50,948 bases of DNA from Planctomycetaceae bacterium (GTDB taxonomy: Bacteria; Planctomycetota; Planctomycetia; Planctomycetales; Planctomycetaceae). Within the stretch, counting starts at the first letter, position 1; each line of letters begins with the position of its first letter. The stretch covers positions 1-50,948 of the forward strand of contig JAHBXV010000044.1 of the NCBI GenBank assembly GCA_019636285.1. Reading direction: 5' to 3'. The translations under genes and the position numbers were made by a program. The notes beneath the pieces were generated by a model. That model was given only the letters and a program-made list of their open reading frames with translations, ran no database searches and was not told the origin of the DNA. This document shows positions 1 through 50,948 of the stretch, in pieces.

Positions 1-1115
1 CGATTGCTACGTCGCTCCCCGGCTACCAGATGAGCGAGCACCTGCCGAAGCTGGCACGGCACGCCCATCGCGCGACGATCGTCCGGTCGATGCATCACAC
101 GGTCAATAACTCGCACGGGGCGGCTGTCTACACCGCGTTGACGGGGCACGATCGTGGCGAAGCCGGTGGACTGGTCGCGCCCGACGATCATCCCCATGCC
201 GGGGCGGTCCTCGCGAAGTTACGGCCGACGCCGCGAACCGTTCTCTCGCACGTCCATCTTCCTTACATCACGCAGGAAGGGGCGGGGAATCCTCCGCAGC
301 CCGGTTTCTTCGCCGGTTTTCTCGGGCGCCGGTACGATCCGCTCTTCGTTCTGAATGATCCTAACGCCGCCGACTTCCGCGTGACCGAATTGTCGGCTCA
401 GTCCGATATCTCGGCAGACCGACTCGCCTTTCGACGAGCCTTGTTCGATAGCCTGACCCGCCCGGCGTTGTCGTCGGGCACGGCGGAAATGACCGGACTG
501 CAAACTCGTGCTCTCGATCTTTTAACCTCCGAGACCTCGCAACGGGCATTTCGTTTGCAAGACGAATCCGACGCGCAGCGCGAGCGCTATGGCCGCAATG
601 TCTATGGTCAAAGCGTGCTGCTGGCCCGACGTCTCATTGAAGCGGGGACGCGACTGGTCACCGTCTCGTGGGCGCCCCACGCCAATGCGACCTGGGATAC
701 CCACGGCAGCAACTTTCAATCGCTCAAGACGACGCTGCTGCCGCAACTGGATGCCGCGTGTGCCAGCCTGGTCGACGACCTGCACGAGCGGGGCATGCTC
801 GATCGGACGATCGTCGCGGTCTTCGGCGACTTCGGTCGCACGCCGCGCATCAACGCGAACAACGGCGGGCGCGACCACTGGAACTTCTGCTACAGCCTGA
901 TGCTCCTCGGCGGCGGCTTCCGGCAGGGTCTCGTTTACGGCAGCAGCGACGACACGGGAAGCTTCCCCGCCAGCCAGCCACTGGTGCCAGGCGACATCCT
1001 CAGCACCATGTACACGGCTCTCGGCATTCCCCCCGAGTTCGAGATCTACGACCAGTTGAACCGTCCACACCGCGTGGTTCCCGCAGGGAGCGTGGTGGAA
1101 GACCTGCTGGCGTAA
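1..1115 (+). CDS. DUF1501 family protein, 3' part (partial)
   Basis: C-terminal part of a DUF1501 protein; the reading frame is open to the left edge (first full codon at base 3), so the start and the usual N-terminal Tat/Sec signal lie outside the window. About 370 residues are visible. The family has an alkaline phosphatase/sulfatase-like fold and is very abundant in planctomycetes, often paired with a DUF1549/DUF1553 cytochrome-domain protein; the substrate is unknown. Visible family marks are GHDRG near the left end, the VFGDFGRTPRIN segment, GGRDHW, and the C-terminal GDILSTMY and PHRVV blocks. The gene ends 33 bp from the convergent trkH gene. The family call is firm; enzymatic activity is not established. 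Confidence 0.9.
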   Translation, partial: IATSLPGYQMSEHLPKLARHAHRATIVRSMHHTVNNSHGAAVYTALTGHDRGEAGGLVAPDDHPHAGAVLAKLRPTPRTVLSHVHLPYITQEGAGNPPQPGFFAGFLGRRYDPLFVLNDPNAADFRVTELSAQSDISADRLAFRRALFDSLTRPALSSGTAEMTGLQTRALDLLTSETSQRAFRLQDESDAQRERYGRNVYGQSVLLARRLIEAGTRLVTVSWAPHANATWDTHGSNFQSLKTTLLPQLDAACASLVDDLHERGMLDRTIVAVFGDFGRTPRINANNGGRDHWNFCYSLMLLGGGFRQGLVYGSSDDTGSFPASQPLVPGDILSTMYTALGIPPEFEIYDQLNRPHRVVPAGSVVEDLLA

Positions 1116-1148
1116 CGGTCTTCCACCCGCAGTATCAGAATCCAACGC

Positions 1149-2483
1149 TTAAACGACCACGTCTTCCGTCGAGGATGGCTCCGTTCCCGGCAGCGGGCGA
1201 ACCAGCGACATTCCCACAACTAAGGGACCGGCCCGCCCCAGCAGCATCAGCGCGATGATGATGCACTTTCCGAGCGGCGTCAGCGATCCGGTGATGCCTC
1301 GGCTCAGCCCGACGGTGCCGAGCGCGGAGGCGCATTCAAAGAACTGATCGACGAACGGCGAGCTTTCGACCAGCGTCAGCAAGTAAACGCCCAGACCGAG
1401 GGTGCCCAGGTAAAAGACAGCGTTCGCGACAGCAGCCCGGAGTCGCACTTCGGGGATCACGCGCCCCAGTAGCGATGTCACCGGTCGCCGCCTTAGGACG
1501 GACACGGCGTGACCCCATAGGGCAGAGATGGTCGTTGTCTTCATCCCGCCTCCCGTTCCGGCCGGCGACGCGCCGATCAGCATCATCAGGGTGAGCAGCA
1601 TCACCGAGGAAGCAGACAGCGCGCCGATTGGCACGGTGTTGAAACCGACCGTCGTCTGTGCGGTCATGACCTGAAAGAGGCTGGCCAGCCACGTTTCCTG
1701 CCACGGCGCCATTCGCACGGCTGGTTCTTCCAGCCAGAACAGCACGGTCCCCGCAACGGTCAGGATCGCCGTGCTCCAGAGGATGACGCGCGTCGTGAAC
1801 GTGACGTGCAGTTCGCGCGATCGCAGGCTCCGCCAGACATCATTGATGACAAGGAAGCCCATGGCACCCAGTTCGCTCAGGACAATGAGCGTCCCATTCA
1901 GCCAGACATTCCCCCGGTAGTCTTCAAAACTGTTGTTGAAGAGGCCAAACCCGGCCGTGCAGAAGGCGCTGATGCTGTGGAACACGCAAGTCCACAGTGC
2001 TTCGCCAAATGGTCTGTCGGCGAAGACCGGCCAGAGAGCCAAAGCGCCCAGAGATTCGACAACCAGCGTGTACCAGCAGACCAGCCGGACGAACCGCGAC
2101 ACGTCAAAGTCGACCGGCAGACTGAGGGCCGCCATGTTGAGTTGTTGACGCTCGACCGAGAGCGGCTTGCTGGCAGCCAGCAGCAGGAACGAACTGATCG
2201 TCATGTAACCCAGGCCGCCCGCCTGAATCAGCAGGATCAGCACGAGTTCACCCAGGAACGAATAACTATCGGCTGTGCTGATCGTGACCAGCCCGGTCGT
2301 CGAGACCGCCGACGCGGCCATGAAGAGATGGTCCAGCGCCTTGAGTCCCGGCTGCTCATGGCAGATGGGCAAGAGCAGGACAAGCCAGCCTGCCAGGACA
2401 TAGGACAGGTAGCCGACAACCAGCTTCTGCAAGACCGTCAACGAATTCCAGAACCGCGCGCACGTTTTCCACGTCGCCTGCAT
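1149..2483 (-). CDS. TrkH/KtrB family potassium uptake channel subunit
   Basis: 444-residue polytopic membrane protein of the Trk/Ktr/HKT superfamily, the ion-conducting subunit of a K+ (or Na+-coupled K+) uptake system. Four pore-loop repeats are recognisable by their filter glycines: VSTTGLVT (about residue 60), CTAGFGL (about 176), TTVGFNTVP (about 277) and LGTVGLSRG (about 391). The length fits KtrB better than long TrkH proteins. The ATG at 2483 is preceded by GGAG at a suitable distance. No cytoplasmic RCK partner (TrkA/KtrA) is encoded in the window, so it must be elsewhere or absent. The roughly 300-bp leader contains a strong match to the ydaO-type c-di-AMP riboswitch, pointing to control of K+ uptake by that nucleotide. 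Confidence 0.93.
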   Translation of the reverse strand: MQATWKTCARFWNSLTVLQKLVVGYLSYVLAGWLVLLLPICHEQPGLKALDHLFMAASAVSTTGLVTISTADSYSFLGELVLILLIQAGGLGYMTISSFLLLAASKPLSVERQQLNMAALSLPVDFDVSRFVRLVCWYTLVVESLGALALWPVFADRPFGEALWTCVFHSISAFCTAGFGLFNNSFEDYRGNVWLNGTLIVLSELGAMGFLVINDVWRSLRSRELHVTFTTRVILWSTAILTVAGTVLFWLEEPAVRMAPWQETWLASLFQVMTAQTTVGFNTVPIGALSASSVMLLTLMMLIGASPAGTGGGMKTTTISALWGHAVSVLRRRPVTSLLGRVIPEVRLRAAVANAVFYLGTLGLGVYLLTLVESSPFVDQFFECASALGTVGLSRGITGSLTPLGKCIIIALMLLGRAGPLVVGMSLVRPLPGTEPSSTEDVVV

Positions 2484-2591
2484 GGCCGCACTCCGTCATC
2501 GGGAGGCGCGAAACGCTTCTCGCGGCGCGCGCTCCCATCCGTAAAACTCGGGGACCGTGCCTGCGACGAACGACGTCGCGGAGAAGGCCGC

Positions 2592-2762
2592 CCTTCCAAT
2601 CGCCTACGGAGTTAGCTGACGGGCTGGGTCAAGGAAGTGACCTGCCGTACCGGTCGCCCGGACGACTGCGCCCCGTCTTCCTGCGGACTGGCCGGCAGAA
2701 AGAAATTGGATCCCCCGCGCCGGTGTCTGGATCCCCACCGGCCTCGGCTGCGAACACATCCA
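2592..2762 (-). promoter_or_regulatory. ydaO-yuaA type riboswitch (c-di-AMP), leader of trkH
   Basis: Read on the minus strand, this leader has the landmarks of the ydaO family. A stem strand (TTCGC) is followed by a 7-bp hairpin (GCCGGTG/CACCGGC), the core GGGGGATCCAATT, a hairpin GGTCA/TGACC, and the diagnostic 3' block CCCGTCAGCTAACTCCGTAG, whose following GCGA pairs back with the 5' TCGC. The 3' block is nearly identical to known ydaO elements. The element ends about 110 bp before the trkH start. The family binds c-di-AMP and commonly represses K+ transporters, osmolyte uptake and cell-wall genes. The match is by eye, without a covariance score; boundaries are approximate. Confidence 0.82.
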
Positions 2763-2849
2763 TTATTGCGAGGCGCGTCATTCGACGACAAGAGGGGGCT
2801 GTGCGGTTTGCCGTATGGTGAACGTAGGGGAGGGGTTGCGGCTGTTAAC

Positions 2850-2855
2850 ATTGTA
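2850..2855 (-). promoter_or_regulatory. Possible -10 box upstream of the trkH riboswitch
   Basis: Minus-strand hexamer TACAAT lies about 90 bp upstream of the riboswitch, in an otherwise GC-rich stretch, and would start transcription near 2842. No convincing TTGACA-like -35 is seen at 17-18 bp, so the call is weak. Apart from the riboswitch and this hexamer, 2763-2933 shows nothing gene-like. Confidence 0.25.
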
Positions 2856-2933
2856 GACTGGGAGAGCCACTGGCATATCCCAGCACTATCTTCACCTTGG
2901 ATCGATCAATAGTTCTCGCAACAGCGACGATGG

Positions 2934-3036
2934 GTGGCTGGGGTCAGGCGTCCGCGTCTGCCCCCAGCCTATTCGCACATGGGGTCGCTATGCTCGGGCT
3001 TTCTGGGGGCGGACGAAGACGTCCAACCCTAGCCAC
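2934..3036. repeat. Palindromic dispersed element, type 1, copy A
   Basis: Roughly 100-bp imperfect palindrome beginning GTGGCTGGGGTC and ending with its complement GACGTCCAACCCTAGCCAC; the arms also contain GCCCCCAG/CTGGGGGC. A second copy lies at 3557-3656 in the same orientation, with similar arms and a different centre. It would form a long hairpin in RNA or single-stranded DNA. No coding potential. Such elements resemble REP/MITE-like intergenic repeats; no transposase is nearby. Confidence 0.75.
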
Positions 3037-3101
3037 CCCGCCGCCGCCGCCAGCCACGCGACGTAGCGATTGACCATTGCAGATCGACTGGCGTTGGCAT
3101 T

Positions 3102-3494
3102 CTACCACGCTGTAAACGCAAGAAGTGCCACAATTAAATTGAATGCAACAGCCAGCATTGCTGCGGTGCTGCCACACCCTCCGCCCGTCTGGACTGTCGG
3201 TAAGTCGGCCACGTTCCACGTAAAGTCCGGGTCCAGCGAGCCGTCGTTCAGGTATGTTTTCAGGATCCTCAATGCCGCATCGCGATCGACTCGACCTTTC
3301 GGCTTTTGTGCGGCAGGCTTCTTGTGATCGAGATAGAGGACGAATGCGGAGTCGCCGGTGACCGTTGCCTGGACGACGTGCTTCGGATCCTGAAAGACAG
3401 CGACACCCAGAATGCGTTTTTCCTCAAACAGACGTTCAAGGTCAGCGTCCGTACCCGGATCAATCTTCTTTGCACCGGCTTCGATGTAGGCCAT
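3102..3494 (-). CDS. Small hypothetical protein with C-terminal membrane anchor
   Basis: 130-residue protein with no family I recognise. The N-terminal ~100 residues are soluble and charged (EEKRILGVAVFQDP, FVLYLDHKKP), reminiscent of a small alpha/beta fold. It ends with GGGCGSTAAMLAVAF followed by a hydrophobic stretch running to the C-terminus, which looks like a tail anchor. The ATG at 3494 has no strong Shine-Dalgarno. It sits between two copies of the type 1 palindrome (2934-3036 and 3557-3656), as if carried in an interval bounded by repeats. It may be a genuine accessory gene; function unknown. Confidence 0.55.
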   Translation of the reverse strand: MAYIEAGAKKIDPGTDADLERLFEEKRILGVAVFQDPKHVVQATVTGDSAFVLYLDHKKPAAQKPKGRVDRDAALRILKTYLNDGSLDPDFTWNVADLPTVQTGGGCGSTAAMLAVAFNLIVALLAFTAW

Positions 3495-3556
3495 GAGGTT
3501 GTAACTCTGCTTTGCTGGCTAATGACCACGCTCACCGCCCGCCGTCTTTGCGACGC

Positions 3557-3656
3557 GTGGCTGGGGTCAGGCGTCCTCGCCTGCCCCCAGACCTGCAAAT
3601 GGGGCCGATGTCATCTGAGTTCCTGGGGGCGGACGAAGACGTCCGACCCCAGCCAC
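3557..3656. repeat. Palindromic dispersed element, type 1, copy B
   Basis: Second copy of the element at 2934-3036. Arms begin GTGGCTGGGGTCAGGCGTCC and end GACGTCCGACCCCAGCCAC, a better palindrome than copy A. The central ~35 bp differ between copies while the arms are conserved, as expected if structure is what is maintained. Confidence 0.75.
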
Positions 3657-3733
3657 TCCGCCGAGCATGGCCCGCTATAGCTGGTAGCGGTAAGCGTACT
3701 TCTGCTGCTCTTCCACCGCGAAAAACCTTTGAC

Positions 3734-3831
3734 GCCTAACGACAAAGCTCAGCCAACGTGGCTCTTGCTGGGGTGAATACGTCGCTGAATACAACTTGGG
3801 CTCGCAGTCGGTCTGAAGCTACTTGTTATGT
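3734..3831 (-). other. attC-like integron recombination site
   Basis: Read on the minus strand, the site starts ACATAAC and ends with a perfect core GTTAGGC (GTTRRRY). Inside these, AGCTTCAGACCGAC on the 5' side pairs with GTTGGCTGAGCT on the 3' side apart from two unpaired extra bases (T and A) on one arm, and AAGT faces TTTGTC as an unpaired spacer. This arrangement (R''-spacer-L''...L'-spacer-R' with extrahelical bases on one strand) is the attC architecture; the length of 98 bp is typical. The TAA stop of the SUKH gene falls inside the R'' box, as in gene cassettes. No integrase gene or second attC is visible, so it would be an isolated or relict cassette. Confidence 0.55.
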
Positions 3832-4161
3832 GGCGTCCCCGTGCAAGTGCTTTGCCAAGTCAAAGTCCGTCCCAAAACTCGACCACTCACCGGAATCCGA
3901 ATACTCCCCGAAGCTCTTGGACGCGAAATCATACGCCAAACAGAAGCCCTGAAAATCGTCGCCGAGCAGGACGCGGCGATCCTCGATCAAGCCGGGATAA
4001 ATGTTATTGGGTGAAATTGGGCCGCTGTAAATCATGTGACCGCTCGGCGTTTGGCCCCATCCAACGTCGCGCATGTAATTCAAGTAGGCGGCAGGGAGTT
4101 CAGCGTGCATGCGCACCAGGGAGTCAATCTCGGAATTCGTAAGTCGTGTGTTATCAGCCAT
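3826..4161 (-). CDS. SMI1/KNR4 (SUKH) family protein
   Basis: 111 residues with the SUKH pattern: an N-terminal helix, LPAAYLNYMRDVGWG (about residues 22-36), a GPI/LIEDRR segment, then DFQGFCLAYDFASKSFGEYS and a C-terminal WSSFGTDFDLAKHL. SUKH proteins are mostly immunity proteins against polymorphic or contact-dependent toxins, but single copies also occur as standalone accessory genes. No toxin gene is adjacent. The ATG at 4161 lacks a clear Shine-Dalgarno. Its stop overlaps the attC-like site at 3734-3831, suggesting it was delivered as an integron gene cassette. Family call is good; role as immunity protein is inference. Confidence 0.75.
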   Translation of the reverse strand: MADNTRLTNSEIDSLVRMHAELPAAYLNYMRDVGWGQTPSGHMIYSGPISPNNIYPGLIEDRRVLLGDDFQGFCLAYDFASKSFGEYSDSGEWSSFGTDFDLAKHLHGDAT

Positions 4162-4278
4162 GCCGCAGAACTCTGCTTATCAGAACGAACTGTATGGAGA
4201 ATACCCGGACCGAGCGGCTGGTCAATCTATCCAGCGCCAGCGGGCTGCGTTGCACTTCAAAGGGAGTTCTCTCTCTGG

Positions 4279-4692
4279 CTAAGGCGGCAGCACCCTCTCA
4301 AACTGCTCCACAAACAACGGCCGCGTCTCCCCTTCGAGGAGGCCGAAGACGCCGATCCATTTGTCGTTTTCCAGGCGGTAGATGTAGCGGCCGCCGGGGC
4401 GGGGTTTGCCCTTGTCGGGGCCCGCCGTCATCACGCTGTTCTTGTAGTGGAAGATCCGCACGTCGCCGGTGAACTGGAGTTCGAACTCGCTCTTGTGCTG
4501 CTGGACCAGTTCGTCGCCGCGATAGACCGAGACGGTCGTCGTCTGGTCGGCCACCACCTTCACGATGCGGAAGGCGACGCCGTTCTGCATGGCGGCCATC
4601 TGCCATGCCCCCTGCATGCGGGCCACGTCGGCTTCGGGAGTCTCTGCGGCGGCGGAGACCAGGCAGAACGAAAGAATTGCTAGGGCGGACAT
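4279..4692 (-). CDS. Secreted TIGR03067-like protein, copy 1
   Basis: 137 residues from the ATG at 4692, chosen over an upstream in-frame start because it gives a clean signal peptide (MSALAILSFCLVSAAAE) and has AAAGG about 10 bases upstream. After the signal come ARMQGAWQM, the VYRGDELVQQHKSEFELQF strand region, GPDKGKPRPGGRYIYRLEND and GLLEGETRPLFVEQF. The LQG-W opening and beta-rich body resemble the TIGR03067 family of planctomycete secreted proteins, which has no known function. Its neighbour at 4760-5176 is a clear paralogue in the same orientation, 67 bp upstream, so this is a tandem duplication. Confidence 0.7.
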   Translation of the reverse strand: MSALAILSFCLVSAAAETPEADVARMQGAWQMAAMQNGVAFRIVKVVADQTTTVSVYRGDELVQQHKSEFELQFTGDVRIFHYKNSVMTAGPDKGKPRPGGRYIYRLENDKWIGVFGLLEGETRPLFVEQFERVLPP

Positions 4693-4759
4693 GTGTGCCA
4701 ACCTTTGAGTGGATCGTGATTTCCAAACCGCGCCCGGTGACATTCCGCGCTGGGACTAA

Positions 4760-5176
4760 CTACAGAGGCGGTATGCGGCGATACTGTTCGACGTAGACGG
4801 GCCGTGTTTCGCCTTCCAGGGCGCCAAAGATTCCCGTCCAGCGGTCGTCTTCCAGGCGATAGATAAATCGGCCGTCGGCCTTGGGCTTGCCCTTGTTGGG
4901 GCCCGCGGTATCCATTCCGTTGCGCCAGCGGAAGATGCGGACATCGCCCGTGAAGGTGATCTCAAAATCGACATGGTGGGAGTGAACGACTTCGGTGCCG
5001 CGATAGACGGTGACCGTTTCTTTTCGGTCAACGACCTCTTTCACGATCCGGAGTTCAACGCCGTTCTGCCGGACCCGCATTTCCCAAAAGCCTTGCAGGC
5101 GGGCAATGTCGGTGTCAGGCGACTCGGCGGATTGCACCGGAAGCAGCGCGACGAACAGATAGCCAGCCGCGAGCAT
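4760..5176 (-). CDS. Secreted TIGR03067-like protein, copy 2
   Basis: 138 residues from the ATG at 5176, which follows GAGGTG and opens a signal peptide (MLAAGYLFVALLPVQSAE). It is aligned with the copy at 4279-4692 along its whole length: LQGFWEM, VYRGTEVVHSHHVDFEITF, GPNKGKPKADGRFIYRLED, GALEGETRPVYVEQY. Both copies keep the central GDVRIF block and the C-terminal GETRP block, so these are probably structural constraints. The function is unknown; probably periplasmic or surface. The pair likely forms one transcription unit reading leftwards from a start near 5.2 kb. Confidence 0.7.
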   Translation of the reverse strand: MLAAGYLFVALLPVQSAESPDTDIARLQGFWEMRVRQNGVELRIVKEVVDRKETVTVYRGTEVVHSHHVDFEITFTGDVRIFRWRNGMDTAGPNKGKPKADGRFIYRLEDDRWTGIFGALEGETRPVYVEQYRRIPPL

Positions 5177-5206
5177 CGGACACCTCGACTGATAGGGAAA
5201 GTCATC

Positions 5207-5282
5207 GTGTGCCACTAGCTCCGCCAGTGTGCCTTGGATTAACCAGCCATAAAAAGACGCACTGGCGGAGCCAGTGGCACAC
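5207..5282. repeat. Palindromic dispersed element, type 2, copy A
   Basis: 76-bp inverted repeat with 23-bp arms beginning GTGTGCCACTAGC and ending CCAGTGGCACAC, one mismatch between arms, and a 30-base loop ending AAAGACG. A second copy at 7365-7440 has perfect arms. The two copies bracket argS. It lies just upstream of the TIGR03067-like pair and just downstream of argS, so it could act as a terminator for minus-strand transcription, although no T-run follows. Confidence 0.8.
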
Positions 5283-5336
5283 GACTATTAGGCCGAGTCA
5301 AAGCACGGACGGCAATCTCAAAAGTCGTCGGGTTCG

Positions 5337-7301
5337 CTACATCTGTTCGGCGACCTGAATCCCGAGCAGCCGTAATCCCGTCCGCAGGATGTCCGCGGTC
5401 CCCAGGCACAAGCGCAGTCGGCTTTCCTTGAGCGACGCGTCGGCTTCTTTGAGGACCGGACATTCGTCGAAGAACGCGGCGAAAATGTTGGCCGTTTCGA
5501 ACAGGTACTGTGTCAGCAGGTTGGGCCGGTACTCGGCGACAACGTCATCGAGAGCGGTCGCGAAGCGATTGAGCTGCAGCGCGAGGCGGCGTTCGGTGGG
5601 CGTTGCCAGATGGATCGGTCCGCTCAGCTTTCGGACATCGTCGGCTGCGTAATCGCCCTTGCGCAGGATGCCCATCACACGGGCATAGGCGTATTGAATG
5701 TAAGTCGCCGTGTCGCCGGTCTTCGCGAGCATCTTGTCCCAACTGAAGACATAGTCGCTTTCGCGGTTGTGCTTCAGGTCGGCGTAGAAGATGCCGCCGA
5801 GGCCCACGATCTCGGCAATCCGGGCACGCTGTTCTTCAGAGAGTTCCGGAGTCGGCTTCGAGTTATCGTTCTCGTCGACGATCGCGCGGGCCCGCTCGAT
5901 CCCTTCGTTGAGCAGACTTTCGAGTCCCACGGTGTCGCCCGAACGCGTCTTATAAGGACGGCGATCGTTCCCCAGGATGGTGCCGAACTTGATATGCCGG
6001 CAGTCGATCCCGCCGTAGCCCAGCTTGGCGGCGGTGGCGAACAGAAGCTCGAAATGCTCGGACTGCCGGGCATCGACAACGTACAGAATGACGTCGGCAT
6101 GCAGGGTTTCAACGCGGTACTTGATCGTCGCGATGTCGCTCGTCGCATAGCTGAACGCGCCGTCGGCTTTGCGAACGATAAACGGGGCGGCGTTCCCTTC
6201 AATGAAAACGCAAACCGCCCCATCGCTTTCGACGGCGATTTTGTGGTCCTGAAGTTCCCGGACCACCTCGGCGAGCATCGGATTGTAGAACGATTCGCCC
6301 AGTGTCAGGTCGAACGAAATCCCCAACCGGCGGTACATCGCGTTCAGCGCGTCGAGACAGGCAGGGAGGAACTCATTCCACAGCCGGACGTTTTCTTCAT
6401 CCCCGGCATGCAGCTTCGCCGTTTCCAGCCGGGCCAGCTCGGAAATGCGCGGGTGGGCAGCCGCCAGTGCGGCGAGTTGAGCGTCCGAGTCGACAGCGGC
6501 GATTTTCTTTTCAGCCGATGCAATGGCAGCGGCCCGCTCATCCAGGACTTCGCGAGACTTTTTGACGACCTTCGCGAGGTCTTTGTTCTTGGGTTGCGCG
6601 GCTGCGGCGGATTCGTCGCTGGCGACTTGCTGCTGTTGCTCGGCAAGGCTGTCGCGCAGTTTGGGAAGCTCGGCTCGCAGGTCGTGATAGTCGCACAACT
6701 GGTTGACGAGCCGATACAACCGGGCCAGTTCCTGAACCGGGGCGGACTGGTAGGCCGCGTCGTCGCGGAAATTCTTGTATCCGTACAGGATCATGCCGAA
6801 CTGGGTGCCCCAATCCCCCAGGTGATTGTCGGTAATCACCTGATGGCCCAGGTGACGCATCACCAGTTCGAGGCTGCGGCCGAGGACCGTGCTGCGGAGA
6901 TGGCCGACGTGCATCGGCTTGGCGACGTTGGGGCCGGAATAGTCGATGACCACGACTTTGGACGACGGTACCACGGGCACGCCCAGGCGCTCGTCGGACA
7001 GCAGTTTCCTCGTTTCCGCGGCGATGAGATCATCGCGCAGGCGGAGATTGATGAATCCCGGCCCGGCGATTTCGGGGGCATCGCACAAGTCGTCGAGGTC
7101 GAGTGAATCGACGAGCTGTTGGGCGACGTCACGCGCGGGACGGCCCATCTGGGCGGCCAGCGGCATCGCGCAATTGATCTGAAAGTCGCCGAAGCGGGGA
7201 TCCTGCGCCGGACGGAGCATGGCAGCAAAGGGTTCCGGATCGGGAACCAGCCCTTCGAGGGTGGCCCGCAGCTTCCGTCGCAGTTCAGCCTGGAAATTCA
7301 T
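5337..7301 (-). CDS. argS: Arginyl-tRNA synthetase
   Basis: Class I aminoacyl-tRNA synthetase that charges tRNA-Arg with arginine. From the ATG at 7301 (GAGG 8 bases upstream; homologues begin similarly with MNFQAELRRKL) the protein has 654 residues. In order: the Add-1 N-terminal domain; the HIGH-type signature in PNVAKPMHVGHLRS; a catalytic core carrying a long charged, Ala/Lys-rich insertion (about residues 215-290, likely coiled coil); the YKTRSGD segment in place of a canonical KMSKS, as common in ArgS; then the anticodon-binding DALR domain ending ETANIFAAFFDECPVL. The insertion makes it longer than the ~560-580 residues of many ArgS proteins. Flanked on both sides by type 2 palindromes. 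Confidence 0.95.
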   Translation of the reverse strand: MNFQAELRRKLRATLEGLVPDPEPFAAMLRPAQDPRFGDFQINCAMPLAAQMGRPARDVAQQLVDSLDLDDLCDAPEIAGPGFINLRLRDDLIAAETRKLLSDERLGVPVVPSSKVVVIDYSGPNVAKPMHVGHLRSTVLGRSLELVMRHLGHQVITDNHLGDWGTQFGMILYGYKNFRDDAAYQSAPVQELARLYRLVNQLCDYHDLRAELPKLRDSLAEQQQQVASDESAAAAQPKNKDLAKVVKKSREVLDERAAAIASAEKKIAAVDSDAQLAALAAAHPRISELARLETAKLHAGDEENVRLWNEFLPACLDALNAMYRRLGISFDLTLGESFYNPMLAEVVRELQDHKIAVESDGAVCVFIEGNAAPFIVRKADGAFSYATSDIATIKYRVETLHADVILYVVDARQSEHFELLFATAAKLGYGGIDCRHIKFGTILGNDRRPYKTRSGDTVGLESLLNEGIERARAIVDENDNSKPTPELSEEQRARIAEIVGLGGIFYADLKHNRESDYVFSWDKMLAKTGDTATYIQYAYARVMGILRKGDYAADDVRKLSGPIHLATPTERRLALQLNRFATALDDVVAEYRPNLLTQYLFETANIFAAFFDECPVLKEADASLKESRLRLCLGTADILRTGLRLLGIQVAEQM

Positions 7302-7364
7302 CAACAAGCCTCGAAGAACGTCGTGAAAAGCCTCTAGTGCTCTGTCAACGTCAAGGATTCGGGC

Positions 7365-7440
7365 GTGTGCCACTGGCTTCGCCAGTGCATCTTTTGGTGG
7401 GTGAGAGACTTAAGACGCACTGGCGAAGCCAGTGGCACAC
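7365..7440. repeat. Palindromic dispersed element, type 2, copy B
   Basis: 76-bp element with two perfectly complementary 23-bp arms (GTGTGCCACTGGCTTCGCC... and its complement) around a 30-base loop that again ends AGACG. It lies 63 bp upstream of the argS start and is in the same orientation as copy A at 5207-5282. The rest of the argS-rsfS gap (7441-7602) holds two short GC hairpins (around CCGGTAGGCCGG and CCCGGGAAAAAGACAACCGGG) but no gene. Confidence 0.85.
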
Positions 7441-7602
7441 GAAAAACCAGCCTTGGCAATACCCCACCCTCCGGTAGGCCGGGAAGGGGAAACCTCAACT
7501 CGCGACAAGAGATACGACGAACCCGGGAAAAAGACAACCGGGACCGATCGTGAACCCGATCCGCCCCGGCTGCTAAAATCAGTTGGAGACTGCGGTCGAA
7601 TC

Positions 7603-8001
7603 CTAGTCCTCGTCACCCAGGCGTTCGAGTTCGGCCTGCCAGTCGACACGCTGGGCGTCCGCCCACAGCCGTTCCAGGTCGTACAGATCGCGGGCTTCCG
7701 GCAGAAACGCGTGGACGACGATGTCGCCGTAGTCCTGCAAGACCCACGACGTCCCCCCTTCGCCTTCGGTGCCAATCGGGCGCTGGCCACGAGCGCGCAT
7801 CATCCGCCGGACTTCGTCGACCAATGCGGCGAGCTGCCGGGGGTTGGTGCCGGTGGTAATCACGAAGTAGTCGGCAATAGGGGTCACCTGGGTCAGGTCG
7901 AGCACCACGGTGTCTTTGCCGCGGAAATCGTCCGCCAGTTTCGCGCAGACGCAAGCGTTTCGCAGGCTGCGCGTTTGAGCAGGAGTGAGCGTCGTGGTCA
8001 T
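7603..8001 (-). CDS. rsfS: Ribosome silencing factor RsfS (DUF143)
   Basis: 132 residues from the ATG at 8001 (MTTTLTPAQTRSL); an upstream TTG would add 18 residues but gives no family-like sequence. RsfS binds ribosomal protein uL14 and blocks joining of the ribosomal subunits, lowering translation in starvation or stationary phase. The hallmarks are present: VVLDLTQVTPIADYFVITTG at about residues 31-50, the QLAALVDEVRRMM helix, GTSWVLQDYGDIVVHAF and the C-terminal YDLERLWADA. Length matches the family. No clear Shine-Dalgarno is seen. The neighbouring hppA gene ends 163 bp upstream in the same orientation; no nadD, the usual partner, is nearby. Confidence 0.92.
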   Translation of the reverse strand: MTTTLTPAQTRSLRNACVCAKLADDFRGKDTVVLDLTQVTPIADYFVITTGTNPRQLAALVDEVRRMMRARGQRPIGTEGEGGTSWVLQDYGDIVVHAFLPEARDLYDLERLWADAQRVDWQAELERLGDED

Positions 8002-8164
8002 GCCGATCCAGAAAGTTGCGGAATCATCGGTTCGTCCCGCGTCGGGCGGCCGCAATAGGCCGCAATCGTCATGTCGGGATTATAGACCGGACGGCGCGAT
8101 GCGGAAACAGGTTCGCTTTTTGGAAAACCTGGCGCCGATCACGCCGTCAACCGTTATCCCGCAG

Positions 8165-10732
8165 TTATCCCCAAACCACAGCATACTGGACAATGAGCCC
8201 AGCCGCCACGACCGAGACGATGCTCATCAACTTGATGAGAATGTTGATGCTGGGGCCGGAAGTGTCCTTGAAGGGGTCGCCCACGGTGTCGCCGACGACC
8301 GTCGCCTTGTGCGCGTCGCTCCCCTTGCCGCCATGCGCGCCCGATTCCACGAATTTCTTGGCGTTGTCCCAGGCGCCGCCCGAGTTGGCCATCATGACGG
8401 CGACGGCGAATCCGGCGACCAGACCCCCAGCCAGAACGCCAACAACGCCCGCGACCCCCAGGACCATTCCGACCGCAATCGGAACCAGCAGGGCCAGCAG
8501 CGTCGGGGCGAGCATTTCCCGCTGAGCCGCCTTGGTGCTGATCGAAACGCATTCCTGGTAGTCGGGCTTCTGCTCGCCGGTAAAGATGCCGGGAAACTCG
8601 CGAAACTGCCGACGGACTTCGTCGACCATCTCGCCCGCCGCACGTCCGACGGCTTTCATCGTCATCGCGGTGAAGAGATAGACCAGCAGAGTTCCCAGAA
8701 ACAGGCCGACCAGGACGCGCGGATTCACGAGCGAGAGATCGTAGAACCGCGAAAGATCGGGAATCGTCGCCCGCGAATGCAGAATGGCCTGACCCGACCG
8801 CCGCAGCCCTTCGAGGTCGACCCCCTCCAGCGTCGCCCCCACGGGAGCCTTCTGAATGTCGCTTGTCAGTTCCGGAAAACGCCGGTCGGCGAACAGTAGA
8901 ACGGCCTGGTTCGTGGTCGCCCCTTCTTCGCGCATGGCAAGCAGATTCGGGCTTAATTTCCGCATCGTGACGTTGCCCAGATCGGTCGATTCCGCGATCG
9001 CCGGCTCTTTGGCTGCCCAGCGTCCCAGTCCGACTCGCACCTCTTCCATATACGCGGCAAGCAGGGCCAGGGCGGTGAGAGCGGCCGACCCGATCGCGAA
9101 ACCCTTGCCGGTCGCGGCGGTCGTGTTGCCCAGGCTGTCGAGGGCGTCGGTCCGCTCGCGAACGAAGCTGGGCTGGTGGCTCATTTCGGCATTGCCGCCC
9201 GCGTTATCGGCAATCGGCCCATAGGCATCGGTTGCGAGCGTGATGGCCAGCGTGCTGAGCATGCCCACGGCCGACATGCCGATGCCGTACAGTCCGAGAG
9301 CGAACAAGTCGGCATTGCTGATCTGGAATCCGGTTGTCAGCGAGAACGCCAGCAGAATGGCTCCCGCAATAATCGCGATCGGAGCCCAGACACTGGCAAA
9401 GCCTTCGGCAATACCGGCGATAATGACGGTGGCTGGTCCCGTCAACGCCTGCTTGGCGATGCGCTGCGTCGGGGGGTATTCCTGGCTGGTGACATAACCG
9501 GTCCACTTGCCGATCAACCAGCCCGCGGCACACCCGATGACGATCGAAAGGGCCACGCCATACAACATGGCGGAGGTCATCTGGGAATTGGCGAGCATGC
9601 CCGGCTGGCTGGCGGGCATCACCAGCAGCAGGTAGACGAGGATGAAGGCCGCGACAACGCTTCCTGCCGTCGCGACGTTCACACCGCGATCGAGTGCATG
9701 CAGCAGGTTGTGCTGGGTGGCCCCTTCTTCGGTCCGCACCTGATAAACCCCGAAGATCGACAGGACGGCCCCGATCGATGCCAGGCAATACGGCAGGAGC
9801 AGCGCGTAGAGCTGCATGGTCGGCGAGCCCTGAAACGCTGCGACGCCAAGTGCCGCCGTCGCGAGAATCGATCCGCAATAGGATTCGTAGAGGTCGGCCC
9901 CCATGCCGGCCACGTCGCCCACGTTGTCGCCCACGTTGTCGGCAATCGTCGCCGGGTTGCGGGGATCGTCTTCGGGAATGTTCTTCTCGACTTTGCCGAC
10001 CAGGTCGGCGCCGACGTCGGCCGCCTTGGTGAAAATACCTCCGCCGACACGGGCGAAGAGGGCCTGGCTGCTGGCTCCCATTCCGCCGCAGAGCATCGTG
10101 ATGGTAACGTCCTGCAAGCTCAGGCCGACCAAGCCGTACAGAATGCCAAACCAGATCGACAGATCGAGCAGCCCGAGGCCGACAACGACCAGCCCCATGA
10201 CCGCCCCGCTGCGAAAGGCGACTTGCAGACCCTGGTTGAGCGAGTTCTTGGCGGCCCAGGCAGTTCGGGAACTGGCCAGCGTGGCCGTCCGCATGCCAAA
10301 CCAGCCCGCGAGACCCGAGTAAAAACCGCTGGTCCAGAATGCCAGCGGAACAAACTTCGACTGCGTTCCGAACACGAACGCCAGGATTGCCAGAAGGATC
10401 CCGGCTGCGATGAAGAACTTGATGACGACTTTGTATTGCTGATTGAGATACGCCTTCGCGCCGGCGCGTACCGCGTCGGCGATTTCAATCATCGCGGGGT
10501 CGCCCTCATCCTGGCTCACCATCCAACGAAAGAAATTCCGGGCGGCGAACAGGGCAATGATGGCTCCGAGCAGCACGAAGCCCCAGATTGCGACGATGTC
10601 AGAAAAACCAGTTGCCGGTGGGGCGGCCTGCTCCGCCGCGACAGCGGTCGACACTCCGGTCAATCCGTGCGAAAGGGTCAGCAATACCGCAATTCCCGAC
10701 CAACCCCGTCGTCCGTAAGCCGTGTGCTTCAT
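8165..10732 (-). CDS. hppA: Membrane-bound ion-pumping pyrophosphatase, K+-dependent type
   Basis: 855-residue integral membrane PPase that couples pyrophosphate hydrolysis to H+ or Na+ export. The ATG at 10732 is preceded by AAGAGAG; an apparent N-terminal signal precedes the first helix. Family motifs: GADLVGKVEKNIPEDDPRN and ADNVGDNVGDVAGMGAD (Mg-PPi binding), DAYGPIADNAGGNAEM, GNTTAATGKGFAIG, and the C-terminal DTVGDPFKDTSGPS. The Ala in GNTTAA, rather than Lys, is the signature of K+-dependent enzymes, many of which pump Na+. After the GNTTAA helix there is a ~115-residue segment (EEVRVGL to FYDLSLVNP) where usual members have a short loop, explaining the excess length; by family topology it lies outside the cytoplasm. 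The pumped ion cannot be settled from sequence alone. Confidence 0.95.
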   Translation of the reverse strand: MKHTAYGRRGWSGIAVLLTLSHGLTGVSTAVAAEQAAPPATGFSDIVAIWGFVLLGAIIALFAARNFFRWMVSQDEGDPAMIEIADAVRAGAKAYLNQQYKVVIKFFIAAGILLAILAFVFGTQSKFVPLAFWTSGFYSGLAGWFGMRTATLASSRTAWAAKNSLNQGLQVAFRSGAVMGLVVVGLGLLDLSIWFGILYGLVGLSLQDVTITMLCGGMGASSQALFARVGGGIFTKAADVGADLVGKVEKNIPEDDPRNPATIADNVGDNVGDVAGMGADLYESYCGSILATAALGVAAFQGSPTMQLYALLLPYCLASIGAVLSIFGVYQVRTEEGATQHNLLHALDRGVNVATAGSVVAAFILVYLLLVMPASQPGMLANSQMTSAMLYGVALSIVIGCAAGWLIGKWTGYVTSQEYPPTQRIAKQALTGPATVIIAGIAEGFASVWAPIAIIAGAILLAFSLTTGFQISNADLFALGLYGIGMSAVGMLSTLAITLATDAYGPIADNAGGNAEMSHQPSFVRERTDALDSLGNTTAATGKGFAIGSAALTALALLAAYMEEVRVGLGRWAAKEPAIAESTDLGNVTMRKLSPNLLAMREEGATTNQAVLLFADRRFPELTSDIQKAPVGATLEGVDLEGLRRSGQAILHSRATIPDLSRFYDLSLVNPRVLVGLFLGTLLVYLFTAMTMKAVGRAAGEMVDEVRRQFREFPGIFTGEQKPDYQECVSISTKAAQREMLAPTLLALLVPIAVGMVLGVAGVVGVLAGGLVAGFAVAVMMANSGGAWDNAKKFVESGAHGGKGSDAHKATVVGDTVGDPFKDTSGPSINILIKLMSIVSVVAAGLIVQYAVVWG

Positions 10733-11067
10733 GGTGCTCTCTTGTGTGCCGATCTCGATGGACCGTGACGCGTCGTGCATCCCGGCAGAGCGTACTTTGC
10801 GCGATCTTCATCGTGACGACAATCATGCACTGACGTTTCTTGATGCGACCGTTGCGGGGACGCGGACCAACCCGGTGGTTGGCAAGCGAAGGCGGTCCGC
10901 ATACGATTTGTGATGCCAAATGAATTTGACGAACTCGCTGCGATTGCGCTGTCCGCTTTTCAGTCGGCCGAACGGGAATCTGTCAGTCTCCGCATCGCAC
11001 GAAACAACCTGATACCGCACACATCCCGGCTTTCCGCAAGTCGGGTTCCTGCCGAAGGATCGTCCAA
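10733..11067. other. Divergent hppA/thiC intergenic region with a strong nested hairpin
   Basis: 335-bp gap between divergent genes. At 10861-10901 outer arms GCGGACC/GGTCCGC enclose an inner hairpin CCAACC-cggt-GGTTGG, giving a compact structured element within the hppA leader or the thiC promoter region. I looked for a TPP riboswitch before thiC: an AACCTGATACC string is present at about 11004, but the CTGAGA element and pairing partners are absent. GAAGGA at 11053-11058 is the thiC ribosome-binding site. No gene seen. Confidence 0.45.
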
Positions 11068-12960
11068 ATGAGTTCATCCCACGTGCCCGCTACCTATGAG
11101 CTGCCCGCCATCGGCGGGAATCCCTCGTCCTCACGGGCCGGCACGAATCCCGGCAGTTTTGCACGTGCCCCGCGCCTGGCTCCCGGCGCCGGGGGGGCGC
11201 TCACGTTTTCCTCGCCCGACACCGCTGGCATGCCGGATCCCTCGACCCGCACGGCGTGGGACTTCCTGCCCGATGGTTGGCGCAGCGAAGAACTCGCGGC
11301 CGCCGAGACACAACTGGAGGATGGCGGCAGCGAACGCAGCGAACAGGCCGATGGTTCGGTCGTCTATCGCTTCGTCCAGGGGAATGGCGTTGTCCGACAG
11401 ACTGTTCTCTCGGCGGAACAGGCGAGTTTTCGCCCAATCACGCAGTTGGAATCGGCTCGACTGGGCATCATTACTCCGCAGATGCGCCGCGTCGCCGAGC
11501 GGGAATCGCATCTCACGCCTGCCCAGGTGCGCGATGAAGTGGCCGCCGGTCGGCTGGTGATTCCCGCGAACCGGGTCCACCTGGCCTATGAACTCGATCC
11601 GATGGCGATCGGTCGCGCGACGAAGACGAAGGTGAACGCCAACATGGGGGCGTCGCCGGTCTCGTCGAGCACCGATGAAGAAGTCGAAAAACTGAAGTGG
11701 GCCGAACGCTGGGGTGCCGACACGGTCATGGACCTGTCGACCGGCGGCGACCTCGACGCCACCCGCGACGCGATCATCCGCAACAGCACGGTCCCCATCG
11801 GCACGGTGCCGATTTACTCGATGATTATCGGCCGCAAGATTGAATCGCTGACGCCCGAAATCATTCTGGATTCCCTCCGCTTTCAAGCCGCGCAGGGCGT
11901 CGACTATTTCACCATTCACGCGGGCGTCCTCCGGGAACATCTGGGCTTCATCCGTCGACGGCTGATCGGCATTGTCAGCCGGGGCGGATCATTGCTGGCC
12001 AAGTGGATGCTGCATCACGGTCGGCAGAATCCGATGTACGAGCATTGGGAAGACATTTGCGACGTGATGCGCGAGTACGACGTCACGTTCTCGATTGGCG
12101 ATGGCCTGCGACCCGGCGGCCTCGCCGATGCCAGCGATGAAGCTCAGCTTTCCGAATTGTGTACGCTGGGCGAACTGACGGAGCGCGCCTGGCGAAAGGG
12201 TGTGCAGGTCATGGTCGAAGGCCCCGGCCACGTGCCGTTCGACCAGATTGAATACAACATGAAGCTCCAGCGGACGCTGTGCCACGGCGCGCCGTTCTAC
12301 GTGCTGGGACCGCTGGTCACTGATATCTTCCCCGGTTACGACCACATCACCAGTTGCATCGGAGCGACGGCCGCCGCCTACCACGGGGCGAGCATGCTGT
12401 GCTACGTCACTCCGAAAGAGCACCTGGGGCTGCCGAAGAAAGACGACGTTAAGCAGGGTTGCATCGCCTACAAGATTGCCGCGCACGCGGCGGATGTCGC
12501 GCTGGGCATTCCGGGCACGCGCGATCGCGATGATGAACTGACGAAAGCCCGCGCGGCGCTGAACTGGGAAAAGCACTTCGAACTGAGCTTCGACCCCGAC
12601 ACCGCTCGTGCTTATCACGACGAAGACCTGGACGTCGACACGGACTTCTGTGCCATGTGCGGGCACGACTGGTGCAGCGTGCGGATCAGCAAGGAAATCG
12701 TGGAATTCGCCAGCGGGAAAGAGGCGGACTACCAGTGGGATCGCGCCCGCAAGTCGGCCGCGCTGACCGCCGAGCAGCGGGAGATTCTCGAGAAGCGCGG
12801 CGTGCTGTCTCCCGCGGAGATTCACAAGCTGGCCGCCAAGACGAAGAAAGCCGTCGGAGCCGAAGAGAACAAGGCCAATTGCCATAGCGATTATGTCGAC
12901 GACTCGACCGCGCGGCGGATGCAGGCGGAACTGGTTCAACTGTCAGTCCCCCGGCAGTAG
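11068..12960 (+). CDS. thiC: Phosphomethylpyrimidine synthase
   Basis: Radical-SAM enzyme that rearranges 5-aminoimidazole ribotide into HMP phosphate for thiamine synthesis. 630 residues, normal for the long bacterial form with its N-terminal ThiC-associated domain. Recognisable blocks: [36 protein letters not shown], the GTVPIYS segment, [44 protein letters not shown], and the C-terminal cluster-binding CAMCGHDWC (CxxCxxxxC), at about residues 529-537. The ATG at 11068 follows GAAGGA. A CRTAC1-type gene starts 6 bp after the stop and is probably co-transcribed. No other thi genes are nearby and no TPP riboswitch is recognisable. Confidence 0.96.
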
Positions 12961-12966
12961 ACGAAC

Positions 12967-14685
12967 ATGAGTCGGTCATTGTGTTTGCTGTTGCTGCTGG
13001 GTCTGGTGGGTTGCCACGAACCTGCCCCTCCCGCGAATCCCGCGACACAATCGTCCAGCCCGAATCGGCAGGAGGCCGAAGTCGCGACCGCGATTCGTTT
13101 CGACGCGACGACGGACCTCGGCACGACGCCGGTGGTCTATTCGACCGACGAAGCCGCGGGACGTTATTCGATTGTCGAATCGCTCGGTGGGGGCGTGGCC
13201 GTCTTTGACTTTGACGGCGATCGGCGACTCGATCTCTGGTTTCCGGGGGGAGGACATTACTCGGGACCGACCTCGATGGAGGGGCTTCCCCATCGACTCT
13301 TACGCGGCGGCTCCCCACCCGGAGTATTCCACGATGTCACCGACGGGGCCCGGTTGAGCATCGGCAAACCGTTCAACCATGGCGTGGCCGTGGCCGATGC
13401 CGACAACGATGGTTTTGCCGATGTGCTTGTCACCGGCTACACGGGCCTGCAATTCTTCCAGAACCAGGGAGACGGGACGTTCGTCGAACGTTCGGTCGAA
13501 GCGGAACTGACTGACAATCTATGGTCGGCTTCCGCCGGTTGGGGCGACCTCAACGGAGACGGCCAGCTCGATCTCTATGTTCCGCACTATGTCGACTGGT
13601 CGTTCGAGAACGACCCGACCTGTGTTGATACGTCGACCGGCAAGCGGGATGTCTGTCCGCCCCGACGATTCGGTCCGCTGCCCGATGTTCTCTATGTGTC
13701 CGATGGCGCGGGAGCCTATCGTGACGCCGGAGCGGAAGCTGGTCTGCGATCGGACGGCAAGGGTCTTGGCGTGGTCCTGGCCGATGTCGATACCGACGGC
13801 GATCTCGATCTTTATGTGACCAACGACACGGTCGAGAATTTCCTCTATCTGAACGAAGGTGACGGGAAGCTGGCGGATGCCTCGGTAGTCAGCGGTAGCG
13901 CTTACGACGATCTCGGTGGACCCGATGGCAGCATGGGGGTGGCCCTGTTCGACTTCGACGCGGACGGACTACCCGATTTGTTCGTCACCAATTTCGAAGA
14001 TCAGGTCACGGCTCTTTACCGCAACCAGGGAAATGCGGTGTTCCGTCATCAGAGCCAGCGGCAGGGATTAGCAGCGGTCGGCGAAATGTTTGTCGGCTGG
14101 GGGATCGTTCCCGCCGACTTCGATCTCGATGGCGATGAAGACCTCGCCATCTTGAATGGGCACATCGAGCGGACCTCCGATTCGCCGGCGCAGGTGCCTG
14201 TGCTGTTCGAGAATCGAAACTCGTCGTTCGTGAACGTCGCGTCCCAGGTCGGTCCCTACTTTCGCGAACCTCACCACGGTCGCGGGTTGGCGAGCGGGGA
14301 TTTCGACGCCGATGGCCGGGTCGATCTGGTGGCAGCGAATGCCGGCGAACCGGCGGCGCTGCTCTGGAACAGGTCGCAAGCCAAGGGGAAGTCCCTGCGT
14401 ATGCGGTTGATTGGCACGGCGAGCCCGCGATGGCCCGTCGGTGCCGTCGTACGTCTCATCGCCGGAGACAAGACCCAATCGCGGCGCCTGATTGGCGGCG
14501 GCAGTTACGCCAGCAGCAGCGAGCCTATCCTGCATTTCGGATACCCCGCCGGGGCTACAGACCTGACGGTCGAAGTCGATTGGCCTTCCGGCCGCCATGA
14601 TCGGGCTGTCATTCCTGCGTCCGTCAGCGAGATCGACTGGATCGAGGGCCAAAGCGAGCCATTGCGAGTCGACACAGGTCGTTGA
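12967..14685 (+). CDS. CRTAC1 family FG-GAP/ASPIC lipoprotein
   Basis: 572 residues beginning with a lipoprotein signal (MSRSLCLLLLLGLVGC, Cys at 16). The body has about seven FG-GAP/VCBS blades with calcium-binding loops, for example DFDGDRRLD, DADNDGFAD, DLNGDGQLD, DVDTDGDLD, DFDADGLPD, DFDLDGDED and DFDADGRVD. The C-terminus carries an ASPIC/UnbV-like domain (GGGSYASSSEPILHFG, VDWPSGR), giving the CRTAC1 architecture. The predicted product is a surface or periplasmic seven-bladed propeller; ligands are unknown. It starts 6 bp after thiC and is followed 102 bp later by a TPR protein; propeller and TPR proteins often co-occur in planctomycetes. Confidence 0.88.
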   Translation: MSRSLCLLLLLGLVGCHEPAPPANPATQSSSPNRQEAEVATAIRFDATTDLGTTPVVYSTDEAAGRYSIVESLGGGVAVFDFDGDRRLDLWFPGGGHYSGPTSMEGLPHRLLRGGSPPGVFHDVTDGARLSIGKPFNHGVAVADADNDGFADVLVTGYTGLQFFQNQGDGTFVERSVEAELTDNLWSASAGWGDLNGDGQLDLYVPHYVDWSFENDPTCVDTSTGKRDVCPPRRFGPLPDVLYVSDGAGAYRDAGAEAGLRSDGKGLGVVLADVDTDGDLDLYVTNDTVENFLYLNEGDGKLADASVVSGSAYDDLGGPDGSMGVALFDFDADGLPDLFVTNFEDQVTALYRNQGNAVFRHQSQRQGLAAVGEMFVGWGIVPADFDLDGDEDLAILNGHIERTSDSPAQVPVLFENRNSSFVNVASQVGPYFREPHHGRGLASGDFDADGRVDLVAANAGEPAALLWNRSQAKGKSLRMRLIGTASPRWPVGAVVRLIAGDKTQSRRLIGGGSYASSSEPILHFGYPAGATDLTVEVDWPSGRHDRAVIPASVSEIDWIEGQSEPLRVDTGR

Positions 14686-14787
14686 AGCCGCCAATCGTCG
14701 CAACCGCCGCGACGTGTTATTCTGAATTCTTCAAGTGCAATCGGGTGAGCGGGCTCACCGGAGTTTGGAAGACGGGCGCCGACGCAC

Positions 14788-16236
14788 ATGCGCGGCCCAT
14801 TCGGAACGAAGACGTTGACGAAGCCCCGGAAACGACAACCGACCACTCCGCGCCAATCGGTGGCCTCCGCAACCGGTGGAAAGACCCGGCGAACGTGGTG
14901 GCTTCTGGGGGCACTCATCGCCGTTGGAATCGTCGTCAGCCAGATTCCCACGCTGGGGGTCTGGCGAGCTCGACATCTGCTCTCGCAACGTCGTTATGAA
15001 GCGGTTCCTACCTGGCTTGCCGTGGGGGCGGTCTTTGGCGAGTCGAAGGAAACCTGGCGTTTGCGGTCCAGATTGTCACGGCATCTGCTGGATCTGGATG
15101 GGGCGGGGCAGGCACTGGACGCCGCGCGGGCAGCCGGGTTGTCGCATGCCGACTATGGCAAGGAGCAACTCCTTCTGAGAGCGCAGGCCGGTCGGCTCGA
15201 GAATCTGGAACCCACCATTTACCAGTGGATGCAGAATGCCGGGGACGATGCCGCCGAACTCTGCGAAGCGTATGCAAACGGGCTCCTGATCAATAATCGG
15301 CCCGACGACGCTCTCGCGATCTTCGACGTCTGGACCAAGGAATATCCGAACGACCCGCAGCCGCACGTGTCGCGAGGACGCTGGTTCGAATCGCGCCAGC
15401 AGATTGACGAGGCCGAAGCGGCTTACCACGCGGCGCTCGAACGCGATCTCCGCTTTGCTCCGGCACACTACGCACTCGGACGGCTGAATCTGAATCGACA
15501 GAAGCTGGACGCGGCACTTGCGAACTTCGAACAGGCGAAACAGCTCCTCGAACACCGCGCCGCACCCCATATCGGCATCGCGCGGTGCCGTCAGGCCCAG
15601 GGCAAGATTGAAGAGGCCCGGGCGATTCTCGAAGAAGCCGCGCGGATTCCCCGCCACGAAGTTCAGCTCAGCTTCGTGTTGGTGCAGGATCCCGATCCCA
15701 CGCGGCCAGCCGAGCGTCTCTTGGGCGAAATCCTCGCCGGCCTGGGCGAATACGCCGAGGCCCTCCCTCACCTGGAGGCCGCGCTGGAGGTCGAGCCGAA
15801 GTCGAGTTCGCTCCGGTATCTCAAGGCCCAGGCGCTGCAGTCCATGGATCGCGAGGACGAAGCGCGAAAGCTGTTTGAAGAAATTGCCGCGGACCGGGCC
15901 GCGATCGACGAGGCTGATCGCATCATCGATCGCATTAAGACGCGCCCCGGAGACCCCTGGATCGACGAGCGGTTCCGGATTGGCGAACTCTACCTGAAAC
16001 ACGACTCAGCCTATCGAGCTGAATACTGGCTCAAATCGGTCCTCGTCTACGATCCGAATTATGCCGAAGCGCACGCCTTGCTGGCCGATTGCTACCGCCT
16101 GCGCAGCCGCAACGAGCCCTCGTTCGCCGCCGGCGCGGAATTTCACCGCAAAGAAGCCGAACGGCTCAGACTGCAAAACGAGAACAAGCCACCTCCGTCC
16201 GGCGAACAGCCCGCCGAGAAGACACTGGCACCGTGA
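14788..16236 (+). CDS. Membrane-anchored TPR protein
   Basis: 482 residues. A basic N-terminus (TKPRKRQ, KTRR) precedes one membrane segment (TWWLLGALIAVGIVVSQIP, about residues 35-53), after which the protein is made of TPR-like helical pairs: ARLHLLSQRRYE-type start, DEAEAAYHAALERDLRFAPAHY, LDAALANFEQAKQLLEHRAAPH, IEEARAILEEAARIP, YAEALPHLEAALEVEPKS. It is likely a cytoplasm- or periplasm-facing scaffold anchored by one helix; partners are unknown. The ATG at 14788 is in the frame that includes the positively charged anchor. It follows the CRTAC1 gene and converges on the VCBS/haem gene, so all three may serve one envelope function. Confidence 0.8.
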   Translation: MRGPFGTKTLTKPRKRQPTTPRQSVASATGGKTRRTWWLLGALIAVGIVVSQIPTLGVWRARHLLSQRRYEAVPTWLAVGAVFGESKETWRLRSRLSRHLLDLDGAGQALDAARAAGLSHADYGKEQLLLRAQAGRLENLEPTIYQWMQNAGDDAAELCEAYANGLLINNRPDDALAIFDVWTKEYPNDPQPHVSRGRWFESRQQIDEAEAAYHAALERDLRFAPAHYALGRLNLNRQKLDAALANFEQAKQLLEHRAAPHIGIARCRQAQGKIEEARAILEEAARIPRHEVQLSFVLVQDPDPTRPAERLLGEILAGLGEYAEALPHLEAALEVEPKSSSLRYLKAQALQSMDREDEARKLFEEIAADRAAIDEADRIIDRIKTRPGDPWIDERFRIGELYLKHDSAYRAEYWLKSVLVYDPNYAEAHALLADCYRLRSRNEPSFAAGAEFHRKEAERLRLQNENKPPPSGEQPAEKTLAP

Positions 16237-16251
16237 CTGATCCGGCCAGTT

Positions 16252-17811
16252 CTATCGCGCCCCGTCGTTGACAAACACCGTCGCGATGCGGTGCCCGGTC
16301 CCCGACCAGACGAATTCCCCGGCCAGAATATCGAGACGGCCATCGCCATTGACGTCCATCACTTCGCACGTGGCATGCGTACAGCGATCCCACTCGACGA
16401 CATGCGGCGCGAACTGGCCGGGAGCCGTTTGTTCGAGCCAGACGACACTCGCCAGCCTGGGTCGGGATTTGTCTGCCAGAACCGGATCGGGAAGGAGCGC
16501 GACGGCTGCCAGGTCGAGGTCGCCATCTCCATCCAGATCACTGGGAACAGCGCGATGAACGCCGGGCATTCGCATCAGAATCGCGGATTCAAAGGTTCCG
16601 GATTCCAATTGGCGCAGCCATGTGATTCCCTGGTTGGGCCGCAGCGCCGGGGAATCGAAACTGTCCCCCTGGCAGAGGATCACGTCGAGCCTGCCATCGG
16701 CGTCGAGATCCACGACTTCGAAGTCACTCGTTCCGGCGGAGGGGTCCGCCGACTCGTAGAGTCGGGTTTGCTGAAAACCCTTTCCCGGCGACCAGTCGTA
16801 GCGATCGAGCGATTCGAATTCCTGGGCGAAGGCCGCGACGATCTCGGATTTGCCGTCTTGATCCAGATCTGCCATCACGGTCTTCAGGGGACCATGCCGC
16901 GCGTCGAGCACTTCGGGAACGAGATGCGGCCACGGTCCCTGGCCGGGGCGATTCCAATAGACGCTCAATCGTCCCGTCTTTCGCCAGCCGAATTCGCTGA
17001 CAACAAGATCATCGTGACCGTCGCCATCGATGTCGGTGACCAGAACATGCGAGACACGGCCGAGGCCGCTCACCAGCGGTACCGGCTCGCCACCACTGTC
17101 CGGCAACCACCACAATCCGCCATCTTGGTGATCGCTGGGGAGAAAGCTTCCCAGGTCGGGAATGATCGATCCCGCCTGCCGATCGGCGCCCAATCGAACT
17201 GGCACGATGCCGGCGGGATGACGGGTTGCTGTTTTCCGCTCGACACGCTCGACACGCTCGTTCGCGATGTCGAGACGCCAGATGCCTCCCCCGGCCATGT
17301 CCGCGGCGAGAATCTCGCCGGAACTGAAGTCGCCGCCGAACCGGGCGATCGCCGGAGCCAGTTCGTCCGGCGCCAGAATCGGCCGCGCGGTGAATTGCAG
17401 CGAGCCAGGCGTGTCTTGGCCGACGAGTTGTTCGCCCGGATTGAAGACGAGGCTCTCTGGCGCCCGGCTTTCGTACCAGGCAATCACCGCTTCGCGCGGC
17501 GGCGGCCGCAAGTCGTACCGGCCCGAGTCGCGATGGATCGCGTAGGCTTTCTCCACCTCGCCCCGCCACTCGTGCCGAGCGAACGAACCGGGTTCGGGAA
17601 AACGATGGCAGTTGCCGCAGAACTGCACGACGGCCAATTCGTCAATTTCCAGCCGAGCCGCTGTCGATTCCGAAGGAGTCGAACCGGTCCCGCAGCCCAT
17701 GACGGCCAGCAGCGCCAGGAACATCCCCTGCCATCCGGCGGGGGCGGCGCGCCGGTCAGCGCCAATCTTTGGGGGACCATGGCTGGTGGAAGACCGCGAA
17801 TCCAAAGACAA
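16252..17811 (-). CDS. VCBS/FG-GAP lipoprotein with N-terminal CxxCH motif
   Basis: Up to 519 residues. The longest frame begins at a TTG (17811); an ATG at 17724 would start MFLALLAVMGCGTG directly, so the exact start is unclear, but both give a lipoprotein with the Cys in VMGC. Shortly after comes CGNCHRFPEPGSFARHEW, a single c-type haem-binding motif in a ~60-residue module, followed by an FG-GAP propeller with loops such as DIDGDGHDD, DLDQDGKSE, DLDADGRLD, DLDGDGDLD and DVNGDGRLD. No obvious Met ligand follows the haem motif. The architecture suggests an outer-membrane or periplasmic electron carrier or sensor. Convergent with the TPR gene, 15 bp apart. Confidence 0.8.
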   Translation of the reverse strand: MSLDSRSSTSHGPPKIGADRRAAPAGWQGMFLALLAVMGCGTGSTPSESTAARLEIDELAVVQFCGNCHRFPEPGSFARHEWRGEVEKAYAIHRDSGRYDLRPPPREAVIAWYESRAPESLVFNPGEQLVGQDTPGSLQFTARPILAPDELAPAIARFGGDFSSGEILAADMAGGGIWRLDIANERVERVERKTATRHPAGIVPVRLGADRQAGSIIPDLGSFLPSDHQDGGLWWLPDSGGEPVPLVSGLGRVSHVLVTDIDGDGHDDLVVSEFGWRKTGRLSVYWNRPGQGPWPHLVPEVLDARHGPLKTVMADLDQDGKSEIVAAFAQEFESLDRYDWSPGKGFQQTRLYESADPSAGTSDFEVVDLDADGRLDVILCQGDSFDSPALRPNQGITWLRQLESGTFESAILMRMPGVHRAVPSDLDGDGDLDLAAVALLPDPVLADKSRPRLASVVWLEQTAPGQFAPHVVEWDRCTHATCEVMDVNGDGRLDILAGEFVWSGTGHRIATVFVNDGAR

Positions 17812-18023
17812 ACCCCGTGCGTTGAGGCGTCCACTATTCGCCAGCGGAGCTTAAGGGCAAGTGGCGTTTGCCGATTGCTCTCCTGACCGCGAAGCGGTCG
17901 ACGACGGTGGTTGTCCCGCCCCCTGCGGGGACACTCGTGGAGGTCAGGACAAAGACCGTCTTCGATATCGGCGGCATCGGAGGAATCGAGAGAGACAGGC
18001 TCAACCGGCTTCGTTCGAGTCGC

Positions 18024-18344
18024 TTACAGCTTGCCGACCATCTGGGACGCCAGTTGCTTCACCTTGGCCGGATTCCCCTCCGCTTTCAGCAAAGCATCCA
18101 TGTCGGCGGCAATCGCATCGGCCTTCGCGGAATCGGAGGCTTTCAGCGCCTCGAACTGAGCCTGCAATTCCGGCGCGGCGCTGCCGACCTGTCCGCTGCT
18201 GGCAATGCCTTCCAAGGTCGTCTTGAGGGGGGGAGTGGTCGGTTTCACCGAGACCGACGAGGGGTTGGTCGTCCCCGTCGAGCAGCCAACGAGAGAGACC
18301 GGCCCCACCGCCGCCAACATCGCTAATGCCAAAGTGCGTTTCAC
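18024..18344 (-). CDS. Small lipoprotein downstream of DUF1559 gene
   Basis: 106 residues from a GTG at 18344, preferred to an upstream TTG because GGAGA lies 8 bases upstream and the product then begins VKRTLALAML with a lipobox ending LVGC (Cys about residue 21). The mature part is short and helical: TTLEGIASSGQ, APELQAQFEALKASDSAKAD, MDALLKAEGNPAKVKQLASQM. No known family. Small lipoproteins directly downstream of DUF1559 genes are common in planctomycetes; this one follows the gene at 18466-19518 in the same orientation, across a hairpin. The 17812-18023 gap beyond it holds short GC hairpins (for example TGTCCCGCCCCCTGCGGGGACA-like) and no gene. Confidence 0.65.
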   Translation of the reverse strand: MKRTLALAMLAAVGPVSLVGCSTGTTNPSSVSVKPTTPPLKTTLEGIASSGQVGSAAPELQAQFEALKASDSAKADAIAADMDALLKAEGNPAKVKQLASQMVGKL

Positions 18345-18376
18345 AATGTTCTCCGAAACCAAGAGAGCGGAACGAG

Positions 18377-18408
18377 AGCACCCGGAGCGTAGAGACCGTC
18401 CGGGTGCT
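18377..18408 (-). terminator. Hairpin after DUF1559 gene 1
   Basis: Perfect 10-bp inverted repeat AGCACCCGGA / TCCGGGTGCT with a 12-base loop, about 58 bp beyond the stop of the DUF1559 gene. There is no following T-run, so it may attenuate rather than fully terminate, letting the lipoprotein gene be read through. Nearly the same stem occurs after the paralogue (19888-19919). Confidence 0.5.
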
Positions 18409-18465
18409 TCGCGATTGTCCCCGAGCGGCCGGACGATTGCACGTCCGCCGCGACCATTTGGGTGA

Positions 18466-19518
18466 TTAGAAATCGCCCACGGTCTCGTTACCAGCGATCG
18501 TTCCCAGGTTCTGGTACAGAACCAGGTCGATACTGTCGCCGATGAACTTCACAGCACCGTCACCCATCAGGGTATGTGCCCCCCCAGTGTGTCGCGACCG
18601 GGCTGGCCAGACCCCTTCCGCATCACCACTTCCACAGCCCGTGCAGGAATGGCATGTGTGGAACTTCGTGTTGGGCGGCGCGACCGTGTTGAAGAGCGAT
18701 CCATACATCATCGGCGAGGCCCAGTTCTGGCCCGCGTTGCTGATGTGGTTGGTCGTGCCACCCGCGCACTGTGCGCTGTACGTCTGCAGTTGAGCTTGCG
18801 TCGGCTTGACGCGGTTGATGACGCCCGAATGGGCCTGGCCGCGGACGTAATCGGAACCAAGGGTATAAACGTTTCCGTCAAGGTCGCCCTTAATCAACTC
18901 GCTGGCTGCGATCGAGTTCGACGTTCCGTCAAGTACGTCGCTAATCCCTTTGGAAAACCGCCGGCTGAACATCCCCCCCGACTCGGATGCCGTGGCGGTC
19001 CAGCCCAGGTTGGGGCCAGTGCTGAAGGCGTAATTGGTCGTCCCTTCTGTTGTGTTCATCTTGACATCGGACGGACAGTTGAACGGTCCAATTTTCGCGT
19101 TGTTCAAAGTGCCGTTCTGGCTCGGCGGGACGACCGCCGTGTTGTCCTCGTTCCAGGAGTGATTCGGATTCAATTGGTTGTACAGCGAAGACTGGTCGAT
19201 GTACGGCAGCAGCGACCAGTGAACGCTGTGGCCCTGCCACTCATTGCCGAACCCGGTGGAATAGTTCACCGTCGTGCCGGCCCCGGTGGTCCCCGCCCCG
19301 AAGCAGCCCTGCGGCAGCAGATTGAACGTGTCGTGATAGTTGTGGAGCGCGAGACCCAACTGCTTGAGATGGTTGCGGCACTGGGTCCGGCGAGCGGCCT
19401 CGCGCGCCTGCTGCACGGCTGGCAAGAGCAGCGCGATCAGAATTGCGATGATGGCGATCACCACCAGCAATTCAATCAATGTGAACCCTCGACGCCGAAA
19501 TTGGAACGGATTCTGCAT
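18466..19518 (-). CDS. DUF1559 family protein with prepilin-like N-terminus, copy 1
   Basis: 350 residues from the ATG at 19518 (GGGAG upstream); the longer frame adds an unlikely 18 residues. It begins with a type IV prepilin signature: basic [11 protein letters not shown], then [20 protein letters not shown], cleaved by prepilin peptidase after Gly with methylation of Phe. The helix continues into [21 protein letters not shown], then the DUF1559 body with [16 protein letters not shown]-like blocks, [11 protein letters not shown] and the C-terminal H-X9-DG motif [17 protein letters not shown]. These pseudopilin-like proteins are hugely expanded in planctomycetes. It is closely related to the adjacent copy at 19972-21018. 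Confidence 0.93.
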
Positions 19519-19666
19519 GTGACGACTCCCGTGTGTGAAAGGAAGACAGAGAAAGGATTGCCGAAGAAGCAAAAGACGAGATGGGACTGAAACTTACGAG
19601 CGCCAGTTGCAAGTCGCGCCCTGGATCGACGCGAATCAGACTGCTGCTGAGTCTAGCATCACCGCT

Positions 19667-19765
19667 CGTTTCGAACGCGTCCCACGACATGAGAGCGGTG
19701 TCGTGAGATGAGCGCGCGTTCGCGAAACCTCAATAGCTTATCACTTCGTGCATTCTTCGCAAGAT
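19667..19765 (-). promoter_or_regulatory. Conserved leader/promoter block of DUF1559 gene 1
   Basis: This ~100-bp block recurs at 21168-21272 upstream of the second copy at nearly the same distance. Shared parts are a stem-loop CACGACA-tgagagcgg-TGTCGTG, a GTTCGCGAAACCTCAATAGC segment, and (minus strand) TTGCGAA-aATGCA. On the minus strand TTGCGA with TAAGCT 17-18 bases later could be a weak sigma-70 promoter. The remaining gap 19766-19887 has only AT-rich spacer. Confidence 0.5.
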
Positions 19766-19887
19766 GGCACGATTTTTCTATTTGGAGAATGGGAATTCCG
19801 CCCCGTTTTTCCAATGGTTTATCTGTTCTCTTGTTCATAAAAAATAGACAAGCGTCACGGCATCGGCAGGGAAACCTGCGAAACGAC

Positions 19888-19919
19888 AGCACCCGGCAGG
19901 TTAAGAACCTCCGGGTGCT
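19888..19919 (-). terminator. Hairpin after DUF1559 gene 2
   Basis: Inverted repeat AGCACCCGG / CCGGGTGCT, with an inner AGGTT/AACCT stem, about 53 bp beyond the stop of the second DUF1559 gene. Same stem sequence and distance as the hairpin at 18377-18408, showing the duplication covered the 3' end too. No T-run. Confidence 0.5.
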
Positions 19920-19971
19920 TCTCGGCAGTCTGAAGCGGCCAATCACACGGCAGCCGCAGAGATTCCGCGAA

Positions 19972-21018
19972 TTAGAAATCGCCCACGGTCTCGTTACCGG
20001 CGATTGTTCCCAGGTTCTGGTACAGAACGAGGTCGGTGTTATCACCGATGAATCGCACGGCACCGTCGCCCATCAGGGTGTGAGCCCCGCCGGTGTGGCG
20101 CGACCGCGCCGGCCAGAAGCCTTGACCATCGCCACGCCCGCCCCCCCCAATATGGCAAGTGTGGAATTTAGGATTTGGTGGCGCCAGCGTCGTGAAGAGG
20201 GTGTCGTACATCATCGGCGAGGCCCAGTTCTGACCAGCCGAGCTGATGTGGTTTGTCGTTCCGCCGGCGCACTGAGCGCTATACGCCTGCAACTGGGCCT
20301 GGGTCGGCTTGACGACGTTGAAACCGGAAGGGAGCGCCTGCGAGCGAACGAAGTCCGCACCAAACGTATAGGTGTTTCCGTCAAGATCCGACTTGATGAT
20401 TTCGCTGGCAGCGATGGTGTTGGACGTTCCGTCGAGAATGTCATTAATTCCCTTTGAAAACCGCCGGCTGAACATCCCCACGGACTGGGCTGCGACGTCG
20501 GTCCAGCCGAGGTTCGGACCGGTGCTGAAGACGTAGTTGTTCGTCCCTTCCGCCGTGTTCATCTTGATGTCTGACGGGCAGACATAGGGGGCAATCTTCG
20601 TGTTGTTGAGCGTGTTGTTCAGGCTCGGCGGCGCAATTGTCGAGTTGTCTTCTTGCCACGCGTGATTCTGATTCAACTGGCTATACAGCGACGCCTGATC
20701 GATATAGGGCAGGAGCATCCACTGGACGCTATGACCCTGCCATTCGCTCCCGAAGCCGGTGTGGTAGGTCGGCGAACCGGTTCCGGAGGTGCCGGCCCCG
20801 AACACACCCTGCGGCAGCAGATTGAACGTGTCGTGATAGTTGTGGAGCGCCAGGCCCAACTGCTTGAGGTGGTTGCGGCACTGTGTTCGGCGAGCGGCTT
20901 CTCGTGCCTGCTGAACAGCCGGAAGTAAGAGGGCAATCAGAATTGCGATGATGGCGATCACCACCAGCAATTCGATCAGCGTGAAGCCTCGACGCTTCAC
21001 TTGGAACGGAATCTGCAT
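19972..21018 (-). CDS. DUF1559 family protein with prepilin-like N-terminus, copy 2
   Basis: 348 residues from the ATG at 21018 (GGGGAG upstream). N-terminus [11 protein letters not shown] followed by [20 protein letters not shown], then a body collinear with copy 1: [65 protein letters not shown], ending NETVGDF in both. The central regions differ by many substitutions but no large indels. The likely location is the periplasm or cell surface, anchored by or assembled through the N-terminal helix. No pilus assembly genes are present, as usual for this family. Confidence 0.93.
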
Positions 21019-21167
21019 GTTGAAACTCCCCTGTCTCGAAGAAGCACTAAACGAGGATCGCCAAAAATAGCGAAAGACGAAGCCACACAAAAACTTACGA
21101 AAACAGGTTGCAAATCGCGTCTGTCAACGACGCGAGCTTAGCTGCCGCTAAGTCTGGCAACACTGCC

Positions 21168-21272
21168 CATTTTCGAACGCGAACCTCGACATGAGAGCGG
21201 TGTCGTGGTTTTGAGCGCGCGCGTTCGCGAAACCTCAATAGCTTAGCTTCTCTTGCATTGTTCGCAAGACGA
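21168..21272 (-). promoter_or_regulatory. Conserved leader/promoter block of DUF1559 gene 2
   Basis: Counterpart of 19667-19765: CGACA-tgagagcggtg-TCG stem-loop, then GTTCGCGAAACCTCAATAGC and TTGCGAA-cAATGCA on the minus strand. The region 21273-21413 between this and the M81 gene is AT-rich and contains the hairpin GAACAC-acaaaa-GTGTTC at about 21348-21365, a possible terminator for the M81 gene; no gene is seen. Confidence 0.5.
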
Positions 21273-21413
21273 TGCGGTTTTTCTGTTTAAAAATCGCGAA
21301 TTTCGACTCGATTTTGGCAATTTTTATCAGACAAAATGTGTCCTAAAGAACACACAAAAGTGTTCAATTGGATATATTTTTTGTTCGAGAGCACTTCCGC
21401 TTCTCAACCGGGC

Positions 21414-22901
21414 TCAGCCACGCGTATTCCACGCGGTTTCCTGCTCGAACGGAAACATCGGCCGACGACGATGTTCAAATGTCAACCCGGTCACATCGGC
21501 CATGGTGACGCCTCGCGTGTTGGCCCGAATAATGGTCGGGCACACGGGGCGATAGGCGGCAAGCGGCGCGTTGACTCCCTTGGCGACCAACACGCGGTAG
21601 ACGGCTGGGCCGATGCCAAAATCCGTCAACTGGTGCAGGCTGAACGGCGGCGTGCGGACGGACGTCAACAGCACGGTCAGGCCATCCTCGGTCGTCACAA
21701 TGGCGATCGGTCCCTGGTCAAAAGCCGACCAGCCCCCATGCCGGGCTTCCGGTTCGCGAAACAGGCCGGGTCCGCAATACCCCACGGAAACCATCGCTTG
21801 CAGCGGCGGGCCGTGCAGTTCCCCGGATCGGCCGCCCATCGAAAGCGTCACCTTCTGGCCCGTTCCCGCCGCATGCGCCGCCTGGACCGACTCGGGATCG
21901 TGCAGTGCAATCAGCGAGGGAAGCACGCCCTGTCGCCGCAGTTCATGCGCGAGCCAGGTGGCATCGGCTGGCGAGCCGCCGCCGACGTTGTCTCCCATGT
22001 CGAGTAGACAGACTGGTCCGGGACTTTGGGCCGCCAGTTCGACGGCTTCGGCCGGCGTCAGGAAGTGTCCCGCGAGAGGTTCGCGCAGAGCCCACATCTT
22101 CCGGCCGAGCTCGTCGGCCTGCTTTTGGGCGAGGGCTTTATCGCCATCGGCGATCACCAGCATCGCGGCCCCCATCTCCTCGACGTCGGCATAGGGAAAG
22201 CCAAGAACGAGACTGGCACCGATGATGCCCGGAAGCTGGCGGACGGCGTCAACGTCCCGGCTGAGTTGAGCGCAGGGTTCTTCCGACGTGCATTGCCGCT
22301 CGATGTTGATGAGCATCGGCGGAAAGCAGGCCGCCTGAACCGGGCGAACTTCGCCGCGCAGAGTCCGCGCCATCAGGTCGACTGCTTCGAGGCCGCGCTG
22401 CCGCTGGTCGATGTGCGGATTGGTTCGATAGGCAATGATCGCGTTGGTCGATTCCACCATCAGCGGGCTGAGATTCGCGTGCGGATCGATGGTCGAAATG
22501 ATCGGCACATCCGGGCCGACTTTCTCGCGGAGTTTCGCGAGCCAGATGCCGTCGGCGTCGCGGGCATTCTCGGCGACCGTCGCTCCATGCGGCGCCACCA
22601 GCCAGCCATCGAGCGCGCCCGTGCGATCGACTTCCGTCAGCAGCATGTCGAGCAGCGTCGTGAAGGTCTCTGCCGTAATCGTGCCATAGGGGACGGCCCT
22701 GGCCGCGAAGACCGGGACCGCTTCAAGTCCTGCGGCGTCGAGTCCCTCGAAGAATCCGCCGACCTCATGGGGCGTCCCTTCGAACGCCTTGCGGACACCC
22801 GCACCGGTGGTAAGTGCCCCTTGCCGGAAATGCTCAAGTGTTGTCGGAATCGGCAGAAACGTATTGGACTCGTGCAACCAGGTGATAACGCCGACCCGCA
22901 T
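21414..22901 (-). CDS. M81 family metallopeptidase (MlrC-like)
   Basis: 495 residues from the ATG at 22901 (GGGGAG upstream). The MlrC/DUF1485 family includes the microcystin-linearised-peptide hydrolase MlrC; most members have unknown substrates. Marks: N-terminal VGVITWLHESNTFLP with the family His, GALDGWLVAPHGATVAE, STIDPHANLSPLM with the metal-ligand Asp-X-His, NPHIDQRQRG, and the C-terminal domain opening CLLDMGDNVGGGSPADAT. It lacks a signal peptide, so is cytoplasmic. It is divergent from the Mrp gene, 206 bp apart. Family firm, substrate unknown. Confidence 0.9.
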   Translation of the reverse strand: MRVGVITWLHESNTFLPIPTTLEHFRQGALTTGAGVRKAFEGTPHEVGGFFEGLDAAGLEAVPVFAARAVPYGTITAETFTTLLDMLLTEVDRTGALDGWLVAPHGATVAENARDADGIWLAKLREKVGPDVPIISTIDPHANLSPLMVESTNAIIAYRTNPHIDQRQRGLEAVDLMARTLRGEVRPVQAACFPPMLINIERQCTSEEPCAQLSRDVDAVRQLPGIIGASLVLGFPYADVEEMGAAMLVIADGDKALAQKQADELGRKMWALREPLAGHFLTPAEAVELAAQSPGPVCLLDMGDNVGGGSPADATWLAHELRRQGVLPSLIALHDPESVQAAHAAGTGQKVTLSMGGRSGELHGPPLQAMVSVGYCGPGLFREPEARHGGWSAFDQGPIAIVTTEDGLTVLLTSVRTPPFSLHQLTDFGIGPAVYRVLVAKGVNAPLAAYRPVCPTIIRANTRGVTMADVTGLTFEHRRRPMFPFEQETAWNTRG

Positions 22902-23107
22902 CGAACAGCTCCCCGAACAATCAACAAATCAGCAGGGTTTGATTTCAGTCTGACGCAGTGTCCGTGGTCACCCGGTCGACGTCAATGAAGCGGCAACGAT
23001 CGTCGCTCTCAAGCGGTGACAGTCGCCGAATGAAGACCTGAGGGATACACTTCGGGGAGTTCACGCTCTGCCCGTTTCCCACCTGAATTCCGCGGAAGAC
23101 AGTTCCC

Positions 23108-24178
23108 ATGCCGGTTTCCGATGCCCTGCGGCAAGCCCTGCAATCTCTCACGGTTCCCGGTCTGGGCGTACCGCTCAGTGTCGCGAAGATGCTGAAGGGA
23201 ATCGAAGGCGACGACGGCACGGTGCGCGTCAAACTGGAGTGGCCGACGCCCGCATTCCCGGGTCAGGACGAATTCCTCGCGACGATTCGGCAGGCAGCGG
23301 CGGGGCAACTCGCCTCCGGTCAATCGCTGGAGATTGAGACGTCCAGCCAGGTGCGTGGGAAGATGACCGGCGGGGCCGTGGGCCTGAAGGCGAAGAATGT
23401 GATCGCCGTGGGCAGCGGGAAGGGGGGCGTCGGCAAGAGCACCGTCGCCACAGCGATCACCTATGCCCTGCACTCATTCGGCTGCAAAGTCGGCCTATTG
23501 GATGCCGACGTCTACGGCCCCAGCGTGCCGCATCTGACCGGCGTGGCTACTCAGCAGCCCATGGCCCAGCCGATGACGCTCCCCGACGGGAAGCAGATCA
23601 CTCGCATCATTCCGATCGAGTCGTCCGGCGTGAAAATCATGTCGATGGGCTTCTTCCTGAAGCCCGATCAGGCGGTGATCTGGCGGGGGCCGCTGCTGCA
23701 CCGGGCGATCACGCAGTTCCTGTCCGAGACCGATTGGGGCGATCTCGACTACCTCATCATCGACCTGCCGCCAGGGACGGGCGACGTGGCTCTGACGTTG
23801 TCGCAACTTCTCGGCCTGGCAGGAGCGGTCGTCGTCTGCACGCCGCAGCAGGTCGCGCTGCTCGATGCCGTCAAGGCGATCAGCATGTACCGCCAGGTGA
23901 AAATCCCCGTGCTGGGCCTGGTGGAAAACATGTCCGGTGAGATCTTCGGTCGCGGCGGCACTCGCGCGACCGCCGAGAAAATGGGCCTTCCCTGCCTGGG
24001 CGAAATCCCCATGGATGCCGCCATCCGCATCGCCGGCGACGAAGGCCGCATGGGGACGATCTTCAACACCGACGGTCCCGGCGTCCAGGCGTTCCGCCAC
24101 GTCGCGCAGCAAACCGCCCTGCAAATCGTAAAGGAACAACTCCAGGGCCCAGCCCTCCCATCGCTGGAAATCCTCTGA
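23108..24178 (+). CDS. Mrp/NBP35 family Fe-S carrier ATPase (ApbC-like)
   Basis: 356 residues: an N-terminal MIP18/DUF59-type domain (about 1-85) and a P-loop ATPase with the deviant Walker A GKGGVGKST at about residue 103, switch I DADVYGPSVPHL, Walker B DYLIIDLPPGTGD and ENMSGEIFGRGG. The family loads and transfers Fe-S clusters through a CxxC pair that normally lies directly after ENMS; here that segment is shortened and no CxxC is present (only Cys in GLPCLGE remains near). It may still hydrolyse ATP, but cluster carriage by the usual motif is doubtful. The gene converges on the secreted propeller gene 54 bp away. Confidence 0.92.
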   Translation: MPVSDALRQALQSLTVPGLGVPLSVAKMLKGIEGDDGTVRVKLEWPTPAFPGQDEFLATIRQAAAGQLASGQSLEIETSSQVRGKMTGGAVGLKAKNVIAVGSGKGGVGKSTVATAITYALHSFGCKVGLLDADVYGPSVPHLTGVATQQPMAQPMTLPDGKQITRIIPIESSGVKIMSMGFFLKPDQAVIWRGPLLHRAITQFLSETDWGDLDYLIIDLPPGTGDVALTLSQLLGLAGAVVVCTPQQVALLDAVKAISMYRQVKIPVLGLVENMSGEIFGRGGTRATAEKMGLPCLGEIPMDAAIRIAGDEGRMGTIFNTDGPGVQAFRHVAQQTALQIVKEQLQGPALPSLEIL

Positions 24179-24184
24179 CCCACT

Positions 24185-24210
24185 TAGCCGCGACCCGCAG
24201 GGGAGCGCTG
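24185..24210. repeat. TAGCCGCGACCC element, partial copy
   Basis: TAGCCGCGACCCGCAGGGGA followed by GCG: one arm of the repeat found complete at 45714-45757 and as another half copy at 29551-29574. Lies in the short gap between two convergent genes. Confidence 0.5.
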
Positions 24211-24231
24211 CCTTCTCCCAACCATCGCCCC

Positions 24232-25689
24232 CTACTCCACAAACCGAATCGAATACAAGTCCGCATCCTTCATCACGGCTTGCAGGCGCACCGGTTGGCC
24301 GCTGAGCGACGCGAGATCGCGATCGCCCTTCCAGCGGACAATCCGGTCGACCTGATCGCCGATCGTTTCCGGGGCCTCTTCGAGCGTGAAGCCGGGAATG
24401 GGCTTGCCGGTGGCGTCTTGCAGTTCAAACCGGATGCTGCCAGATGCACCGGTCGAAAAGTTGATCTCGAGGTTTTTCCCGGTGAACGTGAACGGGCGCG
24501 TCGTGAATTCGCCGCCGCGAAACGGGGCGTTGATGCTGGCGAAGCCATCCAGCCGCAGGGCGTAGCGCACCATGTGAGCCGAGGGCTGCGCGTAATGCGC
24601 CTGCTTGTAGATCGACATCTCGGCGGGGCCGGTGGGCACAATTCCCAAGGCTGCGATTCCCGCGCGCGAGGCCCAGTTGCCGAGGTCCGTGCCCGGTCGC
24701 AGAAAGCCTTCGAGAAACTCGCGGTCGTAGGCATTTCCGCCCCGACTGGTCAGCAGCACGGTTTCGGCGCAGTCGGTCGCGTAACCTTTGCTGACTTTCA
24801 GTGCCGCCGCCTGCGTGTTGTCGAGCACCTGCCGGCCGGGCAGGAACCGCATCGGCAAACCGATATAAATCTGCGGCGCCCGGAAATAGGACTGCGTCTG
24901 GTTGGTGTAGAGATGCTCGGGGGCTGTCTCACCGAACGTCATTCGTTCGGGCTCGGACCAGTCGAGGAAATTCGTGGACGTCGTCCGGGCGACAGTGCGG
25001 AACCCTTTGGGCTGCCAGACTTTTTCGTCAGCCGTCCCTTCCGTGAAGACGCGAAAATAAAGCAGGTACTTCTGTTCCGCTTCGGACCAGAAGGCGACGT
25101 TCTGGGAATCGAAGGCGCCCTTGCGGAAAATCGGGCCCTCTTGCAGCTTGCGCCAATGGATGCCGTCGCCGCTGGCAAAGGCCATCAGGCCGGTTTTGGC
25201 CTCTCCACCCACGGCTTTCAGCCGTTCGTCATCGGGGACGCCGGGGCGAGTATCGACGAACGGGCTGAAGTTATGCGATACGCTTTCATCGGCCAGAATG
25301 ATGTTGTTGGCCTTGGAACCCTGCCACTCGACCAGGCCCAGCTTGGGCTTACTCCACGTGATGCCGTCCTGGCTTTCCGCGTAGCAGGTCACTTCCGGAA
25401 CATTGACCCCCGGCCAGCCCCGGTAATACATGCGATACGTGTCCCCATCCTTGAGGACCGTGGGATAGCCGACGAACGCTCCCTCCCAGGGTTCGTCGAA
25501 TTGGATGGCGACCCCGGCCGGGTGGGGATGATGCAGGCGGAACTCGGCTCCGTCAAGTTTTTCGACAAGCGACCGGTCGACAAACAGTTCCCGATTCGTG
25601 CCGATCGCGAGGGGGGCCGGTTTATCTTGCGCGAATCCCGCCGCCGTTGCCGCCAGAAGGACCGCTGGAATCGCCAGGCACAGTTTCAT
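24232..25689 (-). CDS. Secreted five-bladed-propeller-like (GH32/43-like) protein
   Basis: 485 residues from the ATG at 25689, which follows GGAGA and opens a signal peptide (MKLCLAIPAVLLAATAAGFA); the much longer frame upstream overlaps yidC and is rejected. The mature protein has LFVDRSLVEKLDGAEFRLHH, DGDTYRMYYRGWPG, CYAESQDGITWSKPKLGLVE, FASGDGIHWRKL and a C-terminal beta domain. Repeated S-x-D-G-x-x-W motifs match the propeller proteins annotated as glycosyl hydrolase family 32 N-terminal-like in planctomycetes. A carbohydrate-active role is plausible but I cannot point to certain catalytic acids. Divergent from yidC. Confidence 0.7.
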   Translation of the reverse strand: MKLCLAIPAVLLAATAAGFAQDKPAPLAIGTNRELFVDRSLVEKLDGAEFRLHHPHPAGVAIQFDEPWEGAFVGYPTVLKDGDTYRMYYRGWPGVNVPEVTCYAESQDGITWSKPKLGLVEWQGSKANNIILADESVSHNFSPFVDTRPGVPDDERLKAVGGEAKTGLMAFASGDGIHWRKLQEGPIFRKGAFDSQNVAFWSEAEQKYLLYFRVFTEGTADEKVWQPKGFRTVARTTSTNFLDWSEPERMTFGETAPEHLYTNQTQSYFRAPQIYIGLPMRFLPGRQVLDNTQAAALKVSKGYATDCAETVLLTSRGGNAYDREFLEGFLRPGTDLGNWASRAGIAALGIVPTGPAEMSIYKQAHYAQPSAHMVRYALRLDGFASINAPFRGGEFTTRPFTFTGKNLEINFSTGASGSIRFELQDATGKPIPGFTLEEAPETIGDQVDRIVRWKGDRDLASLSGQPVRLQAVMKDADLYSIRFVE

Positions 25690-26043
25690 CGCGAGTCTCC
25701 GGTGTGAGTGAAGTTCTTGCATTGAAGTTGCCTGATGCGATTTTCGCAACGGCGTGAACCGAAATCGTCCGGCGAGCGTTAAAGCGACGTTGGCAACGTA
25801 TTCGCGACGCTCGAAGTCCGTTACACTGCGGGATTGGGGCAGCACCCGCCCCTTGGCGTGTCCCAAGCCCGTCTCAGGCACGGCCTTGGAGAGACCGGCC
25901 AGTTCGTGTTGGTCTCGCCGTGACCGGTTTCCAGATGGCCATTCGTGGCGTTTGGAAATCGTCGGGCCGACGTGACGACACGACTGCGGAAGTTCTTTGA
26001 CACGCACTTTTCAGAGTCGATGGGAGCCCTTGGTACAGGCCGC
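25690..26043. other. Divergent intergenic region between the propeller gene and yidC
   Basis: 354 bp. Both flanking longest frames run into it (to 26007 on minus, from 25945 on plus), but neither has a plausible upstream start with a ribosome-binding site. No repeat, hairpin family or small gene is recognised; it should contain both promoters. Confidence 0.4.
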
Positions 26044-28098
26044 ATGGAACAACAACGCCGAATTCTGCTATTCGTCACCCTGTCGATGCTCATTCTGCTG
26101 GGTTGGACGAATGTGATCGTTCCCATGTTCTTCCCGAACCTCGTGGCCCCGCAGGCCGCGAATGCTCCGGAAGACCTGGTGGACGTCGACGCCCTCACCC
26201 TCGACGCCCCGGCGGATGCCCTGGCTCCCGCCAACGTGCTCGCCGCCGATCGTCCGCTTCCTCCCGATGCGGTGAAGCTGGCCGCAAAGCATCCCCGGAA
26301 AGAGATCAAGCTTGGTTCCATCGATCCGGCCAGCGGGTTCTTTCTGGAAGTCAACCTGACCACGCGGGGAGCGGCCGTTGAGACGATCCGGTTCAATGAC
26401 CCGCGATACACCATCTCGGGCAGCCGCGACATCCCGCTGAAGATGGTGGGCAACGACCCCACGCAGGAAACTCGGACGTTTGAAACGCGCCGCATTTCCG
26501 AAAATATCGCGGTCTCTCGAGAGCCCCGCATCATCGACTGGGAAGTTGTTCCCGGCTCGCAAACCGAAGAGTCGGTCGCCTTCCGCCATGTCGCGTCGGA
26601 CGGCCTGCTGGAACTCACCAAAACCTACACGCTGGGCCGCGCGCCGCTGGATGTTCTCCAAAGGCCGCACCTCCGCGACACGCATCTGGAACCTTACGGC
26701 CTCACCGTCGCAGTTGCGGCTCGCAACCTGTCGAATCAGCCGCAGGAATGGGCTCATCGGTTGCAAGGGCCCGTCGGGACTCCTCTGGAGGATCCTCGAC
26801 TGGCCACCAAATGGCGTGATGTTCGCCTCGGCTTCCTGCGCCCTGATGGTCAGGGAGTGGACGAAAGCCAGTTGACGGCGGCCGCGATTATCGACCAGGT
26901 CAACGACCGTCAGGTGGAAGTCTGGAAGCGGCCCATCCGTTACCTGGGGGTTGATGTTCAATATTTCGCCGCGCTCGTCGTTCCGCTTGGCGACCAGTTG
27001 AAGTCTCCCACCATTGCTCAGGCATCCCCCGAACTGATTTCGCTGGCTCCCGAGAGGAACCACTCGGATATTTCGGTCTCGTTCGATTCGATCGAAAGCG
27101 TCCTGCCGCCCGGCGGATCGCGCGTGGAGGAGTTTTCGCTGTACTCCCTCCCCAAGCGTCAGGAGCTTCTGACGCAAATCGACGCCAATGCCGTGACCGA
27201 CTTCGGCTGGCTGGGCTGGATCTGCAAGGCGATGCTCTTCGTTCTGGTCGGGCTGAACGACCTCGGCCTCAACTACGGCCTCGCGATTATCTGTCTGACG
27301 ATTATCGTCCGGGGGCTTTTGTTCCCGTTCTCGCGGAAGCAGGCGCTGAACGTCGAGAAGATGAAAGAGCTGCAACCCAAGATCAAGGAGTTGCAGCAGA
27401 AATACGCCAAGGACAAAGAGGGCCTCGCCCGCGCCCAGATGGAGTTGTTCAGCAAGAACAACTACAACCCGTTCTCGGGCTGTCTGACGCTCGTCTTGCA
27501 GATGCCTATTTTCTTCGGGCTGTATCGCGCGCTCTACACCTCGGTCGACCTGCGTAACGCGCGGTTCCTGTGGATCGAGAACCTCGCCGCGCCGGACCGC
27601 CTCTTCCCGCTGGGCTTCACCGTCCCGTTCTTTGGCTGGGAAGACTTCAACCTGCTCCCGCTGTTGACGATTGCCCTGTTCATGGGTCAGCAGAAGTTGA
27701 TGATGCCCCCCCCTGCCGACGAAGAGCAGGCCATGCAGTACCGCATGATGAACATGATGATGTTCGTCATGGGTTTCATGTTCTATACCGTCGCGGCCGG
27801 TCTGTGCATTTACTTCATTGCCTCCAGCTTGTGGGGGATGGCCGAACGCTGGTTGCTGGTGAAGTTCAAGCCGAAGCTGGCCGCCGCGACTCCCTCGGGC
27901 GATGTCGTGCTGGAATCATCTGCCACCACGAACGGTGCCGCGACCAAGCCGGCCGCCGCGCCCAATGCCAAGCCGTCGTATTTGGCCGACCTGTGGCAGA
28001 AGATGCAGGAGGCCGCCGACAAACAGCAGTCGCTCCGAAACGATCCCTCCGCGAACCGGCCCAAGTCGAAAAAGGATCGCGGCCGTAAAGGCCGATAG
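26044..28098 (+). CDS. yidC: Membrane protein insertase YidC
   Basis: 684 residues from the ATG at 26044 (MEQQRRILLFVTLSMLILLG), matching the usual start at the first membrane helix; an ATG at 26020 is an alternative. YidC inserts and folds inner-membrane proteins alone or with SecYEG. After helix 1 comes a large periplasmic domain (about 30-395), then the conserved core with WLGWICKAMLFVLVGLN, IICLTIIVRGLLFPFSRKQ (with the functional Arg in the groove), the cytoplasmic hairpin MKELQPKIKELQQKY, MPIFFGLYRALY, and the final helices. The C-tail is Lys/Ala-rich and basic. mnmE follows 30 bp later, a conserved yidC-mnmE neighbourhood. Confidence 0.96.
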   Translation: MEQQRRILLFVTLSMLILLGWTNVIVPMFFPNLVAPQAANAPEDLVDVDALTLDAPADALAPANVLAADRPLPPDAVKLAAKHPRKEIKLGSIDPASGFFLEVNLTTRGAAVETIRFNDPRYTISGSRDIPLKMVGNDPTQETRTFETRRISENIAVSREPRIIDWEVVPGSQTEESVAFRHVASDGLLELTKTYTLGRAPLDVLQRPHLRDTHLEPYGLTVAVAARNLSNQPQEWAHRLQGPVGTPLEDPRLATKWRDVRLGFLRPDGQGVDESQLTAAAIIDQVNDRQVEVWKRPIRYLGVDVQYFAALVVPLGDQLKSPTIAQASPELISLAPERNHSDISVSFDSIESVLPPGGSRVEEFSLYSLPKRQELLTQIDANAVTDFGWLGWICKAMLFVLVGLNDLGLNYGLAIICLTIIVRGLLFPFSRKQALNVEKMKELQPKIKELQQKYAKDKEGLARAQMELFSKNNYNPFSGCLTLVLQMPIFFGLYRALYTSVDLRNARFLWIENLAAPDRLFPLGFTVPFFGWEDFNLLPLLTIALFMGQQKLMMPPPADEEQAMQYRMMNMMMFVMGFMFYTVAAGLCIYFIASSLWGMAERWLLVKFKPKLAAATPSGDVVLESSATTNGAATKPAAAPNAKPSYLADLWQKMQEAADKQQSLRNDPSANRPKSKKDRGRKGR

Positions 28099-28128
28099 AG
28101 CAGGGAGCATCCGCCCATCCCTTGCGGC

Positions 28129-29505
28129 ATGACGGCCATGTTCTCCGTCGACGAAACCATTGTCGCCCTGGCATCGCCGGCCGGTGCCGGACCACGGGGC
28201 ATTGTTCGGCTGTCGGGCTCGGCGACGCGTGAAATATTGTCTGGTTTCTTCCAGCCGGCCGACGAGGCACGCTGGAACGAAGCGCGAATTCCCCAGCGCT
28301 ACTCGGGACATCTCGTCTGGGCGGAGTGCCGGATACCGGTCTCGGTCGACGTCCAGTTCTGGCCGGGATCGCGCGGCTACACGCGGCAGCCGCTCGCGGA
28401 ACTGCATCTCACCGGTTCTCCGCCTCTCCTGGAAGCCGTTCTAGTCGAGTTATTGCGACGCGGCGCCCGCGCCGCGCGGCCGGGCGAATTCACGCTGCGC
28501 GCGTTCCTGTCGGGCCAGCTCGACCTGATGCAGGCGGAAGCCGTTCTCGGCGTGATCGATGCCCGTGACCCGCGCGAGCTGCAAACGGCGCTGCGGCAAC
28601 TGGCGGGACGGGTCTCATCTGAACTCGTCGCCATGCGGGCCGATCTTATCGACCTCCTGGCCGACCTCGAAGCGGGCCTGGATTTTGTCGAGGAAGACAT
28701 CGAGTTCGTCAGCCGGGACAACCTGCGGTCTCGCGTCGCGCGAATGGCCGAAACGCTGCAAACTCTCCGCGATCGCGCTGCCGGTCATTGGCAGTCGCGT
28801 CCCATCCCGCGGATCGTCCTGGCTGGGCTTCCCAACGCCGGCAAGAGCACGCTCTTCAATCGGCTGTGCGGACAATCGACGGCCATCACCTCGCCCGAAC
28901 CGGGGACCACGCGCGATGTGCTGTCCGCCGAATGGTGCGTGGGGAGTCGCCGTTACGAATTGCTTGACACCGCCGGCGAAGAAGACGCCCGCGACGTGCT
29001 GACCAGTCGCATGCAGCAACTGCGCGACGAAGCATTGGTCGAAGCCGATCTGGTCGTGTGGTGTCGGCCGGTCGACCTCGGCGAGGAAGATGACCATCGC
29101 GACGAACAGGCTCGCGTCACGGCGGAAGCGAAAGCCCCACGAATGCTGATCGTCCTGACGAAGGGGGATTTGCATCCTGAATCCGGTTCCCAGCCGCTGA
29201 TTATCTCCGCCGAATCGGGCCTGGGTGTCGACAAGCTGGCGCGGGCGGTGGAACAGGCCCTCGCCAGCGACGCGATCTCCGAGCGCCAATGGCTGGGCTC
29301 GACGGCCGCTCGCTGCGCCGGCAGTCTCGATCGCGCGATCCTGGCGCTGCGGCAAGCCGTGACTTTGGCCGATTCGCACGGCGGTGAAGAACTGCTGGCG
29401 GTCGAAATTCGCGAGGCGATGGACCACCTGGGCGAAATCGTCGGCGCGGTCTACACCGACGATCTGCTCGACCGCATCTTCAGCAAGTTCTGCATCGGGA
29501 AGTAA
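28129..29505 (+). CDS. mnmE: tRNA modification GTPase MnmE
   Basis: 458 residues. MnmE with MnmG makes the 5-carboxymethylaminomethyl group on U34 of certain tRNAs. N-terminal formyl-THF-binding domain (ETIVALASPAGAGPRGIVRLSG, RPGEFTLRAFLSGQLDLMQAE), helical domain, then the inserted G domain: P-loop GLPNAGKSTLFN, G3 DTAGEE, and G4 as TKGD instead of the usual NKxD. The protein ends in the hallmark FSKFCIGK with the catalytic Cys. Start at ATG 28129; ATG 28138 is possible. The G domain is shorter than in the E. coli protein. Probably co-transcribed with yidC. Confidence 0.96.
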   Translation: MTAMFSVDETIVALASPAGAGPRGIVRLSGSATREILSGFFQPADEARWNEARIPQRYSGHLVWAECRIPVSVDVQFWPGSRGYTRQPLAELHLTGSPPLLEAVLVELLRRGARAARPGEFTLRAFLSGQLDLMQAEAVLGVIDARDPRELQTALRQLAGRVSSELVAMRADLIDLLADLEAGLDFVEEDIEFVSRDNLRSRVARMAETLQTLRDRAAGHWQSRPIPRIVLAGLPNAGKSTLFNRLCGQSTAITSPEPGTTRDVLSAEWCVGSRRYELLDTAGEEDARDVLTSRMQQLRDEALVEADLVVWCRPVDLGEEDDHRDEQARVTAEAKAPRMLIVLTKGDLHPESGSQPLIISAESGLGVDKLARAVEQALASDAISERQWLGSTAARCAGSLDRAILALRQAVTLADSHGGEELLAVEIREAMDHLGEIVGAVYTDDLLDRIFSKFCIGK

Positions 29506-29550
29506 AAGAAAACGGCAAATCCACGGACGGCTTTAACATGCGTCGCCTCA

Positions 29551-29574
29551 TAGCCGCGACCCAACGGAGAGCGT
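29551..29574. repeat. TAGCCGCGACCC element, partial copy
   Basis: TAGCCGCGACCCAACGGAGA followed by GCGT, identical over 17 bases to the arm of the palindrome at 45714-45757. Lies between mnmE and the first haem-protein gene. Confidence 0.55.
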
Positions 29575-29673
29575 TCTTCTCAAGCATCTCTATGAAATGT
29601 TCATGAATTGGTATAGAATAGGCCCGCCCGTACGGCGGATGACAAAACCATGAACGCTTCACGCGGAGGGGAC

Positions 29674-30261
29674 ATGACACCCATAACATTACGCATCGCG
29701 GCGCGCGGCCGTGGAATCGTCTTTGCTGCCTTGGCGGCATTCCTGTTCGTCGGACCGCGCATAGGCATCTCCGAAGAACCGGCAACAAGCGAAGGGGCCG
29801 AGAAGATCGAATCGCCCCGCGTTTCGGTCGAGGTGGCCCGCGATCGCGCCGTCCTCATACACGAGCTCTCACTGGCGACGCTCGAGGTCATGCACGATCG
29901 CTACTTCCATCGCGAAAAGTCGGCTGTCCCCGCGCGGGCCATGCAGGATGTCTTCGACCACATGCGCCAGCAGTCGCACATCGACGCGAAGTGGATCTCC
30001 GTCAACACGCAGGCCATGAGTGTCGATCACGAGCCGGAAACCGACTTCGAGAAGTTCGCCGCGAAGGAACTGGCTGCCGGAAAGCCCACTGTCGAAAAAA
30101 TCGAAAAGGGTTTCTATCAGCGGGCAGCGACCGTACCGCTGACATCCGACTGCATCGGCTGTCACGACGGCTTCTTCAAGTCCCGCTCAACCGTTCCGAA
30201 GTTCGCCGGGCTGATTATTCGCGTGCCGGTTCGCGAAGCGGCGATGACGCCCGCGGAGTAA
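29674..30261 (+). CDS. Tll0287-like (DUF3365) secreted haem protein, copy 1
   Basis: 195 residues from the ATG at 29674 (GGAGGGG just upstream); ATG 29650 would add eight residues. Signal or anchor helix RGIVFAALAAFLFVGPRIG, then a domain resembling Tll0287/DUF3365: LIHELSLATLEVMHDRYF, ISVNTQAMSVDHEPETDFEKFA, and a single c-type haem motif CIGCH at about residue 165, followed by FAGLIIRVPV. Such domains are PAS-like haem sensors or carriers outside the cytoplasm. It is followed 47 bp downstream by a paralogue, with a short palindrome in between. Function is inferred from the fold only. Confidence 0.75.
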   Translation: MTPITLRIAARGRGIVFAALAAFLFVGPRIGISEEPATSEGAEKIESPRVSVEVARDRAVLIHELSLATLEVMHDRYFHREKSAVPARAMQDVFDHMRQQSHIDAKWISVNTQAMSVDHEPETDFEKFAAKELAAGKPTVEKIEKGFYQRAATVPLTSDCIGCHDGFFKSRSTVPKFAGLIIRVPVREAAMTPAE

Positions 30262-30265
30262 GCGG

Positions 30266-30293
30266 GAAGACCGGCGATGCCATCGCTGGCTTC
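30266..30293. repeat. GAAGACCGGCGATGCC hairpin element, copy A
   Basis: GAAGACCGGCGATGCCATCG followed by CTGGCTTC: nearly perfect palindrome (CCGGCGATG / CATCGCTGG). Other copies at 33273-33299 and a related one at 36438-36467. Sits exactly between the two haem-protein genes and could set their transcript ratio. Confidence 0.65.
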
Positions 30294-30308
30294 TTATGGA
30301 GAAACGCC

Positions 30309-30845
30309 ATGTGGACATACCGGTGGGGCTTGGCGGTCGTAGCGTGCGGTGCAATTGCCACGCTGGTCTGGAGTGCCGAGCCGACGATCGACTCTACGGA
30401 ACCACAAGCGGAGAAGCCCGTCGCGGCGATGTCAGTCGACGAAGCCCGTCGGCAGGCTGCCGCCCTCCACACGGTGCTGCATGCCTCGCTGCAACGCGTG
30501 CATGACGGATACTTCGAGGAAGACGCCGGCCTGCCCATCCCGGCTGCCGTCCTGCGCGATGTGTTCGACGAATTGAAGCAGGATCAGAACATCGTCGCCC
30601 GTTGGCTGGTCGTTGAAGGCCAGGCCATGAACGTCGACCACAAGGCCAGCACTCCCTTTGAAAAAGAGGCCGTGCGTGTGCTTCTTGCGGGCGAAACGGC
30701 CCACGAAGAGGTGGTGGATGGTATCTATCGCCGTGCAGCTCCGATTCGCCTTCGCAACCATTGCCTCAAATGCCACGTCCCGAATCGCAAATCGACCAGG
30801 GATCATACAGCCGGGCTGATGATCGCGATTCCCGTCACCGAATAA
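30309..30845 (+). CDS. Tll0287-like (DUF3365) secreted haem protein, copy 2
   Basis: 178 residues from the ATG at 30309, which follows GGAGA; the longer frame upstream overlaps copy 1 and is rejected. Signal peptide MWTYRWGLAVVACGAIATLV-WSA. The body aligns with copy 1: LHTVLHASLQRVHDGYF, WLVVEGQAMNVDHKASTPFEKE, IYRRAAPIRLRNHCLKCHVP with the haem motif CLKCH, and AGLMIAIPVTE at the end. Copies are diverged but share spacing between the NxDH block and the haem motif, so both are probably functional. Likely a two-gene operon of extracytoplasmic haem proteins. Confidence 0.75.
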   Translation: MWTYRWGLAVVACGAIATLVWSAEPTIDSTEPQAEKPVAAMSVDEARRQAAALHTVLHASLQRVHDGYFEEDAGLPIPAAVLRDVFDELKQDQNIVARWLVVEGQAMNVDHKASTPFEKEAVRVLLAGETAHEEVVDGIYRRAAPIRLRNHCLKCHVPNRKSTRDHTAGLMIAIPVTE

Positions 30846-30885
30846 TTCCATTTCGCCCCCGGTTGTCCGCAACCGGAGGCAAGTC

Positions 30886-31629
30886 TCACTTCGGCGCGCG
30901 AATCGTCCCCATCGCCAGTTTGCCGTCGGTCTTCCACAAGTCCCCGCCGCCGTTACGGCCTTCGCGGACCTGGTGGAAATTGTCGATGTCGTGAACGTCC
31001 ACGAGCTGGCCGGTCTTTTCGAGGGTCTCCATCAGGTGATCGCGCTCGGCGTCGACATCGGGGGCGATGTGGTGAGTGATCTGGCCCGTGGTGTGGCTGA
31101 GGCCGACGCGCTCATCGTACGTGACCGCTCCCGCCCACAAAGGGCGCCCCTGGTCGTCGAGCTTTTCCGACTTCCAGAACCGCACGTGATGGCGATGCCG
31201 CGGGCTGCGTCCTGATGGCAGCTCAAAAGCCAGGTCTTCCTTGCGGCCCCAGTAGAAAAGATTGCTGACCGGAGCGTCATCGTAGGGGCGATCCAGGACC
31301 GAGTCGGCGGCGATTTTGATGTCGCTGCGCAGACCCAGATGATCGGCCGGGAACCAGCCGGCCACTTTGAAGATCTCTTTTATGTCGCTTTCGGAACCAA
31401 TGAGCGCCACGTTGATGGGGTCGCCCGGATGCCGGTCGCTGGTCTGCGTAATTCCCGGCAGATCATCCAGCGCGGGATGGTGATCTTCGTAGGCTTTCCA
31501 CAAGAAAGGCATCACCCCATACGCTATGGCGAAATAAGCCGCGAGTATCCCCACGAAGACGACAGTCGCCTGTCTTCGCGAACTCCGCGGCGCGCCCGGC
31601 CCGTTCGACGTTTCGCCCATGTCACTCAT
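30886..31629 (-). CDS. LssY-C-like membrane-anchored protein
   Basis: 247 residues from the ATG at 31629 (AAGGATG upstream). One membrane helix near the N-terminus (ATVVFVGILAAYFAIAYGVM, about 25-44), then a soluble domain resembling the LssY C-terminal domain: GDPINVALIGSESDIKEIFKVAG-like block, AGWFPADHLGLRSDIKIA, SGRSPRHRHHVRFWKSE, DERVGLSHTTGQITHHIAPDVDAERD, DFHQVREGRNGGGD. In other bacteria this domain is fused to PAP2-type phosphatases; here it stands alone. Role unknown. Convergent with the haem-protein pair. Confidence 0.7.
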   Translation of the reverse strand: MSDMGETSNGPGAPRSSRRQATVVFVGILAAYFAIAYGVMPFLWKAYEDHHPALDDLPGITQTSDRHPGDPINVALIGSESDIKEIFKVAGWFPADHLGLRSDIKIAADSVLDRPYDDAPVSNLFYWGRKEDLAFELPSGRSPRHRHHVRFWKSEKLDDQGRPLWAGAVTYDERVGLSHTTGQITHHIAPDVDAERDHLMETLEKTGQLVDVHDIDNFHQVREGRNGGGDLWKTDGKLAMGTIRAPK

Positions 31630-31686
31630 CGTGGAAACATCCTTCTCCCCATTTCGAAACCGCCATGATCCTAACCACATCGGAAT

Positions 31687-32727
31687 CTAAATGTCTCCGT
31701 CTCCCTCTTCGCCCCCTTCCTCCTCTCCGCGTCCGTCTTCCCCACGTCGCTCCGCGACCAGCGGCCCCGCATCCCAGCCGTGTTCGCGAAGCCACCGCAC
31801 CAGCACGGCAACCGAACCGTGCGTGACCAGCACGCGCTCCGCTTCCGTCGCACGGATCGTGGCGATCAACTCCGGCCAGTCGGCATGGTCCGAGACAACG
31901 AAACCCCGTGCGATGTTCCGTCGTCGCCGGGTGCCGCGAACCATCATCCAGCCCGACGCGAACGCCGTCGCGACTGCTCCAAACTGCTGGAACCACGGCG
32001 AACCCACGACGCTGGGGGGAGCAATCACCATCGCCGTGCCGAATCCGCCGCGCTCCGCCCAATCTTCCGGCCGCTGCGTCGCGGGAAGATTGATCCCCGC
32101 ACGGCGGTAACAGTCGGACAGCGGTTCGACCGCATCGTGCGTGAAGATGGGACCGATCGACGGATCGAGCGACCCCAACAGCCGCTGCGCTTTCCCCAGC
32201 GAGTACGCCATGAGAAGCGACGCGACTCCCTCGGCTGCATTGGCTCTCCACCAGTCGTTGATCTCTCGCGTCACCGCTTGCGGATCGGGCCAGCGATAGA
32301 TGGGCATCCCGAAGGTCGATTCGGTGATGAACGTGTGGCAGCGAACCGGTTCAAACGCCCGGCAGGTCCAGTCGGGGGCCACTTTGTAATCGCCGGATAC
32401 GACCCACACCTCGCCCCGATGTTCAACCCGGATCTGCGACGACCCCAAAATGTGCCCCGCCGGATGGAGCGAGACGCGCACGCCATTGATCGAAATTGGT
32501 TCGCCATAGTCAATCGCGTCGATGACCGCCTTGTTGCCCAGGCGAACCCGAAGCACTTCGGCTCCTTCGCGGGCAGCCAGATAACGGCCCATGCCCGGCC
32601 GCGCATGATCGCTGTGGGCATGCGTGATGATGGCCCGGTCAACGCGCCGCCAGGGATCGATATAGAACTCTCCCGCCGGACAATACAGCCCCGCCGGAGT
32701 CGACACGAGCAGCGGATCGGCAGCCAA
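31687..32727 (-). CDS. Ligase-associated DNA exonuclease (metallo-beta-lactamase fold)
   Basis: 346 residues. Start taken as TTG 32727 because homologues begin just before LYCPAGEFYIDPWRPVDRAI-like sequence; GTG 32706 is an alternative. The fold is MBL/beta-CASP: HAHSDHARPG (HxHxDH), HPAGHILGSSQI, SGDYK, TESTFG, and the C-terminal VVSDHADWPEL with HGS. The family (TIGR04122) is normally encoded beside an ATP-dependent DNA ligase and a helicase and acts in DNA repair; neither partner is here. It lies 22 bp downstream of panD. The tail is acidic and Gly-rich (RGEEEGGEEGDGD), apparently a disordered extension. Confidence 0.85.
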   Translation of the reverse strand: MAADPLLVSTPAGLYCPAGEFYIDPWRRVDRAIITHAHSDHARPGMGRYLAAREGAEVLRVRLGNKAVIDAIDYGEPISINGVRVSLHPAGHILGSSQIRVEHRGEVWVVSGDYKVAPDWTCRAFEPVRCHTFITESTFGMPIYRWPDPQAVTREINDWWRANAAEGVASLLMAYSLGKAQRLLGSLDPSIGPIFTHDAVEPLSDCYRRAGINLPATQRPEDWAERGGFGTAMVIAPPSVVGSPWFQQFGAVATAFASGWMMVRGTRRRRNIARGFVVSDHADWPELIATIRATEAERVLVTHGSVAVLVRWLREHGWDAGPLVAERRGEDGRGEEEGGEEGDGDI

Positions 32728-32749
32728 GGAAAAGTCGTTCCCTGCGCGA

Positions 32750-33103
32750 TTAGGGAATCGTCACGCGGTTTTCCGGATCGACCAGCACAACGCGCGGCTT
32801 CAGATTGCGAAACTCGGCTTCGTCGTACTGGGCGTAACTGCAAATGATGATGAGGTCGCCGGTGGCCACCAGCCGGGCACCCGCGCCATTCATGCAGATC
32901 ACGCCCGAATTTGCCGGACCGGCGATCGCATACGTGACGAATCGCGCCCCATTGTTCACGTCGTAGATGTGAACCTGCTCGAATTCGCGAATATCCGCGG
33001 CTTCCAGCAGGGCCGAATCGACCGTCACGCTCCCTTCGTAGTGCAGGTGCGTTTCCGTGACAATCGCCCGGTGAATCTTCGCTCGCAGCGCCGTCCGTAA
33101 CAT
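32750..33103 (-). CDS. panD: Aspartate 1-decarboxylase
   Basis: 117 residues from the ATG at 33103 (MLRTALRAKIHRAIVTETHL); an ATG six codons upstream also exists. PanD decarboxylates aspartate to beta-alanine for pantothenate. The proenzyme self-cleaves at Gly-Ser in HYEGSVTVD, making the pyruvoyl cofactor on Ser25. Other marks: NGARFVTYAI, NGAGARL, GDLIIICSYA. Normal length. The ligase-associated exonuclease gene follows 22 bp downstream and is likely co-transcribed. No other pan genes are present. Confidence 0.95.
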   Translation of the reverse strand: MLRTALRAKIHRAIVTETHLHYEGSVTVDSALLEAADIREFEQVHIYDVNNGARFVTYAIAGPANSGVICMNGAGARLVATGDLIIICSYAQYDEAEFRNLKPRVVLVDPENRVTIP

Positions 33104-33272
33104 GAGTCTGTCGTTAACCATCAGAAAAATACGGGGTGGTCCATCGTCCCCCCTCATTGTGACAGAACGGCTTCGAAGGGTCCATGGCGCGTGGAAAATC
33201 GACAGAGTAATGGGGCGGCAGGCCCTTTTGCCAAGCCCTTCAAAGACTCAGGGATGTGCCACCCTGAATCAC

Positions 33273-33299
33273 GAAGACCGGCGATGCCATCGCCGGCTT
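33273..33299. repeat. GAAGACCGGCGATGCC hairpin element, copy B
   Basis: GAAGACCGGCGATGCCATCG followed by CCGGCTT: perfect 9-bp stem CCGGCGATG/CATCGCCGG, directly beyond the proC stop (minus strand). Just left of it, TCAGGG-atgtgcca-CCCTGA (33248-33267) forms another hairpin. Probably a terminator between proC and panD on the minus strand. Confidence 0.65.
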
Positions 33300-34129
33300 T
33301 AGCCGCCGAGTTCCCGCGCGCGTTCGGTTGCCGCGACGACCGCATCCATCAGAATGCCTCGCACCCCTCCCTGTTCCAAGGCATGCAGGCCCGCGATCGT
33401 GGTGCCGCCGGGGCTCGCGACCGCGTCCTTGAGAGCGCCGGGATGCTGGCCGGTTTCGAGGACCATTTTCGCGGCCCCCAAAACCGTTTGCGCCGCGAGC
33501 ATCAGGGCCAGGGCGCGTGGCAGACCCGCGCGCACGCCGCCATCGGCGAGTGCTTCGATCATCAGGAATCCGTAAGCGGGTCCGCTCCCGGACAGTCCTG
33601 TCACCGCGTCCATCAACTTCTCGGGAACTTCCTCGGCTCGCCCGACGGTTCCCAGTAGCTGGGCGACCACGGCCGCGTCGCGATCATCGGCTTTTCCCCC
33701 GCGACAGAAGGCACTGGCCCCGGCGCTCACCAGGGCGGGCGTATTCGGCATCACGCGAATGTACCGGCGACCGGCGCCGAGCTTTGAAGTGAGCGTGGCG
33801 AGTGGGATGCCGGCAGCGATCGAGACAATCAGGTGCTGATCCGTCAAATGCTGCGTGAGAGCCGACAGGGCATCGGTCATGTGCTGCGGTTTGACCGACA
33901 GAAACACGACGTCCGTCTTCTGGCAGAGTTCAGCCGGACTCGTGGCGAGTATTGCCCCTGGAATCGCGCTTTGGAACCGCTTGGACGCGTTTGGATTGAC
34001 GTCGTAACCGACCAGATGATCGGCCGGAATCGCTCCTGCTGCAACGAAACCGCCGCCGAGCGCGGCTGCCATTTGCCCGCTTCCCAGAAATCCGATGCGA
34101 TGCGGCAGGTGGCTGGCGGGTGACGACAT
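33299..34129 (-). CDS. proC: Pyrroline-5-carboxylate reductase
   Basis: 276 residues from the ATG at 34129; an ATG at 34174 with GGGGGA 13 bases upstream would add 15 residues and cannot be excluded. ProC reduces pyrroline-5-carboxylate to proline with NAD(P)H. Rossmann start HRIGFLGSGQMAAALGGGF, then VFLSVKPQHM, IVSIAAGIPLATL, RVMPNTPALVSAGASAFC, and the C-terminal signature VTGLSGSGPAYGFLMIEAL with GTTIAGLHALEQGGVRG. Length and motifs are canonical. panD lies downstream on the same strand 195 bp away across a hairpin element. Confidence 0.95.
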   Translation of the reverse strand: MSSPASHLPHRIGFLGSGQMAAALGGGFVAAGAIPADHLVGYDVNPNASKRFQSAIPGAILATSPAELCQKTDVVFLSVKPQHMTDALSALTQHLTDQHLIVSIAAGIPLATLTSKLGAGRRYIRVMPNTPALVSAGASAFCRGGKADDRDAAVVAQLLGTVGRAEEVPEKLMDAVTGLSGSGPAYGFLMIEALADGGVRAGLPRALALMLAAQTVLGAAKMVLETGQHPGALKDAVASPGGTTIAGLHALEQGGVRGILMDAVVAATERARELGG

Positions 34130-34338
34130 GTTGGCAGCTTTCGATGCATGTTTTCCGGGGAAATCCCCGCTCATCAGTAGGATGTCCCCCGAGAACTTTC
34201 AAGACGCGCGGGCAATTGACCGGGAATTCGCGGGAGAGCAGGTGACAGGGGTCGGCAGAATCTGGTATCTCACGCGGGAACGGGACGGGTGTGCGCTGGG
34301 GGCTTCCCGGTCCGGACTGATTCGAATGAGGAGCGACA

Positions 34339-35301
34339 ATGCGCATTTTGATCACCGGCGGCGCTGGATTTATTGGCAGCCATATCGTCGACGCCTGCCG
34401 CGAGGCCGGCCATCAGCCCTTCGTCGTCGACGACCTCAGTTCCGGCAGCCGCGACAACCTGCCAGCGGACGTTCCGTTCTTCGAGGTCGACATTCGCGAT
34501 CAGCCGAGCGTGGCGAAAGTGTTCGCCGAGGTTCGCCCGGAAGCGGTCTGCCACCAGGCGGCCCAGATGTCCGTCAGCCGTTCGGTCCGCGAACCGGCGT
34601 TCGACGCCCAGGTCAATCTGCTCGGCCTGGTTCACATCTTCGACGAAGCGGTGAAGGTCGGCTGTCAGCGGCTGGTCTTCGCCTCGTCGGGCGGCGTGCT
34701 GTATGGCGACGTCACCGAACCGGCCGATGAAGACTCTCCGGCCGCTCCCATCTCGCCGTACGGCATCAGCAAGTGGGCCGGTGAAAAGTACCTGCAATTC
34801 TTCGTCAACGAACACAAGGTTCAAGGTGTCGCGCTCCGCTACGCGAACGTTTATGGACCCCGGCAAAACCCCCATGGCGAAGCGGGCGTCGTCGCGATCT
34901 TCAGCCAGAAAATGCTGCGCGGCGAGACACCCCGCATCAACGGCGACGGCAGGTACGATCGCGATTACGTCTACGGCCCCGACGTGGCGGCCGCGAATCT
35001 GGCCGCGCTGACGAAGACGCTGCCCGAGCCGTTCGTGGCGTTCAATATCGGAACCGGCCTGAAGACCGACGTAAACCAGTTGGAAGAACAGGTTCGCAAG
35101 CAGGTGCTGCGTCGACTCGCCGCGGATGGCCGCAAGGTCGAGTTGGCACCAGCCGAACATGGCCCCGCCCGCCCCGGTGATCTGCGATCGAGCGTGGTCT
35201 GTGCCAAGCGTGCCGAGAACCTGCTGGGCTGGACGCCCCGCGTCTCACTCGAAGAAGGTCTCCACCGAACGGTCGACTGGTTCGCCGATCACGCGAAATA
35301 G
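34339..35301 (+). CDS. NAD-dependent epimerase, UDP-glucose 4-epimerase-like
   Basis: 320-residue extended SDR enzyme. N-terminal NAD site [15 protein letters not shown], adenine-side Asp in [25 protein letters not shown], catalytic [11 protein letters not shown] and [11 protein letters not shown] (YxxxK), then [18 protein letters not shown] and the C-terminal substrate domain ending in GLHRTVDWF. It most resembles the archaeal-type GalE group that interconverts UDP-Glc/Gal or their N-acetyl forms. GAGGAG precedes the ATG at 34339. The next gene is also an epimerase, so the two may feed surface-polysaccharide synthesis; the exact substrate is unknown. Confidence 0.9.
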
Positions 35302-35425
35302 TTACTGTAGTACCGTCATAACTCTCTGGACGTCTGAGGTGTTCCTGGATCAACAGGCCTTTTCCAGCCGCCAACCGGGTTTTGACGGAGACTCACTGTC
35401 ACTCTGGCTTCAGGATGGTTCTTCC

Positions 35426-36439
35426 ATGAAACGGATTTTGGTGACGGGAGCCGCGGGCTTCATTGGCATGCATGTCAGCCGCAAGCTCCTCGCGCGCGGC
35501 GATGCCGTGGTTGGCCTCGACAACCTGAACCCCTATTACTCGGTTCAGCTCAAGCAGGACCGCCTGCGCTCGCTCAAGAGCGAGGCTAACTTTGAGTTTG
35601 TCAACGCCGATCTCGCCGACCGCGTGGCGATCGAGCAGTGTTTCGAGACGCACACGTTCGACGCCGTCGTCAATCTGGCCGCTCAAGCCGGCGTGCGGTA
35701 TTCGCTGACGAACCCGCACGCGTACATCGACAGCAACATCATCGGTTTCACGAATATTCTCGAAGCCTGCCGGCATGCCAGGATCGGTCACCTGGTCTAC
35801 GCATCATCGAGTTCGGTTTATGGCGGCAACACGCGGCAGCCGTTCTCGGTGCATGACAATGTCGATCATCCCGTCAGCCTGTACGCGGCCACCAAGAAGG
35901 CCAACGAACTGATGGCCCACACCTACAGCCATCTCTACCGGCTGCCGACGACGGGGCTGCGGTTCTTCACCGTGTACGGCCCCTGGGGTCGGCCCGATAT
36001 GGCCATGTGGCTGTTCACCGAAGCCATTCTTTCCGGGCGGCCGATCCAGGTCTTCAACGAAGGCAAGATGCGCCGCGACTTCACCTACATCGATGACATC
36101 GTCGAAGGCGTCGTCCGCGTGATGGACCGTCCCGCGGAGCCGAACAGCGACTGGAATGGCGCCATGCCCGACCCGGCGACCAGTTCTGCTCCGTACCGCG
36201 TCTACAACATCGGCAACAATCAGCCTGTCGAGCTGATGCACATGATCGGCGTCCTCGAAGACACGCTCGGCATGAAAGCCGAAAAGACCATGCTCCCCAT
36301 GCAGCCGGGCGACGTCCCCGCCACGTATGCGGATGTCGATGACCTGACGCGCGACACGGGCTTCCGTCCGGAGACGTCCATCGAAGACGGCGTCCGCCGA
36401 TTTGTCGACTGGTATCGCGGCTACCACGGAGCAACCTGA
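35426..36439 (+). CDS. UDP-glucuronate 4-epimerase-like epimerase
   Basis: 337 residues from the ATG at 35426; the longer frame upstream overlaps the previous gene and is rejected. SDR motifs: [33 protein letters not shown] (the NPYY segment is typical of UDP-glucuronate epimerases), [43 protein letters not shown] (YxxxK), and [32 protein letters not shown]. The end [18 protein letters not shown] is standard. Converts UDP-GlcA to UDP-GalA, a capsule/LPS precursor. Separated by 124 bp from the preceding epimerase. Ends 26 bp from the convergent holA gene, with a bidirectional hairpin between. Confidence 0.92.
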
Positions 36440-36467
36440 AAAGCCGCCGCTGCCAGCGGCGGGTCTT
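36438..36467. terminator. Bidirectional hairpin between convergent genes
   Basis: AAAAGCCGCCGCTGCCAGCG followed by GCGGGTCTT, with perfect stem CGCCGCTG/CAGCGGCG. Because it sits between the ends of the epimerase (plus) and holA (minus) genes and has A/T tracts on its sides (AAAA and TCTT), it probably terminates both. It resembles the GAAGACCGGCGATGCC elements in reverse orientation (AAGACCCGCC... on minus). Confidence 0.6.
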
Positions 36468-37455
36468 ATGCGCGCCCCGCCAGACGCATCAGCAAGAGTT
36501 CCAACTGCAATCGCTCCGGCAGCCGACTGCCCCCCTTCATGCCGCCGTCCGCTTCGACAAGATTTTGCAGAATGCGTTCGGCTTTCGGTCGCCCGATGCG
36601 GCGCAGGTAATTCCCGACCATCGAAATTTCTTTCGGAAACAGCCCGCTTTGCCGGAGCGCCTGGTCGAACGGCAGCGTGCGCGATAGCTCCGTCGCCAAA
36701 GCCACCTTGCGGAAGACGAACGAGATCCCCCCCATCAGCTTTTGCGGGGCTTCACCGTCGCCCAAGAGATCTTCGAGTGCCGACAGCGCATCGGCCAGCC
36801 GGTCTTCGCGAACGGCATCGGTCATCGCCCAGGTCGTTTCGGACTTCCAGCCGCCCACTAGATCCCGCACGTGTGATCCTTCAATGGTCCCGCCGGTCCC
36901 CACATACGCGGCGAGCTTGGCCAGCTCCGTGTCGAGGACCCCCAGTTCGCTGCCAATCGCCTCGATCAATAGGCTCGCCGCGTCGCGCGACAGTTTCACG
37001 CCATGCACGTCGCGAGCCGCGTCCGTCAGCCAACGACCGAGGGCTGGCCCCTTAAGTTCGCTGCACTCAATTTCGCCCCCAAAGGCGGCAACCTGCTTGG
37101 CCAGTCGAGTTGTCTTGGGCCACTTCTGAACATCCAGAATCAGGACCGATTTTTTAGGTGGCTTGTCGGCGAGTTTCTCCAAGGCCGACCGATTCTGCGT
37201 CACGAATTCGTCGGCGTCGTCGACCACCACCAGCCGGCGATCTCCCCACATGGATACCGTGTTGAGCTCGTCAATCACCTGTTGCCAGGTCGCCTCTTTG
37301 CCCGCGAACCGGGAGGGCGTCGAATCTTCGTCGTCAAGCAACCGTTTCGCCAGTTGCTCGATCACCTGCTGTTTGAGATGGCGCTGGTCGCCCGTGAGCG
37401 CCAGAAACGCGGGCAGCGACTCGGGGGGTGTCCGAACAAACTCGGTGGCATGCAT
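36466..37455 (-). CDS. holA: DNA polymerase III subunit delta
   Basis: 329 residues from the ATG at 37455 (MHATEFVRTPPESLPAFLAL). The delta subunit opens the beta clamp inside the clamp-loader complex. Family pattern: FLALTGDQRHLKQQVIEQL near the N-terminus (the HolA opening), RRLVVVDDADEFV, VLILDVQKWPKTTRLAKQ, IECSELKGPALGRWL, AASLLIEAIGSELGVLDTELAKLAAY, the domain III segment GGISFVFRKVALATELS and a leucine-rich end. No strong Shine-Dalgarno seen. Its start is only 20 bp from the divergent phosphohexomutase-like gene, so promoters overlap. Confidence 0.88.
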   Translation of the reverse strand: MHATEFVRTPPESLPAFLALTGDQRHLKQQVIEQLAKRLLDDEDSTPSRFAGKEATWQQVIDELNTVSMWGDRRLVVVDDADEFVTQNRSALEKLADKPPKKSVLILDVQKWPKTTRLAKQVAAFGGEIECSELKGPALGRWLTDAARDVHGVKLSRDAASLLIEAIGSELGVLDTELAKLAAYVGTGGTIEGSHVRDLVGGWKSETTWAMTDAVREDRLADALSALEDLLGDGEAPQKLMGGISFVFRKVALATELSRTLPFDQALRQSGLFPKEISMVGNYLRRIGRPKAERILQNLVEADGGMKGGSRLPERLQLELLLMRLAGRA

Positions 37456-37475
37456 GAAACACAGCCGTGTAACGC

Positions 37476-38999
37476 GTGGCGGAGGAGCACAAACCCAGAA
37501 CCCCAACGACCCCGGATCGTACCGAGATTGACCCGATTTTGCAGTTTGCCCTATTGTTTACCGTGAAAGTCGAGACTCCGTTCACGCTGTATGGACGCGG
37601 AAGCACGAGGCAGGACGCAATTCCCGTGACGGTCGCCGAGCCCTACGTCTGTCCTGGCGAAGAGAGGCCGATCAGCCGTTCCGTCCACCTGGCGCGCCTG
37701 GCCGCCTTCGACCCCGCCTGCCGGACGTGCAGCCGCCGTCACGAGGCCGGCCCGTTTCCGCTCATCACGCCCGAAGATCTCGAACTCCAGGCCCGCGCCG
37801 CCCGGCGATCGACCTGGGTCACCCCAACCGGCATCCGGGCCATTTTTCGCAACGAACTCGATCGACCCCGAGCGATGCGATGGGGGCTGGCACTCGGACA
37901 ACGCCTGTGCGAGCAGTGGAAGCCGCGGGTCGCAACACCCGAGAGTGAGCCAAGCTCCGAGAGCCCTTGCCTCATCGGTGATGAGTTCAACGGTTCGCTG
38001 ACGGAGGAAGTCGATATCGTTGCCAGACCGGCCGATTTGCCCCCCGGCCCCGTCGTCGTTGTCGGGTACGACAGTCGTCCCCATTCGCCAGAGATCGTCC
38101 ATGGTCTGGGGCTGGGGCTGCGGCGACTGGGTTGTCGCGTGGTCGATATCGGTCGCGTCAGCTCCCCCTGTTTTCGTTTCGCGGTATCGCATTTCTCAGC
38201 GGTTCTGGGAGCGTACGTGACCGGCGGATCCAACGGTCCGGAATGGACCGGCTTCGACGTCGTGGACGAACGCGGCGTTCCCTGGACCAGCGAAACAGGA
38301 CTTCGCGATTGGGAGCGCGCGGCGGCTGACCCCGCTGAACCCGTGTGCCGATTTCTCGGCGGACTCCGGTCGGCGTCCGTTCAGGCCGATTACGAAAACG
38401 GCCTCCGAGAGACCTTTCACGGCCTTCGCCCCTTGAAACTGGTCCTGGCCACAAATCAGCCGCCGCTGGCGAGGCTGGTCCAGAAACTGGTGGATGGGCT
38501 CCCGATTGACGTAATCCCCTTGTCCTTGGGCACGCGTGGGCGAAACCTGTTTAGCTCCCGAGATCCGGACGTCGTCCGCCTGGGCGAAGCGGTGCGCAAT
38601 TCCATGGCGGACCTGGGGATTCTTCTCGCCGACAATGGCGAGCAATGGTCGACGGTCGACGAAGCGGGGCATCTCGTCGCCCTGCCCGATCTCGCGGGTC
38701 TTCTGGCCCGGGAAGCCTTGAGACAAGAACCCGGAACATCTGTCGTCGCCACGCCGGAACTGGCCACGCTTTTGAGTCGCCTCGCCGTTCGCGACGGGGG
38801 GGTGTGTCACACGGTTTCGATTCCGGAACTGGCCACGCACCTGCTTGGCGCGCCCCCCGCGATTGGATTCGACGGCGACGGTCGCGTTTTTCGGGCTGGG
38901 GAACGGCTGGTCTGCGACGCCGTTCTTTCCATCGGTCTGCTGCTACAGGCCCTGAGCCATGGCGATACCGCCGTTTCGCGACTGCTCGCCGCGCTCTGA
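37476..38999 (+). CDS. Degenerate phosphohexomutase-like protein with N-terminal Cys/His cluster
   Basis: 507 residues from GTG 37476 (start uncertain; GTG 37563 is possible). The N-terminal ~100 residues carry C59, C82, C85 and H89 (PACRTCSRRHE), a possible metal site. From about residue 190 the sequence follows the alpha-D-phosphohexomutase fold: GYDSRPHSPEI, RRLGCRVVDIG, then AYVTGGSNGPEWTGFDV where active enzymes have TASHNP with the phosphoserine. The metal loop (DxDxDR) is replaced by LADNGEQWSTVDEAG at about 381. A late GFDGDGRVFRAGERLVCD resembles the sugar-binding region. The key catalytic motifs are missing, so it is probably a non-catalytic relative acting as a regulator or binding protein. 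Distantly phosphomannomutase-like; no partner is obvious. Confidence 0.7.
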   Translation: MAEEHKPRTPTTPDRTEIDPILQFALLFTVKVETPFTLYGRGSTRQDAIPVTVAEPYVCPGEERPISRSVHLARLAAFDPACRTCSRRHEAGPFPLITPEDLELQARAARRSTWVTPTGIRAIFRNELDRPRAMRWGLALGQRLCEQWKPRVATPESEPSSESPCLIGDEFNGSLTEEVDIVARPADLPPGPVVVVGYDSRPHSPEIVHGLGLGLRRLGCRVVDIGRVSSPCFRFAVSHFSAVLGAYVTGGSNGPEWTGFDVVDERGVPWTSETGLRDWERAAADPAEPVCRFLGGLRSASVQADYENGLRETFHGLRPLKLVLATNQPPLARLVQKLVDGLPIDVIPLSLGTRGRNLFSSRDPDVVRLGEAVRNSMADLGILLADNGEQWSTVDEAGHLVALPDLAGLLAREALRQEPGTSVVATPELATLLSRLAVRDGGVCHTVSIPELATHLLGAPPAIGFDGDGRVFRAGERLVCDAVLSIGLLLQALSHGDTAVSRLLAAL

Positions 39000-39548
39000 T
39001 CCCCAGCTCAGCGATTTGGACTGGTGACGCGGCGTTCAAACCGCTGCGAGGGCGCGCTCGCTCCCCCTGGCATTGGTGTTTCTACCTATTTTTACTGGCC
39101 GCAAAAATGTCACAATCGGAAGAATTCGTAAAATTGGGGGTTTTACGTTAGCAATTTGGATACGTTCAGATTATCTGGGTGGACATGGAGTTTTGAGTTG
39201 CCGGGCTCCCGGCTCCCGTCTCTGTGTTGCGAAAGCCCATCGTGGGGCAATCCCAATCACCCATGGTGACCGTAGGTGGCAACCGCGCGGATTTTCCCGG
39301 CGGTTTCAAAGCCCGGGACGCGCTCGTTCCCGGTGGGTCAAGTCCTCGAGTTGTGCCAGCGGCATCCCTGTCGCGGTCCGGCCAGATGAAGTGCTCGGAA
39401 GGTTCACGGCCAATGCCAGGATGGCAACCGCGGTTCTGTCTCTGCTCGCGGTTCGTCGAAGGTTCCGTTCGCGGAGGGTTGAAGAGTCGAACGCATCGTG
39501 TCCGGCGTGGAGCGGTGCCATCCGTTTCTTGGTCTTCCAGGAGTGTTA
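39000..39548. other. Long non-coding leader before the small secreted protein
   Basis: 549 bp without a supported gene. An AT-rich stretch at 39080-39190 contrasts with the surrounding GC content and may hold a promoter. Downstream are several short complementary pieces (for example GCCGGGCTCCCGGC at about 39200 and ACCCATGGTGACCGTAGGT near 39260), but I recognise no known riboswitch. The ribosome-binding site CAGGAG sits at 39538-39543. Confidence 0.4.
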
Positions 39549-39956
39549 ATGATGATGCAGCGTTTGTTAGCGGTCGCGATTGTGGGAGCATGCTTTCTGA
39601 CCGGCGGCCTGTCGCGGGAAGCTGCGGCCGGCGTCAGTGGCAACAGCTACGACGTCACGGTCTATCTGGGCTTCCGAAACAGTTCGACAGACATCTGGAT
39701 TTTTGACGTCGAAGGGAACTTCTACACCGAGAACGACAATTACGTCGGTACCTACACCGAAACCGACTTCCGCTTCATTTCTACCTTTGAAGCAACTGCC
39801 AGCTCGCCCGTCATGGAAACGGGAATTTCGGAAGAGCCGATCACCGTCGAGTATTCCGGAATTTCGTTCAACAACGTGATCTTCGCGTCGGGGTCCAGCA
39901 GCGAAGGGACAAACTACTTCGTCATCGGCAATCTGGTGATTGTTCAACCCGAATAA
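39549..39956 (+). CDS. Small secreted protein of unknown function
   Basis: 135 residues starting at one of three successive ATGs (39549, 39552, 39555) after AGGAG. Signal peptide MMMQRLLAVAIVGACFLTGG, probable cleavage near REAAA-G. The mature part of ~105 residues is rich in Ser, Thr, Asn, Tyr, Glu and Asp with alternating hydrophobic residues (YDVTVYLGFRNSSTDIWIFD, YTETDFRFISTFEA, NNVIFASGSSSEG), suggesting a small beta-sandwich. No family recognised. It is monocistronic: a long leader lies upstream and a strong terminator about 75 bp downstream, consistent with high, independently regulated expression. Confidence 0.7.
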   Translation: MMMQRLLAVAIVGACFLTGGLSREAAAGVSGNSYDVTVYLGFRNSSTDIWIFDVEGNFYTENDNYVGTYTETDFRFISTFEATASSPVMETGISEEPITVEYSGISFNNVIFASGSSSEGTNYFVIGNLVIVQPE

Positions 39957-40032
39957 CCGACGGGCGAGTCGAGCCGGGGTTTGCACGGCAGCAGGTCGGT
40001 CACACCGCGGTTGTCGTGAAGATCGAATTCAT

Positions 40033-40070
40033 CCGTCAGGTGCCATTGCCGTGGCTCCTGACGGTTTTTT
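40033..40070 (+). terminator. Rho-independent terminator
   Basis: CCGTCAGG stem, 16-base loop, CCTGACGG, followed directly by TTTTTT. It lies about 77 bp after the small secreted protein gene and is the clearest intrinsic terminator in the window. Confidence 0.88.
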
Positions 40071-40133
40071 ATTGCGCGCACCGCTTCGCGGTTGGTTGAG
40101 CCCCGCACAACTCGACCCGCCAGGAACGCGCGC

Positions 40134-41018
40134 GTGCTTCCGGAACTCTCCCCGATACCCGTCAGTCGGCTCGCGGCCGTCGCCTGCCATTTCAATCCGG
40201 GCAACTACACCCGCCCGCGCGAGAACTTCCTGCGGTTTCGCGATCTGATCCGGGGCTGCGACCTGTTCACGGTGGAGGTCTCGTTCGATGGCCAGTTCCG
40301 CCTGGATGCCGATTGGCAAATTGCCGCCGATTACCGGCACATCATGTGGCAGAAGGAACAATTGCTGAACTGGGCTTTCCGCCAGGTTCCCCCCGAGTAC
40401 GACGCCGTTGCCTGGATCGACGCCGACCTGCTCTTTCTCAACCCGAACTGGGCGGAGCAGACGCTCCAGCAGTTGCAGCATTATCCGGTGGCCCAATTGT
40501 TCGAGACGTGCCGGTACATCGACCGCAACGGCCGTCAGACACTCGAAATCCCCTCGTTTCTTTCACGGCGAAAAGACCCGGCCCGCCGACACGGTGCCCC
40601 CGGTGGCGCCTGGGCCGCCCGGCGGGAACTGATCGCCCGGCATGGCCTGTACGCCCGAAATATCGTGGGCGGCGGCGACCAGACGTTCGCACATGCCCTG
40701 TTTGGTCTCGCGGATCGACAGGCCGAAAAAGAAACGACTCGCGCGGTGTTCACTCACGCGCGGCACTGGCAGACGGGCGTGCGCCGCGAGACGCGCGGTC
40801 GCGTGGGCCTTGTTCCCGGTGACATCGTTCACCTCTATCACGGTTCTCTCGACAAGCGAGGCTACGCCACCCGCCGTCGGATTCTGCTCGACTCGGACTA
40901 CGATCCCGCGCGCGACGTCCGGGAAGGATCGAACGGCCTCCTTGAATGGGCCACCGACAAGCCCGCTCTGCATGCGGCGGTGCGCGACTACTTCGCCTCG
41001 CGCTGCGAGGACGCGTGA
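40134..41018 (+). CDS. Glycosyltransferase-like protein (GT-A type)
   Basis: 294 residues from GTG 40134, which follows AGGA at a good distance; the TTG at 40092 has no such site. Features: AAVACHFNPGNYTRPRENFLRF near the start (about 15-36), ADYRHIMWQKEQLLNWAF, the DxD motif in AVAWIDADLLFLNPNW (about 105), GGAWAARRELIARHGLYARNIVGGGDQTFAHALFG and a late HLYHGS. The DxD, GGAWAARR and GGGDQTF order is that of glycosyltransferases with a GT-A fold acting on nucleotide sugars. The acceptor is unknown. Its last 31 bp overlap the 3' end of the convergent glnD gene. Confidence 0.75.
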   Translation: MLPELSPIPVSRLAAVACHFNPGNYTRPRENFLRFRDLIRGCDLFTVEVSFDGQFRLDADWQIAADYRHIMWQKEQLLNWAFRQVPPEYDAVAWIDADLLFLNPNWAEQTLQQLQHYPVAQLFETCRYIDRNGRQTLEIPSFLSRRKDPARRHGAPGGAWAARRELIARHGLYARNIVGGGDQTFAHALFGLADRQAEKETTRAVFTHARHWQTGVRRETRGRVGLVPGDIVHLYHGSLDKRGYATRRRILLDSDYDPARDVREGSNGLLEWATDKPALHAAVRDYFASRCEDA

Positions 41019-43717
41019 TCGAGCATGCTGGTCTCGCTCGAACTCGCATCCTTTCCATAGAACCGATCGAGCGATTCCAAGAGCGCGGCGCGCATCGCGC
41101 GGAGGCGATGACTGTCGCGAATTTTGCGGCCATCCGCCCCGGTCACGTAGAAAACGTCGACCACCTGGTCAAAGTGGGTCGAAATCTTGGCCAGGACGAG
41201 CGACAGCTCCAGGTCGTAAAGCGTCCGGGCAATTGCGTAGAGCAGGCCCGGTTTGTCGAGCGCGAAAATGTCGATCACCGTGCATCGGTCGGACGATTCA
41301 TTGTCGATCGTCACCCGCAGCGGCGGTCGGCTGACTTCGGTCGTGACGTTCGATGGCTGCGGCGCGAAACGAGGCTGCGACCGGAGCAGCGTGGCGACAT
41401 CGAGCTTTCCGGACAGGACCGCGCGCACCAGTTCGGCCACTTCCTGCATGCGGAACTCGGGAATCTCGCCCGCGTGATCCAGGTCGCGGACGCGATAACT
41501 GTCGATGATCGCGCCGGACGAACTGGTGCAGATGTGTGCGGAGAGAATCTCCATCCGCTTGGCCGTGAGCGCCCCTGTGATCTTATGAAAGCAGCCGGCG
41601 CCGAGCTTTTCGTCAGTCAGCACGCGGTATTCGACGGTTCCCGTCTCGGCATCCCACTTGCCGTCGACGACGATCTCGCCCGTCGGGCGTTTGCGCTGCC
41701 TGTCAAGATCTTCCGCGATCTGCTGGGGTGACGTCGCCAGCAGATAATGGGGGGGAAGCTGTTCCAGCGGATCGTCCTCGGCCGAGCGGGCATCTCCCTC
41801 CGCCAGCAGTCGGCGCGCCTCGCCGCGAATGGCGGCCAGACGGACCGGTTCGTCGAAGAGGTAACTCTTGCCACTCAGCCAGAGCAGGCAGCGGTCGTAG
41901 AGCGTGGCGATCAGTTCCGCTTTCCAGTCGGTCCACGCGCCCGGTCCCACGGCGCTGATGTCGGCGACCGTCAGAATGTAAAGCAGCCGGAGCGCGTCGG
42001 CGCTTCCCACTTCACGACTGAAGTTGAGCAGCACCTCGGGATCGCTGGTGTCGCGACGAAAAGCCAGATGGGCCATCAGGAGATGCCGGTGTACCAGGAA
42101 GACAAGCAGATCTCCCTGGTGTTCCGGCAGCCCCAGCCGCTTGACGGTTTCGACTGCCAGCCGTTGTCCGACCTCGCTGTGGTCCTCTTCAAACCCTTTG
42201 CCGGCATCGTGCAGGAGGAGCGCCAGAAACAGCAGCTCTTTGTGTTTGAGTTCCTTGTAAACGCGACCTGGCGCGCCGGGGTCGACTTCCAGTCGTTCCG
42301 CCGCCTCGACCGCCCGAAGCGTGTGCTCGTCGACCGTGTACGAGTGATACTGGTTGAACTGCAGCAGGCATCGCATGTTCCGTAGCGAAGGCAGAATTGC
42401 CTCCAACAAGCCGATGCCGTACATCGTCCGCAACGTGTGACCCAGTTTCCCGGTCGTCTTCAGCAGTTGCAGAAACAGTCTGGAGGCTTCGGACGAGAGA
42501 ACTTCTTCCGGCGGTCGATCACGCAATGCTTCTCGGACGGCTTCGCGCAGCGCGTGCGAGACCGATACCTGGTAGCGGGCGGCCGCCAGAAACAGCTTGA
42601 GCATGTCTTCCAGAGAACTCGTCACGCGGCCCAAATGGCGCGGCGGAACGTCCAGACCGTTCGGGCCAATTCGGTACGTGCCGTCGACCCAGTAGGTCAT
42701 CACGAAGTCGACAAAGCGTTTCGCGGCCGGTGTTCGTCCAGCGCCGCGCGCCATGCGCTCGGCGACGTCGGCGATGGCAGTCGTCTGCTCGAAGTAGCGC
42801 TGCATGAAGCGTTCGACCGCAAATCGACCAGACTGTGCTTCGTATCCCCGGCGCTCGGCGATGCGGACCTGCTCCTCACGGGTGAGCGTGTCGAAGGGGC
42901 GACCGGCGGCGAAGTGCAAATCGTTACGAATGCCCAGCAGGTAATCGTTCGCCTGAATGACGCGCAGCCCGTCGCGCGGATCGAAGGCCCCTTGCAGCTT
43001 CAACGAGTTGAGATCGGCCACTCCATGCCGGGCGAAGCCGATCCACCGAATCAGGTGGACGTCGCGCAGGCCCCCGAAGGCCCGCTTCACGTCGGGCTCA
43101 AGTTGCTGAACGGCCCCGCCGCACTCTTCGCGTTCCTCGCGTCGTGCCGCGATCGCCTGGGACAGGAACGGTTCGCCGCGATTGCGCTGTACCAGCCGCG
43201 CGAATTTTCGCATCAATCGCTGATGGAGAGACTCGGAGCCCCAGAGCAGCCGCGTTTCGACGAGCGACGTACAGAACGAAATGTCGCCGCGAGCCATCCG
43301 CAGGGCATCGCTGGGAGTGCGAATGCTGTGACCGATTTTGACGCCCACGTCCCAGCAGGCTCGCACGGCGACCCCGGCGATGCGGTGGAACAGGTCGGTC
43401 ACGCTTCCCGCATGCAGGAACAACAGGTCGATGTCGGAATACGGCGCCGCTTCACCACGCCCCGAACCCCCGACGGCAATGAGCGCCGATTGCCGGCGAA
43501 GGAGTTCGGTTTCGTCGGAATCGCATTCCGTGAGGGCCAGTTTCCAGATCGACTCGATGATGCGATCATTCACGGACGACTGCGTCGATGCGACCTGGAC
43601 ACCGGTGGCTCCCTGGTCGAACCGCTTGCGAACCTCGGCTCGCAGTTCGGCCAGGTCGGCGCGCAGTTGAACGATTTTGCCGACGGCAAGATCGACCGGC
43701 ACCAGTGACGAGGACAT
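40988..43717 (-). CDS. glnD: P-II uridylyltransferase/uridylyl-removing enzyme
   Basis: 909 residues from the ATG at 43717; the longer frame upstream is rejected because the family begins near here. GlnD senses glutamine and adds or removes UMP on Tyr51 of P-II. Domains in order: nucleotidyltransferase with GGSGRGEAAPYSDIDLLFLH (about 85-105), helical linker, HD phosphohydrolase with HSYTVDEHTL and LLLHDAGKGFEEDHSEVG, and two C-terminal ACT domains (YRVLTDEKLGAGCFHKITGAL, CTVIDIFALDKPGLLYAIARTL). All catalytic landmarks are intact. Three P-II genes lie directly upstream on the same strand. Confidence 0.95.
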   Translation of the reverse strand: MSSSLVPVDLAVGKIVQLRADLAELRAEVRKRFDQGATGVQVASTQSSVNDRIIESIWKLALTECDSDETELLRRQSALIAVGGSGRGEAAPYSDIDLLFLHAGSVTDLFHRIAGVAVRACWDVGVKIGHSIRTPSDALRMARGDISFCTSLVETRLLWGSESLHQRLMRKFARLVQRNRGEPFLSQAIAARREEREECGGAVQQLEPDVKRAFGGLRDVHLIRWIGFARHGVADLNSLKLQGAFDPRDGLRVIQANDYLLGIRNDLHFAAGRPFDTLTREEQVRIAERRGYEAQSGRFAVERFMQRYFEQTTAIADVAERMARGAGRTPAAKRFVDFVMTYWVDGTYRIGPNGLDVPPRHLGRVTSSLEDMLKLFLAAARYQVSVSHALREAVREALRDRPPEEVLSSEASRLFLQLLKTTGKLGHTLRTMYGIGLLEAILPSLRNMRCLLQFNQYHSYTVDEHTLRAVEAAERLEVDPGAPGRVYKELKHKELLFLALLLHDAGKGFEEDHSEVGQRLAVETVKRLGLPEHQGDLLVFLVHRHLLMAHLAFRRDTSDPEVLLNFSREVGSADALRLLYILTVADISAVGPGAWTDWKAELIATLYDRCLLWLSGKSYLFDEPVRLAAIRGEARRLLAEGDARSAEDDPLEQLPPHYLLATSPQQIAEDLDRQRKRPTGEIVVDGKWDAETGTVEYRVLTDEKLGAGCFHKITGALTAKRMEILSAHICTSSSGAIIDSYRVRDLDHAGEIPEFRMQEVAELVRAVLSGKLDVATLLRSQPRFAPQPSNVTTEVSRPPLRVTIDNESSDRCTVIDIFALDKPGLLYAIARTLYDLELSLVLAKISTHFDQVVDVFYVTGADGRKIRDSHRLRAMRAALLESLDRFYGKDASSSETSMLDHASSQREAK

Positions 43718-44057
43718 GGACGCAACCTTACGCGGGCAGGGCGCCCGCCTGACGCGTTCGCGGGGGCTGAGCGCTCTCGGACGCTCTTCGGGCGCCACCC
43801 ACCGATCGACCTACTTTGCGACAATCAATCCCCGGTTGCAAAACAACCTGACTCAGATGAACTTCTCTTGGATGATTGGGGATTGTTGAGCCGCGGCAGT
43901 CGATTCGGAGGCGGCGCCCGCGAGCGTCGGCTGAAAACGATCTGGTCCGATTCAATAGACCGTGCGGCGGATCGGCCGACAGCGGACTGGGAGTTCGAGC
44001 GTTTTGAGGGAACGCTCCCTGGGCTTTTTGCCCGTTCCGATTCGCCAGGCACGGTCG
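43718..44057. other. Gap between P-II gene 1 and glnD
   Basis: 340 bp, no gene. It contains a hairpin GGTTG-caaaa-CAACC inside longer complementary arms (AATCAATCCCC and GGGGATTGTTG, about 43828-43888), probably a terminator or attenuator for the P-II transcript. A GC palindrome GCGGGC-agg-GCGCCCGC near 43733-43750 lies just upstream of the glnD start. Confidence 0.4.
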
Positions 44058-44435
<378 letters not shown>

Positions 44436-44647
44436 CTAAGGCCATGAACCGAACGCCCCGAGTCAGCGGGGAAACTGTCCAAAAATTTCAAAGCCCGGTT
44501 GGCTTCTCGAAAACCTCGAAGAATCCGTGGGGGCCTCTTGGCGTCCAGAGGGTTTTGAAACGATTTTTGGCAGCGTACTAAAACTCTTCCGTCGCCGTTC
44601 GTTCGCCGTGCCGAGCGCGAGGCATGGGCGAGACTCGCAGTCCGCTA

Positions 44648-45013
<366 letters not shown>

Positions 45014-45054
45014 TCAACAAGCCCCTCGTTCGCCCGCCCTGCCCCGGACTTTCA

Positions 45055-45393
45055 TCACAGGGCATCAGGGCCGCTCTCGCCCGTGCGAACTCGAACCACT
45101 TCCACCAGATCGCTCACGGCGATGCAGCCGTCACCCCGTTCGCCCGTGCGAGCCGCCACCAGAATCGCCCTCACGGCGTTCTGCAGGCGGTCATCGCTGA
45201 CGACGACTTCGACGAGAATCTTGGGAGTAAAGTCGACCGCGTATTCGGAACCGCGATAAACCTCCACCCGCGAACGCTGCTCGCCGAATCCGCGAACTTC
45301 CGTCACCGTGATGCCCGTCACGCCGATCTCCAGGAGAGCCGACTTGACGTCATCCAGACGGAAATGGCGAATGATGGCTTCGATCTTTTTCAT
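45055..45393 (-). CDS. Divergent P-II protein 3 with Cys at position 90
   Basis: 112 residues, first in the minus-strand row. Q39, Tyr51 (VYRGSEYAVDFTPK) and K58 are kept, so it can probably be uridylylated. However, the T-loop base is altered (GFGEQRSR in place of GFGRQKGH), and the nucleotide-binding Lys90 is a Cys in RGDGCIAVSDL (codon TGC). In E. coli P-II, K90 touches the phosphates of ATP or ADP, so nucleotide or 2-oxoglutarate sensing may be changed. Probably the lead gene of the P-II group; a sigma-54-like site lies 63 bp upstream. Confidence 0.93.
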   Translation of the reverse strand: MKKIEAIIRHFRLDDVKSALLEIGVTGITVTEVRGFGEQRSRVEVYRGSEYAVDFTPKILVEVVVSDDRLQNAVRAILVAARTGERGDGCIAVSDLVEVVRVRTGESGPDAL

Positions 45394-45455
45394 CGCGTCG
45401 GCCCCAGAGCCGCTTGAGGGAGTTGATGAAACCTCGTGGAACGATGAAGAGATAT

Positions 45456-45471
45456 AGGGAATCCCGTGCCA
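45456..45471 (-). promoter_or_regulatory. Sigma-54-like promoter upstream of the P-II row
   Basis: Minus strand reads TTTGGCACGGGATTCCCT. Against TGGCACG-R-N3-TTGCW, the -24 half is perfect and the spacing is exact; the -12 half has TCCCT instead of TTGCW, missing two bases including the important G. It sits 63 bp upstream of the first P-II start, where a nitrogen-regulated promoter is expected. It may be a weak or altered RpoN site. Confidence 0.4.
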
Positions 45472-45713
45472 AACTTCCGCGAATGAATCTGATTCTCTTT
45501 AAGGGGCTGTCTGTTAGAGAGTTATGGCAGAACGCTCGGTCGTGCTCCGCCAAAGCGAGATTCGCGCCGCGCTGACACTTTCATGATGGGGCAACCGTAT
45601 CCGGGTCACCTCCGCATCATATTTGTCCCATCAAAGAGCCAAAAACCCCTGTTTTTGCAGGGAATAACGCGGTGTCGCGCATTTGTGACACGGTTCACAG
45701 GAGGGTGACACGT

Positions 45714-45757
45714 TAGCCGCGACCCAACGGGGAGCGCTCCCCGCTGGGTCGCGGCTA
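45714..45757. repeat. TAGCCGCGACCC palindrome, complete copy
   Basis: Inverted repeat: TAGCCGCGACCCAACGGGGA on the left mirrored by TGGGTCGCGGCTA on the right, about 21-bp arms with one mismatch and almost no loop. Half copies occur at 24185-24210 and 29551-29574. The rest of 45472-45888 shows no gene; a GTGACACG direct repeat lies at about 45686-45712. Confidence 0.8.
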
Positions 45758-45888
45758 GATTCTGGGATGGGGTCGTCGTGCGAGGCTCCTTGACCGGCAC
45801 AGAATGGTGTTGCATTCGGCCTGTCGATTTCGTCTGCTGACCGGAGTCTTTCCGGTTCCGGAAGTTACCTTTGCTCAAAGGTTCGATC

Positions 45889-46431
45889 ATGTCGCGACTC
45901 TGCCTGGCGATCGCCGCGTTGCTCCTCATCACCTCTCGCACCGCCGTCGCCGACGTCGACTCGGGGCCCATGGTCGACAAAGCCATTCCGCCTCTGCCGG
46001 TCAAAATCGCCACGGGGGACCAGTCGGGTGAATCGAAGAACATTGTCGAGCACCGTGGCGCCCGACCCACCGTCTACGTGCTGGTCGAAGGCGAGCGTTT
46101 TGATCGGCCGGCCGGCCGGTTTCTGTCCGAACTCGACAAAACGATCGGCCAGATCGGAGCCGACTGGCATGTGGTGGCGGTCTGGTTGGGGGAACAACCA
46201 GACGCAGCCGTCGAGCGAATGCAGCGCATCCAGATGTCTTTGAAGCTCCCGAATACGACCTTCGTCTCGCACGATGGCCGATTCCCGAACGACTGGTCAA
46301 TTCATGATCGAGCCTCATTGACGGCAGTCGTGGTCGTCAACCAGACAACCAGGGCCCGCTTCGGGTACGATTCGGTCAATGAGACCTGCGTGCCCGAGGT
46401 CGTGAAGGCCGTTCGTGCGCAGGCCGACTGA
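45889..46431 (+). CDS. Secreted thioredoxin-fold-like protein
   Basis: 180 residues from the ATG at 45889 (AAAGG upstream). Signal peptide MSRLCLAIAALLLITSRTAVA. The mature protein has the alternation of a thioredoxin-like fold: RPTVYVLVEGERFDRPAGRFL, WHVVAVWLGEQPDAAVERMQ, LPNTTFVSHDGRFPNDWSIH, SLTAVVVVNQTTRARFGYDSV, and a final helix. There is no CxxC, so it is not a classic oxidoreductase; it resembles planctomycete redoxin-like proteins of unknown role. Its stop overlaps the xseB start by one base (TGATG), so the two are translationally coupled. Confidence 0.7.
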   Translation: MSRLCLAIAALLLITSRTAVADVDSGPMVDKAIPPLPVKIATGDQSGESKNIVEHRGARPTVYVLVEGERFDRPAGRFLSELDKTIGQIGADWHVVAVWLGEQPDAAVERMQRIQMSLKLPNTTFVSHDGRFPNDWSIHDRASLTAVVVVNQTTRARFGYDSVNETCVPEVVKAVRAQAD

Positions 46432-46805
46432 TGGGATCGACGACCGAGGAAATAGACGTGGCCAAGAAACAAGCGGCGAATGCCAACGCCGAAGAGTCTC
46501 CCTGCTTTGAAGATTCGCTCGCGGATTTGCAGGGGATCGTGCAGCGCCTGGAAGACGGTTCGGACGGACTGGAAGAATCCCTCCGCCAGTTCGAACGGGG
46601 AATCGGCCTCTTGCGCACGTGTTACAACCTGCTGGAGGGAGCCGAACGGCGGGTCGAAATCCTCACCGGTTTCGACGCGGCAGGTCAACCCATTACGGAA
46701 CCGTTCGACGACTCGGCCACGGTCGACCAGGGCAAAGCCGGCCGCCGGGGTGGTGGCAGCACTGCCGCACGCGACGACGCCCCAGAAACCGGAGGACTGT
46801 TCTGA
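46431..46805 (+). CDS. xseB: Exodeoxyribonuclease VII small subunit
   Basis: 124 residues. XseB forms the long helical arm of exonuclease VII, which degrades single-stranded DNA. The core motif FEDSLADLQGIVQRLEDGSD (about 26-45), LEESLRQFERGIGLLRTCYN, and EGAERRVEILT are typical. The N-terminal 25 and C-terminal ~45 residues (Gly/Ala-rich, acidic) extend beyond the usual 70-80-residue protein. The xseA gene, the usual neighbour, is not in the window. Overlaps the preceding gene by one base. Confidence 0.9.
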   Translation: MGSTTEEIDVAKKQAANANAEESPCFEDSLADLQGIVQRLEDGSDGLEESLRQFERGIGLLRTCYNLLEGAERRVEILTGFDAAGQPITEPFDDSATVDQGKAGRRGGGSTAARDDAPETGGLF

Positions 46806-46812
46806 GGGAGCC

Positions 46813-47190
46813 ATGCCGATGCCATCGATTTCGGACTCTGAGTACCGAAGAGCGTGCCGCGACATGATTGCGCAGGTTCTGGCGCGGCCATCTATGTTTT
46901 TTGCCACCCTCGATGACCTTCACTCATTTATGGGCGGCCACGCGGCCGCGTTTCAACAACTGTTTGGGATTCGTGACACCTTCACATTTCGGTTCAGCAG
47001 GTGGTTCTGGGACAAGAAGGGACTGTCAGGAGCGGCCGGTTGGGCGGCTGCCATTAAAGAACAAGCCAGGATGACTGGTGAATCACCAGTCGAATTGTTC
47101 CGGGTATTTGTCGCGGAGTTTTTCGAGGATTGGCTCCAAGAAGATTTGATAGAAGGGACATTGGATGATTCTGCTGGCCTGTCGAAATAG
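46813..47190 (+). CDS. Hypothetical protein, immunity-like pattern
   Basis: 125 residues from the ATG at 46813, which follows AGGGAG; it begins 7 bp after xseB. The sequence has YRRACRDMIAQVLARPSMFF, DDLHSFMGGHAAAFQQLFG, FRFSRWFWDKKG, AGWAAAIKEQARMTGESP and VELFRVFVAEFFEDWL. The opening (RPSMFF ... LHSFMGGHAAAF) loosely recalls the RPGMYxG...LxxFLxGY pattern in small helical proteins associated with polymorphic-toxin immunity. The likeness is suggestive only; no toxin gene is nearby. Soluble, with Trp/Phe-rich helices. Confidence 0.6.
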   Translation: MPMPSISDSEYRRACRDMIAQVLARPSMFFATLDDLHSFMGGHAAAFQQLFGIRDTFTFRFSRWFWDKKGLSGAAGWAAAIKEQARMTGESPVELFRVFVAEFFEDWLQEDLIEGTLDDSAGLSK

Positions 47191-47356
47191 TTGGTCGGCC
47201 TGAGAGAGTTGCTAACTCAGTCGAGCCAACCGCCAAATGGCGAGCGATGATAATTCTGTCGGCGGTTGTCCGTTCTCAATCAAGACTGGCCTTTCTCCTC
47301 GGCCACGAGGCGCGAGGCACCTGCAATCTGGCCGTGGTCTTTCACGAGAAGCGTTC

Positions 47357-48181
47357 ATGAGTCCGGGAGAATTGTTGGCGTCCACCCTCGCGGTCTTGCT
47401 GATGGCCGCGAGCATGTGGCAGTGGTGGCGCAGCCCTCAACTCAGTTTCGGACCATTCCTGGCAGGCCCCCGACCTGTTCCTTCGCGGTGGGCGATGGCA
47501 GCCGTCGTCGGTTGGGTGGTATTTCTGGTAGCCCTCGAAGTGATTGGTTCGGGGACCGTCGTCTCTGGCGAAGTGGATCCACAGACGGTCGCTGTTTCGC
47601 GAGACCCCAAGGCGCAAATTGCCGCTGCCATTGTGCTGCAATTGATCCTGCTGGTCCTGCTGCTGCCGATGGTTCTCTTTGATGCCGGGCACGTCCCGGC
47701 GGGGCTCGTTCCGGCGCAGCCTCGCGCGGAAGTGGCTGACGGCGCGAGAAACTATCTGCGTGCTGTCGTCCCCACGATCGTGGCACTGCTGATCCTGCTT
47801 CCCGTGCGCGACACCGATTCGCAGCACGAGTTCTTGAAACTGCTGCGTGAATCGCCCGATCCGCTGCTGATTGGCCTATTGGCGCTGTCAGCCGTGTTGC
47901 TCGCGCCGGCTTCAGAAGAACTCGTCTTTCGAGTCACCCTGCAATCGGGCCTCCGTGAACGGTTCGGGCCACGGACAGCCATCGCCGTGACAGCCGTGTT
48001 GTTCGCGGCCGTGCATGGCTGGAAAGATGGGCTCGCGATTCTGCCGTTGTCGCTGCTGCTGGGCCTGGAATACGAACGGCGGCCCAGTTATCTGGCTGCC
48101 TGCACGACGCATGGCCTGTTCAATGGCGTGATGTTGCTCTTGGCGATTTTGTCCCCTGGTGGACCCGAAACACCCGGATGA
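47357..48181 (+). CDS. CPBP family intramembrane metalloprotease
   Basis: 274 residues from the ATG at 47357 (MSPGELLASTLAVLLMAA); the longer frame gives an unlikely hydrophilic start. Polytopic protein with about seven hydrophobic segments. The CPBP/Rce1 motifs are complete: APASEELVFRVTLQ (EExxxR), then the His-containing AAVHGWKDGLAILPLSLLLG, and THGLFNGVMLL (HxxxN). Family members cleave or process prenylated proteins, bacteriocins or signalling proteins, but the substrate here is unknown. It is followed 37 bp downstream by the permease gene, so the two may be co-transcribed. Confidence 0.88.
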   Translation: MSPGELLASTLAVLLMAASMWQWWRSPQLSFGPFLAGPRPVPSRWAMAAVVGWVVFLVALEVIGSGTVVSGEVDPQTVAVSRDPKAQIAAAIVLQLILLVLLLPMVLFDAGHVPAGLVPAQPRAEVADGARNYLRAVVPTIVALLILLPVRDTDSQHEFLKLLRESPDPLLIGLLALSAVLLAPASEELVFRVTLQSGLRERFGPRTAIAVTAVLFAAVHGWKDGLAILPLSLLLGLEYERRPSYLAACTTHGLFNGVMLLLAILSPGGPETPG

Positions 48182-48218
48182 TTGACCGGGTGGCGGGAGC
48201 CAGCCTACGCTTTCCGCC

Positions 48219-49916
48219 ATGAGCACCCCTTCCCCCCGCTATCCCCTGTTTGTCCGCAAAGACCTCGACGGGTTTTTTGGACTGTTCGTCGACAACATCG
48301 TTCAACTCTTGTTGATCGTCGGCTTATGTCAAGGGTTATGCGGTATGACGGGCGAGGCGGGGAGCCTGCTCTGGGGCCGCATCCTCCCCGGCGCGGCGGT
48401 CAGCATTCTGGTCGGCAACCTCTTCTATGCGTGGCAGGCACGACGGCTCGCGATTCGCGAGGGCCGTGATGATGTCACCGCACTGCCATACGGCATCAAC
48501 ACGCCCTCGCTGCTCGTCTATATCTTCTTCGTGATGGCCCCGGTTTACTCGCGGGCGACCGGCGAAGGGATGGAAGCTCCACAAGCCGCCCGGCTGGCGT
48601 GGCAGATGGGGCTGATCGCCTGCCTGGGGAGCGGGCTCATCGAGTTCCTCGGGGCCTTCGTGGCCGAGTGGGTGCGCCGGCAAACGCCGCGGGCAGCGCT
48701 GCTATCCACGCTCGCGGGCATTGCGATTGGTTTCATCGCCATGACGTTCGCGCTGCAGATTTATCACAAACCCCTCATCGCGATGGTGCCGCTGGCAGCC
48801 GTCCTCATCACCTACTTCAGTTCGACCTCGTTTCCACTCGGATTGCCCGGCGGGTTAGTCGCTGTTGGTTTCGGGACCGCCTCGGCGTGGCTGTTGACGG
48901 CGCTCGTCCGCGTCTGGCCCGAAGCGCCGGCATGGGTGCAGAACTCGACGATGAATCCCGATGCGATCGGCGAGGCGGTGGCCAACGTGGGCCTTTATCT
49001 GCCGACGTTCGCCGGACCGGAACTGGCTGAGGTGCTGCGCCAACCCGCGAGCTGGCTGGGCTACCTCTCGGTCATCGTCCCGATGGGTCTCTTTAACCTG
49101 GTGGGCAGTTTGCAGAATATTGAATCGGCGGAGGCTGGGGGCGACAGCTTCGACACGCGGTCATCGCTGGCCGTCAATGGCTTGGGAACGATCTGCGCGG
49201 CTCTCTTCGGGAGTTGTTTTCCCACGACGATCTACATCGGCCACCCAGGCTGGAAGGCGTTGGGAGCACGATCGGGCTATTCGACCCTCAACGGCGTCGT
49301 TATCACCGCGATCTGCCTGTCAGGGACCGTGGCCCTGATTAACAGCATCGTCCCACTGGAAGCCGGCGTGGCGATTGTGCTGTGGATTGGCATCATCATT
49401 ACCGCCCAGGCGTTTTCAGCAACGCCGCCCCGCCACGCCTCGGCTGTCGCAATTGGGCTTTTTCCCGCAATCGCCGCGTGGGGCCAGACGGTCATGCAGG
49501 GGGCCTTCCTGGTGGCGGGCGGCAAGACGATGCAGGAACTGCTGACCGCCAACCCGGCGACGCAGATCAACGGGTTCCTTTTGCAGGGGCTCATCTCGCT
49601 GGAGCGGGGCTACATCTTCACCTGCATGATTCTCTCGGCGATCTCAGCTTTCCTGATCGACCGCAAATTTGGCGCGGCGGCGGCGTGGTCGTTCCTGGCG
49701 GCGGTGCTCGCCTTCCTCGGGCTGACGCACGCCTATCAATTACAGGGAAACATTGTCGACTACCTGTTCGTCCTCGCGAAGCCCGCGTCCGAGACGGCGA
49801 TGGTCGACCGCGCCGAAGGAATTGCGATCGGCTACGTGATGGTGGCGATCGCCTTCCTGATCTTTGGCCGCTGGTACCGCAAACAGCCCGAACACGAGCG
49901 GATCGAGCATTCCTGA
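48219..49916 (+). CDS. NCS2/AzgA-like nucleobase permease
   Basis: 565-residue polytopic transporter with about 12-14 membrane helices. The NCS2 pattern is visible: [37 protein letters not shown] (substrate-site region), [62 protein letters not shown], the [20 protein letters not shown] loop and a final cluster of helices. It is nearest to the AzgA/hypoxanthine-guanine-type branch, longer than UraA/XanP (~430). The purine specificity is an inference. ATG at 48219 has no strong Shine-Dalgarno, suggesting coupling with the upstream CPBP gene. Confidence 0.88.
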
Positions 49917-50080
49917 AAGTCGGTTGGCCGATTGTCTTCATTTTTCGGCCACGGTCGATTTTGCGCGTGATAACGCCACCGGCCTTTCGCCCTGAAACGG
50001 TGGTCATCGACTGTGAGTATCTTCTCACGGTCGGCCGCTCTTCGTCCGTCGAAGCGTCTCCTCCAACGAAAGGCTTCCCG

Positions 50081-50948
50081 ATGTCTGCACGATTTTCGTG
50101 GCGAACGGCTTCTCTGGTCGGGCTGATGTCCGTCAGTGCGTGGCTGGGATGTGGCCGAGCGGTCCACGCCAGCGAGGAGCTATCCCGCGCGTTGAATCAA
50201 GACTTCGACAAAGGCGACCTGAAAGGAGCCGAGCAACGGGTCCGTCGTCGACTCGAAGCAGCGCCAAATGATGCCGACGCCCAGTTCGCCAGCGGAGTCG
50301 TCCGACTGCTGCAAGGAATCGAGCAACTGGGGCAGGCGCAATATCGACACGGGGCGTTCAACGATGTCACCCGCGGGCTGCCGGTCTTCCGGATGCCGGT
50401 CCCCGAGAACCCAAAACCCGAGGTAGTTTCGTACCAGAAGGTTCGCCAGACATTCCTCGACTTTCAGGCGGCTGTCGTCGCGGCCGAAGCGGAGCTGGCC
50501 AAGGTCGATGTGACCAAGGACGTCAAGTTGCGACTTGACTTTGCCGGCATTCGCCTCGATCTGACCGGTGACAGACGCATCGGCGAAGGAGAATCGTTCC
50601 TGCAAGTCGCGGGAATTGCCGATCGACGCATTGCGGTCGGTTCGACGGACGCTTATCGCGTGGCGTTTGACGCGGGCGATGTCCCGTGGCTGCGGGGTTA
50701 CTGCCATTTTCTGGCCGCGTTCTGCGACATGGTGCTGGCCTATGACCATCAACGGCTTTTCGACTATTGCGGCCAACTCGTCTACACCCGCATCGAGCGA
50801 TCTGATCCGGCACTGGCCAAGTTGGACATTGGGCCGGGTGAAGACTGGTCGGCCCGCCTCGCCGATGCCATCGCCGCCATTCACTTGATGAACTTCCCCT
50901 GCATCGAGCCGGACCGAATGAAGTCGGCTCACGAACACCTGCTCGCGA
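50081..50948 (+). CDS. Secreted helical-repeat protein, 5' part (partial)
   Basis: Open frame from the ATG at 50081 (AAAGG about 9 bases upstream) to the right edge, 289 codons seen and no stop. Signal peptide MSARFSWRTASLVGLMSVSA followed by WLGCGRAVHA; the Cys could be a lipoprotein site, though the box is imperfect, and AVHA-S is an alternative cleavage point. The following LNQDFDKGDLKGAEQRVRRR-LEAAPNDADAQFASGVVRLL is a TPR-like pair. The body then has a VKLRLDFAGIRLDLTGD segment and a long helical region with FLAAFCDMVLAYDHQRLFDY. No known family. The gap 49917-50080 shows no other gene. Confidence 0.7.
   Translation, partial: MSARFSWRTASLVGLMSVSAWLGCGRAVHASEELSRALNQDFDKGDLKGAEQRVRRRLEAAPNDADAQFASGVVRLLQGIEQLGQAQYRHGAFNDVTRGLPVFRMPVPENPKPEVVSYQKVRQTFLDFQAAVVAAEAELAKVDVTKDVKLRLDFAGIRLDLTGDRRIGEGESFLQVAGIADRRIAVGSTDAYRVAFDAGDVPWLRGYCHFLAAFCDMVLAYDHQRLFDYCGQLVYTRIERSDPALAKLDIGPGEDWSARLADAIAAIHLMNFPCIEPDRMKSAHEHLLA

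Follow-up and report, generated by a model that had tools for sequence, protein, structure and literature searches.

The leader of a potassium channel gene close to the end of a planctomycete contig raises the question of whether K+ uptake in this phylum is controlled by a c-di-AMP riboswitch and, if so, at which level and in which direction such a switch would act. The window analysed was a whole stretch of 50,948 bp (Planctomycetaceae bacterium, assembly GCA_019636285.1, contig JAHBXV010000044.1, positions 1–50,948), in which the first-pass annotation had placed a ydaO-type riboswitch at 2592–2762. Scanning of the window against all 4227 Rfam families revealed RF00379, the ydaO/yuaA c-di-AMP riboswitch, as the sole match above the gathering score, at 2586–2759 on the minus strand (cmscan, 174 nt, 51.2 bits, E 4.6e-9), so that the proposed coordinates were right within 3–6 bases. 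The model was covered end to end (1–134 of 134, not truncated), and the score was 13 bits above the gathering score of 38, whereas a low covariance score had been named as grounds for rejection. Both motifs quoted in the annotation, CCCGTCAGCTAACTCCGTAG and GGGGGATCCAATT, were present. Riboswitches of RF00379 bind c-di-AMP in two pockets. In the whole genome, this was the only match above the cut-off. A second copy at a sub-threshold 23.0 bits (G000:C30:32590–32728, minus strand) was rejected as a chance match because it lies antisense within an ORF of 436 aa, next to which stands another that by eye resembles it. For the window's own match, nothing beyond GC richness speaks for chance resemblance, against which stand the E value and the presence of the aptamer before ktrB in three orthologues, window included; the probability of chance is negligible.

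Four core motifs, defined as GCCGA, CGGGGGAxCC, GGGGxG and GUCAGCUAAC, were sought and tallied over 74 aptamers, and all four were intact in the window aptamer as GCCGAG, CGGGGGATCC, GGGGCGCA and GTCAGCTAAC. The RF00379 alignment placed the 3′ strand CUCCGU of an aptamer helix (the one written with square brackets in Rfam) at 2606–2611 on the minus strand, with its partner GCGGGG at 2718–2713. The ydaO aptamers also contain a pseudoknot. In the window, the P5-loop strand CUUCC (CTTCC, 2637–2633, minus strand), in the loop of the hairpin preceding the CCCGUCAGCUAAC signature, pairs with GGAAG (2597–2593, minus strand) in the 3′ tail, and since the covariance model does not score pseudoknots, this pairing is evidence independent of the RF00379 score.

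The pseudoknot was examined in the same 74 aptamers, obtained from 51 above the cut-off in the phylum search and 26 in the family search with 3 shared. The loop of the hairpin preceding the CAGCUAAC signature was scored against the 3′ tail, and the control consisted of tails swapped between loci, which takes no account of kinship among them. In 59 insert-free loci, pairing with the own tail scored 15.2 compared to 10.9 (sd 0.3) with swapped tails, and 0/300 swaps were as high; on this pairing score, the pseudoknot covaries across the relatives. The hairpin-defined loop replaced the loose window of an earlier test, which covered 72 loci (2 without the signature being dropped), included many off-target pairings and gave 15.2 compared to 13.6, with a maximum of 14.4 among 50 swaps. 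The signal was weaker in 15 insert-bearing loci, separated post hoc after they had been read (15.4 compared to 13.5, sd 0.56; best of 300 swaps 15.2), because most of them have an identical loop. The insert is an extra stable hairpin that separates the closing helix from the pseudoknot strand; it measures 26–31 nt, and 77 nt in one case, and it was seen in 15 of the 26 above-cut-off aptamers of the window's family, all from f1 genomes (L048, L141–L145, L148–L153, L159–L161). The pseudoknot strand is displaced in these aptamers, with its complementarity to the loop kept. The window aptamer has no inserted hairpin.

The score of the window aptamer is among the lowest, a single match out of the 51 in the phylum search falling below 51.2 bits, as could be expected of a degenerate aptamer that has lost c-di-AMP binding or responds to another ligand. 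Such degeneration is very improbable, considering that the core motifs sought and the pseudoknot are kept, and that the aptamer is retained in orthologues of two other genera. The trkH/ktrB leader carries an apparently genuine c-di-AMP riboswitch of the ydaO class, as judged from its sequence.

The search for enzymes of c-di-AMP turnover covered a genome of 6.37 Mb in 113 contigs, with 99.77% completeness. The absence of a cyclase had been put forward as an argument against the riboswitch, and one DAC domain (76.7 bits), a predicted diadenylate cyclase, was found, together with one PgpH-type 7TM-HD match, a predicted phosphodiesterase. The DAC protein (453 aa, L165:5053–6414, minus strand, G000:C31) consists of PTS_EIIA_2, DacZ_P and DAC domains. 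This fusion is the genome's only diadenylate cyclase match, and its EIIA portion suggests that c-di-AMP synthesis may receive a sugar-phosphotransfer input. Across the phylum, 361 of the 392 genomes have a DAC domain. By manual matching, this DAC list includes 43 of the 46 genomes that bear the aptamer; among the exceptions (G081, G252 and G302), two were listed as empty in the DAC search and one was missing from the list. This co-occurrence says little because DAC is nearly universal in the phylum.

The gene following the aptamer (1149–2483, minus strand) encodes a 444-aa protein with a TrkH domain (Pfam PF02386, 165.9 bits, cut-off 27), and its ATG at 2483 lies 102 nt from the 3′ end of the aptamer. 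The potassium channel of the TrkH family announced in the first-pass annotation was therefore present, but it is better named an orphan KtrB, because all five solved structures matched in the PDB at E ≤ 1e-5 were KtrB. The other TrkH-family gene of the genome, on contig C59, adjoins a gene for a TrkA_N/TrkA_C protein, and further TrkA_N genes are present in the genome. A KtrA-like gene was sought at E ≤ 1e-3 with the KtrA-like protein of C59, which as a positive control finds itself on C59. None was found in the window, where the contig stops 1.1 kb past ktrB, or in the records of 15 other riboswitch-borne genes of the same KtrB clade, the records covering roughly 0.7 kb to several kb beyond ktrB. 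As far as seen, the riboswitch-borne ktrB genes of the clade are orphans. A membrane H+-pyrophosphatase (H_PPase, 837 bits) is encoded at 8165–10780 on the minus strand of the window, approximately 6 kb from ktrB. DUF1501 and DUF1559 proteins, which belong to families abundant in planctomycetes, were also matched by Pfam.

A single close orthologue of the window KtrB was found in 101 family genomes (G216, 56% identity), and it is preceded by the aptamer; identity was at most 39% for the remaining TrkH-family proteins listed in these genomes, among them the C59 copy. Class-wide, six orthologues were obtained at E ≤ 1e-75 in 397 genomes, the window's genome counted. The aptamer accompanies the orthologue in G000, G216 and G550 (the last with 57% identity), G216 and G550 being two other genera, and is missing from those of G633, G600 and G763. 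A KtrB scan of named-organism contigs kept 80 loci, mostly of Bacillota, with 32–39% identity. A quick tree of 49 proteins was constructed with SH-aLRT support only, taking 14 of 28 family loci (L169–L196) and 8 of the 80 named loci, and excluding L028. The window KtrB sits in a clade of 20 rows with a support of 100, composed of 16 rows with the aptamer (from ten families), three orthologues without it and one contig labelled Cellulophaga; its nearest kin belong to families f60, f106 and f1. Outside this clade fall six further TrkH-family proteins with a riboswitch, all of f27, and L052 (f80) has a very long branch. For these reasons, more than one origin or transfer of the pairing of riboswitch and TrkH-family gene is probable; the supported branches require at least three changes in it. 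The KtrB found inside the riboswitch-borne clade under the label Cellulophaga sp. (L053, JANQTG010000243.1) is perhaps from a misbinned contig.

The level of control was approached through the leader. A promoter-like site, TTGTCG-18-AATAAT, lies directly 5′ of the aptamer (2762–2791, minus strand); it is a consensus match only, and one such site was found in 2400–3110 compared to 0.1 expected in shuffles. Between the aptamer and the start codon lies the presumed expression platform of 102 nt (2484–2585, minus strand). No intrinsic-terminator-like site was found in 2400–3110 under a strict rule (perfect stem, loop 3–8), by which imperfect or long-loop stems are missed, and a laxer scan of the window leader gave as its best hairpin before a T-rich stretch one of only −2.7 kcal/mol. 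The strict scan detected terminators in 0 of 20 KtrB leaders (0.7 expected), and the laxer scan in 7 of 20 compared to 5.25 expected, mainly in family f27; because of these seven relatives, the absence of a terminator is claimed for the window leader and not for the phylum. In f27 KtrB leaders (L011, L013, L021, L022 and L024), the pseudoknot tail takes part in a stem, after which comes a T-rich stretch such as TCATTTGC. These stems are possible imperfect terminators, not enriched over shuffles. For the window leader, since no intrinsic terminator was found, the translational level is the likeliest one at which control would be exerted.

If control is translational, the ligand might act in either direction on the Shine-Dalgarno region ACGGAGU (2496–2490, minus strand). 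This region is the exact seven-base complement of ACUCCGU (2612–2606, minus strand) in the aptamer, a match of weak significance, and the complementarity recurs in other letters in G216 (CCTCGCA/TGCGAGG). In an ON switch built on it, the ligand-free aptamer strand would pair with the Shine-Dalgarno region and block translation, and c-di-AMP would hold this strand within the aptamer and so free the site. The pairing was scored in 62 of the 74 loci, with start codons chosen by a script according to SD-like strength. Among 21 KtrB loci the excess was modest (14.19 compared to 13.46, sd 0.38, with Shine-Dalgarno regions swapped; 51 of 2000 swaps as high), but no excess could be observed before KimA-like genes (1740 of 2000 swaps as high), SPFH genes (1886) or APC2 genes (732), and for all 62 loci 60 of 500 swaps were as high. 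A GAGG/CCUC complement is, moreover, built into Shine-Dalgarno regions and the aptamer strand in general, and the G550 orthologue shows, by eye, only about four contiguous pairs. Constrained folding is in line with an ON switch to a slight degree, GGAG being unpaired at 0.47 when aptamer and pseudoknot are both imposed, compared to 0.27 without them. The unconstrained fold of the leader (−143.6 kcal/mol) is not the aptamer fold, which reaches −124.7 kcal/mol when imposed, with the energies of pseudoknot and ligand uncounted; free-energy folding is not decisive for a leader of such length and GC content. An ON switch would also mean more K+ uptake at high c-di-AMP, which contradicts the known logic, and it is considered unlikely.

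An OFF switch that leaves the Shine-Dalgarno region aside was also considered, in which ligand-induced folding would expose or hide a rut or RNase site and thereby act through Rho-dependent termination or mRNA stability. The window leader would suit it, being long and having neither an intrinsic terminator that could be found nor a clear Shine-Dalgarno switch. No positive evidence points to it, and we rate it as unlikely.

The explanation that we hold to be the best, and fairly probable, is a ydaO-class riboswitch in the leader of an orphan ktrB in which binding of c-di-AMP lowers KtrB synthesis at translation initiation, that is, an OFF switch. In this mechanism, c-di-AMP would be made by the single EIIA-DacZ_P-DAC cyclase and degraded by the PgpH-type phosphodiesterase, with both activities predicted. 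Its binding to the aptamer would stabilize the closing helices and the loop-tail pseudoknot, and the ligand-bound aptamer would refold the 102-nt platform and alter access to the Shine-Dalgarno region, such that KtrB synthesis would presumably fall when c-di-AMP is high. OFF is preferred because abundant K+ is expected to go with high c-di-AMP, and the physiology of c-di-AMP and K+ importers favours it; the sequence evidence does not show OFF, and the Shine-Dalgarno complementarity hints weakly toward ON. Several observations count against the OFF switch. The aptamer is present in only three of six close KtrB orthologues, the complementarity of the Shine-Dalgarno region to the aptamer's own 3′ strand and the slightly more open GGAG both lean to ON, and the two characterised OFF examples use terminators, of which none was found in the window leader. 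An anti-pseudoknot hairpin between the tail and downstream pyrimidines, which would have served an OFF switch, was tried and rejected; it had seemed promising on inspection of three orthologues, yet it did not exceed shuffles (p 0.34 for the window), and p < 0.05 was reached in 0 of 22 KtrB loci and in 5 of all 59 loci.

The window is not the only planctomycete instance. The riboswitch itself was confirmed there, but the phylum search with RF00379 revealed 51 aptamers above the cut-off in 46 of 392 genomes, and the window's own family contained 26 in 22 of 101 genomes, both under strict filters by which weak matches are lost. The ORFs 3′ of the 74 aptamers were grouped by BLAST into TrkH/KtrB (23, including L028, a short ORF, and the distant L052), permeases presumed from sequence motifs to be KimA-like (17), SPFH-like (14), a second (8) and a third (3) permease group, Kup (2), and others or ORFs cut by contig ends (7). 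Pfam, run on eight of the downstream proteins, assigned Kup to K_trans, the KimA-like L138 and the ungrouped L153 to AA_permease_2, and the SPFH-like L034 to Band_7, while L044 of the second permease group received a Usp domain only; no Pfam family was obtained for L136 of the third group, L048 or the SPFH-like L141, which is truncated where its record ends. The 14 SPFH-like genes are those of L003, L030, L034, L141–L144, L148–L150, L152 and L159–L161. The aptamer of G105 precedes a 112-aa ORF (L048:4260–4595), itself without a Pfam family, which by eye is a short membrane protein. In L008 (G037), the aptamer precedes an ORF resembling, by eye, the start of trehalose-phosphate synthase, which we take to be an osmolyte gene.

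A wider reading would join these observations into a phylum-wide c-di-AMP riboswitch regulon of KtrB, KimA-like permeases, Kup and SPFH-like genes, in which translational control would have replaced the terminator in the window's lineage, including an ON switch before the orphan ktrB, and a variant aptamer of the family would have its pseudoknot strand beyond the inserted hairpin. Taken whole, this reading is possible but rather doubtful. Control of turgor by c-di-AMP, which the first-pass annotation had drawn from the locus, is likewise something that we infer.

In the papers searched, no report of a ydaO or c-di-AMP riboswitch in Planctomycetes was retrieved, and a prior listing is possible (e.g., in the Rfam species list). 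The locus is a known riboswitch class in a little-described place. It would bring c-di-AMP control of K+ uptake to the phylum, tied to a dedicated orphan KtrB lineage, and the window leader together with the leaders of its relatives provides material for testing translational control by the ydaO class.

The riboswitch class and its tie to Ktr genes are already known, and in B. subtilis the ydaO/yuaA riboswitches precede ydaO/kimA and yuaA/ktrA. The window resembles them in the full-length aptamer, the conserved core, the loop-tail pseudoknot and the position before a K+ uptake gene, and differs in that its gene is ktrB alone, with no ktrA. Compared with KtrB of Ktr systems (PDB 7zpr, 8k1s and 4j7c), the window protein is matched within residues 12–433, whereas its gene is an orphan without a KtrA-like neighbour. 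The c-di-AMP-bound ydaO of B. subtilis is an off switch working by transcription termination at a terminator (PMC5575661), unlike the window leader, in which none was found. The ydaO-like riboswitch of Streptomyces rpfA, of the same aptamer class and likewise outside Firmicutes, is reported to be an off switch through which transcription termination governs a cell-wall hydrolase (PMC10117811), whereas the gene following the window aptamer encodes a K+ channel.
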